DNA of 64,000 bases from NCBI RefSeq assembly GCF_004345245.1, contig NZ_SLUQ01000001.1:682001-746000 (forward strand), in the 5' to 3' direction. Numbering within the stretch: the first letter of the stretch is position 1; each line of letters opens with the position of its first letter. Below are positions 1 through 64,000 of this stretch, in pieces. This DNA is from Rhizobium sp. BK251 (GTDB lineage: Bacteria > Pseudomonadota > Alphaproteobacteria > Rhizobiales > Rhizobiaceae). The position numbers were made by a program, and so were the translations under genes. A model generated the notes under the pieces. It did no database searches. It saw nothing but the letters and a program-made list of their open reading frames with translations, and was not told the origin of the DNA.

Positions 1-1
1 T

Positions 2-772
2 GCCATTCTCGGCTTTTCCGATATCCTAGGCGGCGAATATTTCGGCAGGCTCGAAAACGATCGCCAGCGCGAATATGTCCAGTTGATCCGCCAGTCCGGC
101 GCCCATCTCCTTTCCGTCGTCAACACCATGCTCGACGTGAGCAAGATCGAGGCAGGCCGCTACGAGCTGGTCCTTGAGCCATTCTCCATTGCCGATTCTG
201 TCCGTGCCTGCGAAGCCATGCTCGGCCTGCAGGCCAAGGAGAAAGGCGTGACGCTGACGACGCGCATCCAGCGCGGCCTGACGGAAATCGTCGCCGATCA
301 GCGCGCCGTCCAGCAGGTCCTGATCAATCTCGTCGGCAACGCCGTCAAGTTCACCGAGAAAGGCGGCGTCGTCTCCATCGATGCGTCGGCCTGCGACGGC
401 ATCCTCACGCTCAGCGTCAGCGATACCGGCATCGGCATAGAAACCGACAAGCTTGCCATGCTCGGCCAGCCCTTCGTGCAGGTCCAGAACGATTACACCC
501 GCCGATACGAAGGCACCGGCCTCGGTCTTTCGCTGGTCAAGGGATTGGTCGCGCTGCACGGCGGCAGCTTCGCCATTGCAAGCGTCCCCGGCGAGGGTAC
601 TGTCATCACCATCTCCGTGCCGGCCGACGGGTCGGGTGCCGTACCCGTCGAAGAGGGAGCCGTCTGGAAGGAGGCGGTCGAGTTTCCACCGCGCCTGAAG
701 GCACCGGCCGAGCCGGTCGCCGAGCGCAAGGAGGGAGTTGCCCATGGCCGCGCGCAAGCGAAAATCGCCTGA
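2..772 (+). CDS. PAS-type sensor histidine kinase, C-terminal part (5' end outside window)
   Basis: Partial gene. The reading frame is open from the first bases and starts inside the dimerisation helix (AILGFSDIL), just after where the phospho-accepting His would lie. A HATPase_c domain follows, with an N box (NLVGNAVKF, around base 338), a G1 box (DTGIGIE) and a G2 box (GTGLGLSLVKGL). The last ~50 residues are a Pro/Ala/Glu-rich tail. It autophosphorylates a His and passes phosphate to a response regulator. Related alphaproteobacterial PleC/DivJ-class cell-cycle kinases have this helix, but the N-terminal sensory part is missing, so no specific name is given. It overlaps the start of the next gene by 29 bases, so the two are probably co-transcribed. 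Confidence 0.9.
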   Translation, partial: AILGFSDILGGEYFGRLENDRQREYVQLIRQSGAHLLSVVNTMLDVSKIEAGRYELVLEPFSIADSVRACEAMLGLQAKEKGVTLTTRIQRGLTEIVADQRAVQQVLINLVGNAVKFTEKGGVVSIDASACDGILTLSVSDTGIGIETDKLAMLGQPFVQVQNDYTRRYEGTGLGLSLVKGLVALHGGSFAIASVPGEGTVITISVPADGSGAVPVEEGAVWKEAVEFPPRLKAPAEPVAERKEGVAHGRAQAKIA

Positions 773-1673
773 GAAAAGAGGCTCGCGCCGCAAGCCGAGC
801 CTTGCCGCCCGCAGCGCGGTGGCTCTGGGTGGCCTCTGCGTGAATGGCCTTGGGGCGCTGGGCACCATGGTCGCGCGCCATCCTTCGATTGCCGGCGGCA
901 CTGCCGTCTTCGTCGTCGTCTTCAGCTTCGTCGCCGCCAACGCCCTCTGGTACCAGCGCGGCGAGCATCCGTCGCCGATCTTCCGTACCCGTGATCCGCA
1001 GTCGCCCGAGACGCTGACCGGACGCAAGTTCTACAAGCTGCCGGGAGAGCAGGCCGGCAATGTCACGACCTTCAAGATCGAGCGCTCGGACGACGAAACG
1101 GCGGTGACCGGGACGGCGACCGTCCCCGCCGCGGCGGCGGTCCAGCCATCACCTGTCGTCATGGACGTCCAGAAGGAGCTCGCCCGCCGAGGCCTCTACA
1201 ACGGCGCTGCCGATGGCGTCATCGGCCCGCGCACCAGTGCCGCCATCCTCTTCTTCGAGGAAACGGTCGGCATGAGCCAGACCGGCGAGGCAACGCCGGA
1301 GTTGCTTGCGGCGCTGAGGACCGATGGCATGGGGCCGTCGACGGTGCCCGCCGAACGGCCCGCGGAAGACCTACATTCGCCGGCTGCCGCAGTCGATCCC
1401 GTTGCCGCGGCGATCCTCGAAGCGGAAAGGCCCGTCAAGACCGCGACAACCCGCAAGGCCGAGGTGACGGGCAAGGTGGCCAGCAACGATCTCGTGATGC
1501 AGATCCAGAAGGGGCTGAGCAATATCGCCTACGCCAATGTCGGCATCGATGGCGTGGCCGGCGAGCAGACCCGGGCCGCGATCCGCCACTTCCAGAAACA
1601 CTACCGCCTGCCTGAGACCGGCGAGCCGGACCAGGCAGTCTTGAAGAAGCTGCGCGAGATCGGCGCGCTTTGA
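744..1673 (+). CDS. Membrane-anchored protein with two peptidoglycan-binding domains
   Basis: 309-residue protein. A very basic N-terminus (MAARKRKSPEKRGSRR) is followed by one membrane helix near residues 47-68 (IAGGTAVFVVVFSF), so the rest is probably periplasmic. Two PG_binding_1 modules are visible, near residues 138-190 (DVQKELARRGLYNG...DGVIGPRT) and 250-309 (QIQKGLSNIAYANVGIDGV). A Pro/Ala-rich linker separates them. It likely anchors to the cell wall; no catalytic domain is seen. The ATG at 744 is preferred over the upstream TTG at 738 because GAGGGA lies 7 bases before it. It overlaps the kinase gene, so its role may be tied to cell-envelope growth or the cell cycle (inference). Confidence 0.85.
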   Translation: MAARKRKSPEKRGSRRKPSLAARSAVALGGLCVNGLGALGTMVARHPSIAGGTAVFVVVFSFVAANALWYQRGEHPSPIFRTRDPQSPETLTGRKFYKLPGEQAGNVTTFKIERSDDETAVTGTATVPAAAAVQPSPVVMDVQKELARRGLYNGAADGVIGPRTSAAILFFEETVGMSQTGEATPELLAALRTDGMGPSTVPAERPAEDLHSPAAAVDPVAAAILEAERPVKTATTRKAEVTGKVASNDLVMQIQKGLSNIAYANVGIDGVAGEQTRAAIRHFQKHYRLPETGEPDQAVLKKLREIGAL

Positions 1674-1752
1674 GCGCCGTGCCCGCCTTGCGCCGCCCTT
1701 TGGTCAGGCCGCGGTGTTTCCTTTTGGCGATGAAACCCTCTATAGCCATTCC

Positions 1753-2109
1753 ATGAGATTGCGAACCGATATCTTCGTCTCGGCCATTGTTCGCCGCCTC
1801 TTTGCACGGGGCGATTTTGCGGCGGTCGAGCGCAGGGGCGCGGAGGAGGCAGGCGCGATCTTCCTGCGCCAGCGCCACCGCGACGGGCAGGAAACGCTTT
1901 ACGCTCCGGCGCCCCAGAGCTTCTTCGACGACGAGCAGAGCGGCGAGCGCCTCTTCGAAATCCGTCTCGGTCGCGCCGACTCGGAAAAAATCCGCGAGAT
2001 GCTGTCGCGGGAGGCGAAGTTCGATCCCGACCTGTGGATTGTGGAACTGGAGGCGGACGACCTCGACGGCATCGTGCCATTGGCCGAGGAGCGGAAGAAC
2101 CCGCTTTGA
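1753..2109 (+). CDS. DUF1491 family protein
   Basis: 118-residue protein with the family's typical beginning, MRLRTDIFVSAIVRR. It is an alpha/beta protein of unknown function, widespread in Alphaproteobacteria and usually about this length. An in-frame start at 1714 would add 13 residues that do not look like the family; the ATG at 1753 restores the usual N-terminus. It lies 79 bases after the peptidoglycan-binding gene on the same strand, so it may share its transcript. The family is recognised by overall sequence; there is no catalytic motif to point to. Confidence 0.85.
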   Translation: MRLRTDIFVSAIVRRLFARGDFAAVERRGAEEAGAIFLRQRHRDGQETLYAPAPQSFFDDEQSGERLFEIRLGRADSEKIREMLSREAKFDPDLWIVELEADDLDGIVPLAEERKNPL

Positions 2110-2146
2110 CGCCCTGTCGCCTCGGGCTGGTGCCAAGGTGTGATGC

Positions 2147-3037
2147 TCAGGGTAGCGGTATCGGCTTGTCACTGAGGGTGCGCAGGTAGGCGATCAGATT
2201 GGCCCGTTCGCTGTCGTTCGGAACGCCGGGTGTCTCCATGTAGACCCCTGGCGTCGTAAGCATGGGACCGTAAAGATAGATGTTCAGGTCCTCATAGGTC
2301 CACTCACCACCCCAGGCTCGCAAGGTCTCCGAGTAACTCATCTGCGTCAGGGATGCCTTGTCGCGCCCGACGACGGCCCAAAGGGTCGGTCCGATTTTGA
2401 CGCGCCCCTGCGGTTCGATGCTGTGGCAACCGGCACAGATACCGGTGAAGTAGGTCTTGCCCTTCTCGACATCTGCGGCCGCCAGCCGGGGTGATATCGG
2501 GCCCGGTTTCGGGAAGACCACGCCGTGCGCAACGAGATAGTCGGCGACGTCGCCATGCCCACGCAGCTTTGCCAGATGAAGAGGCGTCTTCTTGTCCTTG
2601 GTTTGCGCGTTCACGTCCGCGCCCGCCTCGACCAATGCCTTCACGCAGGTAAGGCAACCCTGCTTGGCGGCGATGTGAAGGACGGCTTCGCCATCCCAGT
2701 TCGAATTTGGATTTGCGCCATTCGCCAGCAGCAGGTTGATCAGGTCGATCTTGCCCTTTGTCACCGCCGGCATCAGCGCAGGACCCCACTGCGTCTGGGC
2801 ATTGACATCGGCACCGCGGTCGATGAGGAGCTTGGCCGCCGCAAGGTGCATCCTCCTGACCGCGAAGAAGAGCGGCGGTGCGGACCCGTCCGTCTCGTTT
2901 ACATCGGCGCCTGCATCAAGCGCTGCCGTGATTGCCGCGACGTCGCCCTTCTTCGCTGCGTCGTGAATGGGCGCGGCGCGGGATGTCAGCGGGATGAGAC
3001 AGAGACACGTCAACAGGAGAAGCAGGTTCGAACGCAT
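2147..3037 (-). CDS. Exported ankyrin-repeat / cytochrome c fusion protein
   Basis: 296 residues. A Sec signal peptide (about residues 1-21, ending TSRAA) precedes four to five ankyrin repeats from about residue 22 to 172 (DAGADVNETD, DRGADVNAQTQ, ANGANPNSN, EAGADVNAQTK). A class I cytochrome c domain fills residues 185-296. Heme is bound through C201-A-G-C204-H205, and Met267 in VYMETPGV is the probable sixth ligand. It should therefore be a periplasmic c-type cytochrome with a protein-binding repeat arm. The electron partner is unknown. It is transcribed alone, convergent with DUF1491. A single-heme cytochrome joined to ankyrin repeats is an uncommon architecture. Confidence 0.9.
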   Translation of the reverse strand: MRSNLLLLLTCLCLIPLTSRAAPIHDAAKKGDVAAITAALDAGADVNETDGSAPPLFFAVRRMHLAAAKLLIDRGADVNAQTQWGPALMPAVTKGKIDLINLLLANGANPNSNWDGEAVLHIAAKQGCLTCVKALVEAGADVNAQTKDKKTPLHLAKLRGHGDVADYLVAHGVVFPKPGPISPRLAAADVEKGKTYFTGICAGCHSIEPQGRVKIGPTLWAVVGRDKASLTQMSYSETLRAWGGEWTYEDLNIYLYGPMLTTPGVYMETPGVPNDSERANLIAYLRTLSDKPIPLP

Positions 3038-3176
3038 CGGCTTCCCCCCTCACGACGGGCCGAAGGATGAACACGGCACTTATCATAGCAAATTATGCGG
3101 AAATTGTCTCGCGGCTAGCCCGGTCGCCGCCCCCGGGCCGCCGTGTCGCGGTGGCCCGGGGCGTGCCCGTCCGGTC

Positions 3177-4268
3177 TCAGGTCGAGCGGCCCGCGACCCA
3201 GTCGTGCCAGTCGTCCTCGCTGCCATGGAAAGCGTTGAGATCGATCTTGCCCTCGACGCCGTGGGAAAGCCCTGAGCCCGAATATTGCCAGAACAGCCAC
3301 TTTCTTCCGGCATAGATCTTGGAGGGATGGGCGGCGACCGAACGCAGCCAGAAAGGATAGTCCAGGAACTCGCCCTTGAGGTTGTCGCGATAGAAGTCGG
3401 GAGCGGTATAGATGATCGGGCGCTGCCCGTAATGCCGTTCCAGCTTGTCCGCAAAGACCTGGATTTTTTCCAGAACCTTCGCACGCGAAATGCGCCGCTT
3501 GCAGGCGGACTCGCCATTGTATTCGACGTCGATGACCGGCGGAAGCGCATCGGCCTCCTTCGGAACGTTGCGGATGAACCAGTCTGCCTGTTCGCCGGCC
3601 GTCCGGCACCAATAGAAGAAATGATAGGCGCCACGTTTCATGCCGGCCTGCTTGGCCGCGCGCCAGTTCGTGCGGAACATCGGGTCGAGATGGTCGCCGC
3701 CGTCCGTCGCCTTGATGTAGGCGAAGTTCGCCCCCTGCGTGCGCAGCTTTTCCCAGTCGATGTCACCCTGCCAGCGGGATACGTCGACGCCGTGCACGGC
3801 AAGCTTTCTCGGCGAGACGGAACCGAAATTGATGGGTTTGGCGTCGCGGAAGCGATGCGCGTAGATCTGGGAGCGCGAGGGAGCCTTCGTCCGGGGCTGG
3901 GGAGCGGCGGGCATCTGCAGCGCGACGGGTCTTTCGGCCGGAAGTGGCGTGGTCGTTGCTCCGGCGGCCGGCGTAAAGGCCTGCGGCGTCGGAACCGCTC
4001 CTGCCCAGGCGAGAACTTCCTGCGGCGGGGCGGGTTGCGGGGCCGCTCCGCCCATGTCCGCAACGGGCACCGGCGCGGCGGGCACGGCGGCGGCCGGCAC
4101 GGGGCGGGCAGGCTGAGCTACGGAGCTCGTGGTCTCTCGTGACGGCAGCCCGGTCAGAAGGCTATCCGGCCCGGAACTGGACGTGCAGCCCGACAATGAA
4201 AGACAGGCGAGAAAGATTGCCGGCACAGCCGATAGACGCTTCGTAACCCGCACCCGGAAACACCTCAC
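3177..4268 (-). CDS. GH25 family lysozyme (muramidase), lipoprotein
   Basis: 363 residues. The N-terminus has a lipoprotein signal with lipobox LSGC ending at Cys28. A long Pro/Ala-rich low-complexity linker covers about residues 35-130. The GH25 barrel runs from GVDVSRWQGDIDW (about residue 160) to the end, with the catalytic Asp-x-Glu in PPVIDVEYNG (D247, E249) and the usual aromatic strand ends (GAYHFFYW, FWQYSG). The expected activity is hydrolysis of the MurNAc-GlcNAc bond of peptidoglycan at the outer face of a membrane. It is monocistronic. The lipid anchor and long linker suggest a housekeeping cell-wall role and not a phage lysin. Confidence 0.9.
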   Translation of the reverse strand: MRCFRVRVTKRLSAVPAIFLACLSLSGCTSSSGPDSLLTGLPSRETTSSVAQPARPVPAAAVPAAPVPVADMGGAAPQPAPPQEVLAWAGAVPTPQAFTPAAGATTTPLPAERPVALQMPAAPQPRTKAPSRSQIYAHRFRDAKPINFGSVSPRKLAVHGVDVSRWQGDIDWEKLRTQGANFAYIKATDGGDHLDPMFRTNWRAAKQAGMKRGAYHFFYWCRTAGEQADWFIRNVPKEADALPPVIDVEYNGESACKRRISRAKVLEKIQVFADKLERHYGQRPIIYTAPDFYRDNLKGEFLDYPFWLRSVAAHPSKIYAGRKWLFWQYSGSGLSHGVEGKIDLNAFHGSEDDWHDWVAGRST

Positions 4269-4690
4269 TGGCGGAATGCTTGCCGCCGGAAACCATTGAT
4301 CGGAATTGCTAACGGAGAATTACTAGAAAAAGCTGAATCCTATCTTTACGCCGCAGCAACTTGCTGCCGGCAGCCATCGAGCAGCACTGACGCCTCGAAA
4401 CCGGCAACGTCGCCAAAGCGGCAGTGCGGCGGCGAATCCTGTCTCTCCCGGCAAAATGCGTCCGCAAAACCTGGGCGTGGCGAGTTCCGTTTACGCAATC
4501 GTGATGCTTGTTTGGCGGATTGCCCGGCGATTTTTTGAATCGCGCCCAATTCATTGCGGGGCGACAGCGTGCACTCTTGCCTGTCGTCGCATTGCTGACA
4601 GGATATTCCCGGCGTCGGCTGCCGGTTGCCCCGAACACCGCTCCGCCCCGCCGCCATCCCGCTGGGATCAACCTTTTTCCGGAGTGCGCC
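4269..4690. other. Divergent intergenic region, no gene seen
   Basis: This 422-bp gap lies between the divergent GH25 and antiporter genes. It must hold both promoters, but I see no confident -35/-10 pair. An open frame continues upstream of the antiporter start; it reads as a low-quality Arg/Pro-rich extension and is not treated as coding. Nothing else is recognised. Confidence 0.5.
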
Positions 4691-6331
4691 GTGGAGGCCA
4701 TCAGCATAACCCTGCTTCTCATGCTTGCCGTCGTGGCGAGCAGCGCCCTTGCGCGCATGTCGCCAATGCCCGTGCCGCTGCCCCTCGTGCAGATCGCACT
4801 CGGCGCCCTTGTTGCCTGGACCTTCGATTTCCACGTTGTCTTGCAGCCCGATATCTTTTTCCTGGCGTTCCTGCCGCCGCTGCTCTTCCTCGATGGCTGG
4901 CGCATCCCGAAGGAAGGCCTGCTCCGCGACAAGGGCACCATCATTGCGCTGGCGCTCGGCCTCGTCGTCTTCACGGTGATCGGTGCCGGCTATTTCATCC
5001 ATTGGATGATCCCGGCCATGCCGCTTGCCGTTGCCTTTGCACTTGCCGCCACGCTCTCGCCGACCGATGCGGTGGGTGTGTCCGCGATCGCCGCCCGAAC
5101 GCCGTTCCCGAAGCGGCTGATGCATATCCTCGAAGGCGAGTCGCTGCTGAACGATGCCTCGGGCCTTGTCTGCATGCGCTTTGCCGTCGTGGCGGCGCTC
5201 ACCGGAGGCTTCTCCCTCGTCGAAGCTTCCGGGGTGTTCCTCTGGCTGGCTGCCGGCGGCATCGGGGTCGGCGTCCTCATCACCTGGTCGGCCGCAAGGG
5301 CTAAGGACTGGGTGTCGCAGCGCTTCGGCGAGGAGACAGGCTCCCAGATCCTGATCAGTCTGCTCATTCCCTTCGGCGCCTATGTCGCGGCCGAATCCAT
5401 TCAGGCCTCCGGCATTCTTGCCGCCGTCGCCGCCGGCATCGTTATGGGCTACGAAGAGAAGTCCGGCCGGGCGCTCGCCACAACGCGCGTGCGCCGCGCC
5501 GCCGTGTGGGATGCGGTCGCCTTTGCCGGCAACGGGATGATCTTCGTGCTGCTGGGGGAGCAACTGCCGAGCATAGTCGCCGGTGCCGCGCGGGTCGCGC
5601 GCGAGGCTGGTCAACAGGAAGTGTTGTGGCTGCTTGCCTATGTGCTGGGTATCGCCTGCGCGCTGGCCGCCTTGCGCTTTCTGTGGGTATGGGCCTCGCT
5701 TGCCCTCATCCTCTTCCGCGCGGCCCGCAAACGCCAGACGGTCCAGGCGCCGGGCTGGAGCTTGATCGCGGCCACCTCGCTCGCGGGCGTACGCGGCGCG
5801 ATCACCCTGGCTGGTGTCCTGACGCTACCCTTTACCCTCCAGGACGGTTCGCCCTTTCCGGCCCGCGATCTTGCCATCTTCCTGGCCGCTGGCGTCATCG
5901 TCGTCTCGCTCGTCGCGGCAAATGTCGGCTTGCCGTATCTGATCCGCCACGCAAAGCTCCCGCCCGAGGCCTCGAGCCAGAAGGAGGAGGACGCCGCGCG
6001 CGTTGCCGCTGCCCAGGCTGCGATCGAAGCGATCGACCGCCGCCTCCGGGAGATGGGAGCCGGCCGCCAGGATGCCGATCTCTACATGGGCGTCGCTTCG
6101 CGGATCATGGTGCTTTACCGCCAGCGTATCGAGGCGCGCTCGAAAACCGGCGAGGAGGCCGATGCGTCCCGAAAGGACGAGGAAATCGAGCGCAGTCTGC
6201 GGCTCGTGGCGCTTCACGCCGAACGCGCCGAACTCTATCGCATTGCCCGCTCAGGAAAGCTGCCGGAGGAGACCACCCGCAAGCTAGTCCGCGAGGTAGA
6301 CCTGCTGGAGTCGAGGTTCAGTACGCCGTGA
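4691..6331 (+). CDS. CPA1-family Na+/H+ antiporter
   Basis: 546 residues. The first ~400 form about 12 membrane helices typical of NhaP/NHE-type monovalent cation:proton antiporters. The family motif LSPTDAVGVSAIA contains the ion-binding Asp, and LEGESLLNDASG follows it. The C-terminal ~150 residues are hydrophilic, charged and helical (QKEEDAARVAAAQAAIEAIDRR), a cytoplasmic regulatory tail. The GTG at 4691 is chosen because GGAG lies 6 bases upstream and the protein then begins directly with the first membrane helix; the frame stays open to 4508 but that part is not protein-like. It ends 3 bases before the convergent ABC gene. Likely role: pH and Na+ homeostasis. Confidence 0.9.
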   Translation: MEAISITLLLMLAVVASSALARMSPMPVPLPLVQIALGALVAWTFDFHVVLQPDIFFLAFLPPLLFLDGWRIPKEGLLRDKGTIIALALGLVVFTVIGAGYFIHWMIPAMPLAVAFALAATLSPTDAVGVSAIAARTPFPKRLMHILEGESLLNDASGLVCMRFAVVAALTGGFSLVEASGVFLWLAAGGIGVGVLITWSAARAKDWVSQRFGEETGSQILISLLIPFGAYVAAESIQASGILAAVAAGIVMGYEEKSGRALATTRVRRAAVWDAVAFAGNGMIFVLLGEQLPSIVAGAARVAREAGQQEVLWLLAYVLGIACALAALRFLWVWASLALILFRAARKRQTVQAPGWSLIAATSLAGVRGAITLAGVLTLPFTLQDGSPFPARDLAIFLAAGVIVVSLVAANVGLPYLIRHAKLPPEASSQKEEDAARVAAAQAAIEAIDRRLREMGAGRQDADLYMGVASRIMVLYRQRIEARSKTGEEADASRKDEEIERSLRLVALHAERAELYRIARSGKLPEETTRKLVREVDLLESRFSTP

Positions 6332-6334
6332 GAG

Positions 6335-8173
<1,839 letters not shown>

Positions 8174-8211
8174 GATCGTTCCCTTCTTCTTGTCGTTGTT
8201 GCGGCCGGGGC

Positions 8212-9408
8212 TCAGTCCGGCCAGCGCAGGACGCTGTCGAAGCGATGCTTGCTGCGGTTTTCGAAGGGGGTCGCGATGATCTCGTTGGATGCCCGCGCCC
8301 TGTCCAGTTCCTCGGCAAGGCGGCGTGCCACGATGGTCTCCTGGCCCGGATGCAGGTTGCAGGGATCGAGGTAGAAGTAGTGGTGCTCCACCTCGTGGTC
8401 GCGCACGATCACCGGCTGTTCGCCGCGGGCGAGGGCGGTGGCAAGATCCCATGCGGTGATGTGGGCTTCCGCGGCCGAGATGATTACGCGCATGCGGTCG
8501 AGCGGATTGTTGGTCGGATCGGGCTCGATCAGCGCAGTCACGCCCGGCCGGCCGTCGAGCGTCCGCTTCCAGAGGTTCAGGTAGCCGGTCTCGCGCTCGC
8601 GGATGCCGGCGTGGTCGCGCTTTTCCCAGGCTTCCAGTGCCGCCATGACGCCGTAGACGCTTTCCTTGCCGACCTTCATGCCGCGGCCGATGCCCATGTT
8701 CTGCAGGAAGGCGCTGCGCACCAGTTCCTTGTTTCCGGCGACGATGCCGGAGGTCGGGCCGCCCAGGAACTTGTGGCCCGAGTAAAGCGCGATGTCCGCC
8801 CCCTGCGCCAGGAAGAGCTTGAGATCATATTCGGAAGCCGCGTCGACGATAACAGGAACGCCCTTGGCATGCGCGATCTCGACGAACTCGATGAGGTTCA
8901 GCAGGCCGTAGTCGACGACATGATGCGACACGACATAGACCGCGGCGGCCGTCTTCTCGGTAATGGCGTTCTCCATATGGAAGCGGTGTGTCGAGGTCGC
9001 CTGGCCGACGAGGACGACCTTGCCGCCGGCAAGCCGGATCGCCTGGTCGACGGGCGCGCCGTAGCTCACGACATGGCCCATCTGAACGATGACCTCGTTC
9101 TTCTCCGGTGTTGCGTCCGGCAGCTTTTCGATCGCGAGCAGGTTGTTGCCGGTGATCGCACCCGCGACCGCAAGGCTGATGCCGGCCGAGCAGGAGGCCG
9201 TGACGAAGCCTGCCTCGCCGCCCGTCAGCCGGGCGATCACGGCACTTGCCTTGCGCTGCAGGTCGTTGATCTCCACGAACTGCGGCAGGATCGCCGACAT
9301 TGCGGCGATCGCCTCGGGAACGACGATCGACGCGCCAAGGCTCGTCATCGTGCCCGAAACATTGATGACCGGACGAAGGCCGATCGTGGTGCGAATGTCA
9401 TCTGCCAT
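8212..9408 (-). CDS. PLP-dependent SelA-like / aminotransferase-fold enzyme
   Basis: 398 residues, fold type I PLP enzyme related to L-seryl-tRNA(Sec) selenium transferase. The Schiff-base Lys is K213 in [13 protein letters not shown], and D189 in VIVDAASE is positioned to bind the pyridine nitrogen. There is no selenocysteine machinery around it. Relatives of this type sit beside COG3964 amidohydrolases and act in catabolism of amino or sugar acids, for example as ammonia lyases or racemase-like enzymes (family knowledge). The exact reaction cannot be read here. It is divergent from the IclR gene and precedes the ABC ATPase gene by 38 bases, so those two likely form one operon. Confidence 0.8.
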
Positions 9409-9519
9409 TGTAATCTCCAGGATATTTTGTTCTGCAAAGAGAATGGTTGAGTTTTGCCTCGTCCATCGCTATGCCATAGTAATGTAATAGGCTCGCAAGT
9501 TCGAAACGGGAGCGTTGAA
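9409..9519. promoter_or_regulatory. Divergent promoter region of the PLP enzyme and IclR genes
   Basis: This 111-bp AT-richer gap is the natural place for the IclR operator. Read toward the PLP enzyme gene it contains GAACAAAATA, which resembles GAACAAATA upstream of the binding-protein gene at 15541. That makes it a weak candidate for a shared site. No clear palindrome was found. Confidence 0.35.
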
Positions 9520-10353
9520 TTGGAAGCGAAGACATCATCGACCGGTTACTCCGATGGAGAGGACGCCAGCGAGGGGATCGAGGTCAAGGGTGCGCGCCGT
9601 TCCCGCGTCAGCGGCATCGATCGTGCCCTGCAGATCATCGATTATCTCTACGAGACTGGCGCGCCGGCCGGTGGCTATGCCATCGCCAAGGCCGTGAAGG
9701 CGCCGCTGTCGACCATCTATGTCATCGTCGACGACCTCGTCGAGAAGAACATGCTGACCCGCAACAGCGACGGCACGATCTGGCTCGGCTCGAGGCTTTA
9801 CCACTATGGCCTCGCCTATGCCCGCTCGCTGGATTTCATGAGCGTCGCCACCCACGAAATGCACGATCTCTGCCGCCAGTCCGGGGAGACCGTCCAGCTC
9901 TGCGGACGCGACGGCGACCACATGCTGGTGCTCGCCATGGCGGATGGTCCCAGCCATTTCCAGGTCACCTCCCGTGTCGGGACGCGCGTCCCGCTCAATT
10001 GGACCGCCTCCGGCCGGCTGCTGGTCGGGCACCTGTCGGAAGGTGACCGCATCGATCTTTTCAAGCGCTGCGCCCGTTCCTCGCCGACGGGTCGGGCGGA
10101 TGTCGATCCGGACACCCTTTCTTCTGCCGCCGCGCGTGCCTTCGAGGCGCGTCTGTCGATCCAGGCAGGGGAGTCCGACTATGCGGTCGCCTGCATCGCA
10201 TCCCCGATCTGCGACAGCGAAGGCAAGTGCATTGCGACCATTTCCATCGTCCTGCCGGAGCAGAAGGCCTTCGCCGACGAAGGCGGCTACACGAAGCGTG
10301 TGATGGCCTCCGCGGAAAAGATCGAGAGCCTGATGGGCTGGCGCAACCACTGA
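9520..10353 (+). CDS. IclR family transcriptional regulator
   Basis: 277 residues. After a ~30-residue acidic leader comes the winged helix-turn-helix (RVSGIDRALQIIDYLYETG...GYAIAKAVKAPLSTIYVIVDDLVEKNML), then the IclR effector-binding domain (TVQLCGRDGDHMLVLAMADG; YAVACIASPICDSEGKCIATISIVLPE). The TTG at 9520 is chosen because GGGAG lies 7 bases upstream; a TTG at 9454 is the upstream alternative. Divergent transcription from the PLP enzyme and the position inside the uptake cluster imply that it controls this locus in response to the substrate or an intermediate (inference). Confidence 0.88.
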   Translation: MEAKTSSTGYSDGEDASEGIEVKGARRSRVSGIDRALQIIDYLYETGAPAGGYAIAKAVKAPLSTIYVIVDDLVEKNMLTRNSDGTIWLGSRLYHYGLAYARSLDFMSVATHEMHDLCRQSGETVQLCGRDGDHMLVLAMADGPSHFQVTSRVGTRVPLNWTASGRLLVGHLSEGDRIDLFKRCARSSPTGRADVDPDTLSSAAARAFEARLSIQAGESDYAVACIASPICDSEGKCIATISIVLPEQKAFADEGGYTKRVMASAEKIESLMGWRNH

Positions 10354-10364
10354 AATCCCCTTCG

Positions 10365-10877
10365 TCAATCCTGCAGCGCCACGATCGCTTCGATCTCGAC
10401 GGTGATGTTGCCGGGCAGGGAGCCGAAGCCGACGGCCGAGCGGGCGTGTTTTCCCGCCTCGCCGAAGACCGCGACCATCAGGTCCGAGCAGCCGTTGATG
10501 ACGCTCGGATGGTCGCCGAAGGTCGGCGTCGCGTTCACCATGCCGAGCAGCTTGACGACGCGCTTGACCCTTGAAAGGTCGCCGAGCGCCTCGTGCATGA
10601 CGGCAAGCAGGTTGATGCCGGTAAGCCTCGCATGCCGGTAGGCCTCCTCGACGGCAACTTCGGCGCCGACCTTGCCCGAGTGCATGAACCCGTCGGCTTC
10701 CCTCGGTCCCTGGCCGGAAAGATAGAGGATATTGCCCTCGCGCACATGCGTCACGAAATTGGCGATCGGCGGCGGCGAGGCGGGAAGCTCGATGCCGAGC
10801 TCCGCGAGCCTCTCATAGGGCGAATTCGGCGCCCTTCCCGTTGTTGCTGAAGACGTGTTCACGCAAACTCCTGTCAT
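10365..10877 (-). CDS. RidA family protein (YjgF/YER057c/UK114)
   Basis: 170 residues, longer than E. coli RidA (128) because of ~40 extra N-terminal residues. The chorismate-mutase-like fold is recognised by NILYLSGQGP, VKLLGMVNATPTF, and the C-terminal KHARSAVGFGSLPGNITVEIEAIVAL, whose Arg corresponds to the catalytic Arg of RidA. RidA proteins hydrolyse reactive enamine/imine intermediates released by PLP-dependent dehydratases. Its place next to a PLP enzyme supports that role here. It lies 27 bases downstream of the amidohydrolase gene, so it is probably the last gene of the permease-amidohydrolase transcript. Confidence 0.88.
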   Translation of the reverse strand: MTGVCVNTSSATTGRAPNSPYERLAELGIELPASPPPIANFVTHVREGNILYLSGQGPREADGFMHSGKVGAEVAVEEAYRHARLTGINLLAVMHEALGDLSRVKRVVKLLGMVNATPTFGDHPSVINGCSDLMVAVFGEAGKHARSAVGFGSLPGNITVEIEAIVALQD

Positions 10878-10904
10878 GCGAAATTGTTGGCGACCGGCAG
10901 GGTG

Positions 10905-12113
10905 CTACCGGTAGGAATAACCGTGGCTGTGGCGAACGAGCTTGCGGGCGCGGGGCACGTACCGGCTTGCCGCGATAGCCTCATGGCCGATCACCGCGTA
11001 GCGCGGTTCGAAAAGACGCTTCAGCACCAAAACATCGCCGTTGGAATCCGTTGCCTCCAGGTCGGAATCGACGACGTCGAAGATCGTGAAGTCCGCGCGC
11101 GCGCCCTTCGACAGCCGGTCTTCCATCGAAAGCTTGATGACCGAGGCCGGCGCATGGGTGACGGCATTGACGACCGCGTCGAAAGGCATGCCGACCGACA
11201 GCAGCTTCGACATGGTGGTCGCAAGATCCCAGACCGGGAAGTTCATCGAGTGGCCGTGCAGGTCCGTCGAGATCGAGAAGGGCAGGAGGCCCCGCTGGAT
11301 CGCGGCTTCCGCCACCTTGAAGGAGAAGGATGCCCCGCCATGGCCGATGTCGAGGCGGATGCCTTCGCCGGCGCAGCGTTCAGCGAGGTTGAAGAGGTCC
11401 TCGTCCTCCAGGATGCTCGAACCGGCCTTGCCGTTGAAGCAATGGGTAACGACGTCGCCAGGGCCGAGGATTTCCAGCACCTCGTCGTAGAGCGCCGGCG
11501 GCTCGCCGACATGCACCATCATCGGCACCTTGAGGATCTTGGCGATCTTCTTGCCGAGCTTGACCGGGGTCACACCCCAGGAGCCGGTGATGACGTGGCT
11601 GGCGCGCACCTTCAGGCCGACGATGTGCTCGCTGTTTTCGGCATAGCATTCGAGGATGCGGTCGAGGTCGATATCACGGATGTCGCGCAGCTCGGTGACC
11701 CGGTTGCAGGCGACGAGGCCGATCGAACCGAGGTTCAGGAACGCCTTGATGCGCTCGCGCGACGGCTCGATGATGTATTCGCGGAAGCCGTGGAAATTGG
11801 CCTCGCCGGCAGAGCCCGCGTCGACCAGCGTCGTCACGCCGCGCTCGGCGCCGCATTCGGACGGGCGGATCGAGATGTCGGTGCCGCCGTGCCAGATGTG
11901 GACGTGGAGGTCGGTCCAGCCTGGCGAGATCCATGCGCCCTTGCCGTCGATGCGGGTGACGTCGGTCGAAACGGCAAGCGCAGGGCCGAAGTCCGCAATG
12001 CGGCCGTCCGCGTCGACGAGAATGTCGATCGGGGCGGTGGGGGCCGCTGCGCCGAACGCCATGGGCTTCACATTGGTGAGCAGGAGCGGCTTGCCCGCTT
12101 TTTCACCGGTCAT
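10905..12113 (-). CDS. COG3964 amidohydrolase / deacetylase (often misnamed dihydroorotase)
   Basis: 402 residues, amidohydrolase-superfamily TIM barrel. Metal ligands visible: H70-V-H72 in DLHVHIWHGG, K168 (probably carboxylated) in VGLKVRASHV, H201 in MVHVGEPP, H224 in THCFNGKAG, and the catalytic D284 in ISTDLHGH. The closest functionally studied relatives are the Atu3266/EF0837 group, reported to be deacetylases (acetyl-R-mandelate in vitro) with unsettled physiological substrate, and not dihydroorotases. Partner genes are a SelA-like PLP enzyme, RidA and a peptide-type importer. It probably removes an acyl group from the imported compound, which the PLP enzyme then processes (inference). 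Confidence 0.88.
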   Translation of the reverse strand: MTGEKAGKPLLLTNVKPMAFGAAAPTAPIDILVDADGRIADFGPALAVSTDVTRIDGKGAWISPGWTDLHVHIWHGGTDISIRPSECGAERGVTTLVDAGSAGEANFHGFREYIIEPSRERIKAFLNLGSIGLVACNRVTELRDIRDIDLDRILECYAENSEHIVGLKVRASHVITGSWGVTPVKLGKKIAKILKVPMMVHVGEPPALYDEVLEILGPGDVVTHCFNGKAGSSILEDEDLFNLAERCAGEGIRLDIGHGGASFSFKVAEAAIQRGLLPFSISTDLHGHSMNFPVWDLATTMSKLLSVGMPFDAVVNAVTHAPASVIKLSMEDRLSKGARADFTIFDVVDSDLEATDSNGDVLVLKRLFEPRYAVIGHEAIAASRYVPRARKLVRHSHGYSYR

Positions 12114-12983
12114 TTAAAGGTCCTTTCGAAGTCTTGGGTCGAGAATGTCCCTGAGCCCGTCGCCCACCATCTGGAGCGAGAGCACGGAAAGAATGATGGC
12201 GAAGCCGGGAAACAGCGTCATCCAGTCGGCCTGGCCGACATATTGCCGGCCGGCGGCGATCATCGTTCCCCAGGTCGGAATTTCGGGGCTGACGCCGAGG
12301 CCGAGGAACGAGAGACCCGCTTCGGCGAGCATCGCATTGGCGAAGAGGAAGGTGCCCTGCACCAGGATCGGCGAAAGCAGGTTGCGCAGCACGTGTCGCG
12401 TGAGGATGTGCGGCGTCGATATGCCGAGCGCGCGCGCCGCCTCCACATAGGGCAGTTCGCGGATCACCAGCGTCGAGGCGCGCACGACGCGGGCAAGGCG
12501 CGGCGCATAGACGATCGAAAGCGCGATGATGACCGTCGCGAGCGATGGGCCAAGGGCGGCGACCAGCGCAATCGCTAGAAGGATGTCCGGGAATGCCATC
12601 ATCGCGTCGATCAGGCGCGCGATCGGCGTGTCGAGCCGCTGGAAGAAGCCGGCGAGAAGGCCGAGCGTGACGCCGATCACTGCTGAGAGCGTCACGACCG
12701 CAATGCCGACCATGAGCGACAGCCGCCCTGCATAGATGGTACGCGAGAAGACGTCGCGGCCGAACTCGTCGGTGCCGAAGAAGAACGTGCCGCTCGGCGG
12801 CTTCAGCCGGTTGACGATCGAAAGCTTCGACGGCGAATAGGGCGCCACCAGCGGCGCGAAGACGGCAAGCAGCACGAAGATCGTCAGGATCAGCAGGCCG
12901 AGGGCGACCGTCTTGCGCTTCAGGAGACGGCGGAGGAACTTGCTGCGGTCGCTTTGGACGGGTTTGGAAACGATGGCTGTCAT
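12114..12983 (-). CDS. ABC transporter permease, DppC type
   Basis: 289 residues. The N-terminal cytoplasmic stretch is followed by one membrane helix (ALGLLILTIFVLLAVFAPLV), a short periplasmic region with the OppC-type motif FFFGTDEFGRDVFSR, then the BPD_transp_1 domain with about five helices and the EAA loop (YVEAARALGIS). It forms the translocation pore with the DppB-type subunit. Its ATG overlaps the last base of the upstream permease gene, and its stop abuts the amidohydrolase start, so these genes are translationally coupled. Confidence 0.92.
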   Translation of the reverse strand: MTAIVSKPVQSDRSKFLRRLLKRKTVALGLLILTIFVLLAVFAPLVAPYSPSKLSIVNRLKPPSGTFFFGTDEFGRDVFSRTIYAGRLSLMVGIAVVTLSAVIGVTLGLLAGFFQRLDTPIARLIDAMMAFPDILLAIALVAALGPSLATVIIALSIVYAPRLARVVRASTLVIRELPYVEAARALGISTPHILTRHVLRNLLSPILVQGTFLFANAMLAEAGLSFLGLGVSPEIPTWGTMIAAGRQYVGQADWMTLFPGFAIILSVLSLQMVGDGLRDILDPRLRKDL

Positions 12984-13924
12984 CAGTAGCGCACCCTCGG
13001 ATCCACGAGCAGATAGAGCATGTCGATCGCAAAATTGATCAGCACGTAGAGCGCGGCGATCACCAGAAGCGCGCCCTGGATGACCGGGTAGTCGCGGCGC
13101 AGCACGGCCGAGACGACGAGGCTGCCGACGCCCGGAAGGCCGAAGACGGTCTCGGTGACGACCGCCCCGGAGATCAGCACCGCCGCCGTCAGCCCGAGCA
13201 CGGTCAGGATCGGGATGAGCGCGTTCTTCAGCGCGTGCTTCAGCACCACGCGGCGCTCGACGAGACCCTTGGCCCGCGCCGTACGGATATAGTCGTCGCC
13301 GAGCACGTCGAGCATCGAGGCACGCGTGAAGCGCAGGATGAGCGCCGAGGAGACGATGCCGAGCGCGATGGCCGGCAGGCTGAGATGATACATCCGCTCC
13401 AGGAACGTCGAGCCGGGGCCGCCATAGCCCGAGACCGGGAAGAGGTTGAAGCGCACCGCGAAGACCTGCATCAGGATGAGGCCGAGCCAGAAGCTTGGAA
13501 TGCTCGCCGCCAGCATGGCGAGCGTCGTTGCCGCCTGGTCGACGAGGGAGCCACGTCGATGGGCGGCATAGATGCCGATCGGCAGCGCGATCGCGCTTGC
13601 GATGAGCAGCGAGAACAGAGTGAGGAAGAAGGTCGGCTCGGCGCGGTCAAGCAGCGCCGAGGTCACCGGCATGTTGAGGAAGATCGACTGGCCGAGATCG
13701 CCCTTCAGCAACGACCCGATGTAATAGGCATATTGCAGGCCGAGCGACTGGTCGAGGCCGAGACGGGTGCGCAGCTCCGCGATGTCCTGCGGTGTCGCAT
13801 CGGGTCCGAGCATGACGGCGGCCGGGTCGCCCGGCGTCACGCGCACGATGATGAAGACGATCGTGACGACGAGGAACATCACGACGATCATGCCGAAGAG
13901 GCGCTGGAGAATGTAGCGTATCAT
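12983..13924 (-). CDS. ABC transporter permease, DppB type
   Basis: 313 residues. The sequence starts with the usual DppB/OppB helix (MIRYILQRLFGMIVVMFLVVTI) and the periplasmic motif VTPGDPAAVMLGPDATPQDI. Six membrane helices are expected, and the EAA-type loop reads DDYIRTARAKGLVERRVVLKHALKNALIP. It pairs with the adjacent DppC-type subunit. Gene order on the minus strand is binding protein, DppB, DppC, amidohydrolase, RidA; the ATPase is encoded separately beyond the IclR gene, divided from the others by the divergent regulator. Confidence 0.92.
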   Translation of the reverse strand: MIRYILQRLFGMIVVMFLVVTIVFIIVRVTPGDPAAVMLGPDATPQDIAELRTRLGLDQSLGLQYAYYIGSLLKGDLGQSIFLNMPVTSALLDRAEPTFFLTLFSLLIASAIALPIGIYAAHRRGSLVDQAATTLAMLAASIPSFWLGLILMQVFAVRFNLFPVSGYGGPGSTFLERMYHLSLPAIALGIVSSALILRFTRASMLDVLGDDYIRTARAKGLVERRVVLKHALKNALIPILTVLGLTAAVLISGAVVTETVFGLPGVGSLVVSAVLRRDYPVIQGALLVIAALYVLINFAIDMLYLLVDPRVRY

Positions 13925-14011
13925 GAGTGCCCGATCCGATTGCCTGAGGCGGCGCGCATGAAAAATGAAGGATACCGGCCGGTCAGGGCCGGTATCCAGC
14001 CTGGCGGATGG

Positions 14012-15541
14012 TTACTTCTTGATCGAAGCGTTCCAGAAGTACGGCCACGGAGCCGGATCAACGCCTTCAAGCTTGGTCGACTTCGCCGCGACGGCATTGA
14101 AGTCGCCGATCTTCATGAAGGGGGCTTCGTCATAGACCGTCTTCTGGACATTGGCCCAGAGCTCCGCGCGCTTGGCCGGATCCACCTCGGACGTGAACGC
14201 ATCGACGACGCTCTTTCGTGCCGGCGTATCCCACCAGCCGGGCGAACTCGGCGAAAGCGAGCCGATCAGCGCCGGTTCCGGCAGGAAGGGGCTGTGGGTG
14301 ATGTAGATGTCCCAGAGCTTGGGGTCGGTGCGGCGCTGGGTCAGTGTCGCCCAGTCGACCACCTGCATGTCGACGTTGAAGCCGGCGAGCTTCAGGTATT
14401 CGGCCGCCACCTGCGCCATCTTGTAGTGGAACTCGTACTGGCGGCTCGTCAGGATGCGCAGTGGCTCGCCGTTGTAGCCAGCCTTCTTCAGGGCCTCGGC
14501 AGCCCCTTCCGGGTCGGCGAGGTTGTATGCGCCCTCGACGCCCGCATCCGTGTGCCAGGCATAGGGCTCCGGATAGATGTCGCCGTCGAGCGCGTAGAAA
14601 TCCGTGCTGCCGAAGGCGGCTGCCATCATGTCTTCCATGCTCAGCGCCTGGCGGATCGCCTTGCGGACCTCGACGTTCTGGGCCACGCCTTCCTTGGTGT
14701 TGAAGACGAAGACCGGATAGCCGAAGGGCTTCAGCATCACCGGCTGCGACGCCGTCGATCCCTTCAGCTTGTCGAAGGATTCGACAGGGATGGAATCGAC
14801 ATAGTCGTACTGGCCGGAGACCGCGGCCTCGACGCGGGTGTTGGGATCGGGAACCGGCACGAAACGGATCTCGTCGAGATACTGGTGGCGCGCGCCGCCG
14901 TAGCCATCGCTCTCGCCGTCGCGGGACTTGTAGCCGTCGAAGCGTACGAGCTGGATATACTGGTCGGCCTTGCGCTCCTTCAGCATGTACGGGCCGGTGC
15001 CGATGAACTCCTTCATCGGCTCGTCCTGCTTCTCGGAGGGAATGATGATCGCGGCCGAATTGTTGAAGGCGAGTAGCGAGGTCAGCGGCGCGTATGGCTG
15101 CTTCAGCGTGATCTTCACGGTGGCCGGATCGACAGCGGCGATGGATTCGATGAAGCCTCCGGCCTGCTTGCCGCGCGAGGCGAGCTTCGTCCAGCGCGTC
15201 AGCGAGGCGACCACGTCCTCGGAGGTCATGTCGCTATTGTCGTGGAACTTGATGCCGGTGCGCAGCTTGATGGTATAGGTTTTGCCGTCGGCGCTGATCT
15301 CGGGCAGGTTTTCAGCGAGAAGGGGCGTTACCTTCCAGCCCTTGTCGAAGGTGTAGAGCGTCTCGAAGATGTGCTGGGTGACGATGCCGACGAGATCGGC
15401 AGTGGACGACATCGGGTCGAGCGTCGGCGGCTCGCCGATCGTCGCGACATTGATGACGCCGCCCTTTTCCTGGGCCATCATGGTGGATGGCAGGGCAATG
15501 AGAGCGGTGCCGAGAAGGAATGCGACAAGGGTCTTCTTCAT
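14012..15541 (-). CDS. ABC transporter substrate-binding protein, family 5 (DppA/OppA type)
   Basis: 509 residues with a Sec signal peptide (about 1-24, ending STMMAQ). It is a family 5 periplasmic binding protein: VINVATIGEPPTLDPMSSTADLV at the mature N-terminus, YTIKLRTGIKFHDNSDMTSEDVVASL, and VRKAIRQALSMEDM. These proteins bind peptides, but also sugars, opines and amino-acid conjugates, so the ligand is not predictable from family alone. The acyl-amino-type catabolic genes downstream suggest an N-acylated or otherwise conjugated compound (inference). It is first in its operon, 87 bases ahead of the DppB gene. Confidence 0.92.
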   Translation of the reverse strand: MKKTLVAFLLGTALIALPSTMMAQEKGGVINVATIGEPPTLDPMSSTADLVGIVTQHIFETLYTFDKGWKVTPLLAENLPEISADGKTYTIKLRTGIKFHDNSDMTSEDVVASLTRWTKLASRGKQAGGFIESIAAVDPATVKITLKQPYAPLTSLLAFNNSAAIIIPSEKQDEPMKEFIGTGPYMLKERKADQYIQLVRFDGYKSRDGESDGYGGARHQYLDEIRFVPVPDPNTRVEAAVSGQYDYVDSIPVESFDKLKGSTASQPVMLKPFGYPVFVFNTKEGVAQNVEVRKAIRQALSMEDMMAAAFGSTDFYALDGDIYPEPYAWHTDAGVEGAYNLADPEGAAEALKKAGYNGEPLRILTSRQYEFHYKMAQVAAEYLKLAGFNVDMQVVDWATLTQRRTDPKLWDIYITHSPFLPEPALIGSLSPSSPGWWDTPARKSVVDAFTSEVDPAKRAELWANVQKTVYDEAPFMKIGDFNAVAAKSTKLEGVDPAPWPYFWNASIKK

Positions 15542-15845
15542 AAGGTACTCCCGGTTTCTATTTGTTCCACTATTGTGTTATATAAGTCTTTATAATAGAC
15601 TATCGCCTCATCTCCCGCTGTCAACAGGGAAATGTTGCCCATGCACGGCTATGGGCGCGCGCGTGCATGGAAATCGAGGAGAGGGAGGTGAGGCTTGGAA
15701 CAGCCAAGCGTCGTCTCGCGCGTGCAGCGGCAGAGCGAAAGCGCATAAAATAGCAAGCAATTATAATAGTTTATGTGAAATCCTCGATTGAGGAAGAACC
15801 TTTGCAGACGCGCAATGCGCTGCAGCCGGTTGCGGCTTTCGCGAC
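15542..15845. promoter_or_regulatory. Intergenic region: binding-protein promoter plus 3' region of the response regulator
   Basis: 304 bp. On the minus strand a perfect TTGACA (15619-15624) precedes TATTAT (15592-15597), but the 21-base spacing is too long for a strong promoter without an activator. An imperfect palindrome around tataagtctttata (15581-15594) lies at the -10. An 8-bp inverted repeat, CCATGCAC (15639-15646) and GTGCATGG (15663-15670), could be a weak terminator for the response-regulator transcript. No gene is seen. Confidence 0.4.
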
Positions 15846-16475
15846 CTAGAGGTCGATGATTCCGCGCTTTATCCCGAGTGCGACGGCGTGCGTTCGATCC
15901 TTGGCATGCAGCTTCGCAAGGATGCTCTTGACGTGTCCCTTGACCGTCTCCTCGCTTATCGACAGCTTCTCGCCGATCACCCGGTTCGAGTTTCCGCCGG
16001 CGATCAGCGAAAGAACGGACATCTCGCGGGCTGTCAGCGTGTCCTCGCCCGCATGGTCGGAGAGCTTTGCCGCAACCGTGGCCCCGACATATTTCTGGCC
16101 TCGCTGCACCGCCCTGATCGTGTCCAGCAGTTCGCGCCGAACCGAGCTCTTGAGGATATAGGCCTGCGCTCCGGCGTTGATGGCCCGGCTTGCCAACTGG
16201 TCGCCGTCATAGGTCGTCAGCACGATGATCCGTGCGGAAGGATGGCGGCTCTTGATCACCGCAAGCGCCTCCAGTCCGCCGAGACCGGGCATCTGCAGGT
16301 CGAGAAGCATTACATCCGGCATCAATGCCTCGAACTGGCTGATCGCTTCGTGCCCGTCCGCCGCCTCGCCGACGATGAGGATATCGTCCTGGCTTGCCAG
16401 AAGCGCGGCGATGCCCTCCCTGATCAGGTGGTGATCGTCGACCACAAGCACTTTGATCGGTTCGCGCGCCGTCAT
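15846..16475 (-). CDS. NarL/LuxR-family response regulator
   Basis: 209 residues. The receiver domain carries acidic residues in VVDDHH (D13, D14) and the phospho-acceptor D59 in VMLLDLQMPG, with T and K in VLTTYD and YILKSS. The LuxR-type HTH fills the C-terminal ~65 residues (LTAREMSVLSLIAGGNSNRVIGEKLSISEETVKGHVKSILAKL). Its ATG overlaps the stop of the sensor kinase gene (ATGA), so the pair is translationally coupled. It is the transcriptional output of the kinase at 16472-19765. The open frame extends beyond the start but is antisense of the kinase. Confidence 0.93.
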   Translation of the reverse strand: MTAREPIKVLVVDDHHLIREGIAALLASQDDILIVGEAADGHEAISQFEALMPDVMLLDLQMPGLGGLEALAVIKSRHPSARIIVLTTYDGDQLASRAINAGAQAYILKSSVRRELLDTIRAVQRGQKYVGATVAAKLSDHAGEDTLTAREMSVLSLIAGGNSNRVIGEKLSISEETVKGHVKSILAKLHAKDRTHAVALGIKRGIIDL

Positions 16476-19400
16476 GCCCTGAGATTCCGTCCCCAGCCCC
16501 CGCGGGAGCCCTTTACCACAAGCTCGATCTTCGTTCCCTTGCCGGAGTGGCTTTCGATCAGCAGATGCGCGCCGATCTTCTCGGCCCTCTCCTTCATGCC
16601 CGCTAGGCCCCACCGTTTGCCGGACGCGCCGTCTTCTCCGGCGCCGGTGCGGATGCCGCTGCCATTGTCCTGCACCTGGATGCGCAGGTCCGTATCGGTG
16701 AAGATGAACTCGCAGTCGATGGAAGATGCGCCCGCATGCCTGAACGCATTCCTCAAGGCCTCGAGGACGATGCGATAGACGTCGTCCCTGACCTTGGGGT
16801 CGAGGTCGAAGGGCTGGCCGTGGACATCGAGCTTGAAGCTCGCCGCATTGCCGGGATTCAGTTTTGCCAGTTCGTCGGCCTCGCTTCTGACCGCTGCGAC
16901 GATGTCGAAATCCGCGTGCGTGGAATCGCGGAGCGCCTGGACTGCGTTTCTTCCTTCGATGATGGCCTCGTCGCTCTTGTCGAGAACGACATCGAGCATC
17001 GCTGCGGCCGCCGCGGGCTGGTGGGGGAGGGAATGGCGCACCGCCTGAAGTCTGTAGATGAGGCCCTGGAAGCTTTGCAACAAGGTATCGTGCAGGTCCC
17101 GCGCCAGCCGGTTGCGTTCGCTTATCCTCTCCTGGAGGAGGATGTTGTATTGGGCGGCAACCTTGGCCACGCGGTAGCGGTAAAGCGAGACGAGGCCGGC
17201 CAGGAGAATGCCGATGACCGTCAGCCGCGCCCACCAGCTCTGCCACCACGGAGGCAGCACGACGATCTGCATGCTGGCGCCCGGCATGTTCCAGTTGCCG
17301 CGCGTGGTGGCAGCCTGGACGCGCAGCGTGAAGCTGCCGGCGGGGAGTGCCGCATAGCTGATCGTGCGCTGGTCACTGGTCGCCGCATGCCATTCGCTGT
17401 CGTAGCCCATGAGCTTGTAGCGGTAGCGCGTCGTTTCCGGGCTGCGATAGCTGAGCGCCGAGAAGGATACGGTCATGTCCCTCTCGTCATAGGGAACCGT
17501 AACCGCCGCAGGCTGATCGCCACTCGCATGCGTGAACTTGGGCGGCACCGCATTCGGCGGTGTCCCCACTTGCAGGTCGGTGAAGACGACGGGAGGCACG
17601 AATTCGTCATGGCCCAGGGCGCCTGCATTGTTGACGGTCGCTCCCGCAAAGCCGCCGAAGTACATCTTGCCCGATCGCCCGGAATTGCAAGCGTTCCACC
17701 CGGTGAGGTCGTTGCCGGGGAGCCCGTCCGCCGTGGTGTAGCTGTCGAAGCTCCGCTGGTTGACGTTCATCCTGGAAATGCCGCGGTTGGTGCTCATCCA
17801 GAGCTGGCCGTCATTGCCGCCGAGCAGGCAGCTGACGGCGTTCCCGGCAAGCCCGTCGCGTTCGTAGAACACGTCGAATTTTCCGCTCTCCACGTTCAGC
17901 CGGTTGAGGCCGTTCTGCGTGCCGAGCCATATGACTCCGCCGCCGGGTGCGTAGACCGAATTGACGACGTTGTTGCTCAGGCTTTGCGGGTCGTTGGCAT
18001 CGTGCTTGTAGGCGGTGAACGTCGCGTCGCGCGGATTGAAGCTCACCAGTCCGGCGGTTGTTCCGAGCCAGAACCGGCCGTTCTCGTCCTCGACGATCGA
18101 AAAATACGCTTCGGCACTTGCCGAGGGATCCTGCTTGTAGGTCGTGAAATCCCCCGTCGCGGGGTCAAAACGGTTGATGCCGTTCCAGGTCGCAAGCCAG
18201 AGCTCGCCTGACCTGTCGACGAGGATCCGAGTAACGATGTCGCTGCTGATACCCTGCGGATTTGCGGCATCGTAGCGATATGCCTTGAATTGCCGCGTTG
18301 CCGGGTCGAAGGCATAAAGGCCGCCGCCGAGGCTGCCGATCCACAGCGTGCCATTGGAGTCTTCGGCGATGGCGAGGACTTCGATCGATGCATTCGGCCC
18401 GGCGGGCGTGAAGACCTCCACGGTCCGGGTCTGGGGGTCGAGCCGGTTCAGCGCGCCGCCGGCACCGAGCCAGATCGCGCCCGAGCGGTCCTCGTAGATC
18501 GTGTTGACGAGCGCCTCGCCGAGCTTGTCGACGTGGCCGGGCGAGGGCCAGAGCGTGCGAAATGGGGCGGCGTCCGTGGGGAAGCTGTTGGGCGGCGTTG
18601 CGTGCAGGCCGGTCCAGATATTGCCCTCGGCATCCTCGAACAGCGCGATCACGCGGTTCTCGGAAAGGCTCTGAGGATCGTTCGGATCATTCTTGTAGCG
18701 AATGAACCGCATGTTGTCGCGATCGAAGCGAAGAAGGCCCGCGCCCATCGTCGCCAGCCAGATGTTGCCGTCGCTGGCCTCGAGGATAGCGTAGACGCCG
18801 GTCAGGCTCTTGCCGCCGTCCTGCCCCGCGAAGGCATAGCGTATGAGCTTGTTTTCCTTGCGGTCGTAGACGGCAAGGCCGTTTCCGGAGCCGTAGATCA
18901 CCCAGAAAGTGCCGTGCCTGTCCTCGTGGAAGGAAAATTCCCGCACCTCCTCGCGCAGCGTTATGCGCCTGGTCACCTTGCCGGTCGCCCGGTCGAATGC
19001 CTCGAGCCCCGCGCTGGTGGCGACCCAGAATGTCCCTTCGCGGTCCTCACCGGAGGACTTCACGTCGTCGCTCGAAAGGCTCGCCGGATCCTTGGGATCA
19101 TGGCCGAACCGCACGGCCTTTCCGCTTTTCGGATCGAGGCGGTAGAGCCCGCGTCCGGTCGAAAGCCAGAGGTTTCCCTGCCGGTCCTCGCTGATATGGA
19201 TGACGGTCGGGTTTGCCGGATCGAAGGAGTAATGCCGGAAGGTTTCGGTCGCCTTGTCGAAGGCATCGAGGAACTGGTCGCTGCCGACCCAGATCGTCCC
19301 CGACCGGTCCTTGAACAGCGAATAGATGAAGATGCCGCTCAGGCTGTCGGGCTGTCCTTGCTCGTGCTTGAAGACGCGAAAGCCGTAGCCGTCGTAGCGG

Positions 19401-19765
19401 TTCACGCCGTGCTGCGTGCCGAACCAGAGATAGCCGTCATTGTCCTGGACGATGTGCGAGACGCGCGTCTGCGACAGTCCCTGGGAAAGGCTGAGCTTGC
19501 GGAACCTGATGTCGTTTCCGTCCTGCACCGGAATGTCGACGATCTCCGGATCGACCGCGGCCACAATGACGGCAGGCTTCTCCTGCGCCATGGTCGGGCT
19601 GGAAAGCATGACGGGGATGACGAGGAGCACCGCGCAGAAAGCAGTCCGGAGCAATGCCTTGGCGCCCCCCGAGAGCGCCCTGACCGTCGACGGCAGGTCA
19701 GGCAGGACGCCGCGCCACCCTTCGATGCGCGGCTCCGAAACTCGGTCTGAGGGCATTGGCGACAT
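16472..19765 (-). CDS. Two-component sensor kinase with periplasmic beta-propeller (ligand-binding) domain
   Basis: 1097 residues. A membrane helix or signal anchor lies near residues 38-60. A long region of repeated blades follows (pattern IWVGS.. / LWLATWNGINRFDPATG / GNLWLSTGRGLYRLDP), forming two seven-bladed propellers typical of two-component regulator propeller repeats. A Y_Y_Y domain comes next (RYRYKLMGYDSEWHAAT), then a second helix (SWWARLTVIGILLAGLVSLYRY). The HisKA_3 helix has H892 in RLARDLHDTLLQSF, and the HATPase has an N box near residues 1002-1012. In Bacteroidetes such sensors detect glycans; the ligand here is unknown. It has no fused receiver and signals through the adjacent LuxR-type regulator. 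Confidence 0.9.
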   Translation of the reverse strand: MSPMPSDRVSEPRIEGWRGVLPDLPSTVRALSGGAKALLRTAFCAVLLVIPVMLSSPTMAQEKPAVIVAAVDPEIVDIPVQDGNDIRFRKLSLSQGLSQTRVSHIVQDNDGYLWFGTQHGVNRYDGYGFRVFKHEQGQPDSLSGIFIYSLFKDRSGTIWVGSDQFLDAFDKATETFRHYSFDPANPTVIHISEDRQGNLWLSTGRGLYRLDPKSGKAVRFGHDPKDPASLSSDDVKSSGEDREGTFWVATSAGLEAFDRATGKVTRRITLREEVREFSFHEDRHGTFWVIYGSGNGLAVYDRKENKLIRYAFAGQDGGKSLTGVYAILEASDGNIWLATMGAGLLRFDRDNMRFIRYKNDPNDPQSLSENRVIALFEDAEGNIWTGLHATPPNSFPTDAAPFRTLWPSPGHVDKLGEALVNTIYEDRSGAIWLGAGGALNRLDPQTRTVEVFTPAGPNASIEVLAIAEDSNGTLWIGSLGGGLYAFDPATRQFKAYRYDAANPQGISSDIVTRILVDRSGELWLATWNGINRFDPATGDFTTYKQDPSASAEAYFSIVEDENGRFWLGTTAGLVSFNPRDATFTAYKHDANDPQSLSNNVVNSVYAPGGGVIWLGTQNGLNRLNVESGKFDVFYERDGLAGNAVSCLLGGNDGQLWMSTNRGISRMNVNQRSFDSYTTADGLPGNDLTGWNACNSGRSGKMYFGGFAGATVNNAGALGHDEFVPPVVFTDLQVGTPPNAVPPKFTHASGDQPAAVTVPYDERDMTVSFSALSYRSPETTRYRYKLMGYDSEWHAATSDQRTISYAALPAGSFTLRVQAATTRGNWNMPGASMQIVVLPPWWQSWWARLTVIGILLAGLVSLYRYRVAKVAAQYNILLQERISERNRLARDLHDTLLQSFQGLIYRLQAVRHSLPHQPAAAAAMLDVVLDKSDEAIIEGRNAVQALRDSTHADFDIVAAVRSEADELAKLNPGNAASFKLDVHGQPFDLDPKVRDDVYRIVLEALRNAFRHAGASSIDCEFIFTDTDLRIQVQDNGSGIRTGAGEDGASGKRWGLAGMKERAEKIGAHLLIESHSGKGTKIELVVKGSRGGWGRNLRA

Positions 19766-19773
19766 AGGGAATG

Positions 19774-20112
19774 CTATCGGTCAGATGGACTGGGGCCGAG
19801 CTTGCCCACCAGTTCGCGCAAGGCTCGGGTCTGTGCAATCAATCTGGTGGCCGTCAGCTTCGCGGCTTCCGCATCTGGTTCCCTGGCATTGAGCCAATTG
19901 AAATTTGCATGCACGCCGATGCAGATGATGCCGACGAGGCGGCTTATGTCCTGCAAATCTTCCGTAGACAGCTGGATGCCGTGCAAGCGAATGGCATCGG
20001 CGCCGCTCTGGTTGCCTTCGATCTGGCCCAGTGCTCCGAACAGGTCGCGCGAGCCGTCATAGACCTCGGCGTCGAGCAAGTCGCAAAGCATGTCTGGCTT
20101 GATGGAACTCAT
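19774..20112 (-). CDS. Hypothetical protein, 112 residues
   Basis: Not recognised. A soluble, mostly helical protein (MSSIKPDMLCDLLDAEVYDG..., ending GKLGPSPSDR) with no signal peptide or membrane helix. A plausible SD (AAGGTG) lies about 7 bases upstream of the ATG. It ends 8 bases before the sensor kinase start on the same strand, so it may lead that operon. The composition is ordinary for a soluble protein, which favours coding over the overlapping opposite-strand frames. Confidence 0.6.
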   Translation of the reverse strand: MSSIKPDMLCDLLDAEVYDGSRDLFGALGQIEGNQSGADAIRLHGIQLSTEDLQDISRLVGIICIGVHANFNWLNAREPDAEAAKLTATRLIAQTRALRELVGKLGPSPSDR

Positions 20113-20257
20113 CTTGCGTCACCTTCTGGCAGAACGAGGATTCGCGGCAAGACTTGGCTCTTTGGTAGTGTCTTCAGGCGACAATACCTGGCCGAGTGAT
20201 GTTGCCTCGGTGCCTTTTCTTAAGCTTCCATAGTAAAATCTAATATGCGCTAGTCCA

Positions 20258-20321
20258 CCCTCGAAAGAGGGGGGATGCGAGATCCGTTTCGAGAGTTCCA
20301 GTTTACCCCTCTTTCGAGGGG
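20258..20321. repeat. Nested inverted repeat: two small hairpins that also pair with each other
   Basis: CCCTCGAAAGAGGG (20258-20271) folds alone as a 5-bp stem with a GAAA loop. CCCCTCTTTCGAGGGG (20306-20321) folds alone as a 6-bp stem. The two are also reverse complements over 15 bp (20258-20272 with 20307-20321), so one large stem-loop is the alternative fold. The element lies 29 bases past the end of the siderophore-type ABC operon and could be its terminator. No T-tract follows either hairpin. Confidence 0.6.
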
Positions 20322-20349
20322 TTTGCCGCCAGAGGGCGCGGGCACCCGG

Positions 20350-21102
20350 TTAGTGCGCCGTGCCGTCCACGATGACGTGGTCGTGGTCCATCGAGCATTT
20401 TTCGATGCGGGCATGGACCTTGTAGACCTCGCGCAGCATCTCGACGGTCACCACCTCGCGCGGCTCGCCGCAGGCCCGCATCCGGCCGTTGGCGATCACC
20501 AGCACCTTGTCGGCGAAGCGGAGCGCCTGGTTGATGTCGTGGATGGCGATCAGCACGATCATGCCTCTGGTACGCGCCTGCCGCCGCATGAAGTCGAGCA
20601 CCTCGACCTGCCGGTGAAGGTCGAGCGCGCTTGTCGGCTCGTCCATCAGCATGATTTCCGGCTCGCGCACCAGTGCCTGGGCGATAGAGACCAGCTGGCG
20701 CTGGCCACCGGACAGCGCGCCGAGATCGCGAAAGGCGATCGAAGTGATGTTGAGCGCTTTCATGATCTCGTCGATCAGGCGCAGGTCGCCGTCGCTGACG
20801 GCCCAGGACTGCCCCTGCTTGCGGGCAAGCAGGATGGATTCGTAGACGGTCAGAACGGCGTTGGCGGAGGTGTCCTGCGGCATGTAGCTGATGGCGTTTT
20901 TCGCGCTCGTGCCCTCGACGACCACTTCCCCGGGGCCGCGCAGCAGGCCGGTGATGCGCTTGAAGAGCGTCGACTTGCCGGCAGCATTCGGACCGATGAC
21001 GGCAATCAGTTCGCCCGACGTCATCACCGGGGTCGTCACGTCCTCTACGAAGAGCTTGCGGCCGTGATAGGCGCCGACCGATTGCAGTTGCAGCGCTACC
21101 AT
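20350..21102 (-). CDS. Siderophore/heme-type ABC transporter ATP-binding protein (FecE-like)
   Basis: 250 residues. Walker A GPNAAGKST (~36-44), signature LSGGQRQL (~133-140), Walker B IMLMDEPTSALD and the switch His in IAIHDIN are all present. The sequence fits the FepC/FecE/BtuD group that energises import of iron chelates or cobalamin. It overlaps the permease gene by 7 bases and is last in the three-gene importer operon read from 23309 leftward. The iron-type boxes upstream of the operon favour an iron chelate as ligand. Confidence 0.9.
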   Translation of the reverse strand: MVALQLQSVGAYHGRKLFVEDVTTPVMTSGELIAVIGPNAAGKSTLFKRITGLLRGPGEVVVEGTSAKNAISYMPQDTSANAVLTVYESILLARKQGQSWAVSDGDLRLIDEIMKALNITSIAFRDLGALSGGQRQLVSIAQALVREPEIMLMDEPTSALDLHRQVEVLDFMRRQARTRGMIVLIAIHDINQALRFADKVLVIANGRMRACGEPREVVTVEMLREVYKVHARIEKCSMDHDHVIVDGTAH

Positions 21103-22166
21103 GAGCGGCTCCGGTTCGAGAGGATCAGCGAGAAGAAGAAGGGTACGCCGACAAGTGCCGTGATGATGCCGATCGGGAAGACGACGCCCGGAATGATCGA
21201 CTTCGACACGATCGAAGTGAGCGAGAGCAGCAGCGCACCTGACAGGATCGAGCCGGGCAGGAAGAAGCGCTGGTCCTCCCCGAGGATCATCCGGGCGATA
21301 TGCGGGCCGACGAGGCCGACGAAGCCGATGGTGCCGACGAAGCTCACCGGCACGGCAGCGAGCAGCGAGATGATCAGCATGGTTTCCAGCCGGATGCGCC
21401 GGACATTGACGCCGAAGCTTGCCGCCTTGTCCTCGCCGAGACGGATTGCGGTCAGCGCCCAGGCATGGCGGGCAAAGAGCGGCAGCGCGATCAGGAGCAC
21501 CGCAAGCGTCACCCCGATCTTCGGCCAGGTGGCCTTGGTAAGGCTGCCCATCGTCCAGAAGACGACGGCCGACAGCGCCTGCTCGGAAGCGAGGTACTGC
21601 ACGAAGGCAAGCAACGCGTTGAAGGTGAAGACCAGCGCGATGCCGAGCAGGATGACGGTCTGGACCGAGACGCCGCGCGCCTGCGAGATGAAATGGATGA
21701 AGAGCGTCGCGACCAGCGCCATGATGAAGGCATTGACGGGCACGAGCATGCCGGCGGCGACCGGCAGCAGCGGTACGCTGGTGACGATCGCGAGCGCCGC
21801 GCCGAAGCTCGCCGCCGCCGAGATGCCGAGCGTGAAGGGGCTCGCAAGCGGATTGGCGAGGATGGTCTGCATCTGCGCGCCGGCGACCGAAAGGGCCGCA
21901 CCCACGACGATCGCCATCACGGCGACCGGCATGCGGATGTTCCAGACGACCGCCTGCACCTGCGGAGAGACGGAGGAGGGGTCGAGGAGCGCCGAGACCA
22001 CTTCCCCGAGGCCGTATCGCGCCGGTCCCCAGGCAAGGTCTACCGCAAAGGACAGACAGAGCGCAGCCGCCATGGCGGCGAGGATGACGAGCTTGCGCCG
22101 GGCAAGGGCGCGATAGCGCTCCCGCCCGGCCTCGGCGTCGATCGGTGTCGCGGCCACTTCGGCCAT
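21096..22166 (-). CDS. Siderophore-type ABC transporter permease (FecCD family)
   Basis: 356 residues. After a hydrophilic N-terminus of about 25 residues there are about nine hydrophobic segments and the FecCD signature elements: GAALSVAGAQMQTILANPLASPFTLGIS and VGTIGFVGLVGPHIARMILG. It functions as a homodimeric pore with the FecE-like ATPase. It starts 6 bases after the stop of the binding-protein gene. There is only one permease gene, so the channel is a homodimer. Confidence 0.92.
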   Translation of the reverse strand: MAEVAATPIDAEAGRERYRALARRKLVILAAMAAALCLSFAVDLAWGPARYGLGEVVSALLDPSSVSPQVQAVVWNIRMPVAVMAIVVGAALSVAGAQMQTILANPLASPFTLGISAAASFGAALAIVTSVPLLPVAAGMLVPVNAFIMALVATLFIHFISQARGVSVQTVILLGIALVFTFNALLAFVQYLASEQALSAVVFWTMGSLTKATWPKIGVTLAVLLIALPLFARHAWALTAIRLGEDKAASFGVNVRRIRLETMLIISLLAAVPVSFVGTIGFVGLVGPHIARMILGEDQRFFLPGSILSGALLLSLTSIVSKSIIPGVVFPIGIITALVGVPFFFSLILSNRSRSW

Positions 22167-22172
22167 CTGCCC

Positions 22173-23309
22173 TTACTCGCCGACCTGGGCGTCGACCCAG
22201 TAGCCTGGCTGGTAGGCGACCGGCAGGAACTTCTCGTGGAACTCCTTGAAGGTCGCATCAGGATCGAGATCGGCAAACAGCTCGGGGTGGAACCACTTCG
22301 CCATCTGCTGCACGGCGACGAACTGGTAGGGGCTCGTATAGAACTGGTGCCAGATCGCGTGCACGTTGCCGTTCGCGACTGCCTTGGAGCCGGTGAAGGC
22401 CGGCGCCTCGACCAGCGCGTTCAGCGCCTTGCGGCTGTCGTCGGCGGTCGCAGCCGCGGCCGGGCCGACATTGACGTAGTTCTTGGCGTCCTTGGTCTGG
22501 CTCCAGTTGGAGCCGGTGGCGACGATGATATCCGGGTTGGAGGCGACGACCTGCTCGGCATTGATCGAACCGGTGTAGCCGGGAAGGAAATCGGAGCCGA
22601 GATTGTGGCCGCCGGCCCAGTCCACCATCAGGCCGAAATTGTCGGGGCCGAAGGTGCCACAGCACTCGACGAGGCCGGCCGCGCGGTACATGAAGACATT
22701 CGGCTTCGGCGGATTGGCTTCCTTCAGCTTGTCGGTCACGCGCGCCATCTGCTCCTTCCAGTAGGCGGCGACGGCTTCGGCGCGATCCTCATGGCCGAAG
22801 ATCTTGCCGAGGATCTTCAGGCTCGGCTCGGTGTTGGCGAGAATGTGCTCCCGGAAATCGATGTAGACGATCTTGACGCCGATGCCGCTCAGCATGTCCT
22901 CGAGCTTGACCTCGTCGGCAGCCGCCTTGTTACCGATGGGCAGGAGCATGACGTCCGGATGCAGCGTGACAACCGTCTCCGTCTGCAGCGTGCCGTCGGT
23001 CAGGTTGCCGAGGAAGGGCAGCTCCTTGCCTTTCGGGAACTTCGCAACATAGGTCTCGAAGCCGTCCTTGTCGGTCGTCCAGAGGTCATTGCGCCAGCCG
23101 ACGATCTTGGCGAAGGGATCCTCCTTCTCGATCGGTGCGACGGCATAGAGCATCCGGCCTTCACCCAGGATGACGCGCTCGACAGGCTTGTCGAAGGTGA
23201 CCTCGCGGCCGGCGACGTCGGTAATGGTGAAGGACTGCGCCATGACCGGTGCGGACAGAAGCGTCGCGAGCAGGAATGCTGAAGTTGCAAGCCGTTTTAC
23301 AAGATTCAT
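22173..23309 (-). CDS. Siderophore-type ABC transporter substrate-binding protein (TroA/FecB superfamily)
   Basis: 378 residues from the ATG at 23309, with a Sec signal peptide (MNLVKRLATSAFLLATLLSAPVMAQ). The mature part begins with the usual FTITDVAGREVTFDKPVERVI strand. The two-lobed helical-backbone fold is recognised by TLHPDVMLLPIGN and VVASNPDIIVATGSNW. The start is placed at 23309 because GGGGGAG precedes it; an in-frame ATG at 23372 would add 21 non-signal residues. There is no lipobox. The ligand is unknown. A Cys-Cys pair (GLVECCGTFG) is present in the middle. First gene of the importer operon. Confidence 0.88.
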   Translation of the reverse strand: MNLVKRLATSAFLLATLLSAPVMAQSFTITDVAGREVTFDKPVERVILGEGRMLYAVAPIEKEDPFAKIVGWRNDLWTTDKDGFETYVAKFPKGKELPFLGNLTDGTLQTETVVTLHPDVMLLPIGNKAAADEVKLEDMLSGIGVKIVYIDFREHILANTEPSLKILGKIFGHEDRAEAVAAYWKEQMARVTDKLKEANPPKPNVFMYRAAGLVECCGTFGPDNFGLMVDWAGGHNLGSDFLPGYTGSINAEQVVASNPDIIVATGSNWSQTKDAKNYVNVGPAAAATADDSRKALNALVEAPAFTGSKAVANGNVHAIWHQFYTSPYQFVAVQQMAKWFHPELFADLDPDATFKEFHEKFLPVAYQPGYWVDAQVGE

Positions 23310-23356
23310 CTGGAAACTCCCCCGGTGCCTGATAATGTCCGCAGGCATAAGAAATA

Positions 23357-23371
23357 TGACTTTGTGAATCA
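23357..23371. promoter_or_regulatory. Candidate RirA-type iron-responsive operator (TGA-N9-TCA)
   Basis: TGA at 23357-23359 and TCA at 23369-23371 are separated by exactly 9 bases, matching the rhizobial iron-responsive operator consensus TGA-N9-TCA. It lies 48 bases upstream of the importer start. With only six fixed bases the match is weak alone; location and the adjacent Irr-like box add support. Confidence 0.45.
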
Positions 23372-23381
23372 AGTTTTATGT

Positions 23382-23398
23382 TTTAGAGACTTTCCAAA
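23382..23398. promoter_or_regulatory. Candidate Irr box (ICE motif)
   Basis: TTTAGAG-ACT-TTCCAAA matches the published Irr/ICE palindrome TTTAGAA-N3-TTCTAAA at 12 of 14 arm positions. It sits 25 bases upstream of the methyltransferase start and 72 bases from the importer start, in the divergent gap. Irr acts under iron or heme limitation in Rhizobiales. Confidence 0.5.
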
Positions 23399-23423
23399 CT
23401 ATTCGGATTGCCGGGGCACCAGT

Positions 23424-24209
23424 ATGAATTCGATGAACTCCAACTATTCCATTCGCGATGAAATCCGGGACTTCTGGTCGGATCGCGCGGCGACGTTCGA
23501 CGAGAGCGTCGGCCACGAAATCTTTTCCGAGGCAGAGCGGAATGGTTGGCGCCGGCTGATCCGCAAGCACCTCGGCGAGGGGCAGGGGCGCGACGCACTC
23601 GATCTTGCCTGCGGCACTGCGGTGATCTCGCACCTGATGCACGACACCGGCTTCAAGGTGACGGGGCTCGACTGGTCGGACGCCATGCTCTCGCAGGCGC
23701 GCGCCAAGGCGAAGAAGCGCGGCACGGACATCCGCTTTGTTTCCGGTGACGCCGAAAACACCATGGAGCCGAAGGAAAGCTACGACGTGATCACCAACCG
23801 CCACCTGGTCTGGACGCTGGTCGATCCGCCGAAGGCATTTGCGGAGTGGTTTTCGGTATTGAAGCCCGGCGGCAAGGTGCTGATCGTCGACGGCAACATG
23901 GGCAAGGAGACCTGGGTCAAGGGCCCGCAGAAGCTCTGGACGAAGGTAAGCGGCAATCAGCCGGCAAGCCACATGACGCCGGCAATGATGGCGCGGCACC
24001 AGAATATTCGCTCGCGCGTCTATTTCTCCGACCAGATGCCGGCGCAGGCCGTCGTCGACCTGCTGCACAAGGCCGGCTTCGAGAAGGTCACGGTCGATCG
24101 CAAGCTTTCCGACATCCACTGGGCGCAAGCGCGCAAGATGCCGTTCCTTCGCGGCCTCGAGCGACTGGTGCAGGATCGCTATGCGATCTGTGCCGTCAAG
24201 CCGAAGTAG
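23424..24209 (+). CDS. Class I SAM-dependent methyltransferase
   Basis: 261 residues. The SAM-binding motif I is ALDLACGTAVISHL (around residues 48-61), followed by VTGLDWSDAMLSQA and the motif II/III region PKESYDVITNRHLVWTL and LKPGGKVLIVDG. It is a UbiE/Methyltransf_11-type fold. The C-terminal half differs from ubiquinone methyltransferases, so the substrate is open. The ATG at 23424 is preferred to an upstream in-frame ATG at 23325, which would overlap the operator region. Divergent pairing with an iron-type importer and the boxes between them suggest co-regulation by iron and possibly modification of the imported ligand (inference). Confidence 0.85.
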   Translation: MNSMNSNYSIRDEIRDFWSDRAATFDESVGHEIFSEAERNGWRRLIRKHLGEGQGRDALDLACGTAVISHLMHDTGFKVTGLDWSDAMLSQARAKAKKRGTDIRFVSGDAENTMEPKESYDVITNRHLVWTLVDPPKAFAEWFSVLKPGGKVLIVDGNMGKETWVKGPQKLWTKVSGNQPASHMTPAMMARHQNIRSRVYFSDQMPAQAVVDLLHKAGFEKVTVDRKLSDIHWAQARKMPFLRGLERLVQDRYAICAVKPK

Positions 24210-24272
24210 GACGCACTTCGGCACCATCGAACATCGTCCGCCGATGCGTGGACCGGAGCGCTGGCGGAGGAG

Positions 24273-25346
24273 TTATCGGCGGCCGAAGAGCCGGGAATTC
24301 GCCCGCATCCGGCGCACGACGGACGCCTGCCTCGAAAGGTTCTGCTGCTCGGGAGTTGCGGCAATGGTGGACGGCGACGGCTGTTCGGCAGGCTCTGCCG
24401 GCCGGTAGGTATAGTTGTCGGCGCGGCGCCAGGCCTCGACCCGCGCTTCGCATTCGGCGGGATCGGCTGCTTCCATGAGCAGCCAGGCCCGGCTCACTTC
24501 GCCCTGCAGTTCCACCAGGTGCGGATAGAAGCGTTCCAGCACGAAGACGGCATCGAGGAAATCCATGCCGAGGCTCGTCAGGGTGGCGGCGAGCTGCTGG
24601 CCGGAAAGGTCCAGCATGACGCGATCGGCAAGCCAGCGGCTCGTGGAAAGCGCATCGGCAAGTGCTACGGAAAACTGGGTCGCGTCGCGCAGGCGCGCGA
24701 AGCGCACGAGAAGCGCCGACTGCACGTCGGAGAGGCTGCGCAGCCCCAGCCGATCGTCGTCGTGCTCGGCAAGCTGGTGCGCGATCTGCTTGATCCTGCG
24801 CCGCAGCGTCTCTTCGTTTGCAAGCCGCAGGGCTTCGGCCTCGTCGCGGGCCGGCGATGGCGCGGGTGTCATGGCAGGCGACTCCATTTCCGGCTCTCCG
24901 GCTGCCACCCGGCGCAGTTCCGCCTGGTTGATGCCGACGAGCGCATCGATGACCTTCGGCGAAAGCGAATCCCGGCTGACGATCGCGCGGGCATGGGCAG
25001 CACCCTGGGTGCGGGCGATGGTGATGAGCACCTCGTCGTCGATTGCCTGGGGACCAGCAAGGAAGGGGGCCGCGATTTCGATCGGCTGGCTGCCGATGAA
25101 AAGCGCGACTGCCGGCGGCACATGCGGGCACTGCGAAAGGGCGGCCACTGCCTGGCGCTTGGCCTCGTCGGTGGAGGCCTGGAAGAGCGGCGTGAAGAGT
25201 TCGGCGAACTGGCGCAGCTGCGATTTTGAAGGATAGGCGATCCCCTCAAAACTACTCACCGTCGCCATCAACACCACATCCTTCTTCCGGACAGCCGCAG
25301 GTCCCTCAAGCTCTCGAAATTGGTCAGTCACGTGAACACCCATCAA
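24273..25346 (-). CDS. DUF2336 domain-containing protein
   Basis: 357 residues, all-helical HEAT-like protein of the DUF2336 family, which is common and multi-copy in Rhizobiales. Visible family features include FTPLFQASTDEAKRQAVAALSQCPHVPPAVALFIGSQPIEIAAPFLA and IDDEVLITIARTQGAAHARAIVSRDSLS. There is no signal peptide. The function is unknown. The first 27 residues may be extra: a second ATG at 25268 gives MATVSSFEGIAYPS, so the start is uncertain. It is convergent with the methyltransferase gene. Confidence 0.82.
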   Translation of the reverse strand: MMGVHVTDQFRELEGPAAVRKKDVVLMATVSSFEGIAYPSKSQLRQFAELFTPLFQASTDEAKRQAVAALSQCPHVPPAVALFIGSQPIEIAAPFLAGPQAIDDEVLITIARTQGAAHARAIVSRDSLSPKVIDALVGINQAELRRVAAGEPEMESPAMTPAPSPARDEAEALRLANEETLRRRIKQIAHQLAEHDDDRLGLRSLSDVQSALLVRFARLRDATQFSVALADALSTSRWLADRVMLDLSGQQLAATLTSLGMDFLDAVFVLERFYPHLVELQGEVSRAWLLMEAADPAECEARVEAWRRADNYTYRPAEPAEQPSPSTIAATPEQQNLSRQASVVRRMRANSRLFGRR

Positions 25347-25783
25347 ACGCGAAACAAAGACGGCAAACCAACCTCAGGAAGATGTACTGACGGTCAGACA
25401 CCCCGGCAGTGATGCAAAGACAGGTCCCCGAACTTTGGTCTCCGAAACTGTCCCGCTCGAATCCGCGTTCATGCGGAAATATTCGTCCAATCTGGCTGGC
25501 TGGAAGCGTAAGGCGGGGAGGGTTAATGCTTCGTTTAGATTTTATTAAAATCCAAATAAAACTTGCCCGTTCTGCGTGCGATGGCCGCGCGGCAGTTCCG
25601 CCGCCTCGCAGGCATGGGCGGCCAGTGCGTGGCATTGTGAGGGTCTGTGGAAAGCAATCTTGACGTGTATCGCCCAGCAAAATCCTGCGGGTCCGCGTTG
25701 GGGCCGACGAACGCCGAGGGCACGGCGGCAAAAGTCACCGGCGGATGGCTAGGATGAGGAATTCGGGAGGCTGGATAACGCGC
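25347..25783. other. Intergenic region without a convincing gene
   Basis: 437 bp. It includes an AT-rich stretch with a 15-bp palindrome (GATTTTATTAAAATC, 25538-25552) and the near-CtrA motif TTAA-N7-TTTA (25523-25537). These may belong to the promoter of the DUF2336 gene or to the end of the small gene at 25784. Short open frames here are Arg/Pro-rich and are not called. Confidence 0.4.
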
Positions 25784-25990
25784 TCAGAGCGCCTTGTGAG
25801 ACCGCAATGCGCCCAGCAGTTTCTCGCTCGTATTGAAGCCGGACTGATAGAGATCGATCGCGGTGGAGGCGGCGAAATTCGCTTCCGTGCTGTTCGGGTC
25901 GATCCGCCTTTCGACGCACCACGACGCAAGGACTCCACGCAGGATGTCCACGTCCTCAGGTGCGAAAGGAGAAGGAAAAAGCAAAGACAT
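25784..25990 (-). CDS. Small hypothetical protein, 68 residues
   Basis: Not recognised as a named family. Sequence MSLLFPSPFAPEDVDILRGV... continues through SWCVERRIDPNSTEA to EKLLGALRSHKAL; it looks like a compact helical protein of the kind conserved in rhizobia. GGAGGG precedes two adjacent ATG codons (25993 and 25990); the second gives 6-base SD spacing and is preferred. It contains an Asp/Asn-rich turn and a single Cys. There is no signal peptide and no obvious operon partner. Confidence 0.65.
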   Translation of the reverse strand: MSLLFPSPFAPEDVDILRGVLASWCVERRIDPNSTEANFAASTAIDLYQSGFNTSEKLLGALRSHKAL

Positions 25991-25993
25991 CAT

Positions 25994-26408
25994 CAGCCCT
26001 CCGAAGAAAGAGCCCGTATGATCCCTCCGGCGCTCATCGCCATGAAAACCCTACAGCCAAGGACACCATACGCTTGTTTGACCGGCGCGCAATTTGTTTA
26101 TCTGCGGCGCATTGGTCCGGCCGCCGGCCTGACGCCTGGCTAGCCGCGCATCTCGCGCAGTTGCGCCCCTGGATTCCACGCCGTTCACGAAATCGGCATC
26201 GCGAAACCAAAGTGCTTCCTGCCGCGTTTATGTCTCGTTACGGCGTGATGACTGCCGACATCGCGTTGGATTAGCAATGTGTTAACTATGCTGTGTCTCT
26301 ATGCGGAGGAAGGTGCGATTTGTACGCTTCTATTGTCGAAAGTTCACGCGGATACAAGAAATAGAATCCGCGCCACGGTATCTAACGCAATGTGAGAGCC
26401 GTGAGAAA
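25994..26408. other. Intergenic region between divergent small genes
   Basis: 415 bp with no convincing gene. It must contain the promoter of the minus-strand small gene and that of the structured leader starting near 26400. TTGGAT (about 26264) followed by TATGCT (about 26285) is a weak promoter candidate with short spacing. Nothing else is recognised. Confidence 0.4.
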
Positions 26409-26521
26409 GGTGCGAATGCTTCCCGGGGGACGAGCCCCTCAAGGAAGACGCACCGGCCCGCAGAAGGCGGGCAGGATGAGATTAATCGCAACTTCATCCG
26501 TCTCGGGCCTAGATGGAGACG
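26409..26521 (+). ncRNA. Structured 5' leader RNA with SD-sequestering hairpin
   Basis: Three stems can be drawn by eye. Hairpin 1: GGTGCG (26409-26414) pairs with CGCACC (26449-26454), inside it CTTCC (26419-26423) with GGAAG (26443-26447), inside that GGGG (26425-26428) with CCCC (26435-26438). Hairpin 2: GCCCGC (26456-26461), loop AGAAG, GCGGGC (26467-26472). Hairpin 3: CGTCTC (26499-26504) with GAGACG (26516-26521), which buries the GGAG ribosome-binding site of the following small gene. This resembles a riboswitch, thermometer or protein-bound leader. I cannot match it to a known RNA family. Confidence 0.55.
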
Positions 26522-26524
26522 AGA

Positions 26525-26695
26525 ATGGCAATTGTTGTAGAACTGGCGGACAGGCAGTCTCAAATGCCGCGCCGCCCCATGAAGGGCCCTGTCGAGGCCA
26601 AGATCCTTCTTTTCACCGGCGTTCGCTATGAACGCCTCGACGAGCCGACAACTCGCAGTGCCAACTCCGCTTTCCAGGCGAAGAAGAAGCATTGA
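26525..26695 (+). CDS. Small hypothetical protein, 56 residues, downstream of structured leader
   Basis: Not recognised by name. The product starts MAIVVELADRQSQMPRRP, has a hydrophobic core AKILLFTGVRYERL and a basic C-terminus AFQAKKKH. The ATG at 26525 is 6 bases after GGAG (26515-26518); an in-frame ATG at 26513 lies inside the sequestering hairpin and has no SD. The SD is buried in a 6-bp stem, which implies translational control. It ends 15 bases before the convergent DUF1254 gene. Short length makes the call moderate. Confidence 0.6.
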   Translation: MAIVVELADRQSQMPRRPMKGPVEAKILLFTGVRYERLDEPTTRSANSAFQAKKKH

Positions 26696-26710
26696 AAGGC
26701 GGCGACGCGA

Positions 26711-27259
26711 CTACTCCCCGCCGAATTCGCTGCATCCCGCTTCAGCGAGAAATGCTTTGGCCGCGTCGTCAAAACTAGCCTGCGGCGCAAGCGTCCGCAG
26801 CACGGCATAGCCATCCGGCCGTGCCATCTCCACGAGGATCGTCTGCTGTAGTGATTGCGGCAGGGCTTTTCGAAGCGTCGTCAGTTGCACCGGCGAGCCG
26901 ACCAGCACGTCGACGATACCGCCGACCGACGTCCGGTCGTTCATGCTGAAAACCTCGTTCGAAGCGCTGTCGTAGATCGCCAGCGACCAGAAGGGCACGT
27001 TGCCCTTGGCGCTGAAGCGCATCGGCGTCTCCTCGAGATCGAAGGCGCAGACCGCGGTCTTCACGTAGGGATCACCATTTGAGAGGCCGCTCGAATCCGG
27101 TTTTCCGTCGAGCAGGTGAAACTCGTTGAGGTCGCCCTCCGCCTCGACGCGCGTATAGGCGTCGCGACCGGTGAAGTGCGGCAGCGCCAGGATGATCACG
27201 AGATGCAGAAGTGCGGCGCCGAAAATGCCGGCGAGGACGGCGAAAACGACCCTAAGCAT
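26711..27259 (-). CDS. DUF1254 family protein
   Basis: 182 residues. One N-terminal membrane helix (LRVVFAVLAGIFGAALLHLVIILALPH) is followed by a periplasmic domain with the DUF1254 pattern (DPYVKTAVCAFDLEETP, VPFWSLAIYDSASNEVFSMNDRT). DUF1254 and DUF1214 normally occur together, as two domains or as neighbouring genes; here the start overlaps the DUF1214 stop by 8 bases. The function is unknown. Two Cys (CAFDL, AGCSEFGGE) might form a disulfide. Second gene of a two-gene operon. Confidence 0.8.
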   Translation of the reverse strand: MLRVVFAVLAGIFGAALLHLVIILALPHFTGRDAYTRVEAEGDLNEFHLLDGKPDSSGLSNGDPYVKTAVCAFDLEETPMRFSAKGNVPFWSLAIYDSASNEVFSMNDRTSVGGIVDVLVGSPVQLTTLRKALPQSLQQTILVEMARPDGYAVLRTLAPQASFDDAAKAFLAEAGCSEFGGE

Positions 27260-27839
27260 TGCCGCACCCGGTCTTTTCGAGCTGCGGCATGGTGAGGTCG
27301 ATCAGGCCGGAGCTGCCGGCCGTCGGCGTGTCGAAGAGCGTCAGCACCAGCCGGAAACTGTCTGAGCTCGGCAGCGCCAGCCAGTTTCCCGACCGCGCCT
27401 GCCGAGACAGCATCACGGTAAAGCTGCTGTCGGGATTGCGTAGCACCGTCCAGGAATTGAGCGCCGAGGGAAGGCCGGTGCCCGCCTCGAGCGGCTCGCC
27501 CCGCGCATCGGCCGTGAACAAGGTCCAGAGTCGCGCCGGTGGCGTCTGGCCGGTCAGCCGATAGCTGCACGCGGCCGAGAGCCTTTCGCCCGCATCGTCG
27601 ACCGTGGCGGAGAAGGTGAGGCCCTCTGCGGTGCCATAGAGCAGCTTGCCGGCGCGGGCGCGGTGAGACTTCGCATAGGGGTCGGCATCGGCCGTCTGCA
27701 GAGCGGGAAAGGCCTCCCATGCGCCGAGCTTGATCGCACCGAAACCCGCCGTCGCGTCGAGCGCGGACAGCGTGAAAAGGATGCCGCCTCCAAAGGCGAT
27801 CGTCAGGCAGAGCGCGACAAGAAGCGGAACCCGGAACAC
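27252..27839 (-). CDS. DUF1214 family protein
   Basis: 195 residues. N-terminal membrane anchor (LLVALCLTIAFGGGILFTLSAL), then a periplasmic DUF1214 beta-rich domain: KLLYGTAEGLTFSATVDDAGERLSAACSYRLTGQTPPARLWTLF, NSWTVLRNPDSSFTVMLSRQARSGNWLALP and the end FRLVLTLFDTP. The family's function is unknown. It is the upstream partner of the DUF1254 gene and is translationally coupled to it. Confidence 0.85.
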   Translation of the reverse strand: MFRVPLLVALCLTIAFGGGILFTLSALDATAGFGAIKLGAWEAFPALQTADADPYAKSHRARAGKLLYGTAEGLTFSATVDDAGERLSAACSYRLTGQTPPARLWTLFTADARGEPLEAGTGLPSALNSWTVLRNPDSSFTVMLSRQARSGNWLALPSSDSFRLVLTLFDTPTAGSSGLIDLTMPQLEKTGCGNA

Positions 27840-28007
27840 TTGGCCAACCTTGTAACAAATCGGACCAAAGGGGTAACACTGATTCTGGTCGGCGGCAAAG
27901 AGGTGGGTGGCGCGCCTGCACGTCCGGTCAGGATTTCAACGTGGTGTTCCGGCAGAACCATTGCGGCGCGTCCGGTGCGCGCCGCAAGGTCGGTGTCGGA
28001 GCGAGGC

Positions 28008-29231
28008 TCAGTTGACGAGCGGGGTCTTCGGGTCTTTTCCGCATGCGACCCGGCCGTATATCTCGAAGGTCGTCTCGGGCACGACGCCGCCATGCATGCT
28101 GCAGACCCGCGCATCCCGCCAGTAGCGGTTCATGATATTCTCGGAGAATGCGAGCGAGCCGCCGGAAGCGCCGGCAAGCAGGTCGATCGCCTCGCGGATC
28201 ATTTGGTTTGCAAAGCCGGCATCACGCCAGATGCGTGCCCGTTCGGGAACGCTCATGCGCGTACCCGCCGCCGCATAGGCATCGAGGTGGTCGACGGAGC
28301 GCCGCAGGAGCAACTCGGCTGCGTCGATCTTGGCGGAGGCTTCCGAGATCTGGAGGTGGGTGACGGCGGCTTCGTCCTGCTTTTCGTAGAACAGGAAGGC
28401 GATGGGCTTCTGCGAAGATTTGTCGATGAAATAATCCAGCGCCCCCTTTGCTATGCCGAGGGTCGGGAAGACGAGCTTGGTCGCCATGTAGGGCATGGCG
28501 TCGAGACGGTAGAGGGCCTCGTCGTTCTTGTGGGTCGCGGCATAGTCGCCCTTTATCAGGCGGCTGTACATTGCAAGTCGCTCGTCCGGGACAAAGACGT
28601 CCCTCACCGCGACACTGGTGCTGCCGGTGCCGCGCAGGCCCATCGTTTCCCAATCGTTGAGGGTCGTTATCTCCGATACGGGGATCAGTGCCGCCGCGCT
28701 GTCGACCACCGTGCCGCTGTCATCGGGATAGGGGATGCCCAGCAGATCCCATTGGGAGTGGTAGATGCCGCTGTTGAAGCTCCAGAGGCCTTCCTCGATG
28801 ATGATGCCGCCCTTGACGCGACGGGTCTTCGACTTGCGCGGCGTCATGACCATGGCCGCACGCGCCGGCTGGCCCGTGCCGAACACGCTGTCGACCACGT
28901 GCCGGGGATAGACCGCGGCGGTCATCCAGGCCGCGCCGGAAAGCAACATCAGCGTCCAGGCAGCGGAGCCATCGCCGCGGGCGATCTCCACCACCACGTC
29001 CATCATCGTGTGGAACGAACTCTGCAGGCCGCCATAGGCCTTCGGCACGACCATGTCGAAGAAGCGCGCGGCCTGCATGTTGGCGATCGTCGAATCGGGA
29101 AGCCTGCCCAGCTTCTCCGTCTCGGCACTGCGCGAACGCAGGACCGGAATGAGTGAGGAGGCGGTTGCAACGAGGTTCTTGTCGGCCTCGCTGCGGCCTT
29201 GCAGCCCCGGCATGCTTGGAGTGACGTTCAT
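28008..29231 (-). CDS. Flavin-dependent monooxygenase, acyl-CoA dehydrogenase fold (HsaA-like)
   Basis: 407 residues. The acyl-CoA dehydrogenase N, middle and C domains are present (RFFDMVVPKAYGGLQSSFHTMMDVVVEIARGDGSAAWTLML; WETMGLRGTGSTSVAVRDVFVPDERL; DLLAGASGGSLAFSENIMNRYWRDARVCSMHG). The lack of the acyl-CoA catalytic base region and the overall pattern fit group D FMN/FAD-dependent monooxygenases such as HsaA. These hydroxylate aromatic or sulfur compounds with flavin supplied by a separate reductase; no reductase gene is adjacent. The ATG at 29231 is chosen because AGGAGC precedes it; a further in-frame ATG lies at 29246. The substrate is unknown. Confidence 0.8.
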   Translation of the reverse strand: MNVTPSMPGLQGRSEADKNLVATASSLIPVLRSRSAETEKLGRLPDSTIANMQAARFFDMVVPKAYGGLQSSFHTMMDVVVEIARGDGSAAWTLMLLSGAAWMTAAVYPRHVVDSVFGTGQPARAAMVMTPRKSKTRRVKGGIIIEEGLWSFNSGIYHSQWDLLGIPYPDDSGTVVDSAAALIPVSEITTLNDWETMGLRGTGSTSVAVRDVFVPDERLAMYSRLIKGDYAATHKNDEALYRLDAMPYMATKLVFPTLGIAKGALDYFIDKSSQKPIAFLFYEKQDEAAVTHLQISEASAKIDAAELLLRRSVDHLDAYAAAGTRMSVPERARIWRDAGFANQMIREAIDLLAGASGGSLAFSENIMNRYWRDARVCSMHGGVVPETTFEIYGRVACGKDPKTPLVN

Positions 29232-29474
29232 GGATGGCTCCTGCAATCTGTTAGGGGCAGCCGGATCCGCGATGAGCCGGACGGCCCTGTCGAGAGGTTG
29301 TATTGCAGGACAAGTGAGCAGTTCTCCCGCTACGCGGCAGTTTCAGGAGAGGCCGCTTTTCTTACGATCGTAACGGGGCATGCCACCGGCGATCAATTCA
29401 AGACGGGGCGTCGTCGATTTTCTCGACTATCGGAGAACTGGCGGGAACGCGTCTCGCCACGAAGGGCAAGGACC

Positions 29475-29735
29475 CTAGAGCTTGAATTCGACGGCGTTTG
29501 CCACGCTGCTCGGCACCGCGGTTTCCGGCACCTCGGTCTGCTTCAGGACCCCGCCGTCCTCGAGAGTGAGCTGGTAGATATAGCGGTCGTTTCCCGGTGC
29601 CGGGCGATGCTGCTTCTTTGCGAAAAGCGAGAGGATCTGTGCCCGGTCAGTCTCGGCCAGGCTGTCGATGTCGACCGTTCCTTCGGCCTTCAGTCCCGCG
29701 AAACCGCCACGACGAATGATTTGCAGCGTCGCCAT
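29475..29735 (-). CDS. Emfourin-like protealysin inhibitor
   Basis: 86 residues. It begins MATLQIIRRGGFAGLKAEGTVDI, with the emfourin-type beta-rich body and DRYIYQLTLEDGG. Emfourins are small inhibitors of M4 metalloproteases of the protealysin group and are encoded next to the protease. Here the gene follows the protease gene with a 44-base gap on the same strand, exactly that arrangement. It should bind the mature protease and block its active site in the cytoplasm. Confidence 0.82.
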   Translation of the reverse strand: MATLQIIRRGGFAGLKAEGTVDIDSLAETDRAQILSLFAKKQHRPAPGNDRYIYQLTLEDGGVLKQTEVPETAVPSSVANAVEFKL

Positions 29736-29779
29736 GGGCGGCTCCTTTCAGGACGGCACTTGCCGTCGCTGCTCATTTG

Positions 29780-30817
29780 CTAGAGCCCGACCTGCGTCCA
29801 GGCGTCATCGACGGCATTATAGACATCGGAGGAGCCGGAGGACAACGTTTTGGCGGCCTGCCGCGTCAAAGTCGCGAACTTGGAAAACGACATGCCCTTC
29901 GTTGCCTTCGGGCTGGTGAGCGCCGCGTACCAGATCTTGCCGGCGGTGGTCCACGACCGCCCGCCGATGCCTTTCGCAGCGAGGTAGAAGGCATGGTTGG
30001 GTATGCCGCTGCTGTCGTGCGGATCGCTTCCCGGCTTGTATTGGCTGTAGTGCGCGGGCTGCGGGCTCAGGCAGTGCTTTCCGCCGGGGTCGGAAAGGTC
30101 TCTAAGGCAGCGAAAGCCCTTCGTCCTGGCGGCCGGGCCGAGGATTTCCGCACCGATCAGCCAGTCGGCGGCGTCGACTTCCTGTTTTGCCCGCCATTGC
30201 CGGAAGATCGTGCCGAAGACGTCGGAAATGCTCTCGTTCAGCCCTCCGGGTTCGTTCGTATATTTCAGGGCGGCGGTGAACTGCGTGACCCCATGGGTCA
30301 GTTCATGCGCGATGACATCGTCGGATCCGGTGAAGTCGATGAAGATACGGCCGTCGCCATCGCCGTAGGTCATCTGCGAGCCGTCCCAGAAGGCGTTGTT
30401 GTACTTGACGCCGTAGTGGATTGACGACAGCAGGCTCATGCCCTTTCCGTCGACCGAGTTGCGCCCGAAACACTTGGCGTAGAAGCGGGCGACATCCTTC
30501 GTGACTTCGAAGGCCCGCCTGGCTGTCTGGTCGGCCGATGACTTGGGATTGCTGACAGGGTTGCCCGGCAGCGACGTCGTGCCCTTGCAGTCGAAGACCA
30601 GCAGCGATGGCGTAAGTGTCGTGGCCGCGCTGACGGCAAGCTGGGCACCCGATATCGGCGTCGTGTTGTGAGCCTGCCGTATGTGCCGCCAGTTCGGCTC
30701 GATTGCCGCGGTGTCGACAAACGCCTGCCGGGTCGACTCGGGCAGCGTTTCGTCCTCGGCAAATCGATCGATCACTGACCTTGGGATAATGAAGCAACCG
30801 CATCTCGATGCCATCAT
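29780..30817 (-). CDS. M4 family metallopeptidase, protealysin-like
   Basis: 345 residues, no signal peptide. A short propeptide (MMASRCGCFIIPRSVIDRFAEDETLPESTRQ, ~45 residues) replaces the long FTP/PepSY propeptide of secreted thermolysins, as in protealysin. Zinc ligands and catalysis: HELTH in VIAHELTHGVTQF, the third ligand Glu in GGLNESISDVFG, and the active-site His in DPHDSSGIPNHAFYLAAKG. The C-terminal helical M4_C domain ends with NAVDDAWTQVGL. The start at 30817 follows GGAGG at 5 bases; a second ATG is adjacent. Co-transcribed with the emfourin-like inhibitor. Confidence 0.92.
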   Translation of the reverse strand: MMASRCGCFIIPRSVIDRFAEDETLPESTRQAFVDTAAIEPNWRHIRQAHNTTPISGAQLAVSAATTLTPSLLVFDCKGTTSLPGNPVSNPKSSADQTARRAFEVTKDVARFYAKCFGRNSVDGKGMSLLSSIHYGVKYNNAFWDGSQMTYGDGDGRIFIDFTGSDDVIAHELTHGVTQFTAALKYTNEPGGLNESISDVFGTIFRQWRAKQEVDAADWLIGAEILGPAARTKGFRCLRDLSDPGGKHCLSPQPAHYSQYKPGSDPHDSSGIPNHAFYLAAKGIGGRSWTTAGKIWYAALTSPKATKGMSFSKFATLTRQAAKTLSSGSSDVYNAVDDAWTQVGL

Positions 30818-30951
30818 GACGACCTCCATGAAGTGTCAAATTGCAGGCATGGCTTACTTCTCGCAATCGTTGTGCGCCTTTTGATCAGGCGCGTCAATAT
30901 CGAGGCGGAGGCCCGCGAGCGACGCTGCGGGGCGCGGGATTGAAACGTGGC

Positions 30952-33102
30952 CTAGTTGGCGCTTGCCACCTTTTCGGCGTTGAGCGGTGCGGCATCCCGC
31001 AGCTTCTCTCCGATATCGCGGAGGATCTGCGTCGACTCGACCGAAAGCGAACGCGGACGGACGAGCGGCGGCAGGCCGGTCTCGGTCGACTCGGCCGGTT
31101 TCTTCGCCGCGACCTGGGCGGCCGCCGGCTTCTCGGGGAAGGGGTTGTCTACGCCCGGGATCGCCCGCAGCACGACGCCCTGGTGGGCATAGTCCATAAC
31201 CCGCTTGAAGGTCATGGCGGGCAGCGAACCGCCGGTCATCTTGTTGCTGGACGTGTAGTCGTCGTTACCGAACCAGACGGCGCAGGTGTAGTTGCCGGTA
31301 AAGCCGATGAACCATGCATCGCGATAGGCCTGCGTCGTGCCGGTCTTGCCGCCGGTAAGGATGCCGTTGTCGAGTGCTGCCTTGCGCGCGGTGCCGATAT
31401 AGGGGATCTGCGTCAGCATCTGGTTCATGTAGGTATCGGCCTGCTCGGTCAGCACGCGCTTCGGGGCCGGTTCATCGTGCTCGAAATCATAGAGCACCTT
31501 GCCGCCATAGGTCAGGATCTGGCTGATGCCGTGGCGTCGCGACTGAAGGCCGCCGGCCGGGAAGACCGCATAAGCAGTCGCCTGGTCGAGCACCGTGACT
31601 TCCGAGGTGCCGATCGGGATCGTCACGTCCTTTCGGATCGGGGTCTCGATGCCCATTTCCTTCGCCTTGGCGATGATCGGGTCGATGCCGAGCTTCTCCT
31701 TGGCGAGGCGCACCGGCACGGTGTTGATCGACTTGGCGATCGCTGTCGCCAGCGTCACGCGGCCGGCATAGCGGTTCTCGTAATTGTGCGGGCTCCAGTT
31801 GCCCCAATAGATCGGCGCGTCGACGATGGTCGTCTGCGGGGTCATGCCGCTCTCCATCGCAACAGAATAGGTATAGACCTTGAAGGAGGAGCCCGGCTGC
31901 CTCAGCGCCTTCGTCGCGCGGTTGAACTGGCTTTCGCCGTAGTCGCGGCCGCCGACCATGGCGCGCACGGAGCCGCCGTTTTCGACCATCACGAGGGCGC
32001 CCTGCTTGACCTTGTAGGCATCGCCATATTCGCGCAGCGAAGCTTCGACGGATTCTTCCGCCGCCTTCTGGATGCCCATGTCGATGGTGGTGCGCACGAT
32101 CAGCGAATGTTCGGGAAAGCGCGTTGCAAGCCTCTGGACCTCGTCGAAGGCCCAGTCGAGGAAGAAATCGGGCGAATCCGTCTGTGCCCGGTCGATGACC
32201 GTCGCGGGGTTGCGCCGCGCGGCGATGACCTGTCCCTCGGTCATGAGACCGCTCTGGACGAGGTTGGTCAGGACCTCGTTGGCGCGGGCGCGTGCCGCCG
32301 GCAGGTTGACGTGCGGGGCATACTTGGCCGGTGCCTTGAAGAGGCCGGCGAGCATGGCGGATTCGGCGAGGTTCACGTCGGTGACGTTCTTGCCGAAGTA
32401 GAACTGTGCGGCAGCGGCCGCGCCGAAGGTGCCGCCACCCATGTAGGTGCGGTCGAGATAAAGCCTCAGGATCTCCTTCTTGGAGAGGTTCGCCTCGAGC
32501 CAGAGCGCGAGGAAGGCTTCCTTGATCTTGCGGTCGATGGAGCGCTCGTTCGACAGGAAAAGGTTCTTCGCGAGCTGCTGGGTCAGCGTCGAACCGCCCT
32601 GCACGACGCTGCCGGCCTGGGCGTTGACCGTCATGGCGCGGAAGAGCCCGACGACATCGATGCCGAAATGGTCGAAGAAGCGGCGGTCCTCGGTCGCCAG
32701 CACCGCCTTGACGAAATAGTCCGGCAGCTGGTCGATCGGCACCGAGTTCTCGTGGATGATGCCGCGATGGCCGATGACATTGCCGTAGCGGTCGAGGAAG
32801 GTGACGGCGAAATCGCCCCGGTTGCGCCAGTCGCCCTTCGTTTCCTCGAAGGCGGGAAGGGCGAGCATCAGCATCAGGACCGAGCCGAAGGCGCCGAGCG
32901 TCAAACCTTCGCCCAGAAGCTCGAACAGGATGCGCTTCCAGCCGCGGGCGCGGAAGCGGCGGAAGAAGATGGTGATGTCTTCCCAGAGTTCGCCGGCGCG
33001 GAAGCCGAGGTTCCAGACGGTGGAATCGATCCAGGAATCGATCCGCAGCAGCAGGTGGCGTTTCCTGTGGGGCCGCTGTTCTGGAGGTGACGGTTCCTGC
33101 AC
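30952..33102 (-). CDS. Class A penicillin-binding protein (PBP1A family)
   Basis: 716 residues from GTG at 33102 (a TTG at 33177 would add 25). Cytoplasmic basic N-terminus, one membrane helix (GEGLTLGAFGSVLMLMLALPA), GT51 glycosyltransferase with the catalytic Glu in VLATEDRRFFDHFG and QGGSTLTQQLAKNLFL, then the transpeptidase: SSFK in RQPGSSFKVYTY, SIN in AKSINTVPV, and KTGT in GGKTGTTQAYRD. It polymerises and cross-links peptidoglycan at the inner membrane. It is longer than classical PBP2-type enzymes and lacks the OB insert of E. coli PBP1A, similar to other rhizobial class A PBPs. It is divergent from ycgN. Confidence 0.9.
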   Translation of the reverse strand: MQEPSPPEQRPHRKRHLLLRIDSWIDSTVWNLGFRAGELWEDITIFFRRFRARGWKRILFELLGEGLTLGAFGSVLMLMLALPAFEETKGDWRNRGDFAVTFLDRYGNVIGHRGIIHENSVPIDQLPDYFVKAVLATEDRRFFDHFGIDVVGLFRAMTVNAQAGSVVQGGSTLTQQLAKNLFLSNERSIDRKIKEAFLALWLEANLSKKEILRLYLDRTYMGGGTFGAAAAAQFYFGKNVTDVNLAESAMLAGLFKAPAKYAPHVNLPAARARANEVLTNLVQSGLMTEGQVIAARRNPATVIDRAQTDSPDFFLDWAFDEVQRLATRFPEHSLIVRTTIDMGIQKAAEESVEASLREYGDAYKVKQGALVMVENGGSVRAMVGGRDYGESQFNRATKALRQPGSSFKVYTYSVAMESGMTPQTTIVDAPIYWGNWSPHNYENRYAGRVTLATAIAKSINTVPVRLAKEKLGIDPIIAKAKEMGIETPIRKDVTIPIGTSEVTVLDQATAYAVFPAGGLQSRRHGISQILTYGGKVLYDFEHDEPAPKRVLTEQADTYMNQMLTQIPYIGTARKAALDNGILTGGKTGTTQAYRDAWFIGFTGNYTCAVWFGNDDYTSSNKMTGGSLPAMTFKRVMDYAHQGVVLRAIPGVDNPFPEKPAAAQVAAKKPAESTETGLPPLVRPRSLSVESTQILRDIGEKLRDAAPLNAEKVASAN

Positions 33103-33290
33103 GTTTCGTTTTCCCGTCCGGCTATGCTTGACGCGGCGACCGCCAGGGGCCAGAGCAATGGTTTGTACCCGCCCCAAGCAGATCTGATAACCGTACTATG
33201 ATAAATAATTGGTTGATTTACGAGGGAAGAATAAGAGCGATGAGCGTCGCCGACGGCGATTTTGGCGACATGTTGCAAGGATAACCGGCC

Positions 33291-33782
33291 ATGGACGAGA
33301 CACCGTTCTGGAAGCGCAAGACCCTGGTCGAGATGAGCCCCACCGAGTGGGAAAGCCTCTGTGACGGCTGCGGACTCTGTTGCCTCAACAAGATCGAGGA
33401 ATGGGACACCGGCGATGTCTATTTCACCTCGATCCGCTGCAAGCTGCTCGACGGCGAGAGCTGTCGCTGCTCGAGCTACGAGAACCGCTGGGACTTCGTG
33501 CCGGACTGCGTGCAGCTGACGCCGGAGACGGTGCCCGAGATCGAATGGCTGCCGCCGACCTGCGCTTACCGGCTGGTGGGCGAGGGCCGCGACCTCTACT
33601 GGTGGCATCCGCTGGTCTCCGGCGATAGGGAGACCGTGCATGCCGCCGGCATTTCCGCACGCGGACGCACAGTCAGCGAGGAGGGCATCGATCTCGACGA
33701 TTTCGAGGAATACGTGGTCGACTGGCCGCTGACGGTCGGCGACGAGGAAGCGGACGAGAAGGAGCGCTCAGCGCGGGTTTGA
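33291..33782 (+). CDS. YcgN family cysteine-cluster protein (UPF0260)
   Basis: 163 residues with the family signature [23 protein letters not shown] near the N-terminus, followed by [24 protein letters not shown]. This is the YkgJ-type eight-cysteine pattern that probably binds a metal or Fe-S centre. The function is unknown, though the family is widely conserved in Proteobacteria. Its 3' end overlaps the convergent TetR gene by 15 bases. Confidence 0.92.
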
Positions 33783-34337
33783 CACGGCTTCCAGGAAGCG
33801 GTGGAGATGGTTCGAGACATGATCCACGAGGCTGCCCCGCGGATCGAAACCCCACCAGATGAGTGCGCCCTGCCATTGCGAGATGGCGAGCAAGCCGATA
33901 TCGGCGGACGCTCCGTCGATGCCCTTCAGCCTCTCCGCGACGGCGGCTGCAAGCAGCTTTCCCCATTCCGCGCCACGCGCGCGCAGCGCCGGATCGCGCA
34001 GGTCCTCCCGCAGGAGAAGCAGGCCCTCGGCATAGGCCGCCGGGTCGCTGCCGTAGTCCTTGGAGAGGCCGGCAAGCAGCATCACTGCTCCCCCAGGCGT
34101 TTTCGGGCACTCTTCGGCAAGACGCACAGTTTCGGCGTCCAGCCTGTCCCAGGCACGAAGAAGAGCAGCCCGCAGCATCGCCGCCTTGCTGCCGAAGCGC
34201 TGCACCAGCGTCGAGGCGGAAAGACCGCTCACCTTGGCGACCGCGGCAAACGTCGCGGCATCCGGTCCTTCGCGATGGATGAGGGCGAGCGCCAGGTCCA
34301 GCACCTGTTCGTCGGATAGCGTACGTGCGCGGGGCAT
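33768..34337 (-). CDS. TetR/AcrR family transcriptional regulator
   Basis: 189 residues. The N-terminal HTH ([51 protein letters not shown]) is canonical; the C-terminal ligand domain is all-helical. It is divergent from the SDR gene at 34446, and the gap holds an inverted repeat fitting a TetR operator. The likely role is repression of itself and the SDR gene until a small ligand binds. Confidence 0.92.
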
Positions 34338-34367
34338 GGATTCTCCAGCGAAGACTTTTATATGAAC

Positions 34368-34379
34368 AAACGTTCGTTT
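34368..34379. promoter_or_regulatory. Putative TetR operator
   Basis: AAACG-TT-CGTTT is a perfect inverted repeat with 5-bp arms in the 108-bp gap between the divergent TetR and SDR genes. It lies 31 bases upstream of the tetR start and within an AT-rich stretch suitable for a promoter. Many TetR operators contain the same AACG/CGTT core. Confidence 0.55.
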
Positions 34380-34445
34380 ATAATTCTACCATTGCGGCAT
34401 CGATTCCGCGATAGGGGCGACAGTCCTAACGCTAGGGAGAGCGAA

Positions 34446-35360
34446 GTGACAGGCAAGCTGAATGGGCGAGTGGCGCTGGTAGCGGGTGCCACGCGCGGTG
34501 CCGGACGCGGCATCGCGGTCGAACTCGGCGCGGCGGGCGCGACGGTCTATGTGACCGGCAGGACGACGCGGCAACATCAATCCGAATACCAGCGGCCGGA
34601 GACGATCGAGGAAACGGCGGAAATGGTGACGGAGGCCGGCGGCACAGGCATCGCCGTGCAGGTGGACCATCTGCAGCCGGAACAGGTGGAAGCCCTGGTC
34701 GCCCGCGTCCGCGCCGAGGAGGGGCGGCTCGACATTCTCGTCAACGACATATGGGGCGGCGAGAACCTGACCGAATGGGACAAGCCGGTCTGGCAGCACT
34801 CGCTGGACAAGGGCCTACGCATCCTGCGGCTGGCGCTCGACACTCACCTGATCACCGCCCGCTACGCGCTGGCGCTGATGATCGAAAATCCGGGCGGCCT
34901 GCTTGTGGAGATGACCGACGGCACGGCGGAATACAACGCCGTCCACTATCGGCTGAACCCGTACTACGACCTCGTGAAGACCGGCACGACCCGCATGGCA
35001 TGGGCGCACGCCCAGGACCTGGCGCCGTACGGGGCAACAGCGGTCTCGATCTCGCCGGGCTGGATGCGCTCGGAAATGATGCTGGAGCATTATGGGGTCA
35101 GGGAGGAGAACTGGCACGATGCGACGAAGGTCCAGCCGCATTTCGTGATATCCGAGACGCCGCGCTTCACGGGCCGTGCTGTCGCAGCGCTCGCCGCCGA
35201 TCCGGAGCGGGGACGATGGAACGGCCAATCGCTCTCGAGCGGCGGTCTCGCCAAGATCTACGGTTTCGACGACGTCGACGGTTCCCGGCCGGACTGCTGG
35301 CGCTACATGGCGGAGATCCAGGAGCCCGGCAAGCCGGCGGACGCCAGCGGATATCGCTGA
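34446..35360 (+). CDS. SDR family NAD(P)-dependent oxidoreductase
   Basis: 304 residues from GTG at 34446. The cofactor motif is ALVAGATRGAGRGIA (a TGxxxGxG variant), with VNDIWGG replacing the NNAG element and a Tyr-x-x-x-Lys in YYDLVKTGTTRMA. The C-terminal part is longer than in a minimal SDR and ends KPADASGYR. The GTG is preferred over the ATG at 34362, which overlaps the TetR operator. It is probably controlled by the divergent TetR regulator. The substrate is unknown. Confidence 0.85.
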   Translation: MTGKLNGRVALVAGATRGAGRGIAVELGAAGATVYVTGRTTRQHQSEYQRPETIEETAEMVTEAGGTGIAVQVDHLQPEQVEALVARVRAEEGRLDILVNDIWGGENLTEWDKPVWQHSLDKGLRILRLALDTHLITARYALALMIENPGGLLVEMTDGTAEYNAVHYRLNPYYDLVKTGTTRMAWAHAQDLAPYGATAVSISPGWMRSEMMLEHYGVREENWHDATKVQPHFVISETPRFTGRAVAALAADPERGRWNGQSLSSGGLAKIYGFDDVDGSRPDCWRYMAEIQEPGKPADASGYR

Positions 35361-35379
35361 GCGCAAGCGCCTGAGATGG

Positions 35380-35709
35380 TCAGGGCTCCTTCTCCCTCAA
35401 TGCCTTCGGCGCGACGTTCGTCCAGGCGCGGCGAACGAGATGGCGCACCACATCGTCTCCCGCTTCGAGGAAGTGAACCCGTGTCCAGCCGCGCAGGCCC
35501 CAGCCGCCGGGCACGGCCGTGACCGTGCCGGCGGCAGTCTCGAGCGTGAGCCGCTGCTGGTCTGGCGTCAGCTTGATGACGCCGAATTCCCGCGACGGCA
35601 AGGCCAGGAATATTTTCCCACGCACGCGAAAATCCCGCGTGCCGAAATGCGAGGCCTCCGCGGCTTCGGGCAGGCCGAGCGCGAAAGCCACCAGTTCGTC
35701 TTCGGTCAT
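35380..35709 (-). CDS. MmcQ/YjbR family DNA-binding-like protein
   Basis: 109 residues, MTEDELVAFALGLPEAAEASHFGTRDFRVRGKIFLALP... and GWTRVHFLEAGDDVVRHLVRRAWTNVAPK, the typical CyaY-like fold of the MmcQ/YjbR family. Members are small cytoplasmic proteins that have been suggested to bind DNA; the biochemical role is not established. Convergent with the SDR gene, 20 bases apart. Confidence 0.88.
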   Translation of the reverse strand: MTEDELVAFALGLPEAAEASHFGTRDFRVRGKIFLALPSREFGVIKLTPDQQRLTLETAAGTVTAVPGGWGLRGWTRVHFLEAGDDVVRHLVRRAWTNVAPKALREKEP

Positions 35710-35751
35710 GGCACGTCTCCCGAGATATCCGGTCCGGCGCCCGCATGCCCT

Positions 35752-36252
35752 CTATTGCGGCATTACCATGGTCAGGACCGGGAATTGCGGCTTCTCGCCC
35801 GCGCCGAGCGGACCCGGCACCTTGTTCTTGACCGGCGGCAGGCTCTTCAGATAGGCGGCGATCGCCGCTGCATCCTGGTCGGTCAGATGCGAGAGGCCGC
35901 GCCAGGGCATGATGTCGGCGAGCATGCGCCCGTCGGGCTTCACGCCGGTGCGGATCGCCGTGACGATCTCCTCGTTCGTCCACTTGCCGAGCCCGGTTTC
36001 ATCGTCCGGCGTCAGGTTCGGCCCGACGAAGGTCCCGGCCGGTGTCTGGAAGCCGACATCCGAGCCGCCGAGCACGCGCCCCATGTCGGGCTTGCCGAAG
36101 AAATAGCCGGGCGTGTGGCAATCGTTGCAGCCGCCGATCGTGGCGAGATATTTGCCCCTTTCCACGGCCTCGTCCGCGGCGGCGGACGGGATGGAATGGA
36201 GCAGAGGACAGAGAAACGAAACAAAGGCTGCGTACTTCATCGCGGTATGCAT
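35752..36252 (-). CDS. Periplasmic c-type cytochrome
   Basis: 166 residues. The signal peptide is about residues 1-26 (MKYAAFVSFLCPLLHSIPSAAA). The heme site is C42-N-D-C45-H46 (IGGCNDCHTPG), with Met as a likely sixth ligand in DIMPWRG. This diheme-family-like single domain resembles the cytochrome subunits of alcohol and aldehyde dehydrogenases. No dehydrogenase gene is adjacent. The ATG at 36252 follows a GGGGGG run; a second ATG 12 bases downstream is also possible. Confidence 0.85.
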   Translation of the reverse strand: MHTAMKYAAFVSFLCPLLHSIPSAAADEAVERGKYLATIGGCNDCHTPGYFFGKPDMGRVLGGSDVGFQTPAGTFVGPNLTPDDETGLGKWTNEEIVTAIRTGVKPDGRMLADIMPWRGLSHLTDQDAAAIAAYLKSLPPVKNKVPGPLGAGEKPQFPVLTMVMPQ

Positions 36253-36366
36253 GTGTGGCCCCCCTTGGAACAAGACGCGGGAAGGTAACAGGCGCAAAAC
36301 CGGTGAACAATTACAGCAAACGAATTAGAACGCTCCCCGCCCGTGCGGGCGGAGGAGCGGGTCTGG

Positions 36367-37506
36367 CTAGCTGCCCTGCGAGGCGGAAGCGGCCTGGCGG
36401 CGCGGCTCGCCGCTTGCGCTGCCCGAACCGAGGCGCCGTCCGTAATTGTGGAATGGAAGTTCGACGAAGCGGTAGGAAAGCCGCGAGACGACGAGCGTGA
36501 TGGCCAGCGTGAAGACGCTCAGCAGCGCGAACTGCGTATAGGGCGCCGTCACGCCCGCCGACTGGAGCGCGCGCAGCACGACGATCAGCACCAGCATGTG
36601 CGAGAGATAGACCGAATAGGCCATGTTGCCGACCCACAGCATCGGCGGCGAGCAGAAGAAGCGGCTGAAGGCGGCGGAGATCGGCCCGGCCTGCTTCTGG
36701 GAGAGCAGGACGAGGGCGATGACCGTCAGCCAGACGACATAGGGGAGCACGCCGATGCTGCGGGTCAGCACCAGCAGGCAGAAGGCGACGATGAATACGC
36801 GCACGATATTGTCGCGGCTGAACAGGGCATGGTCCGAAGCCTTCATGAGGTAGAAGCTGCCGATGCCGATGCCGAAATCGAGAAGCCAGCGGCCGAGGAA
36901 GCCGACCGGCATCTTGGGGAGGATGGCAGCGGCGACGAGCGCGAGAATGGCGACGATCGCGATCCTGCCCGCCGTCATGCGGCCCGTCAGGAAGGCGATC
37001 AGGAGGGGTGCCACGAGATAGAACTGCCATTCGAGCGATATGCTCCAGCCCTGGCCGAGGAAGGCGAAATCGGTCGAGGGCAGGATGCGCGGCGGCACGA
37101 GCCCGTGCAGCGCCGGCAGATGGGCGAGAATGTGCCAGGGGAAATAGGCGAGGCTGTCCTCGGCAAGCGCAATGCGGGCCGCGCGCATCGAGCCTTCGGG
37201 CGCGGCAAGCCAGGTTTCGAGCGCGAAGCGCGCCGCAAGAACCGAGAGCACGAAATAGAGCAGGTAGACCGGGAAGATGCGCAGCGCGCGGCGCGCAATG
37301 TAGTAGGAATAGCTCTCCGGCCGCTTGTCGATGAGCGCCGTGATCGCAAAGCCGCTGAGGATCACGAAGACGGTGACGGCCTGGACATTGTAGAACTTCG
37401 CCTCGAACAGGCGGTTGTGAATATCGACGGCCGAGGCCGCATGGCCGAACAGCACCCAAAGGGCAAGCAGGCCGCGAAGCCCCTCGAACTCCTTCACATA
37501 ACGCAT
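36367..37506 (-). CDS. Acyltransferase 3 family membrane protein (OafA/YrhL type)
   Basis: 379 residues with about ten membrane helices. The family motif appears at the N-terminus as FEGLRGLLALWVLFGHAA (R-G-L and the catalytic-type His), and WSISLEWQFYLVAPLLI contains the conserved SLEWQFY segment. These enzymes transfer acetyl or other acyl groups to surface polysaccharides, lipid A or Nod-factor-like molecules. The start at 37506 is preferred because GGGGG is 6 bases upstream; the first ATG (37512) directly abuts that run. Single gene. Confidence 0.88.
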   Translation of the reverse strand: MRYVKEFEGLRGLLALWVLFGHAASAVDIHNRLFEAKFYNVQAVTVFVILSGFAITALIDKRPESYSYYIARRALRIFPVYLLYFVLSVLAARFALETWLAAPEGSMRAARIALAEDSLAYFPWHILAHLPALHGLVPPRILPSTDFAFLGQGWSISLEWQFYLVAPLLIAFLTGRMTAGRIAIVAILALVAAAILPKMPVGFLGRWLLDFGIGIGSFYLMKASDHALFSRDNIVRVFIVAFCLLVLTRSIGVLPYVVWLTVIALVLLSQKQAGPISAAFSRFFCSPPMLWVGNMAYSVYLSHMLVLIVVLRALQSAGVTAPYTQFALLSVFTLAITLVVSRLSYRFVELPFHNYGRRLGSGSASGEPRRQAASASQGS

Positions 37507-38011
37507 CGGCATCCCCCTGCTTGGCTCGCCTCAACCGGTCCCGGGCGAGTGGCAAATAAACGGCTTGTTCGCCGGGCGGCACTGGCTTCTGCCCGTTGCG
37601 GGCAGGCCAGCTCATGTCGAGCTTTCGCGGGGAGCCCCGGAACCTGTCGCCCGGACAACCAACGGCGGCGTCCTTCGGCAGGCACGTTTCTCCCCGATCC
37701 CGGCGCCCGCGAATGCGGACCCGAATGCCCTTGACGGGCAAAAGGGAAATTTATGTGGCAGTGCACAAAATTGAAAGAAAATACACGTCACAGATGTAGC
37801 GGCGCGCCTTTTTCTGCATTGCCGCGGCGATCGATCTCACACGCGGCTTCCGGCGCGAGTGACTGTTTCAGGGCCGAAAACGCATCTTTCGATGCAGGCC
37901 CGATTTCAATTAGGTGTTGCTTAAATGCACTTTCCACGCGAGCCGATCCGGCGCAACTTTTCGACGACTCAAGTTTCGGACGGCTTCTTCGAAAATGGGG
38001 GGAGTGCAGCA
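37507..38011. other. Long intergenic region carrying the first 79-bp repeat
   Basis: 505 bp between the divergent acyltransferase and MetA-like genes. Apart from the 79-bp repeat (37721-37799) no gene or known element is seen. The first half includes short GC-rich runs; the last 200 bp before the MetA-like gene is the presumed 5' leader. Confidence 0.5.
37721..37799 (+). repeat. 79-bp direct repeat, copy 1 (candidate shared promoter module)
   Basis: Runs from CCGAATGC to GATGTAG and includes CTTGACGGGCAA and AGAAAATAC. The copy at 38853-38931 has the same length and about 80% identity by eye with no gaps. Both copies have the same orientation and stand upstream of a plus-strand gene. TTGACG may be a -35 element; no convincing -10 is spaced from it. 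This copy lies 212 bases upstream of the MetA-like gene. Confidence 0.75.
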
Positions 38012-38821
38012 ATGACATGGGGTTACGGTCGGTTTATTCTTGTTGCCGCCCTGGCGGCTGGTGGCGGCGGCGCAGCTACGGCTCAGGAGGCGTCCAGCGA
38101 GGACCTTGCCAAGCAACTCTCGAATCCGGTCGCCTCGCTGATCAGCGTTCCCCTGCAGTTCAACTACGACCGCGGATACGGAAGCGAGGACGGCGACAAC
38201 GCCACGCTCAACATCCAGCCCGTCATCCCGTTTTCGCTGAACGAGCAATGGAACCTCATTTCCCGAACGATCCTTCCGGTAACATGGCAGAACGACATCG
38301 CGGGACCGTCGGGAGAGCAGTTCGGACTGGGCGATACGACTCAGAGCTTTTTCCTCTCGCCCGCAAAACTGACCGCGAGCGGCATCATCTGGGGTGTGGG
38401 TCCCGCCTTTCTCCTGCCGACCGGGACGGACAGTTTTCTTGGAAGCGGCAAATGGGGGGCCGGGCCGACAGCTGTCGCGCTCAAGCAGGAGGGCCCCTGG
38501 ACCTACGGCATTCTTGCAAACCACATCTGGTCGTTCGCGGGCCAAAGCAACAGGGAGGATGTCAACGCCACGTTCCTGCAGCCGTTCGTCGCCTATACGA
38601 CGCATGACGCCTGGACATTCACGCTGAATACCGAATCGACATACGACTGGGAGAACAACGACTGGTCCGTGCCGATCGACTTCACGGTCGCCAAGCTCTT
38701 CGAGGTCGACAAGCAGCACATCAGCCTCACCGCGGGCGTTCGCTACTGGGCGGCGTCGCCCGAGAGCGGTCCGGACGGCCTTGGATTTCGCCTCGTCTTG
38801 ACATTCCTCTTCCCGAAGTGA
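38012..38821 (+). CDS. Outer-membrane transporter-like protein, phenol MetA family
   Basis: 269 residues. A signal peptide (GRFILVAALAAGGGGAATAQ) precedes a beta-rich body ending in an aromatic residue-rich strand (FRLVLTFLFPK), as in outer-membrane barrels. Family-like segments are NPVASLISVPLQFNYDRGYG, NIQPVIPFSLNEQWNLISRTILPV and the GLGDTTQSFFLSP motif. Homologues are called transporter or MetA-pathway-of-phenol-degradation proteins; the true substrate is unknown. The ATG at 38012 follows a strong GGGGGGAG; an upstream in-frame ATG at 37925 lacks one. Confidence 0.82.
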   Translation: MTWGYGRFILVAALAAGGGGAATAQEASSEDLAKQLSNPVASLISVPLQFNYDRGYGSEDGDNATLNIQPVIPFSLNEQWNLISRTILPVTWQNDIAGPSGEQFGLGDTTQSFFLSPAKLTASGIIWGVGPAFLLPTGTDSFLGSGKWGAGPTAVALKQEGPWTYGILANHIWSFAGQSNREDVNATFLQPFVAYTTHDAWTFTLNTESTYDWENNDWSVPIDFTVAKLFEVDKQHISLTAGVRYWAASPESGPDGLGFRLVLTFLFPK

Positions 38822-38852
38822 TTGCTCGGGTGGCTTTCGTGGCGGAGGCCGT

Positions 38853-38931
38853 CCGAATGCGCTTGACGGGCAAGTGAGGAATTCATTCGGCACTGCACAA
38901 GACGGGAAGAAAATACGCATCAAAGATGTAG
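38853..38931 (+). repeat. 79-bp direct repeat, copy 2 (candidate shared promoter module)
   Basis: Second copy of the 79-bp element, starting 31 bases after the MetA-like stop and ending 31 bases before the deaminase start. It shares CCGAATGC, CTTGACGGGCAA, TGCACAA, AGAAAATAC and AGATGTAG with copy 1. Differences are spread through the element, which fits an old duplication under some constraint. Confidence 0.75.
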
Positions 38932-38962
38932 AAAAACCACGACAATTCTGAGGGCTCACAAA

Positions 38963-39464
38963 ATGGCAGGCAGCAAACGGTCCTATGACGAGGCACTCCT
39001 GCGGAAGGCCTTCGATGTGGCGCGGCGTTCGCGGGAAGGCGGGGACCACCCGTTTGGTTCACTCCTCGCCGATCGTGATGGCAATGTCTTGCTGGAACAG
39101 CGCAATGGCTACAGTTCGGAAGGTGGCGACCGCACGGCCCACGCGGAGCGGCTTCTCGCCACGCGCGCCGGCAAGGCCTACGGCTTGGATTTTCTTGCCG
39201 AATGCACGATGTACACATCCGCGGAGCCATGCGCCATGCGCCATGTGCTCGGGCGCGATCTATTGGGCAGGCATAGGGCGCGTCGTCTTTGGCCTCTCCG
39301 AGAAAGAGATGAAGCAGCAGATCGGCGCTAGCCAGGAAAATCCGACGCTTGATCTGCCCTGCCACATCGTGTTCGCCGCCGGCCAGCGCCCAACGGAAGT
39401 CGTCGGCCCCATGCTTGCCGACGAGGCGGCAAAACTCCACGAGGAATACTGGTCTCGACGTTAA
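38963..39464 (+). pseudogene. Nucleoside/cytidine deaminase family gene, frameshifted by a 7-bp duplication
   Basis: The first frame gives a CDA-fold deaminase with the zinc/proton-shuttle motif in RTAHAERLLATRAGKAYG and reaches AEPCAM. The frame is then lost. The remaining family sequence (PCAMCSGAIYWAGIGRVVFGL ... LHEEYWSRR) continues in another frame to 39464. The cause is visible: GCCATGC occurs twice in tandem (39226-39232, 39233-39239) followed by GCCATGT; removing one copy restores PCAMC. As read, the product loses the second zinc Cys pair and is probably inactive. Relatives include guanine/tRNA-adenosine-type deaminases. Confidence 0.85.
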
Positions 39465-39531
39465 TGGCCCTTGGGCGATATGGCAGCGGTGGCCAATAGT
39501 GCCTGCATTCAAAAAAATAGGAAAATAATCC

Positions 39532-39560
39532 TTGACGGCGTGACGGTGGTTTGGTAGGGT
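39532..39560 (+). promoter_or_regulatory. Candidate sigma70-type promoter of the GTA cluster
   Basis: TTGACG (39532-39537, preceded by C as in the rhizobial CTTGAC consensus), 17-base spacer, TAGGGT (39555-39560). It lies about 137 bases before the first GTA gene. The -10 is only a partial match. Confidence 0.45.
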
Positions 39561-39696
39561 TCTGGCATGGTCGGAAAGTTGCGGCCGGGCGGTGGCTTGG
39601 TGGGCTTTTCGGGTTGTCCGGCTTGCGGGCTTTTTTGATCGGTGTGGCCGTTGCTGTCCTTTGGGCGGGGCGGCTTTTTTATTGCCGGGGTTTTCC

Positions 39697-40272
39697 ATGG
39701 ATGATTTCGAGATGTTCGATCCGGGGCTCTTCGGGCTCTGGCCGAAGGAGGCCGTCTATGGGGCGGCGCCTGCCCGCGAGGGTTGGAGCGAGGCGCAGAC
39801 GCAGGAGGCGGTGGACGCTTTCTTCCTCGAGACGAAATCCGGGGAGGTCGCGCCGCAGGAAGAGCTGCGCGTGCTGCTCAACGACATGACGCGCGAGATG
39901 CGCGGCCAGTTCGACTATTTCCGTGACCTGAGGGCGGCGGCCGCAAGTCTCGTGGACGATGGCGACGAGGCGGCAGGCAAGCTTGCCCGCGCCGACGTCA
40001 AGGCTGCGACCGATGCCATGTCGCTGATCGTGCGGACGCTCGAGAAGGTGGATGGGCTGCAGCGCCAGCTCGCCCGCGACCGAGAGCTGGAGGTCGAGAG
40101 CCGCGGCGTGGCCGCAGGCTACGACGAGATCAAGGCGCATTTCCTGCAGCTGATCGAGGAGAGGGCCGATGAGCGCGCGCGAACGCTCTTTGAGACATGG
40201 AAGCGCGATGGCGCTCCTCCCGGCACTGCGGGCCGATTGGAAAGTGCCGGAGAGGACGCAGACCCGGGCTGA
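39697..40272 (+). CDS. GTA g1: small terminase-like protein
   Basis: 191 residues, charged and helical: MDDFEMFDPGLFGLWP..., LNDMTREMRGQFDYFRDLRAA, then coiled segments (DVKAATDAMSLIVRTLEKVDGLQRQLARDRELEVE) ending AGEDADPG. Position directly before the large terminase and similar size identify it as the RcGTA g1 counterpart, which recruits DNA to the packaging ATPase. The ATG at 39697 is preceded by CGGGG; a longer frame to 39592 adds a non-conserved hydrophobic leader. First gene of the GTA cluster. Confidence 0.8.
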   Translation: MDDFEMFDPGLFGLWPKEAVYGAAPAREGWSEAQTQEAVDAFFLETKSGEVAPQEELRVLLNDMTREMRGQFDYFRDLRAAAASLVDDGDEAAGKLARADVKAATDAMSLIVRTLEKVDGLQRQLARDRELEVESRGVAAGYDEIKAHFLQLIEERADERARTLFETWKRDGAPPGTAGRLESAGEDADPG

Positions 40273-41866
40273 GCGGCGCCTCGCCAAGTCAACGTCAAGG
40301 AGCGCGGCCAAAGAAATGAAGAAGCACGCGGCGGGGATGGAGGCGATCGTGGACCGGCACTCCCAGACGCGCGCCGCACTCGAGCAAGCGCGCACGAACT
40401 GCATGCGCCTGGGCGGCGCGATTGCGGCCGGGGCAGCGGCGCGGGCGGCGGAAGGAACGGGCAGTGGTGAGGGCGATGAGGCCGAGCCGCTGGCGCCTGA
40501 CGCTGAGGCAGGCGAACCGCCGGCGCGGGATCGGCCGGAGCCGAGGCAATCGGCGCTCGGGCAATCGGCGCTCGGTCAACCGCCGATGCCGGCAATGCCG
40601 GCGGGTGCGACGAGCATCGAGGAGAGGGCGGACGCCCACGGCCTCTGGCCCGATCTCCTCGCGAGCTGGGACATTCGCGGACGCGACGAGCAGAAGCCGC
40701 CGGCAGGCGACTGGCGGACCTGGCTGCTGATCGGCGGACGCGGCTCCGGCAAGACGCGGGCCGGCGCCGAATGGGTGCATGGGCTCGCAAGCAGCAGCGA
40801 ACGCTCCGAGCTGCGCATCGCGCTCGTCGCCGAAACCTTGGGCGATGCCCGTGAGGTGATGATCGACGGCGTTTCCGGCATCTGCCGGATCGCGCGAAAC
40901 AGGCGACCGGAATTCGAGATATCGCGGCGCAGGCTGATCTGGCCGAACGGCGCGGTGGCGCAGATCTTTTCCTCCGAGGACCCGGAGAGCCTGCGCGGAC
41001 CGCAATTCCACTATGCCTGGTGCGACGAGCTCGCCAAATGGAAACACGGCGAGGAGACCTTCGACATGCTGCAGTTCGGCCTGCGGCTCGGAGCCGCGCC
41101 GCGCCAGCTGGTGACGACGACGCCGAGGCCGGTGCCGCTGCTGAAGAGGCTGATGGTTGACCCGGCGACGGCGCTGACGCGGATCAGTACGCTGGAGAAC
41201 AGGAAGAACCTGGCGCCCGGCTTCTTCGATGCGCTCTCGACCCGCTACGGCGGCACGCGGCTGGGGCGACAGGAACTCGACGGCGAGCTGATCGAGGACC
41301 GCGAGGACGGGCTCTGGAAGCGCGAGGCAATCGAGGCGGCGACGATCCGCTTCACCGGCGCGCTGCGGCGCGTCGTGGTGGCGGTCGATCCGCCGGCAAC
41401 GGCCGGTCCGAAATCCTGCTGCGGCATCGTCGTGGCGGGGATCGAGGCCTCGGGCCGCGGCGTGGTGCTGGCGGACTGCTCGGTCGAGGGGGCAAGCCCT
41501 GCCGGCTGGGCGGGCGCTGTCGCCAAGGCCTACCGGCGCTTCGCCGCCGACCGGATCGTCGCCGAGATCAACCAGGGCGGCGACATGGTGAGCGCGATGC
41601 TGCGAAGCATCGACGCCGACCTTCCGGTAACGACGGTGAGGGCGACGAGGGGGAAATTCCTGCGGGCGGAACCCGTGGCGGCACTCTACGAGCAGGGACG
41701 GGTGGCCCATGCGGGCCGCTTCGCCGCGCTCGAGGACCAGATGTGCGATTTCGGCCCCGAAGGGCTGACATCAGGCCGTTCGCCCGACCGGCTGGATGCG
41801 CTGGTCTGGGCGTTGACGGCATTGATGCTGGACGTGAATTCGGAACCAAGAGTGAGGGGCGTATGA
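40169..41866 (+). CDS. GTA g2: large terminase (DNA-packaging ATPase/nuclease) with unusual N-terminal extension
   Basis: 565 residues as the longest frame. The ATPase has Walker A GGRGSGKT at 189-196 (WLLIGGRGSGKTRAGAEWVHG), Walker B-like HYAWCDELAKWKHGEET, and an RNase H-type nuclease with Asp in VVVAVDPPAT and near the end in PDRLDALVWALTALM. It cuts and pumps DNA into capsids. GTA homologues start only ~40 residues before Walker A; here ~150 extra residues are present, Ala/Glu-rich with a 15-bp tandem duplication. The true start may be internal (ATG at 40316 or 40586). As drawn it overlaps g1 by 104 bases. Confidence 0.88.
   Translation: MSARERSLRHGSAMALLPALRADWKVPERTQTRAERRLAKSTSRSAAKEMKKHAAGMEAIVDRHSQTRAALEQARTNCMRLGGAIAAGAAARAAEGTGSGEGDEAEPLAPDAEAGEPPARDRPEPRQSALGQSALGQPPMPAMPAGATSIEERADAHGLWPDLLASWDIRGRDEQKPPAGDWRTWLLIGGRGSGKTRAGAEWVHGLASSSERSELRIALVAETLGDAREVMIDGVSGICRIARNRRPEFEISRRRLIWPNGAVAQIFSSEDPESLRGPQFHYAWCDELAKWKHGEETFDMLQFGLRLGAAPRQLVTTTPRPVPLLKRLMVDPATALTRISTLENRKNLAPGFFDALSTRYGGTRLGRQELDGELIEDREDGLWKREAIEAATIRFTGALRRVVVAVDPPATAGPKSCCGIVVAGIEASGRGVVLADCSVEGASPAGWAGAVAKAYRRFAADRIVAEINQGGDMVSAMLRSIDADLPVTTVRATRGKFLRAEPVAALYEQGRVAHAGRFAALEDQMCDFGPEGLTSGRSPDRLDALVWALTALMLDVNSEPRVRGV
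40546..40575 (+). repeat. 15-bp perfect tandem duplication in the terminase linker
   Basis: GCAATCGGCGCTCGG occurs twice in direct succession (40546-40560, 40561-40575), encoding SALGQ-SALGQ in the linker before the ATPase. The length keeps the frame. It looks like a recent slippage product. Confidence 0.85.
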
Positions 41867-41890
41867 GGCCGCCCCGCCCTGCCTGGGGCC

Positions 41891-42010
41891 TTATTGCTGC
41901 TTGGGCTGCGGCGTCTGCGGGCGAGGGGCGCCCTGGGGGGTGGGGCGCACCTGGCGCCATTCATTTTCGAGGCGATCCAAAACAGGCTGGGGGATCGTTG
42001 GGGTCTGCAT
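41891..42010 (-). CDS. Small proline/glutamine-rich protein, 39 residues
   Basis: Not recognised. The frame on the minus strand begins MQTPTIPQPVLDRLENE, continues with WRQVRP and ends with a PQTPQPKQQ tail. AGAGAGG lies 5 bases before the ATG, a strong SD, which is the main argument that it is real. It lies 24 bases past the terminase stop, opposite in direction to the GTA genes. A short amphipathic helix plus a disordered tail is expected. It may be a small regulatory or adaptor protein, or chance. Confidence 0.5.
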   Translation of the reverse strand: MQTPTIPQPVLDRLENEWRQVRPTPQGAPRPQTPQPKQQ

Positions 42011-42445
42011 ACGGTCCTCTCTTTGCTTGGTGGCTAACTTGGCGACTTGCTAGCGAGGGGATGCTTCCACACCGTAAATGAATTGTAAATCATCGGGTTA
42101 AACACTTTAAACGATTAAATTCGTTTAAAACGATTAACTTCCCGAGGTTTTTTCACGGCAGCGGCAAAAGCCCCCAGATGGGCAGGGGCGGGGAAATCGG
42201 GCTGTGGAAAACCTGGCGACTCAGATGCGCCGAGTATGCGGAAGAGAGCAAACGTCCAGTTGATTTTGGTTGTATTTTTATAATGATGCAATCATTGATA
42301 TAGTGTGCTTAACTCTGCAAGGGCTTTGAAGGGGCCGGGGGCCGATGCGACTTTTCGTTCATCGGTGGCCGTTCGCGCGGGCGGATGATCCGCGCGAACG
42401 GATCGATCCGCCGTGCCTGAAGTGGGGGCCCGAGGGAGAAAATCT
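42011..42445. promoter_or_regulatory. AT-rich regulatory region upstream of the GH19 gene
   Basis: 435 bp without a gene, much more AT-rich than its surroundings. Five TTAA boxes start at 42098, 42107, 42115, 42125 and 42134, about one helical turn apart. AATGAT-GCA-ATCATT (42282-42296) is a perfect inverted repeat just after TATAAT (42279-42284), so it could be an operator on a promoter for the GH19 gene. Confidence 0.5.
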
Positions 42446-43153
42446 ATGGCAAAAATCAATCGCACATTCTTCTTGTCGCATCTCGACGACACGCTCTACA
42501 AGAACGGCCTCAAGCCTTCCCAGGTGAGCGGGCATAACGCGATCCTCGACGAGTGGGAGCGAACCATGGCCGACGAGGACGACCGCTGGCTCGCCTACAT
42601 GCTGGCGACGGTCTATCACGAGACGGATAGGAAGATTCAGCCGATCGAGGAGAACCTGAACTACAGCGCACAGGGGCTGCTGAACACGTTTCGCGATTAT
42701 TTCACGCCGACACAGGCGGTCGCCTACGCGCGCCAGCCCGAAAGGATTGCCAACCGTGCCTATGCCAATCGCCTGGGCAACGGCGACGAGTCCAGCGGCG
42801 ATGGCTGGAAGTTCAGGGGGCGTGGCTTCGTGCAGATCACCGGCCGGACGAACTACAGGAAATACGGGATCGAGAACGATCCGGGGGCGGCCCTCGACCC
42901 GGCAAAGGCCACGCATATCCTCTTCGACGGCATGACGCATGGGCGATTCACCGGCAAGAAGCTTGAGGACTATTTCCACGGCGAGGAAGCCGACTGGGTG
43001 AACGCCCGGAGGATCATCAACCGGCTCGACCGGGCCGAGGATATAGCGCGCTACGCCAAGGCCTATTATGCGGCGCTGAGCTATACGACGACTGTGCCGG
43101 TGCAGGTCCACGCGGTGGTCGCGCAACAGACGGCAGGGGTGGGCGGGCCGTAA
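42446..43153 (+). CDS. GH19 family chitinase / endolysin-type muramidase
   Basis: 235 residues, no signal peptide. The GH19 core is visible: WLAYMLATVYHETDRKIQPIEEN (the catalytic Glu in HETD), the loop YANRLGNGDESSGDGWKFRGRGFVQITGRTNYRKYG, and a second acidic site in the GDE/DGW region. The GH19 enzymes of phages act as endolysins cleaving peptidoglycan; bacterial ones cleave chitin. The setting between GTA terminase and portal, the lack of a signal peptide and the distant holin-like gene favour a lysis role (inference). The start follows GAGGGAG. A promoter-like region stands directly upstream, so it may be independently regulated. Confidence 0.85.
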   Translation: MAKINRTFFLSHLDDTLYKNGLKPSQVSGHNAILDEWERTMADEDDRWLAYMLATVYHETDRKIQPIEENLNYSAQGLLNTFRDYFTPTQAVAYARQPERIANRAYANRLGNGDESSGDGWKFRGRGFVQITGRTNYRKYGIENDPGAALDPAKATHILFDGMTHGRFTGKKLEDYFHGEEADWVNARRIINRLDRAEDIARYAKAYYAALSYTTTVPVQVHAVVAQQTAGVGGP

Positions 43154-43285
43154 CGACGCGGCAGCGGCCCCCTGGGCGGCCTTGTCGCGTTGAACTCTTC
43201 CCGGCGGCATGATATCGCGCGGCAGGAAATGTCACTGCGTTCCTTCCGCGCCGCCGAGCGCGCGGGCGCAGCAGGGAGTTGCCGC

Positions 43286-43594
43286 GTGATCCGCCATATC
43301 GTCTTCTTCACCGTGCCGGACCGTGAAAACCTAGAACGGGTGCGCGCCGGGCTTTCGATCCTGACCGAAATTCCGCATTCGCGGCTCCTGGAAATCGGCA
43401 CCAACGTCAAGACCGACCAGCTCGGCACCGAGGTGGACCTGGTGGTCTACGGCGAGTTCGACGACGAGGCCGCACTTGCCGCCTACAAGGCGCATCCGAA
43501 CTACCAGAAGTCCATCGAACTGGTGCGGCCGCTGCGCGAGATGCGCATCGCCGCCGACTATGACACGACGACCGCCGCGCGGGATCCGATCTAG
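43286..43594 (+). CDS. Dabb family (stress-response A/B barrel) protein
   Basis: 102 residues from GTG at 43286, which follows AGGGAG by 8 bases. Sequence IRHIVFFTVPDRENLERVRAGLSILTEIPHSRLLEIGTNVKTDQ... and VVYGEFDDEAALAAYKAHPNYQKSIELVRPL is a typical dimeric alpha-beta barrel (Dabb) domain. The function is unknown; members include stress-induced proteins and a few cyclases. It is not a standard GTA gene and seems to be a passenger between terminase and portal. Confidence 0.82.
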   Translation: MIRHIVFFTVPDRENLERVRAGLSILTEIPHSRLLEIGTNVKTDQLGTEVDLVVYGEFDDEAALAAYKAHPNYQKSIELVRPLREMRIAADYDTTTAARDPI

Positions 43595-43688
43595 ATCCCG
43601 ATGACCGTGCCGAGGCGCCGGAGCGTGACGGGCCGAGCTGCCCGTCGCGGGCATTGATCTCGAACTGAACAACAGAGGACACAAGAGG

Positions 43689-44861
43689 ATGAAAATCCCT
43701 TTTCGTCTGCCGTGGCGCGGCCCGGCGGAGCGCAGACCCGTGCCCGAAGGTAACATGCCCGAACGCAAGGCGGCCGGCGGTTTCGTGAGCCTGACCGCGG
43801 ACGGGCAGGCCCGGTGGACCGGGCGCTCCTATGCCGCGCTTGCCCGCGAGGGCTTCATGCGCAATCCCGTGGGGCATCGCTGCGTGCGGCTGGTCGCCGA
43901 GGCGGCGGCCTGCGTGCCCTGGCTGATCTACGAGGGCGACCGCGAACTGGCCGGGCACCCGCTGGCCGGGCTGATGCGCCAGCCGAACGGGCGGATGGGT
44001 GGGCCAGATTTCTTCGAGGCGCTCTATGGCCATCTGCTGCTCTCGGGCAATGCCTATGTCGAGCCGCTCGCGATCGGCGGGGAGCTGCGCGAGCTGCACC
44101 TGCTGCGCCCGGACCGGGTGAGCGTCATCGAGGGCCGTGACGGCTGGCCGGAAGCCTATGAATATCGCGTCGGCGGGATGGTGCGGCGTTTCGCGGTGGA
44201 AGCCGAAGGAATGACGCTGCTTCACCTGAAGCTCTTCCATCCGCTCGACGATCACCTCGGCTTCCCGCCGCTTGCCGCGGCCCAGGTCGCACTCGACCTG
44301 CACAATGCGGCGGCGACCTGGAACAAAGCGCTCCTCGACAATTCTGCCAGGCCATCAGGCGCGCTGGTCTACCAGCCGAAGGAGGGCGGCAATCTTTCCG
44401 CCGACCAGTACGAGCGGCTGAAGCACGAGCTCGACGAGGGCTATTCCGGGCCGATGCGCGCGGGACGGCCGCTGCTGCTCGAAGGCGGGCTCGACTGGAA
44501 ATCGATGGGGCTTTCGCCGAAGGACATGGATTTCGTCGAGGCGAGGAACGGCGCGGCGCGCGACATCGCGCTCGCCTTTGGCGTGCCACCGATGCTGCTC
44601 GGCATTCCCGGCGACAATACCTATGCCAACTATCTCGAGGCCAACCGCGCCTTCTATCGCCTGACGGTGCTGCCACTCCTCTCGCGCACCGCTGCGGCGC
44701 TGACGGGCTGGCTTTCCGCGGGGCTCGGCGAAGGTCTGCGGCTGGAGCCGGATCTCGACAAGGCGGCGGGGCTCGCGGCCGAACGAAGCGAGCTCTGGAC
44801 GCGGGTCGGGAACGCCGACTTCCTGACCGACGAGGAGAAGCGGCAGGCCGTGGGCTACTGA
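43689..44861 (+). CDS. GTA g3: portal protein (HK97 family)
   Basis: 390 residues. HK97-type portal: YAALAREGFMRNPVGHRCVRLVAEAAACVPWLIYEG, HPLAGLMRQPNGRMGGPDFFEALYGHLLLSGNAYVEPL, and FVEARNGAARDIALAFGVPPMLLGIPGDNTYANYLEANRAFYRLTVLPLL. Twelve copies form the DNA entry vertex of the capsid and dock the terminase. Length is normal for GTA portals. It restarts the canonical GTA gene order after the GH19/Dabb passengers. Confidence 0.94.
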   Translation: MKIPFRLPWRGPAERRPVPEGNMPERKAAGGFVSLTADGQARWTGRSYAALAREGFMRNPVGHRCVRLVAEAAACVPWLIYEGDRELAGHPLAGLMRQPNGRMGGPDFFEALYGHLLLSGNAYVEPLAIGGELRELHLLRPDRVSVIEGRDGWPEAYEYRVGGMVRRFAVEAEGMTLLHLKLFHPLDDHLGFPPLAAAQVALDLHNAAATWNKALLDNSARPSGALVYQPKEGGNLSADQYERLKHELDEGYSGPMRAGRPLLLEGGLDWKSMGLSPKDMDFVEARNGAARDIALAFGVPPMLLGIPGDNTYANYLEANRAFYRLTVLPLLSRTAAALTGWLSAGLGEGLRLEPDLDKAAGLAAERSELWTRVGNADFLTDEEKRQAVGY

Positions 44862-44880
44862 GGGCGAGCGAATGGGACGC

Positions 44881-45171
44881 TCAGGTTTCCCGGACGTCGC
44901 GGCCCTTGACCGCCTTCATACCCCTCCAGGGAGAGGTCGCGAGATAGCCGACGATTTCGAGGAGAGCGCCGACGAGGATGAGCTCGATGCCGACGAAGCG
45001 CGTTCCAGCCTGCAACTCGTCGGGGGAGACGATCATCTCCTGCCGCTGGGGTGCATAGTCGAGCGGATAGTAGAACTCGTTCAGCAGTTGCGCGCCGATC
45101 GCGAGGACGCCGAGGACGACCAGCATGAGGCCGGTCATCATGATCAGGGCCTGCGGCCAGCGCTCCTTCAT
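44881..45171 (-). CDS. Small two-helix membrane protein
   Basis: 96 residues, not recognised. Two membrane helices: ALIMMTGLMLVVLGVLAIGAQLL (about 8-30) and FVGIELILVGALLEIVGYLAT (about 58-79), separated by a polar loop with YYPLDYAPQRQEMI. The C-terminus is basic. It is transcribed against the GTA genes, ending 20 bases after the portal stop, so it is not part of the GTA transcript. Confidence 0.65.
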   Translation of the reverse strand: MKERWPQALIMMTGLMLVVLGVLAIGAQLLNEFYYPLDYAPQRQEMIVSPDELQAGTRFVGIELILVGALLEIVGYLATSPWRGMKAVKGRDVRET

Positions 45172-45395
45172 GCCGGCTCCTCCTGCCTATGAGTTCTTTG
45201 GAATATAGCATCGGGCCGCTGCCCGCGCCATGCGGGTAGTCCCAAGGATTTCAAATGCCTGTGGTGGCGGCCGGATTCAATCTCCGAGAGGCTGGACCTG
45301 TTTTCGCGGGAAACCGGTGCAAGCGATTCATTTGACTCACGGAACAAGGCCCTCGGGCGAGCAGCGCCAGCGGCAAGGGAAGGGAGGCGTCAACA

Positions 45396-45716
45396 ATGGC
45401 TGATTTCACGAACGATGCCGGCTTCTGGGTGACCAGGGCGATCGGGGCGTCTGCGGGCGCGGCCGTGTCGCTGATCTATCTCCTGCCGAAGAGCAGGCGG
45501 GAGGCGGCAAGCCGCTTTCTGACCGGGCTCTCCTGCGGGATCATCTTCGGCAGCCCGACCGGAATATGGATGGCCGAGCGGCTGGGGCTCGCCGACACGC
45601 TCTCGGTTTCCGAGGTGATGCTGTCCGGCTCTGCCGCGGCAAGCCTCGGCGCCTGGTGGGTGCTCGGCATCCTCTCCCGGCTCGCCAACCGCTATGGCAC
45701 CCGGCCGGGACGCTAG
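45396..45716 (+). CDS. GTA g3.5 position: DUF6107 family membrane protein
   Basis: 106 residues. Begins MADFTNDAGFWVTRAIGASAGAAVSLIYLLPKSRREA; three hydrophobic segments are likely (AGAAVSLIYLLP, FLTGLSCGIIFGSPTGIWMAE, VMLSGSAAASLGAWWVLGIL). DUF6107 genes are found between portal and prohead protease in Rhizobiales GTA clusters, the place of g3.5 in Rhodobacter. The function is unknown. Its stop codon lies inside the RIME-like repeat. Confidence 0.8.
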   Translation: MADFTNDAGFWVTRAIGASAGAAVSLIYLLPKSRREAASRFLTGLSCGIIFGSPTGIWMAERLGLADTLSVSEVMLSGSAAASLGAWWVLGILSRLANRYGTRPGR

Positions 45717-45818
45717 AGCGTTTCCGTTTTTCTTCGAGTCACGGAAGTGCTCTATCTCCTTGTTTTCACGCAGTTCCGGACGGAAAACCGGTTCCCACTT
45801 TTCCTGGAACTGCTCTAG
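45713..45818. repeat. RIME-like rhizobial intergenic palindromic repeat
   Basis: 106 bp bounded by CTAGAGCG and GCTCTAG. Internal arms include CGTTTCCGTTTTTCTTCGA / TCACGGAAG and TTCCGGACGGAAAACCGG / TTTTCCTGGAA. This matches the recurrent palindromic element of Rhizobium/Sinorhizobium intergenic regions known as RIME. It supplies the last bases of the DUF6107 gene and lies 35 bases before the protease start. Confidence 0.75.
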
Positions 45819-45853
45819 CACCGATCATTCCCGACAATCAGGAGAACAGGACC

Positions 45854-46450
45854 ATGACCGCAGCCGGCACGCTGGCGCGGCGACCCGTCTTTGCGGGCGC
45901 CGACACGCGCAAATTCGCCAATCTGGAACTGAGGGGGCTGAGGAGCGACGGAAGCTTTTCCGGCTATGCGAGCCTCTTCGGCGAGGTCGATCTCGGCAAG
46001 GACACGATAGAACGCGGCGCCTTCCAGAAATCGCTCGCCGAGCGTGGCGCGACGGGTGTGCGCATGCTTTTCCAGCATGACCCATCCGAGCCGATCGGCG
46101 CCTGGAAGGCGATCCGCGAGGACAGTCGCGGGCTCTATGTCGAGGGACTACTGGCACCGGGCGTAGCCCGGGCTCGCGAAGTGCACGACCTGATGAAGAA
46201 CGGCGCGCTCGACGGGCTTTCGATCGGCTTCCGCACGGTGCGGGCGAAGACGGACGCCAAGACCGGCGTGCGCCGCATCCTGGAGGCGGACCTCTGGGAG
46301 ATTTCCGTCGTGACCTTTCCGATGCTGCCCTCGGCACGGGTTTCGAACGTGAAGAATGCGCGGTGGTTCCGCGACAAGGAGACCGAGCTTGTCCGCACCA
46401 TGCGGCGGGCGGCGCGGATGATGATGAAAACCACCTTCAGACAAGGATGA
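45854..46450 (+). CDS. GTA g4: prohead (HK97-type) protease
   Basis: 198 residues. HK97 prohead protease (peptidase U35): LELRGLRSDGSFSGYASLFGEVDLGKDTIERGAF, the catalytic His in RMLFQHDPSEPIGAWK and Ser in LDGLSIGFRTV. It processes capsid subunits during maturation. The ATG at 45854 is preceded by GGAGAACAGG. It stops 4 bases before the capsid gene, a tight operon pair. Confidence 0.93.
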   Translation: MTAAGTLARRPVFAGADTRKFANLELRGLRSDGSFSGYASLFGEVDLGKDTIERGAFQKSLAERGATGVRMLFQHDPSEPIGAWKAIREDSRGLYVEGLLAPGVARAREVHDLMKNGALDGLSIGFRTVRAKTDAKTGVRRILEADLWEISVVTFPMLPSARVSNVKNARWFRDKETELVRTMRRAARMMMKTTFRQG

Positions 46451-46454
46451 TGCG

Positions 46455-47708
46455 ATGACCGAAGCAAGTGCAAAGCCCGCGCCGGAGATCAAGGCCGTGC
46501 CGGAGACGATGAACGCCGCCTTCGAGGACTTCATGGAGGCCTTCGAGGCTTTCAAGGACGTCAACGACCGGCGCCTCGGGGAGATCGAGCAGAAGCTTAC
46601 AGCCGACGTGGTGACGCGCGAGAAGATGGACCGCGTCAACCGGGCCATGGACGAGCAGAAGCGGCTTCTCGACCAGCTGGTGCTGAAGAAGGCCCGCCCG
46701 CCGCTCGAACGTTCGCAGGGGCTGACGCTCGACGCCGCCGAACACAAGGCGGCCTTCGAGAGTTATATTCGCCGCGGCGAGGACGCCGGGCTCCGGGAGC
46801 TGGAGGCGAAGGCGTTTTCTATCGGATCGAGCCCGGACGGCGGCTACCTCGTGCCGCCGGAGACCGACAACGAGATCGGTCGTCGGCTCTCGGTGGTCTC
46901 GCCGATCCGTGCGCTTGCGACGGTGCGGCAGGTCTCGGGCGCAGTGCTGAAGAAGCCGTTCGCCATTGCCGGCATGGCGTCCGGCTGGGTCGCCGAGACT
47001 GCGGCACGGCCGCAGACGAACACGCCGCAGCTCGCCGAGCTTTCCTTCCCGACGATGGAGCTCTACGCCATGCCGGCGGCGACGCAGGCGCTGCTCGACG
47101 ACGCCGCGGTCGATGTCGAGGCCTGGATTTCCGCGGAAGTGGATACGGTCTTTGCCGAGCAGGAGGGAACGGCCTTCGTCGCCGGCGACGGCGTCAACAA
47201 GCCGAAGGGTTTCCTTGCCTATACCGCGGTGGCCGACAGTGCCTGGAGCTGGGGCAATCTCGGCTACATCGCGACCGGCAATGCCGGGGCCTTCAAGGCG
47301 GCGGGTCCTTCCGACACGCTGGTCGACGCGATCTATGCGCTGAAGGCCGGCCACCGCCAGAACGCCAATTTCGTGATGAACCGCGGCACGCAGCGCGAGA
47401 TCCGCAAGTTCAAGGACGCAGACGGCAACTATCTGTGGCAGCCGCCGGTAGGCTCAGGGCGGCCGGCCTCGCTGATGGGCTTCCCGGTGGCGGAGGCCGA
47501 GGACATGCCGGATATCGGCGCGGGCTCGCTCTCGATCGCCTTCGGCGATTTCCAGGCGGGCTATCTGGTCGTCGACCGGACCGGCGTGCGCATCCTGCGC
47601 GATCCCTATTCCGCCAAGCCATACGTGCTGTTCTACACGACCAAGCGTGTCGGCGGCGGGGTTCAGAACTTCGAGGCAATCAAGCTCGTCAAGTTCGCCG
47701 CGAACTGA
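46455..47708 (+). CDS. GTA g5: major capsid protein (HK97 fold)
   Basis: 417 residues. A helical N-terminal delta/scaffold domain of about 100 residues (MNAAFEDFMEAFEAFKDVNDRRLGEIEQKLTADVV) should be removed by the protease. The HK97 core follows: FSIGSSPDGGYLVPPETDNEIGRRLSVVSPIRALATVRQVSG, AMPAATQALLDDAAVDVEAWISAEVDTVFAEQEGTAFVAGDG, FVMNRGTQREIRKFKDADGNYLWQP. It builds the small GTA head. Translation signal AAGGA lies 7-8 bases upstream. Confidence 0.95.
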   Translation: MTEASAKPAPEIKAVPETMNAAFEDFMEAFEAFKDVNDRRLGEIEQKLTADVVTREKMDRVNRAMDEQKRLLDQLVLKKARPPLERSQGLTLDAAEHKAAFESYIRRGEDAGLRELEAKAFSIGSSPDGGYLVPPETDNEIGRRLSVVSPIRALATVRQVSGAVLKKPFAIAGMASGWVAETAARPQTNTPQLAELSFPTMELYAMPAATQALLDDAAVDVEAWISAEVDTVFAEQEGTAFVAGDGVNKPKGFLAYTAVADSAWSWGNLGYIATGNAGAFKAAGPSDTLVDAIYALKAGHRQNANFVMNRGTQREIRKFKDADGNYLWQPPVGSGRPASLMGFPVAEAEDMPDIGAGSLSIAFGDFQAGYLVVDRTGVRILRDPYSAKPYVLFYTTKRVGGGVQNFEAIKLVKFAAN

Positions 47709-47717
47709 GCCGCAGGG

Positions 47718-47747
47718 TGCGGGGTGAGGGTTGCCTCCCGCCCCGCA
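47718..47747 (+). terminator. Strong hairpin directly after the capsid gene
   Basis: TGCGGGG (47718-47724) pairs with CCCCGCA (47741-47747); inside, GAGG (47726-47729) pairs with CCTC (47734-47737). It starts 9 bases past the capsid stop and is followed by a T-rich TCTTCTCC. It could partly terminate transcription or stabilise capsid mRNA, giving more capsid than downstream products. Confidence 0.5.
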
Positions 47748-47829
47748 TCTTCTCCAGCGCGGCGAGGACCTGACCGGCCGCGGAGCCGGTGAGGGCTTTG
47801 GCGAGGGCCATTCCACCAAAGGACAATCC

Positions 47830-48741
47830 ATGACCTATGCATTGATCGTTGCGCCGTCGGCGGAAGCGCTGACGCTCGCCGAGGCGAAGGCGCATCTGCG
47901 GCTTGACGGCAGCGAGGAGGATGGGCTCCTCACCGCGCTGATCCGCACCGCGCGTGAACATCTCGAACGCAGTCTCGACCTCTGCCTGATCGCGCAGGGC
48001 TGGCGGCACTATCTTGATTCGATACCTGAAGACGGCGTGATTCAGCTTGCGAAGAGCCCGATTCAAGCCATTGAAAGCGTGACGGTTTACGACGGGGCCG
48101 GCACGCCACGGCTGCTGTCGCTCGACGGCCACGTGCTGGATGGCGTCACCCGGCCGGCGCGACTTTTCCTGAGGCAAAGAGAGGTTGCGGGCCGGGCAAT
48201 CAACGGCATCGAGATCGACCTGAGGGCCGGCTTCGGCACGACCGGCGCCGAGGTGCCGGACGTCTTGAAGCGCGCGATGCTGATGCATGTCGCGCAGATG
48301 TTCGAACTCCGCGGCGTCCTGGCGGCGGATGCCCAGCCGGCGGCGGATGTTCCCACCGGCTACGAGCGGGCTCGTCGCGCCCTTCCGGATGCGGAGGCTC
48401 TGACCATGCGCTCGGTCTTTTTCGATCCCGGCCAGATGACGGCGCGGCTGGAGCTGATGGCACCCGTCGAAACGCCGGACGGGCAGGGAGGCGCGGCGAT
48501 CGCCTACGAGGTCAAGGCGTCCCTCTGGGCGCGCATCGAACCGGTGAGCGAGATACGTGAGGAACGGGCCGGCTCGGAGATATTCACGCTCACGCACCGG
48601 ATCTGGCTGCGCTTCCGCACCGACATCCGCGCCGGCATGCAGTTGCGCAAGGGGATGAGGAGTTTTGCGATCCGCGCCTGGCGCGACCCCGACGAGACGG
48701 GCCGCTACCTCGTCTGCCTGTGCGAGGAGGAGGGACGATGA
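47830..48741 (+). CDS. GTA g6-g7 fusion: head-tail connector (adaptor) plus head closure (stopper)
   Basis: 303 residues. Residues 1-190 are a gp6-type connector (ALIVAPSAEALTLAEAKAHLRLDGSEEDGLLTALIRTAREHLERSL; GIEIDLRAGFGTTGAEVPDVLKRAMLMHVAQMFELRG). Residues ~196-303 are the head-closure domain (SVFFDPGQMTARLELMAPVETPDGQGGAAIAYEVKASLWARIEP; LRKGMRSFAIRAWRDPDETGRYLVCLCEEEGR). In other GTAs these are two genes; here one frame runs through with an internal ATG (MRSVFF) at the junction. Six- versus twelve-fold symmetry of the two proteins in RcGTA makes an obligate fusion puzzling, so an internal start may also be used. The ATG follows AAAGGA. Confidence 0.85.
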   Translation: MTYALIVAPSAEALTLAEAKAHLRLDGSEEDGLLTALIRTAREHLERSLDLCLIAQGWRHYLDSIPEDGVIQLAKSPIQAIESVTVYDGAGTPRLLSLDGHVLDGVTRPARLFLRQREVAGRAINGIEIDLRAGFGTTGAEVPDVLKRAMLMHVAQMFELRGVLAADAQPAADVPTGYERARRALPDAEALTMRSVFFDPGQMTARLELMAPVETPDGQGGAAIAYEVKASLWARIEPVSEIREERAGSEIFTLTHRIWLRFRTDIRAGMQLRKGMRSFAIRAWRDPDETGRYLVCLCEEEGR

Positions 48742-49136
48742 GCGCGGCGAACGAACTGCTGAAGGCGATCCACGCGCTGCTTGCAGGTGATGCCGCTTTG
48801 TCTGCGCTGGTCGGCCCCGACGGTGTACGCGACCGGCTGGTGAGCGACAGGCGCATGCCCTGCGTCGTCATCGGCGAAGTCGCGAGCAACGACTATTCGA
48901 CGGCGAGCGAGGCGGGGGAGGAGCATTTCCTGACGCTGGAGGCCTGGTCCGACGGCGGCGGGCGGCGCGAGGCGCAGGAGATCGCGGTGATGGTGCGAAC
49001 GCTGCTCGACGATGCGGCGCTCGAGCTTGAAGGATACGCGCTCGTCAGCCTGCAACACTGCTCGACGCGGACGCGACGGGAGCCGAAGACGAAGCTCTTC
49101 GTGGCTGAGATGCGTTTTCGGGCGGTGACGGAGTGA
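48738..49136 (+). CDS. GTA g8: tail terminator, DUF3168 family
   Basis: 132 residues. DUF3168 pattern: NELLKAIHALLAGDAALSALVGPDGVRDRLVSDRRMPCVVIGEV, LTLEAWSDGGGRREAQEIAVMVRTLLDD and FVAEMRFRAVTE. It caps the tail tube at the head side. Its ATG overlaps the preceding stop (ATGA), with GAGGAGGG upstream. It is the last structural gene before the cargo block. Confidence 0.92.
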   Translation: MSAANELLKAIHALLAGDAALSALVGPDGVRDRLVSDRRMPCVVIGEVASNDYSTASEAGEEHFLTLEAWSDGGGRREAQEIAVMVRTLLDDAALELEGYALVSLQHCSTRTRREPKTKLFVAEMRFRAVTE

Positions 49137-49184
49137 TCGGTTACGGCGATGCCGCGGAGGCGAACAGCGTCGTAGAGTAATCGA

Positions 49185-49214
49185 CCGATCCGGCGGTGGG
49201 CGGCGCCGGATCGG
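49185..49214. terminator. 10-bp perfect hairpin between g8 and the sulfatase gene
   Basis: CCGATCCGGC (49185-49194) and GCCGGATCGG (49205-49214) are perfect complements with a 10-base loop. It lies between the ends of convergent genes (g8 stop 49136, sulfatase stop 49235) and could end transcription in both directions. No T-tract is seen. Confidence 0.6.
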
Positions 49215-49234
49215 TTGAGGTTATCCTGGGACTA

Positions 49235-50899
49235 TCAGCGCGGCGTCAGAGTTTCGAGCTCATTCAAGCGCTTGAGCGCCGCCTGCTGTTGCAGCCAGGC
49301 ATAGTTGATGCCGCCTGCGTTCAGCGAACTGCCCGTCTGGAACGGATACTGCTCGAAGTCCGCGAAAAACTCCTTGATCTTTCCCTGGATGGGAACCAGC
49401 AGCCAGATGTTGCGGGCGAGGAAGTCGATTGCTCCTCCGCCTTCTTCCATCCCCCTTTCATAGGGATCCATGCGCAGGTTCGCGATGAGAGCCCAGCTCG
49501 GTACCTCGCGGGTTGCGGTGGCGATGTTTCCGTGGCTGGCGGTCGCGAAGCTCAGCTTCCAGTCGTTCCAGCGGATGGCATTGAGGTTGCCGCCCTGGTC
49601 GAAATAGTAGACCACGTCGCGCGGAGGCTGTTCCGCCGAACCCTTGAGGAGATCCGTCAGGTCGTAACCGTCGAGATGAACCTTGAAGGTCTTGCTTCCC
49701 GCCTGGAAACCCTGCTTCATCTGGTCCTTCAGATCGGGAACGCCAATCGCCGTTGCAAATGTCGGCATCCAGTCCATGAGCGTTACGGGCTCGTTGATTT
49801 GCGTGCCGGGCTTCACGACGCCCGGCCAGCGGACCATCATCGGGATGCGGAAGCCGCCTTCCCAGGTCGTGCCCTTTTCGCCGTGGAACATTGTCTGGGC
49901 GCCATCCGGCCAAAGCGCGAGTTCCGCGCCATTGTCGGTCGTGTAGAGCACGATCGTATTGTCGGCGATGCCGAGGTCGTCGAGCTGCTGCAGGAGTTGC
50001 CCGACGTGGCCGTCATGCTCGACCATGCCATCGGCATGGATGCCCTTGCCGGTCTTGCCGAGCGAATCCGGTTTCAGGTGAGTGAAAACGTGCATGCGTG
50101 TCGAGTTGAACCAGACGAAGAATGGCTTGTCGGCATCGTGCTGTCGCTTGATGAAGTCCTTGGCCGCACCCAGGAACTCCTCGTCGACCGTCTCCATGCG
50201 CTTGGTGTTGAGGGCGCCGGTGTCCTCGATCTTGCCGTCGGCATAGGAGTGAATGACCCCACGGGGCCCGTACTTCTTCTTGAACTCGGGATCCTTCGGA
50301 TAGAAGTAGCCTTCCGGTTCTTCCTCTGCGTTCAAATGATATAGATTGCCGAAGAACTCGTCGAAGCCGTGGTTGGTCGGCAGATGCTCGTCATGGTCGC
50401 CCAGATGGTTCTTGCCGAACTGGCCGGTCGCATAACCCTTCGTCTTCATGACGTCGGCGATCGTCGGCATCCAGTCCTGGATGCCATGCGGGTCGCCCGG
50501 CATGCCGATCGTGAGCAGCCCGGTGCGGAACGGCTCCTGGCCGAGGATGAAGGAGGCGCGGCCGGCCGTGCAGCTCTGCTGACCGTAGGAGTCCGTGAAG
50601 ATTGCACCCTCCGCCGCGATCCGGTCGATGTTCGGCGTGCGGTAGCCCATGAGCCCCATGGTGTAGGCGCTGATCTGCGGGATGCCGATGTCGTCGCCGA
50701 AGATGACGAGGATATTCGGTGGCTTGCCTGCGCCGCTGCTATCGCTCGGTGCGGCTTGTTGCGTTTGCGCCCTCGCGCCTTCCACTGATGAGGCAACCGC
50801 GAGGGCAGTGATGGCGAGTGAACTGCCGCCAAGAAGTATATCGCGCCGGCTTAGCGGAATGCCCGCATCTTTGGGGTTGTCGCGTTCGACGTCAGTCAT
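49235..50899 (-). CDS. Arylsulfatase-type sulfatase, Tat-exported
   Basis: 554 residues. A Tat signal is visible: PLSRRDILLGGSSLAITALAVASSVEGARAQ. The alkaline-phosphatase-like core has the metal Asp pair in NILVIFGDDIG, the formylglycine site C-T-A-G-R in SYGQQSCTAGRASFILGQ, and further ligands in TTDNGAELALWPDG and GEKGTTWEGGFRIPM. The Pro of the classical CxPxR motif is Ala here. It hydrolyses sulfate esters in the periplasm after conversion of the Cys to formylglycine; no maturase gene is present. It sits between GTA genes g8 and g9 and runs against them. Start at 50899 follows GGGAAGGA. Confidence 0.9.
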   Translation of the reverse strand: MTDVERDNPKDAGIPLSRRDILLGGSSLAITALAVASSVEGARAQTQQAAPSDSSGAGKPPNILVIFGDDIGIPQISAYTMGLMGYRTPNIDRIAAEGAIFTDSYGQQSCTAGRASFILGQEPFRTGLLTIGMPGDPHGIQDWMPTIADVMKTKGYATGQFGKNHLGDHDEHLPTNHGFDEFFGNLYHLNAEEEPEGYFYPKDPEFKKKYGPRGVIHSYADGKIEDTGALNTKRMETVDEEFLGAAKDFIKRQHDADKPFFVWFNSTRMHVFTHLKPDSLGKTGKGIHADGMVEHDGHVGQLLQQLDDLGIADNTIVLYTTDNGAELALWPDGAQTMFHGEKGTTWEGGFRIPMMVRWPGVVKPGTQINEPVTLMDWMPTFATAIGVPDLKDQMKQGFQAGSKTFKVHLDGYDLTDLLKGSAEQPPRDVVYYFDQGGNLNAIRWNDWKLSFATASHGNIATATREVPSWALIANLRMDPYERGMEEGGGAIDFLARNIWLLVPIQGKIKEFFADFEQYPFQTGSSLNAGGINYAWLQQQAALKRLNELETLTPR

Positions 50900-51013
50900 C
50901 GCATGTTCCTTCCCGAGATTTGTAACCTTGCGGGGGAAGGCTGCGCGTAAATTATAGGCTTCGGAAGTACGCAACCGTAAATGCGGGAGCCTGCACGGTA
51001 TCGGCGCGGGTAT

Positions 51014-51925
51014 TCAGGAAGCGAAATAGCCGGGCCGATCGAGATCGGTGATGAGGTCCGGCTGCTCCGGCTGCCAGCCGAGCTTCTCTCTCGTCCATGC
51101 ACTGGACGTCGGATTGTGGAGCGCTGCGAAATGGGCGAACCAGCCGAAATGGTCAGCGGCGTCTTCGGGAGGTTTCGCGGCGACCGGCACGCCGAGCTGC
51201 CGGCCGATGACCTCGGCGATATCCCGGAGCGGCACGCCCTCTTCGGCGACCGCGTGATAGCGTGCGCCAGCGGTGCCCTTCTCGAGCGCCAGCCTGAAGA
51301 GACGGGCGGCATCGAGCCGGTGGACGGAGGGCCAGAGGTTGCGCCCGTCGCCAGGATAGGCGGAAATACCCTTTTCACGCGCGATGCCGATGAGGAGGGG
51401 GACGAAACCGTGATCGCCATCGCCATGGACGCTGGGAGGCAGGCGTACGAGAGAGACAGCAACACGCCGCGCGGCAACAGAGGCTGCGGCCTCTTCCGAG
51501 GCAACGCGCGGGATCGACGTGGACGCAGTCGCGGGCGTATCCGCCTCGGTCGCAAGGCGGCTGGACGAAAGCTGCCCGGATGCAAGGAGACCTGTGCCTG
51601 ACGTGATGATCAGGGGGCGGTCGGAGCCGGCAAGTGCCGAGCCGAGGGTTTCGATTACGGTCCTGTCGGTTTCGCAGTTTTGCTTGAACTTCGAAAAGTC
51701 GTGGTTGAAGGCGGTGTGGATGACGCCGTCGCAGGTTCGTGCGCCCTCGGCAATGCCTTCCGGATCCTCGAGCGAAGCGCGGTGGACGTCGGCGCCTGCC
51801 GCGGCAACGGACGCGGCGGAAGCATCAGAGCGGGCAAGGCCGAGGACGCTGTGGCCCGCTTCGATCAATTCCCGGACAATGGCGGAGCCGACGAAGCCGC
51901 TCGCGCCGGTAACGAAAACACGCAT
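51014..51925 (-). CDS. SDR-type NAD-dependent epimerase/oxidoreductase
   Basis: 303 residues. Extended SDR: MRVFVTGASGFVGSAIVRELIEAGHSVLGLARSD contains TGxxGxxG; the catalytic-type region includes SGTGLLASG; SVHRLDAARLFRLALEKG is a typical extended-SDR segment. The YxxxK is not obvious, suggesting an atypical member. Family members include flavonol reductase-like and epimerase-like proteins. Divergent from the MmyB-type regulator at 52036, by which it is probably controlled. Confidence 0.85.
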   Translation of the reverse strand: MRVFVTGASGFVGSAIVRELIEAGHSVLGLARSDASAASVAAAGADVHRASLEDPEGIAEGARTCDGVIHTAFNHDFSKFKQNCETDRTVIETLGSALAGSDRPLIITSGTGLLASGQLSSSRLATEADTPATASTSIPRVASEEAAASVAARRVAVSLVRLPPSVHGDGDHGFVPLLIGIAREKGISAYPGDGRNLWPSVHRLDAARLFRLALEKGTAGARYHAVAEEGVPLRDIAEVIGRQLGVPVAAKPPEDAADHFGWFAHFAALHNPTSSAWTREKLGWQPEQPDLITDLDRPGYFAS

Positions 51926-51962
51926 GAGAAATTCCCCGAATTCAGATGAAGGACTTGACGAG

Positions 51963-52004
51963 GGTCACTATCGGGGCGCTAATTATCCGGGTAAAGTAGT
52001 GACC
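51963..52004. promoter_or_regulatory. Inverted repeat in the SDR/regulator divergent promoter
   Basis: GGTCACTA (51963-51970) and TAGTGACC (51997-52004) are perfect 8-bp complements separated by 26 bases. The imperfect palindrome ACCTTATACAGGT (52002-52014) overlaps the right arm. It lies in the 110-bp gap between the SDR and regulator genes and is a good candidate operator for the regulator. Confidence 0.5.
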
Positions 52005-52035
52005 TTATACAGGTATAATTGCTAACAGGACGCGC

Positions 52036-52872
52036 ATGGCGGTCACCGACGACAACCTGCTTGGAACATTCCTGAGGGATCGTCGCACGAAGCTCGATCC
52101 GGCGACGTTCGGCTTCTCCCTGAAACGCCGGCGAACGGCCGGGCTGCGGCGCGAGGAAGTGGCGCAGCGCGCCAATGTGAGCGCGACCTGGTATACCTGG
52201 CTGGAGCAGGGGCGCGGTGGCGCCCCCTCGGCCGATGTGCTCGACCGCATCGCCCGGGCGCTGATGCTGACCGATATCGAACGCGAGCATCTTTTCCTGC
52301 TCGGCCTCGGCCGGCCCCCCGAAGTGCGCTACCACGCGGCAGAGGGCGTAACGCCGCGCCTGCAGCATGTTCTCGACGCGCTGGAACTCAGCCCGGCTTT
52401 CATCAAGACACCGACCTGGGATGTCGTGGCCTGGAACCGTGCCGCCGCGGCTGTGCTGACCGACTACGGGACCTTGCCGCCCGACCAACGCAATATATTG
52501 CGGCTCATCTTCTGCGATCCGCGCATTCGCGCCAGGCAGGTCGATTGGGAGAGCGTCGCCCGCTTCGTGGTGGCGGCATTCCGTGCGGACGTGGCCCGCG
52601 CCGGGGCTGCGGAAAACGTGCGGGCCTTCGTCGACGAGCTCTGCGGCTTGAGCCCGGAATTTGCAGCGATGTGGCGTGAAAACGATGTCGTGGCCTATGG
52701 CGAGGGCACGAAACATATGCATCACCCGGTTGCCGGGCTGATCGCACTGGAATTTTCGGCCTTCATCGTCGACGGCCGGCCCGATCTCGGCATGGTCGTC
52801 TACAATCCGGCGACGCCGGAGGATGCAGAGGTGGTGAGGTCGTTGATCAAGGCGCGGAACTCGGCGTCCTGA
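52036..52872 (+). CDS. XRE-type regulator with MmyB-like ligand-binding domain
   Basis: 278 residues. The HTH_31/XRE domain is at residues 8-75 (FGFSLKRRRTAGLRREEVAQRANVSATWYTWLEQGRG). A MmyB-like PAS-fold domain follows (PRLQHVLDALELSPAFIKTPTWDVVAWNRAAAAVLTDYGTLPPDQRNILRLIF ... HHPVAGLIALEFSAFIVDGRPDLGMVVYNPAT). Members often sit divergent from an oxidoreductase gene they regulate, as here, and are thought to sense small fatty-acid-like ligands. It converges with the MFS gene. Confidence 0.9.
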   Translation: MAVTDDNLLGTFLRDRRTKLDPATFGFSLKRRRTAGLRREEVAQRANVSATWYTWLEQGRGGAPSADVLDRIARALMLTDIEREHLFLLGLGRPPEVRYHAAEGVTPRLQHVLDALELSPAFIKTPTWDVVAWNRAAAAVLTDYGTLPPDQRNILRLIFCDPRIRARQVDWESVARFVVAAFRADVARAGAAENVRAFVDELCGLSPEFAAMWRENDVVAYGEGTKHMHHPVAGLIALEFSAFIVDGRPDLGMVVYNPATPEDAEVVRSLIKARNSAS

Positions 52873-52902
52873 TTACCAAGAAGCAGCGCGAGCGTGGCAG
52901 GA

Positions 52903-54132
52903 TCAGGCGCTCGCTTCGGCAGAAGTTGCCGGCTCGACAGACGCCTTGCGTACCAGCAAAGCCAGCATCAGCACGAAGACCAGCGAGCATGCGACGAGGG
53001 CAAGGCAGGCGGCGATCGCCATGCCGGTGCCCGCGCGGTCGAGGATCGCGGTGAAAGCGACCGGCGCGATGGCATTGGCAAGGTTCTGCGGCAGCGAAAG
53101 ACGGGCCGACTGCAGGCCGTATTCCTGGGGCGAGAAGATCGCCAGCGGGAGCAGCGCGCGCGCGACGGTCATGACGCCGGAGCCGAAACCGTAAAGCGCG
53201 ATGAAGGCGACGAGCATCGGCGCCGACGGAGCGACTGCAAGCATCAGAAAGAAGCTGATCAACATCAGGCCGACGCCCATGACGGCGCTCAGCACCGGGT
53301 TGCCGCGCTTGCCGAGCAGCATATCGAGGAAGCGTGCCGAGATGCCGAGGACGCCGCGCAGCGATGCGAGCTGCAGCGCGAAAGCCGGCGACGCGCCGGA
53401 CTGGCGCAGGATCTCGAGGAGCGAGGGCGACAGGCCGAAGGTCACGAAGGTCGAGATCGTCGTCGCAGCCGCGATGAGCGCGAAGGCATAGCGCCGCTGC
53501 GAGGCGCTGAGCGCGATGGGCGGCGGCTCGCCGGTCCCGTTGACCGTGGAGACGACGATCGGCTTCGGCAGGGCGAAGAGATGAAGCGGCAGGCAGATGA
53601 AGAACTGCAGGCCGGCGCAGACGAGGAAGGTGAGGCGCCAGCCGACGCTCGCCTCCAGCAGGCTGAGGATTGGCCAGAAGATGGCGCTCGAAAGCCCGGT
53701 GAAGAGCATCAGGATGGCGATGACGCGTTTGCCGTTTACGCCCTCGCGCTCGACGACAGCGGTATAGGCCGGAGCCGAGAGGCCAAGGGCGCCGCCGAGG
53801 CCGATGACGCACCAGGCAAGCGCATAGAGCACGATCCCGTTTGCCGCTGAAAGCAAGACAAGGCCGAGTGCGAAGATAACGGAGGAGGCGGCAAGGACAC
53901 GGGCGGCGCCGAAGCGTCCGAGCCACCGTCCCGTCGCCGGACCGGCGAGCGCGCTCACGATCATCATCACCGTCAATCCCGCAAAGGCGATCTCGTTCGA
54001 GAGGCCGAGATCCGGCGCGATGATGCGGCCCATGACGCCAAGCATGTCGAAGCTGGTGCCCCAGCCGATGAGCTGGGTGACGGCAAGGACGGCGACCGTC
54101 CGGGCGGTGCGGATGGAAATGGTCTTGGGCAT
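52903..54132 (-). CDS. MFS family transporter
   Basis: 409 residues from ATG at 54132, about twelve membrane helices: TARTVAVLAVTQLIGWGTSFDMLGVMG (helix 1), the loop GPATGRWLGRFGAARVLAASS between helices 2 and 3 with the G-x-L-aD-R-x-G-like motif, and a central loop near SASQRRYAFALI. The short C-terminus is polar. The profile resembles monocarboxylate/oxalate-type or drug exporters. The upstream frame to 54306 is not protein-like. Last gene of the cargo block. Confidence 0.88.
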   Translation of the reverse strand: MPKTISIRTARTVAVLAVTQLIGWGTSFDMLGVMGRIIAPDLGLSNEIAFAGLTVMMIVSALAGPATGRWLGRFGAARVLAASSVIFALGLVLLSAANGIVLYALAWCVIGLGGALGLSAPAYTAVVEREGVNGKRVIAILMLFTGLSSAIFWPILSLLEASVGWRLTFLVCAGLQFFICLPLHLFALPKPIVVSTVNGTGEPPPIALSASQRRYAFALIAAATTISTFVTFGLSPSLLEILRQSGASPAFALQLASLRGVLGISARFLDMLLGKRGNPVLSAVMGVGLMLISFFLMLAVAPSAPMLVAFIALYGFGSGVMTVARALLPLAIFSPQEYGLQSARLSLPQNLANAIAPVAFTAILDRAGTGMAIAACLALVACSLVFVLMLALLVRKASVEPATSAEASA

Positions 54133-54300
54133 CGGGGCTGGAATCGCGGCGAGAGAAGCGGGGCGGAACGGACATAGCACGCCGATCGCGGACGAGGAAT
54201 TGCGACTATTCGCATGGGCGATCGATAGGAAGCTGTATGGCGCCTTCAGGCCGTTGCAAGATGGCATGGGCCGAAGTCCTAGCGCGGTGCCCCATCCTGC

Positions 54301-54426
54301 CGTCATTCCGGCCTTGGGCCGGAATCCAGTCGGCGAACATCTGCGAGCCGAAAGGTGACTCTCTGGGGGAGTCTTGTGCGCCGCCGACGCGCCGCCGCTG
54401 GACCCCGGATCTAGTCCGGGGTGACG
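54301..54426. repeat. GTCATTCCGG-type palindromic repeat, copy 1
   Basis: Starts CGTCATTCCGGCC-TTG-GGCCGGAAT and ends GACCCCGGATCTAGTCCGGGGTGACG. Each end folds as its own hairpin, and the outer CGTCA/TGACG ends are complementary. Such elements occur in multiple copies in alphaproteobacterial intergenic DNA and may be remnants of small non-autonomous mobile elements. Confidence 0.7.
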
Positions 54427-54554
54427 GGACGAGGCAGCGCGGTCCTGTGATATCGGACTTTGCAGACAACCTGTGGGCGCCGCACGGTGCCTCAGACTGA
54501 TGACAAAGCAGTCAACGCGATTGATTGCTTAGTGAGCGGCAAGATACCCACCCC

Positions 54555-54666
54555 CGTCATACCGGCTTCGTGCCGGTATCCAGCGCGATCAAGTCCTTGA
54601 TCGCGAAAGACTCATTCGCCGCGCAGACACGCGGCTCGCTGGATCCGGCTCAGGGCCGGAATGACG
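54555..54666. repeat. GTCATTCCGG-type palindromic repeat, copy 2
   Basis: Starts CGTCATACCGGC-TTCGT-GCCGGTAT and ends GGATCCGGCTCAGGGCCGGAATGACG. The CGTCAT/ATGACG ends are complementary. Its centre holds a separate perfect hairpin: CGCGATCAAG (54584-54593), TC, CTTGATCGCG (54596-54605). It shares ends but not the middle with copy 1. Confidence 0.7.
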
Positions 54667-54751
54667 GAGAATCAAGGTGTGCCGAGCCACAAGAGGTTTG
54701 TCAGCAGCGTGGGGCGCCGCATGGCGCCGTTTTCAATGAAAGGGTAAGCAT

Positions 54752-55159
54752 ATGGTGGCGCAGAAGGGTAAGGATCTCCTGCTGAAGGTGCATAACGGAA
54801 CGGCCTACGAGACGGTGGCGGGGCTGCGTTCGAAGCGGCTTGCCTTCAATGCCGAGACGGTGAACGTCACGGATGCAGAAAGCGCCGGGCGCTGGCGCGA
54901 GCTGCTGGGCGGGGCGGGCGTGCAGCGGGCGTCGGTTTCGGGCACCGGCATATTCAAGGATGCGGCAACCGACGCGCTGGTGCGTGCCGCCTTCTTCAAT
55001 GGGGCGATCCTCGATTGGCAGATCGTCATTCCCGGCTTCGGAACGGTAAGCGGTCCCTTCCAGGCAACCGCACTCGAATATTCCGGCCAGCACGACGGCG
55101 AGGTGACGTTCGAGCTGGCGCTGGAATCGGCGGGTGCGCTGAACTTCGGGGCGCTGTGA
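54752..55159 (+). CDS. GTA g9: major tail (tube) protein, TP901-1 family
   Basis: 135 residues. MVAQKGKDLLLKVHNGTAYETVAGLRSKRLAFNAETVNVTDAES, GVQRASVSGTGIFKDAATDALVRAAFFNGAILDWQIVIPGFGTVSGPF and GEVTFELALESAGALNF are typical of the tail-tube beta sandwich. Hexamers stack into the tail tube. First gene after the cargo block; the next gene starts within its stop codon (TGATG). Confidence 0.93.
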   Translation: MVAQKGKDLLLKVHNGTAYETVAGLRSKRLAFNAETVNVTDAESAGRWRELLGGAGVQRASVSGTGIFKDAATDALVRAAFFNGAILDWQIVIPGFGTVSGPFQATALEYSGQHDGEVTFELALESAGALNFGAL

Positions 55160-55539
55160 TGGCGCGGCCCGTGACCGGGGCGAGGGCAAACCGCCACAGG
55201 GGCGAGGTGGATGCGGTGATCGACGGCGAGCGCCGCATCCTTTGCCTCACACTGGGCGCGCTTGCCGAACTGGAGAGCGCATTTGCGACCGACAATCTCG
55301 CCGGGCTCGCCGAACGCTTTTCCGCGGGCAGGCTACGGGCTGTCGATATGATCCGCATTATCGGCGCCGGCCTGCGCGGCGGCGGCAACGTCTATTCCGA
55401 CGAGGACGTGGCGGGCGCGAGCGTCGAGGGCGGGATCGCCGGTTATGCGGCGCTCGTGCGCGATCTTCTTACCGTGACATTTGCCGGCCCTGGGGTAAGT
55501 CCGGGGGCGGGGGACGAGACCTCCCTCCGCCCCCTTTAG
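55159..55539 (+). CDS. GTA g10: tail assembly chaperone-like protein
   Basis: 126 residues. MARPVTGARANRHRGEVDAVIDGERRILCLTLGALAELESAFATDNLAGLAERFSAGRLRAVDMIRIIGAGLRGGG... is the GTA family protein that occupies g10. The last ~15 residues (SPGAGDETSLRPL) are glycine-rich and non-conserved. Two runs of five G (55503-55507 and 55509-55513) lie in this tail. In phages with such tails the two chaperones are made by a frameshift, and the arrangement here would allow it. Confidence 0.85.
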   Translation: MARPVTGARANRHRGEVDAVIDGERRILCLTLGALAELESAFATDNLAGLAERFSAGRLRAVDMIRIIGAGLRGGGNVYSDEDVAGASVEGGIAGYAALVRDLLTVTFAGPGVSPGAGDETSLRPL

Positions 55540-55541
55540 CC
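55503..55541 (+). promoter_or_regulatory. Candidate -1 ribosomal frameshift site joining g10 and g10.1
   Basis: In the g10 frame the codons read CCG GGG GCG GGG GAC; both GGG codons are preceded by G, so a P-site -1 slip is possible. A slip at the second would continue as GRDLPPPPLAAAGIKAG into g10.1, whose frame is open back through this point without an ATG, GTG or TTG. There is no classical X-XXY-YYZ heptamer, so the evidence is structural only. Confidence 0.4.
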
Positions 55542-55592
55542 GCAGCAGGCATCAAGGCCGGCCGACGGGAGCCCTTTCCCTGGGGCCGCGTC

Positions 55593-55769
55593 ATGCATGC
55601 CGGGCTCTGTCTGCTGCGGCTCGATCCGCAGACATTCTGGGCGCTGACGCCAGCCGAATTCCACGCGATGACGGGCGGGCTCTCGCCGCGCGCAGCCGCA
55701 ATCGATCGGACAGGGCTCGACGCCCTGATGCAGCTTCATCCCGACCAAGTGACCTCGTTTCAAAGATGA
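55593..55769 (+). CDS. GTA g10.1: phage tail assembly chaperone, rcc01693 family
   Basis: 58 residues from ATG at 55593: MHAGLCLLRLDPQTFWALTPAEFHAMTGGLSPRAAAIDR... to DQVTSFQR. The family normally begins a few residues earlier with a conserved FPW element, and EPFPWGRV is present here directly upstream of the ATG in the same frame, which has no start codon. So either the protein is truncated by about ten residues or it is entered by a frameshift from g10. It likely guides the tape measure during tail assembly. Confidence 0.7.
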   Translation: MHAGLCLLRLDPQTFWALTPAEFHAMTGGLSPRAAAIDRTGLDALMQLHPDQVTSFQR

Positions 55770-55799
55770 AGCGCGGCATAGGCAACATCGGAGGGGAAC

Positions 55800-56342
55800 A
55801 TGGAAGAGGACGAGAACGACCTTGGCACCGCGACGGTGCAGGCGGAGGCGCTGCGGCGCGTGCTCGACGATCTCGACGGGCGCTCGCGCTCCTTCGGCTC
55901 GGCACTCACGGGCGCGCTGCGCTCGGCAACGGCAGGCGGCAAGGGGCTGGAGGACGTGCTGAAGAGCCTCGGCAACCGGCTGACCGACATCGCATTGACG
56001 GCGGGCCTGCGTCCGCTCGGGAACGCGCTGGGCAACGCCGCCTCGGGGCTGACCGACGGGTTCGGCAAGCTCTTTGCCTTTGCCGATGGCGGCGTCGTAT
56101 CGGCGCCAACCTATTTCCCGATGGGCGGAAATACGGGGCTGATGGGGGAGGCGGGCAGCGAGGCGATCCTGCCGCTGAAGCGCGGTGCCGACGGCGCGCT
56201 CGGCGTTGCCGCGGCAAGCGGCGCGCCGACGCAGATCATCTTCAACGTGACGGCGACCGATGCCTCGAGCTTCCAGAAGAGCGAGGCGCAGATCTCCACC
56301 ATGCTGGCACGCACCGCGATGCGCGGCCGGCGCAACCTGTGA
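55800..56342 (+). CDS. GTA g11: short tape measure protein
   Basis: 180 residues, shorter than in Rhodobacter GTA (about 219), consistent with a short tail. Begins MEEDENDLGTATVQAEALRRVLDDLDGRSRSFGSALTGALRSATAGGKGLEDVLKSLGNRLTDIALTAGLRPLGNALG and has the conserved FADGGVVSAPTYFPMGGNTGLMGEAGSEAILPLKRGADGALGV segment. It sets tail length and may be ejected with DNA. GAGGGG precedes the ATG. Confidence 0.9.
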   Translation: MEEDENDLGTATVQAEALRRVLDDLDGRSRSFGSALTGALRSATAGGKGLEDVLKSLGNRLTDIALTAGLRPLGNALGNAASGLTDGFGKLFAFADGGVVSAPTYFPMGGNTGLMGEAGSEAILPLKRGADGALGVAAASGAPTQIIFNVTATDASSFQKSEAQISTMLARTAMRGRRNL

Positions 56343-56349
56343 GCTCGCG

Positions 56350-56988
56350 ATGACTGGATTTCACGAGGTACGCTTTCCGCTGCGGCTGTCGCTCGCGACG
56401 AGCGGCGGCCCGGTGAGGCGGACGGATATCGTCAATCTCTCCAACGGTCGCGAAAGCCGCAACAGCCGCTGGCGCGACGCACGCCGCAGCTACGATGCCG
56501 GATCGGGCGTCCGCTCGATCGCCGATCTCTACGAGGTGCTTGAATTCTTCGAGGCGCGGCGCGGCGAACTCTACGGCTTCCGTTTCCGCGATCCCTTCGA
56601 CTGGAAGTCGGGGCGGCCGGAAGCGCCGGTGACGGTGATGGACCAGGCCATTGGCACCGGCGACGGCGAAGCCGCCGCCTTCGCGCTGGCCAAGACCTAT
56701 GGCGACGCGGCCGCGGGCAGCACGCGGCGCATCTCGAAGCCGGTCGCGGGGACGGTGGTCGTCGCGATCAACGGGGCGATGGTTCCATCATCTGATTTCA
56801 CCTGCGACGCTGCAACCGGCATCGTTACCTTTGCCGCCGGCGCGATCCCCGCCGAGGGCATGGCGGTGACCGCGGGCTTCGAATTCGACGTGCCCGTGCG
56901 CTTCGGGACGGGGCGCATCGAGGTCAATCTCGCGTCCTTCAATGCGGGGCGCATCCCTTCCATTCCGCTTCTGGAGATATTGCCATGA
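56350..56988 (+). CDS. GTA g12: distal tail protein, DUF2460 (TIGR02217)
   Basis: 212 residues. FHEVRFPLRLSLATSGGPVRRTDIVNLSNGRESRNSRWRDARRSYDAGSGVRSIADLYEVLEFFEARRGELYGFRFRDPFDWKS is the family hallmark. It forms the distal ring of the tail below the tube. The ATG at 56350 lies 8 bases after the g11 stop. It overlaps the next gene by 4 bases. Confidence 0.94.
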   Translation: MTGFHEVRFPLRLSLATSGGPVRRTDIVNLSNGRESRNSRWRDARRSYDAGSGVRSIADLYEVLEFFEARRGELYGFRFRDPFDWKSGRPEAPVTVMDQAIGTGDGEAAAFALAKTYGDAAAGSTRRISKPVAGTVVVAINGAMVPSSDFTCDAATGIVTFAAGAIPAEGMAVTAGFEFDVPVRFGTGRIEVNLASFNAGRIPSIPLLEILP

Positions 56989-57875
56989 GGACGATCGATC
57001 CGGCACTCGAGGCGCATCTTGCGGGGGACGCGACAACCGTATGCCATGCCTGGCGGGTGACGCGGCGCGACGGGCGCGTGCTCGGCTTTAGCGAACACGA
57101 TCGCGATCTTTCCTTCGCGGGCACGCAGTTCCAGGCAGCAAGCGGTTTTTCCGCGAGCGAGACTGAGGAACAGACCGGCCTGCCGGCCGCCTCGAGCGAG
57201 GTGGCGGGTGGCTTTGCGAGCGAGGCGATCACCGAAGACGATTTGAGCCGCGGCCGTTACGACGGGGCGAGGGTGGAAGTCTTTCTCGTCAACTGGGCCG
57301 ATCCTGCGCAGCATCTTCTGCTCAGGGTTCAGGAGATCGGAGAAGTCACGCGCGATGCCGGGCAGTTCCGCGCAGAGCTCAGGAGCTTCGCGCACCGTCT
57401 CGGCCAGCCGCAGGGGCGGATCTACAACCGGCGCTGTGACGCCGTGCTTGGCGACGGCCGTTGTGGTGTCGACCTGACGCAAGGGCAGTACCTTACGGAA
57501 GCTCACGTAGCGTCAGCTGTCGACGCGACGCGGCTGGTGCTTTCAGGTGCGACGGGTTTCGGCGAAGGTTTCTTCCGGCATGGCTTTCTTACTTTCCTGA
57601 CCGGCCCGAATACAGGCGAGCGGGCGGACATCGACGCCCATGCCGATGCTGACGGGCGAACGGAGATCACGCTATGGCTCCCCTTGGCCAGGCCACCGGA
57701 TGAAGGCGACCGCGTGCTTCTGACGGCGGGTTGCGACAAGGCCTTTTCCACCTGCCGGGCCAAGTTCGGCAACGGGCTCAATTTTCAGGGCTTTCCGCAT
57801 ATGCCCGGATCGGACTTCGCTTATTCCTATGCCGACGGCGAAACCGTGCATGACGGGAGGCCGCTCTTCCCATGA
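56985..57875 (+). CDS. GTA g13: tail hub protein, DUF2163 with phage_BR0599 domain
   Basis: 296 residues. DUF2163 (ATTVCHAWRVTRRDGRVLGFSEHDRDLSFAGTQFQAASGFSASETEEQTGL) and the C-terminal BR0599-type region (YNRRCDAVLGDGRCGVDLTQG; LTAGCDKAFSTCRAKFGNGLNFQGFPHMPGSDF). The four Cys (RRCDAV, GRCGV, AGCDK, STCRA) match the family and may bind a metal such as Fe-S, as reported for RcGTA hub. ATGA overlap with g12 and g14. Confidence 0.94.
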   Translation: MRTIDPALEAHLAGDATTVCHAWRVTRRDGRVLGFSEHDRDLSFAGTQFQAASGFSASETEEQTGLPAASSEVAGGFASEAITEDDLSRGRYDGARVEVFLVNWADPAQHLLLRVQEIGEVTRDAGQFRAELRSFAHRLGQPQGRIYNRRCDAVLGDGRCGVDLTQGQYLTEAHVASAVDATRLVLSGATGFGEGFFRHGFLTFLTGPNTGERADIDAHADADGRTEITLWLPLARPPDEGDRVLLTAGCDKAFSTCRAKFGNGLNFQGFPHMPGSDFAYSYADGETVHDGRPLFP

Positions 57876-58339
57876 ACGATATTCGCCAAGATGTGCTGGC
57901 CGCTGCCGAAGGATGGATCGGAACGCCCTACCGGCATCAGGGTTCGACCAAGGGCGTCGGCTGCGATTGCCTGGGCCTGGTGCGCGGCGTTTGGCGTGAG
58001 ATCTACGGCCATGAACCGGAACTGCCGCCGCCCTATGCGCCCGACTGGGCGGAGCGGGGCGGCCGGGACCGGCTGATGGTGGCGGCGCTTCGTCACTTCG
58101 GGCCGCCGATCGCCATCGACGAGGCTGATGCGGGCGATCTCCTGCTCTTCCGCTGGCGGCCGGACCATGCCGCCAAGCATGCGGGCATACTCTGCGGGCA
58201 GGAGCATTTCATCCATGCCTATGAGCAAGCGGCCGTAGTCCGCTCGGCACTGGTGCCATCCTGGCGACGGCGGATCGCTGGCGTGTTCCGGTTTCCGGCG
58301 CGTCCGGAGGTTCCGACGATCGCAGACGGCCCCGTCTGA
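57872..58339 (+). CDS. GTA g14: NlpC/P60 cell-wall peptidase
   Basis: 155 residues. The catalytic triad: Cys in GVGCDCLGLVRGVW, His in PDHAAKHAGILCGQ, and a third polar residue in EHFIHAYEQAAVV. It is a GTA tail peptidase that opens the recipient's peptidoglycan during DNA entry. It overlaps g13 by 4 bases. Confidence 0.93.
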   Translation: MNDIRQDVLAAAEGWIGTPYRHQGSTKGVGCDCLGLVRGVWREIYGHEPELPPPYAPDWAERGGRDRLMVAALRHFGPPIAIDEADAGDLLLFRWRPDHAAKHAGILCGQEHFIHAYEQAAVVRSALVPSWRRRIAGVFRFPARPEVPTIADGPV

Positions 58340-58399
58340 CAAAGGAAGACGTCTCTAGAGCAATGAAGCGAGGCGCTGAAAACTCCCATAGAGGTATCC

Positions 58400-61300
58400 A
58401 TGGCAACTCTTCTCTTGCAGGCGGCGGGCGCGGCGCTGGGCGGCGTCTTCGGGCCTGTCGGTGCGATCATCGGGCGCGCGGCGGGCGCGATCGCGGGCAG
58501 CATGGTCGACCGCGCGCTGATCGGCGGCGGCTCGACGGTCTCGGGCGCAAGGCTTTCGACGGCGCGTATCCCCGGCGCTGACGAGGGCACGGCTGTCAGC
58601 CGGCTTTATGGGACGGCGCGGATCGGCGGCACGCTGATCTGGGCGACGCGTTTCGAGGAGGAGGTGACGGTCGAGCGTTCGGGTAGCAAGGCCGCTTCCG
58701 GTCCGCGCGTCGAAAACTTCCGCTACTACGCCAATTTCGCCGTCGGGCTTTGCGAGGGGCAGATCGCAACCGTTCGCCGGGTATGGGCCGACGGCCGCGA
58801 GATCGACCTGACGGGTGTCCAGATGCGCGTCCATATAGGCACGGCGACGCAGCTGCCCGATCCGCTGATCGAGGCGAAGCAGGGCGCCGGTATGGCGCCG
58901 GCCTATCGCGGCCTTGCCTATGTCGTCTTCGAGCGGTTGCCGCTCGACAGTTTCGGCAACCGCATCCCGCTCCTGCAGTTCGAGGTCGTGCGGCCGATCG
59001 GCCGGCTGGAAAAGCAGATCCGTGCGGTGACGCTGATCCCCGGCGCGACCGAGCATGGCTATCGGACGGTTGCCGTGACGGAAAGGACCGGCGAGGGCAG
59101 CGGACGCATCATGAACCGTAACAGCCTGCAGGGCGCAACCGACTGGGACGTCTCGATCGACGAGCTGACGGCGATCTGCCCCAATCTCACGAGCGTTGCG
59201 CTCGTCGTGTCCTGGTTCGGCACCGATCTGCGAGCCGGCAACTGCCGGATAGTGCCGGGCGTCGAGACGCTGCAGCGCGAGGAGGAGAGCAGCCCCTGGT
59301 CTGTCTCCGGCGTGGGACGCGGCGAGGCACATCTCATCAGCAGCAATCAGGGCGGACCGGCCTATGGCGGAACGCCGGACGATGCGAGCGTCGTTTCCGC
59401 GATCGCCGATCTCAAGGCGCGCGGGCTGAAGGTCTATCTCTATCCCTTTCTGATGATGGACATTCCGCACGGCAATGTCTTGCCCGATCCACATGCCGGT
59501 ACCACGCAGGCGGCCTATCCCTGGCGTGGGCGGATCACGTGCTTCCCTGCGGCCGGCCAGAGCGGCACTGTCGACAGGACGGCGGCCGCGAGGACGCAAC
59601 TGGGGGCCTTTGCAGGGTCGGCGCGGGCAGTCGATTTCGATATCGATGACCAGTCCGTCGCCTATCGCGGCAATGACGAGGGCTACCGCAGGCTCGTGCT
59701 GCACTATGCGCTGCTGGCAAAGGCTGCGGGCGGTGTCGACGGTTTCATCATCGGATCGGAGCTTCGCGGTTTAACGCAGGTCCGAGACGAGAGCGGTCGC
59801 TTTCCCTTCGTCGCGACGCTAGCCACGCTTGCCGGCGACGTTCGAGCGATCCTCGGCGCAGGAACGAAACTCACCTACGGCGCCGACTGGAGCGAGTATT
59901 TCGGCTATCACCCGGCGGATGGCAGCGGCGACGTCTTCTACAATCTCGATCCGCTCTGGGCTTCGCCGGCGATCGACGCCGTCGGCATCGACAACTACAT
60001 GCCGCTTGCCGACTGGCGCGACGGTGATGTCTCCGAAGCGAATCCCGACGGCTTTGCCATTGCCGACGACGTTGCCGCTATGACGGAGGCAATCACCGCA
60101 GGCGAGGGCTATGACTGGTACTATGCAAGCCCTTCCGACCGCGCGGCCCGCAAGCGCAGTCCGATTACGGACGGGCTCGCCGGCAAGCCATGGGTGTTTC
60201 GCTACAAGGACATCGAAAGCTGGTGGGCCAATCCGCACCATGAACGGACAGGTGGTGCCGAGCATGCAGCGCCGACCGCATGGGTGCCTCGCGGGAAGCC
60301 GATCTGGTTTACCGAACTCGGCTGCCCGGCAATCGACAAGGGCGCCAACCAGCCGAACGTCTTTTCCGACCCGAAATCTTCCGAGAGTGCGGCGCCATAC
60401 TTCTCCCACCGCACGCGGGCCGACAGCATGCAGCGGCGCTTCCTCGAAGCCCATAACGACAAGTGGAATTCACCGGCTGCGCCGGCCGGCATGGTCGATC
60501 CGAACCATGTCTTCATCTGGACCTGGGATGCGCGGCCCTTTCCCGCCTTTCCCGCGAATGCATCGCTCTGGAGCGACGGCACAAACTGGCGCACCGGCCA
60601 CTGGCTGAACGGCAGGCTCGGTTCTGCGACGCTTGCCGAGGCGATCGCAGCGATCCTGCGCGACCACGGCTTCGAGGATTTCGACGTTTCCGCCGTGACT
60701 GGCGACCTGACAGGCTATGTGCAGGCAGACGTCGTCTCGGCGCGCGGGCTGATCGAGCCGCTGCTCGACACCTTTCAGGTGGATGTCATCGAGGACGGCG
60801 TTCTGCGGTTTCGGTCACGCGGGCGGGCGAGCCTTCCCGCCACGCCTCTGCCGGTTCTCGCCGACCTCGAGGACGAGCCGCTCTGGCAGGAGACGCGCGG
60901 CCACGACAGCGACTTTGCGGCCGAAGCGATCGTCACATTCTACAATCCGGACAATGATTATGAGCAGGCGAGCGCGCGCTCACGCCGCGTCGCGGCCGCA
61001 ACGAGCCGGGTCCTGCGCCAGGATCTCGCCGCCGTGCTGCCGGAGGAGGCGGCACTTGGCGCCGCCGAAGCGCTGCTGCGCGACAACCGGAGTGCCCGAC
61101 GCTCCGTGAGATTTGCCACCGGCCCCGGCGAACTGAGGATCCAGGCCGGCGATGTCATCTCACTGCCGGGCGGGCCGGAGGGCCGCTTCCTCGTTTCGCG
61201 GATCGAGGACGGTGCGGCCCGGAAGATCGAGGCGCGGGAATTCGTCGCCGAAGCCAGCGGCTTCCAGCCGATGAACGATGGCGGCAAGCAGACCGGCGAG

Positions 61301-62245
61301 GGTGCCTCGAACCTCTTCGCCCCAGTCGTCCACCTGATGGACCTTCCGCGCTTCGAGGCGGGCGAGGCCGCAAGCTTCGCCCGGGCGGCGCTACTGGCAC
61401 GGCCGTGGCGCGTGACCGGGCTTTCCTCATCGGCGACGGGCGAGGGATATCGGGCGCGCGCACTGTTCGAACGCCCGGCCAGGATCGGAACCCTGCGGGC
61501 GCCGCTTGGGGCAGGGGTAAGTGGCCGCTTCGACCGGTCGCAGACAATCGAGTTCGATCTTGCTTATGGCAGCGTTTCCTCTGCTCCGGCGCTATCGGTG
61601 CTGAACGGGGTCAATCGGCTGGCCGTGCGTTGCGACAGCGGCGACTGGGAGATTGCAGCATTCCTGGAGGCCGAGGAGATTGCGGCAAACCGCTGGCGTC
61701 TCGGCGGGCTGCTGCGCGGACTTGCCGGAACCGAGGACGCCATGACGGCCGGGGCAAAGCTCGGCGCTCCGATCGTGATGCTCGACGAGGCGGTCAAGCC
61801 GCTCGGGCTGACCGCAGAGGAGATGGGGCTAAGGCTGAACTGGATGGCGGAAGCGACCGGCCGCACGCCTTCAAGGGCGGGGCCTTTCGTTTTCGAGGGT
61901 GGCGTTCGGGCCGAAACGCCGCTCTCGCCGGTGCATCTGCGCGTGCATCGAAACATGGAGGGAGCCACCGTCCTGACCTGGATACGACGATCCCGCCTCG
62001 ACGCCGACAACTGGACAGCGGCGGAGATACCGCTCGACGAAGCCGCGGAAGGCTACCTGCTCGAAATCCTCGATGGCGAGACGACCCTGCGGCAGGTGGA
62101 GGTCGGCGCGAGCACCTGGATCTATCCGCCCGCCGAGGAGATCGAAGATTTCGGCCTGCCGCAGTCCGAACTGCGCGTCCGGTTGCGGCAAAAGGGCCGC
62201 AAGGTGCCGCTCGGCATCGCGGCGCTGGCGACACTTTCAATCTAG
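58400..62245 (+). CDS. GTA g15: megatron tail fibre/baseplate protein with TIM-barrel and phage-tail domains
   Basis: 1281 residues. N-terminal glycine/alanine-rich hydrophobic region (LLLQAAGAALGGVFGPVGAIIGRAAGAIAG), then the GTA TIM-barrel-like domain around residues 420-760 (VDGFIIGSELRGLTQVRDE, TYGADWSEYFGYHPADGSGDVFYNLDPLW, WFTELGCPAIDKGANQPNVF). Phage tail domain 3 follows, with beta-rich receptor-type modules at the end. It forms the tail tip and is thought to contact the recipient envelope. Length is normal. RBS before the ATG is weak (AGAGGTATCC). Confidence 0.93.
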   Translation: MATLLLQAAGAALGGVFGPVGAIIGRAAGAIAGSMVDRALIGGGSTVSGARLSTARIPGADEGTAVSRLYGTARIGGTLIWATRFEEEVTVERSGSKAASGPRVENFRYYANFAVGLCEGQIATVRRVWADGREIDLTGVQMRVHIGTATQLPDPLIEAKQGAGMAPAYRGLAYVVFERLPLDSFGNRIPLLQFEVVRPIGRLEKQIRAVTLIPGATEHGYRTVAVTERTGEGSGRIMNRNSLQGATDWDVSIDELTAICPNLTSVALVVSWFGTDLRAGNCRIVPGVETLQREEESSPWSVSGVGRGEAHLISSNQGGPAYGGTPDDASVVSAIADLKARGLKVYLYPFLMMDIPHGNVLPDPHAGTTQAAYPWRGRITCFPAAGQSGTVDRTAAARTQLGAFAGSARAVDFDIDDQSVAYRGNDEGYRRLVLHYALLAKAAGGVDGFIIGSELRGLTQVRDESGRFPFVATLATLAGDVRAILGAGTKLTYGADWSEYFGYHPADGSGDVFYNLDPLWASPAIDAVGIDNYMPLADWRDGDVSEANPDGFAIADDVAAMTEAITAGEGYDWYYASPSDRAARKRSPITDGLAGKPWVFRYKDIESWWANPHHERTGGAEHAAPTAWVPRGKPIWFTELGCPAIDKGANQPNVFSDPKSSESAAPYFSHRTRADSMQRRFLEAHNDKWNSPAAPAGMVDPNHVFIWTWDARPFPAFPANASLWSDGTNWRTGHWLNGRLGSATLAEAIAAILRDHGFEDFDVSAVTGDLTGYVQADVVSARGLIEPLLDTFQVDVIEDGVLRFRSRGRASLPATPLPVLADLEDEPLWQETRGHDSDFAAEAIVTFYNPDNDYEQASARSRRVAAATSRVLRQDLAAVLPEEAALGAAEALLRDNRSARRSVRFATGPGELRIQAGDVISLPGGPEGRFLVSRIEDGAARKIEAREFVAEASGFQPMNDGGKQTGEGASNLFAPVVHLMDLPRFEAGEAASFARAALLARPWRVTGLSSSATGEGYRARALFERPARIGTLRAPLGAGVSGRFDRSQTIEFDLAYGSVSSAPALSVLNGVNRLAVRCDSGDWEIAAFLEAEEIAANRWRLGGLLRGLAGTEDAMTAGAKLGAPIVMLDEAVKPLGLTAEEMGLRLNWMAEATGRTPSRAGPFVFEGGVRAETPLSPVHLRVHRNMEGATVLTWIRRSRLDADNWTAAEIPLDEAAEGYLLEILDGETTLRQVEVGASTWIYPPAEEIEDFGLPQSELRVRLRQKGRKVPLGIAALATLSI

Positions 62246-62268
62246 AATCACCACAGAAGGAGAAGGCA

Positions 62269-62478
62269 ATGGACGAATCGAAGGACTGGTACCGTTCGAA
62301 GACTATTTGGGGTGCACTGCTCGCGGTGGGTGCATCGCTTGTGCAATTCACGGGCGTCGAGGTGAGCCCCGGCGATCAGATGGTGATCGCCGATTCGGCG
62401 GTTTCGATCGCGGGCGCCATCGGCGGGTTGCTTGCGGTCTATGGCCGTTTGACTGCGAAAACGGCCATTAACCAGTGA
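62269..62478 (+). CDS. Holin-like small membrane protein at the end of the GTA cluster
   Basis: 69 residues. MDESKDWYRSKTIWGALLAVGASLVQF, then TGVEVSPGDQMVIADSAVSIAGAIGGLLAVYGRL and a short basic tail: two membrane helices with a polar loop. The DWYxSKTIWGA start is typical of small phage proteins found beside endolysins and called holins. A strong SD (AAGGAGAAGG) precedes the ATG, 23 bases after the g15 stop. It may release the GH19 enzyme or GTA particles. Not experimentally named. Confidence 0.7.
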   Translation: MDESKDWYRSKTIWGALLAVGASLVQFTGVEVSPGDQMVIADSAVSIAGAIGGLLAVYGRLTAKTAINQ

Positions 62479-62483
62479 ATAAC

Positions 62484-62524
62484 ACGATGATGGACGAGTC
62501 GAACCGCGCCCCGTCCATCATCGT
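62484..62524 (+). terminator. Terminator hairpin closing the GTA cluster
   Basis: ACGATGATGGACG (62484-62496) and CGTCCATCATCGT (62512-62524) are perfect 13-bp complements with a 15-base loop, beginning 5 bases after the holin-like stop. CATGTTCCTTTC follows. It is the strongest hairpin in the window and fits the end of the GTA transcript. Confidence 0.75.
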
Positions 62525-62602
62525 CATGTTCCTTTCGCAGCCTCTATTGTAGAACCGGCAACAATACTCGGCGGGTACGCCGGAGGGGTGAAAATTACAC
62601 CC

Positions 62603-62657
62603 CATTCATTTGCCATTCAGGTCGCATTGAGTAACTATTCGACCAAGTTAGTATAAT
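62603..62657 (+). promoter_or_regulatory. feuN promoter with three 11-bp-spaced direct repeats (candidate FeuP operator)
   Basis: CATTCA (62603), CATTCA (62614) and CATTGA (62625) start exactly 11 bases apart, as in binding sites of OmpR/PhoB-family regulators. TTGAGT (62627-62632) and TATAAT (62652-62657) make a -35/-10 pair with 19-base spacing. The repeats touch the -35, the place for an activator. The adjacent FeuP belongs to this family. Confidence 0.6.
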
Positions 62658-62673
62658 CGTGAAAGCATGGCAC

Positions 62674-62922
62674 ATGGCATTTCCTTCGAGCGTCGCAGCA
62701 CTGACCGCCCTGTTGGCGGTTTCGGCGCCGCCACATGACGGCTCGTTGACATATGTCGTACGAGTCGGGGGCGATTGCAGCGCCGCTGCCGCGCAGGTGG
62801 TGGCGCAAACCGGCGGGCAGCTTCTCTCCGCGCAGCCGGCAGGCGACTCCTGCATCATCACCGTCCTCGTTCAGGGCAACGGCCAGCGGCCGCGCAAAGT
62901 GACCGTCAAGGTGCCGATGTAA
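62674..62922 (+). CDS. feuN: FeuN, small periplasmic modulator of the FeuPQ two-component system
   Basis: 82 residues. A signal peptide (MAFPSSVAALTALLAVSAPPHDG) is followed by LTYVVRVGGDCSAAAAQVVAQTGGQLLSAQ, PAGDSCIITVLVQGNGQ and the basic end RPRKVTVKVPM. Two Cys (GGDC, GDSC) may form a disulfide. Size, position upstream of feuP-feuQ and composition match FeuN of Sinorhizobium, a periplasmic protein that restrains FeuQ signalling. The GTG at 62659 lies within a few bases of the -10 and cannot be transcribed usefully, so the ATG at 62674 is preferred; no good SD precedes it. Confidence 0.8.
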   Translation: MAFPSSVAALTALLAVSAPPHDGSLTYVVRVGGDCSAAAAQVVAQTGGQLLSAQPAGDSCIITVLVQGNGQRPRKVTVKVPM

Positions 62923-63080
62923 AGAGACTGTTCGACCTGCCTCCATGAGGGTATGAATTCCAACGCATGCATGTCCTAGGCTGGAGGCGATTCCCGCGGG
63001 AAGGCATGCGCCATTTCGAAGTGTCGCCGTGCAGCCCGGAAGGGAGAGACGGCGCGGCAGGAACGGGACAGAACAGACCG

Positions 63081-63752
63081 ATGCGCATTCTGGTAGTTGA
63101 AGACGATCTCAACCTCAACCGGCAGCTCACCGAGACGCTGAAGGAGGCTGGCTATGTGGTCGATCAGGCCTTCGACGGCGAGGAAGGGCATTTTCTCGGC
63201 GATACGGAGCCCTATGACGCGATCATCCTCGACATCGGCCTGCCGGAGATGGACGGCATCACCGCTCTCGAGAAGTGGCGCAGTGCCGGGCGCACCACGC
63301 CGGTGCTTATCCTGACCGCACGCGACCGCTGGAGCGACAAGGTGGCCGGCATCGACGCGGGCGCCGACGACTATGTGGCCAAGCCATTCCATGTGGAGGA
63401 AGTGCTCGCCCGCATCCGCGCCCTCATTCGCCGCGCCGCGGGTCATGCCTCCTCCGAGATCACCTGCGGCCCGGTCCGGCTCGACACAAAGAGCTCCAAG
63501 GCGATGGTGAACGGCAAGGCACTCAAGCTGACCTCGCACGAGTACCGTCTGCTTTCCTATCTGATGCATCACATGGGGGAGGTGGTATCCCGCACCGAAC
63601 TCGTCGAGCACCTTTACGATCAGGATTTCGATCGCGATTCGAACACCATCGAGGTGTTCATCGGCCGCCTTCGCAAGAAGATGGGGGTCGATCTGATCGA
63701 GACCGTGCGCGGGCTCGGGTACCGGATCCAAGCGCCGACCAATGCGAATTAA
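63081..63752 (+). CDS. feuP: FeuP, OmpR-family response regulator
   Basis: 223 residues. Receiver domain MRILVVEDDLNLNRQLTETLKEAGYVVDQAFDGEEGHFLGD with acceptor Asp in AIILDIGLPEMDG, Thr in LILTARD and Lys in YVAKPFH. The winged-helix output ends in NTIEVFIGRLRKKMGVDLIETVRGLGYRIQAP. In Sinorhizobium FeuP controls ndvA (cyclic glucan export), osmoadaptation and symbiosis. The ATG at 63081 gives the standard receiver start; the frame extends upstream to 62967. It overlaps feuQ by 11 bases. Confidence 0.88.
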   Translation: MRILVVEDDLNLNRQLTETLKEAGYVVDQAFDGEEGHFLGDTEPYDAIILDIGLPEMDGITALEKWRSAGRTTPVLILTARDRWSDKVAGIDAGADDYVAKPFHVEEVLARIRALIRRAAGHASSEITCGPVRLDTKSSKAMVNGKALKLTSHEYRLLSYLMHHMGEVVSRTELVEHLYDQDFDRDSNTIEVFIGRLRKKMGVDLIETVRGLGYRIQAPTNAN

Positions 63753-64000
63753 GTCGCTTACAGCCCGCGTTCTGCTTCTGACCACGATCTGGTCGACCGT
63801 CGCGCTTGTCGTGATCGGCCTGGTGATCTCGACTCTCTACCGCAAGAGTGCGGAACGCAGCTTCGAGGACCTGCTGCGCGCCCAGCTCTATAACGTCATC
63901 AACTCCGTCACGATCGGCGACCAGGGCGCTCTCGCTGGAAGCCCGCAGCTCGGCGACCTGCGCTTTGCCCAGCCGAAGACCGGCTGGTACTGGCTGGTCG
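63742..64000 (+). CDS. feuQ: FeuQ, sensor histidine kinase (N-terminal part; continues past window)
   Basis: The first 86 residues are inside the window. After MRIKSLTARV comes the first membrane helix (LLLTTIWSTVALVVIGLVISTLY), then the start of a periplasmic domain (RKSAERSFEDLLRAQLYNVINSV...FAQPKTGWYWLV), typical of PhoQ-like sensors. The ATG overlaps the feuP stop, so the pair is coupled. Kinase motifs lie beyond the window. The FeuN protein would act on this periplasmic part. Confidence 0.88.
   Translation, partial: MRIKSLTARVLLLTTIWSTVALVVIGLVISTLYRKSAERSFEDLLRAQLYNVINSVTIGDQGALAGSPQLGDLRFAQPKTGWYWLV

Follow-up and report, generated by a model that had tools for sequence, protein, structure and literature searches.

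A conserved Rhizobiaceae leader RNA with a predicted hairpin over the ribosome-binding site precedes a microprotein gene putatively of the CtrA type

We describe a conserved leader RNA in Rhizobiaceae that, as we argue with moderate confidence, acts in cis on a microprotein gene of the CtrA (cell-cycle) type, controlling its translation. The window, a stretch of 64,000 nucleotides from Rhizobium sp. BK251, carries this RNA directly ahead of a 56-residue reading frame; because the chain of hairpins before the start codon seems to cover part of the ribosome-binding site (Shine–Dalgarno sequence, SD), it probably sets the amount of protein made. Both the conserved RNA element and the microprotein family are absent from the RNA and protein libraries searched, the host bacteria include nitrogen-fixing symbionts, and the strict linkage of the RNA to one gene makes autoregulation a directly testable question. 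The features of the locus are as follows.

24273-25346, minus strand: DUF2336 protein, upstream of the ORF (Pfam, 49.4 bits)
26271-26286, plus strand: CtrA-like box TTAG-N7-TTAAC, a probable promoter element
26374-26378/26399-26403, plus strand: P0 hairpin (CACGG/CCGTG), 5' of P1, seen in this genus
26409-26524, plus strand: conserved leader RNA with stems P1-P4, adjoining the start of the 56-aa ORF
26409-26454, plus strand: P1 tiered hairpin, outer stem 26409-26413/26450-26454
26419-26423/26443-26447 and 26425-26428/26435-26438, plus strand: P1 inner tiers, variable in length and sequence; the P1 covariation figures are those of the outer stem
26456-26461/26467-26472, plus strand: P2 hairpin GCCCGC/GCGGGC
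26474-26480/26493-26499, plus strand: P3 helix GGATGAG/TTCATCC
26500-26504/26516-26520, plus strand: P4 hairpin GTCTC/GAGAC, covering three of the four SD bases
26494-26504/26516-26528, plus strand: P4ext, a hypothetical alternative helix of TCATCCGTCTC with GAGACGaGaATGG over the SD and start codon, excluding P3
26515-26518, plus strand: SD GGAG, three of its four bases inside P4
26525-26695, plus strand: 56-aa small protein gene (MAIVVELADRQ...AKILLFTGVRYERL...KKKH), from the ATG at 26525 to the last base of the stop codon at 26695
26711-27259, minus strand: DUF1254-like convergent neighbor (Pfam E 0.00077, below the curated cut-off)
27252-27839, minus strand: DUF1214 protein (Pfam, 63 bits)

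A sequence-only reading of this DNA had described three consecutive stems; we found four, P1 to P4, separated by linkers of 0-1 nt, plus the upstream P0, whose pattern CRCGG..CCGTG occurs in 30/30 same-genus loci. The three tiers it gave to the first hairpin lie where it had placed them (GGTGCG at 26409-26414 with CGCACC at 26449-26454, then CTTCC/GGAAG and GGGG/CCCC). The RNA of 26380-26540 has a predicted folding energy of -61.6 kcal/mol (z = -2.87), and none of 200 dinucleotide shuffles was equally stable. When given an alignment of 59 leaders, RNAalifold proposed the same four helices unaided, and in single-sequence folds of the 59 leaders P1 formed in 47, P2 in 54, P3 in 37 and P4 in 34. 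Three sets of unpaired positions are invariant, namely AGAA 5' of P1, an A between P2 and P3, and AU in the P3 loop.

We then assessed these helices by covariation. The alignment consisted of the 59 leaders keeping the P1 region, out of 69 non-redundant leaders with a P1-like start pattern; ten were left out, either for a misplaced start (L059, L146 and L171) or as near-duplicates (L007, L008, L026, L080, L132, L134 and L138). Since the start pattern missed 73 loci, some visibly with P1 and some without, the P1 statistics describe only P1-bearing leaders. Across the 59 related sequences, the P1-P4 pairs can form in 98.2% of cells, a proportion that fell to 33-49% when the partners were slid by 1-3 columns. 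Two-sided changes were seen at 7 pairs in 23 cells, against 2.7 and 4.4 in shuffles, and 0/500 shuffles were as high, with the proviso that kinship inflates the counts. Further pair types numbered 23 compared with 19.6 in shuffles, a value reached by 4/500. In the P1 outer stem, 99.0% of cells were paired and four of five pairs showed two-sided changes: the two outer pairs carry G-C, G-U and A-U, two others go from C-G to U-A, and the third pair is U-A in the window and two other sequences. P2 had two-sided changes at three of five counted pairs, with 95.6% of cells paired. In our view, the covariation seen in P1 and P2 gives the leader structure good support.

P3 and P4 are near-invariant, and the most conserved parts of the leader region are P3, the SD and the AUG. 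Changes in P3 were one-sided only, with 99.3% of cells paired and the first six pairs possible in 59/59 leaders; P4 was paired in 98.6% of cells without any two-sided change, its outermost pair alone being broken (4/59). Because compensatory changes are absent from both helices, we predict their pairing and register from complementarity and conservation; the SD hairpin P4 is a likely prediction. The check for compensatory changes that the earlier reading had called for thus came out in favor of P1 and P2, while P3 and P4, the helices bearing on the SD, are too invariant for it to decide. In a column-pair scan of the 59 leaders, two or more two-sided changes occurred at 14 pairs; P1, P2 and the P2ext pair gave the strongest of these, and the remaining contacts were scattered singly. 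P2ext, an alternative in which the P1 3' arm pairs with GGUG, was set aside: its most variable pair is broken in 7/59 leaders (and kept by two-sided changes in 6/59), and P1 accounts for the changes in the shared arm, no leader breaking either of the two P1 pairs that vary most.

Predictions were mixed on the claim that a hairpin buries the SD. P4 can cover three of the four SD bases, but in the minimum-energy fold of the window itself P4 takes a shifted register (UCUCG/CGAGA), with the SD half exposed. Of the 59 relatives, 55 allow all five GUCUC/GAGAC pairs, against 24 for the pairs of the shifted register. The predicted probability of an unpaired SD had a median of 0.25 over the 59 leaders, and blocking the P4 5' arm in silico raised median SD openness from 0.26 to 0.52. 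The broader proposal of a structured leader directly at the start codon was borne out, in that the leader is conserved across relatives and its last helix is able to cover the SD.

An SD held within a short helix beside the start codon is also what an RNA thermometer would offer, with warming melting P4 to free the SD, and predicted AUG openness rose slightly, with medians of 0.28 at 20 C and 0.35 at 42 C. However, predicted SD openness was flat (medians of 0.25, 0.25, 0.26 and 0.26 at 20, 28, 37 and 42 C), which tells against the thermometer that the sequence-only reading had entertained; the P3/P4 sequence is near-invariant, and the promoter box is of CtrA type, not a heat-shock context. We consider a thermometer highly improbable. 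ROSE-type RNA thermometers of rhizobia place a hairpin over the SD and are followed by a heat-shock gene. The present leader shares with them a hairpin over the SD in Rhizobiaceae, here a predicted one, but it has no predicted thermal response at the SD, is near-invariant in its P3/P4 sequence and does not precede a heat-shock gene.

Upstream, the pattern TTA[AG]N7TTAAC lies within 420 nt of the start in 62 of the 80 non-redundant loci kept from 297 relatives, and is absent in 18/80; it was framed after some of the same loci had been viewed, and shuffles yielded a mean of 0.14 of 80 (maximum 2 in 50 rounds) and downstream controls 0/79. Overall, 144/176 loci have it upstream. The first half, TTAG in the window and in many loci, is one base off TTAA-N7-TTAA, which an excerpt of PMC4287350 gives as the full CtrA motif of Caulobacter, activating with its first base at -39; in Sinorhizobium meliloti, according to an excerpt of PMC4433202, CtrA is mainly an activator. 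By analogy, we infer that transcription begins near 26310, some 39 nt downstream of the point where the box starts. A scan for generic sigma-70 promoters found none. In five loci (L039, L052, L053, L058 and L106), the box is 332-360 nt from the start codon, compared with 171-276 nt in most other leader-bearing loci.

From such a start site, a leader of about 215 nt would fold as P1-P2-P3-P4, of which P1 and P2 are given by covariation and P3 and P4 are predicted. The GUCUC/GAGAC pairing of P4 would then place most of the SD in a short hairpin, so that initiation would be damped, not shut. A trans-acting factor may recognize the near-invariant GGRUGARAU...UUCAUCCGUCUC...GGAGACGAG, with its unpaired A and AU; the likeliest kind of factor is an RNA-binding protein, for which the small basic protein would be the first candidate.

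The leader may also be able to change state. UUCAUCC can pair either with the upstream arm, giving P3, or, joined to GUCUC, with GGAGACGaGaAUGG, giving P4ext, and the likeliest switch would be one in which UUCAUCC swaps P3 for a longer P4 over the start codon. The P4ext cells can pair in 98.6% of cases, with no covariation, and all ten pairs are possible in 52/59 leaders. The spacer bases that P4ext uses are near-invariant (G in 59/59 and G in 57/59), and the top-base frequency, averaged over positions -12 to -1, is 0.90 in the 59 loci, compared with 0.58 ahead of DUF1214 (33 loci) and 0.77 ahead of DUF1254 (48 loci, with coding sequence upstream). Folding energies lend the switch little support: P3 and P4 together were more stable than P4ext in 59/59 leaders (medians of -12.7 vs. 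-9.3 kcal/mol), and P4ext formed in 0/59 single-sequence folds. Blocking the P3 5' arm had a small effect, median AUG openness falling from 0.34 to 0.22, with 37/59 leaders moving in the expected direction. A move of UUCAUCC out of P3, lengthening P4 across the start codon and shutting off translation, is in our view a tentative model with a less than even chance of being right. Its fuller form would be a new RNA switch, so far seen in Rhizobiaceae only, in which the invariant UUCAUCCGUCUC picks either the upstream arm or the SD and start codon, and by which the CtrA-transcribed microprotein would be translated in one cell-cycle phase, triggered by itself or by another cell-cycle factor; we think this unlikely.

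The genes around the ORF are also widely kept, with homologs nearby in 163/176 (DUF1254), 159/176 (DUF1214) and 155/176 loci (DUF2336), some loci being too short to hold all three. In S. meliloti, DUF1254 and DUF1214 are convergent downstream, and DUF2336 lies upstream beyond two further genes. In the window, the upstream neighbor of the ORF is on the opposite strand, and the convergent neighbor downstream makes the ORF the last gene of its transcript. The DUF2336 neighbor has a weak NCBIfam match, 37 bits where the cut-off is 400, to the Caulobacter protein SpbR, which a paper title ties to cell-pole development. The promoter box and, more weakly, this DUF2336/SpbR-like neighbor point to the CtrA cell-cycle network on grounds of sequence. 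A 69-aa ORF at 25784-25993 (minus strand), with no Pfam or NCBIfam match, has homologs near the locus in 84/176. Our literature search returned no paper on the DUF2336/DUF1254/DUF1214 locus together with Rhizobium or CtrA, and no CtrA small-protein leader; transcriptome supplements may nonetheless list the present leader.

Given a short gene with a convergent neighbor downstream, and conserved RNA blocks that exceed the needs of a ribosome site, the transcript might instead be mainly a trans-acting or dual-function small RNA whose hairpins serve stability or RNA pairing. We judge this very unlikely, as conservation peaks around the start codon, the SD and P3, purifying selection acts on the ORF, and leaderless orthologs exist. 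That the 56-residue ORF at 26525 is real, as the sequence-only reading had it, was confirmed by a median dN/dS of 0.11 over 726 usable, non-independent pairs, all below 1; by this measure it is under purifying selection and behaves as a gene. Within the leader, a candidate upstream ORF (conserved ATG/CTG plus TGA) was rejected because the length from codon to TGA spreads over three frames (23, 21 and 15 of 59).

We next examined how widely the leader occurs and whether it keeps to this gene. A DNA search found the region in 37/37 same-genus genomes and in 0/24 genomes of other families, and a search with a consensus protein sequence recovered the ORF from 54/199 family genomes. A covariance model of P2-P4 (R1), built from 35 sequences, gave 54 matches in 53/247 family genomes and 23/109 genera, in a scan that, like all those of more than 40 genomes, applied stricter filters and may have lost weak matches. 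Fifty of the 54 precede an ORF of this protein family, in 50 genomes and 20 genera. No such ORF follows the other four (L107-L110; E 0.0016-0.0031), which are the sole match of three genomes and the second match of another (G120), and no genome among the 247 carries two ORF-linked leader copies. Using the RNA model alone, all 45 strong matches (at least 54 bits) in the 247 family genomes were at the ORF start. Among 100 chosen loci, 71/87 matches reached at least 54 bits, every one of the 71 ending where the ORF begins; since 35 of these 71 had built the model and many loci had been fetched via either the leader or the ORF, position is more fairly tested by the family scan. The next best R1 match in the window's own genome had E = 0.36. 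In a class sample of 289 genomes, R1 matched only the window's genome and one other (E = 0.01), the latter a chance match at a locus without the P3 motif or a family ORF.

Searches of Rfam yielded 0 matches in the window at the gathering threshold, 0 up to E = 5 in 26240-26720 and 0 in 20 relative loci, in agreement with the earlier reading, which could match the RNA to no known family. The invariant unpaired AGAA, A and AU, and a complementarity that permits two states, would suit an orphan riboswitch, in which the leader binds a small molecule; we find this quite unlikely, given that the strong matches precede a single gene family with no known metabolic role and that Rfam has no match. SAM-II, described in an excerpt of PMC9373788 as a translational riboswitch of metA/metZ leaders in Sinorhizobium, is likewise a structured leader RNA near a start codon in Rhizobiaceae, but the present leader has no known ligand or Rfam match and its gene family is of unknown function. 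An excerpt of PMC2864571 names Rhizobiales-1, Rhizobiales-2 and flg-Rhizobiales as conserved RNA candidates of the same order. Rhizobiales-2 and flg-Rhizobiales have Rfam accessions there, and our Rfam search gave no match to either; Rhizobiales-1, without an accession and scored 'probably not' cis-regulatory in that excerpt, can be set beside the leader by description only.

The protein reached no curated cut-off in Pfam, NCBIfam, PHROGs or PDB, in line with the earlier reading, which could assign it to no known family. A Pfam match to SH3_11 in 1/36 members (E = 0.0031) was taken as chance. The S. meliloti ortholog is annotated as a hypothetical protein in its record, and a literature text search for the peptide motif in three spellings returned nothing. 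Profile searches found homologs in 102/249 genomes of the order (48/111 genera). At 17 homolog loci from other families of the order (L209-L225), the P3 pattern was present in none, so the protein has a role that needs no such leader; a looser CtrA-like box was found at 10 of the 17. The protein is small and basic with R/K-rich stretches, and its structure model is disordered-looking and of low confidence (pLDDT 69.7, pTM 0.18).

These properties bear on autogenous control, in which the small basic protein would bind the P3/P4 block of its own leader and repress translation. Ribosomal proteins repress translation in this way, by binding their own leaders, with a helix that sequesters the SD. 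The present system has in common with them a structured 5' leader, an SD in a (here predicted) helix and, in each genome, a single leader heading a single gene that encodes a small basic protein; it differs in that its protein, a candidate binder on sequence grounds, belongs to no Pfam or NCBIfam family at curated cut-offs. The 50 of 54 model matches that precede the family ORF, never in two copies per genome, the R/K-rich, disordered-looking protein and the invariant unpaired nucleotides beside the helices all favor such control. Yet the protein has no RNA-binding fold or family match, its 17 other-family homologs lack the P3 pattern, and linkage alone does not imply binding; we hold autogenous control to be possible but doubtful. 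Cis-acting control of translation by the leader, whichever factor reads it, remains our preferred reading.

Some leaders of the family are reduced or diverged. L103-L105 keep GGATG...CATCC, CGTC...GACG and the start region, with P1 and P2 absent, and L048, L051 and L118, judged by eye, retain a P3-like helix next to an altered P4. A loose P3 pattern occurs within 150 nt of the start in 155/176 loci, and together with these reduced and diverged leaders it marks P3-P4 as the most widely kept part. Orthologs of the 56-aa ORF without this leader also exist. Eight of them (L111, L112, L114, L116, L117, L120, L124 and L125), without the P3 pattern, share a block, GGAGGCGNTGC, found within 110 nt of the start in 8/176 loci and followed in several by GCTCC and the purine-rich CCGAGAGGG or similar; perhaps these loci carry a leader of a second type, which selects pairing partners of its own.
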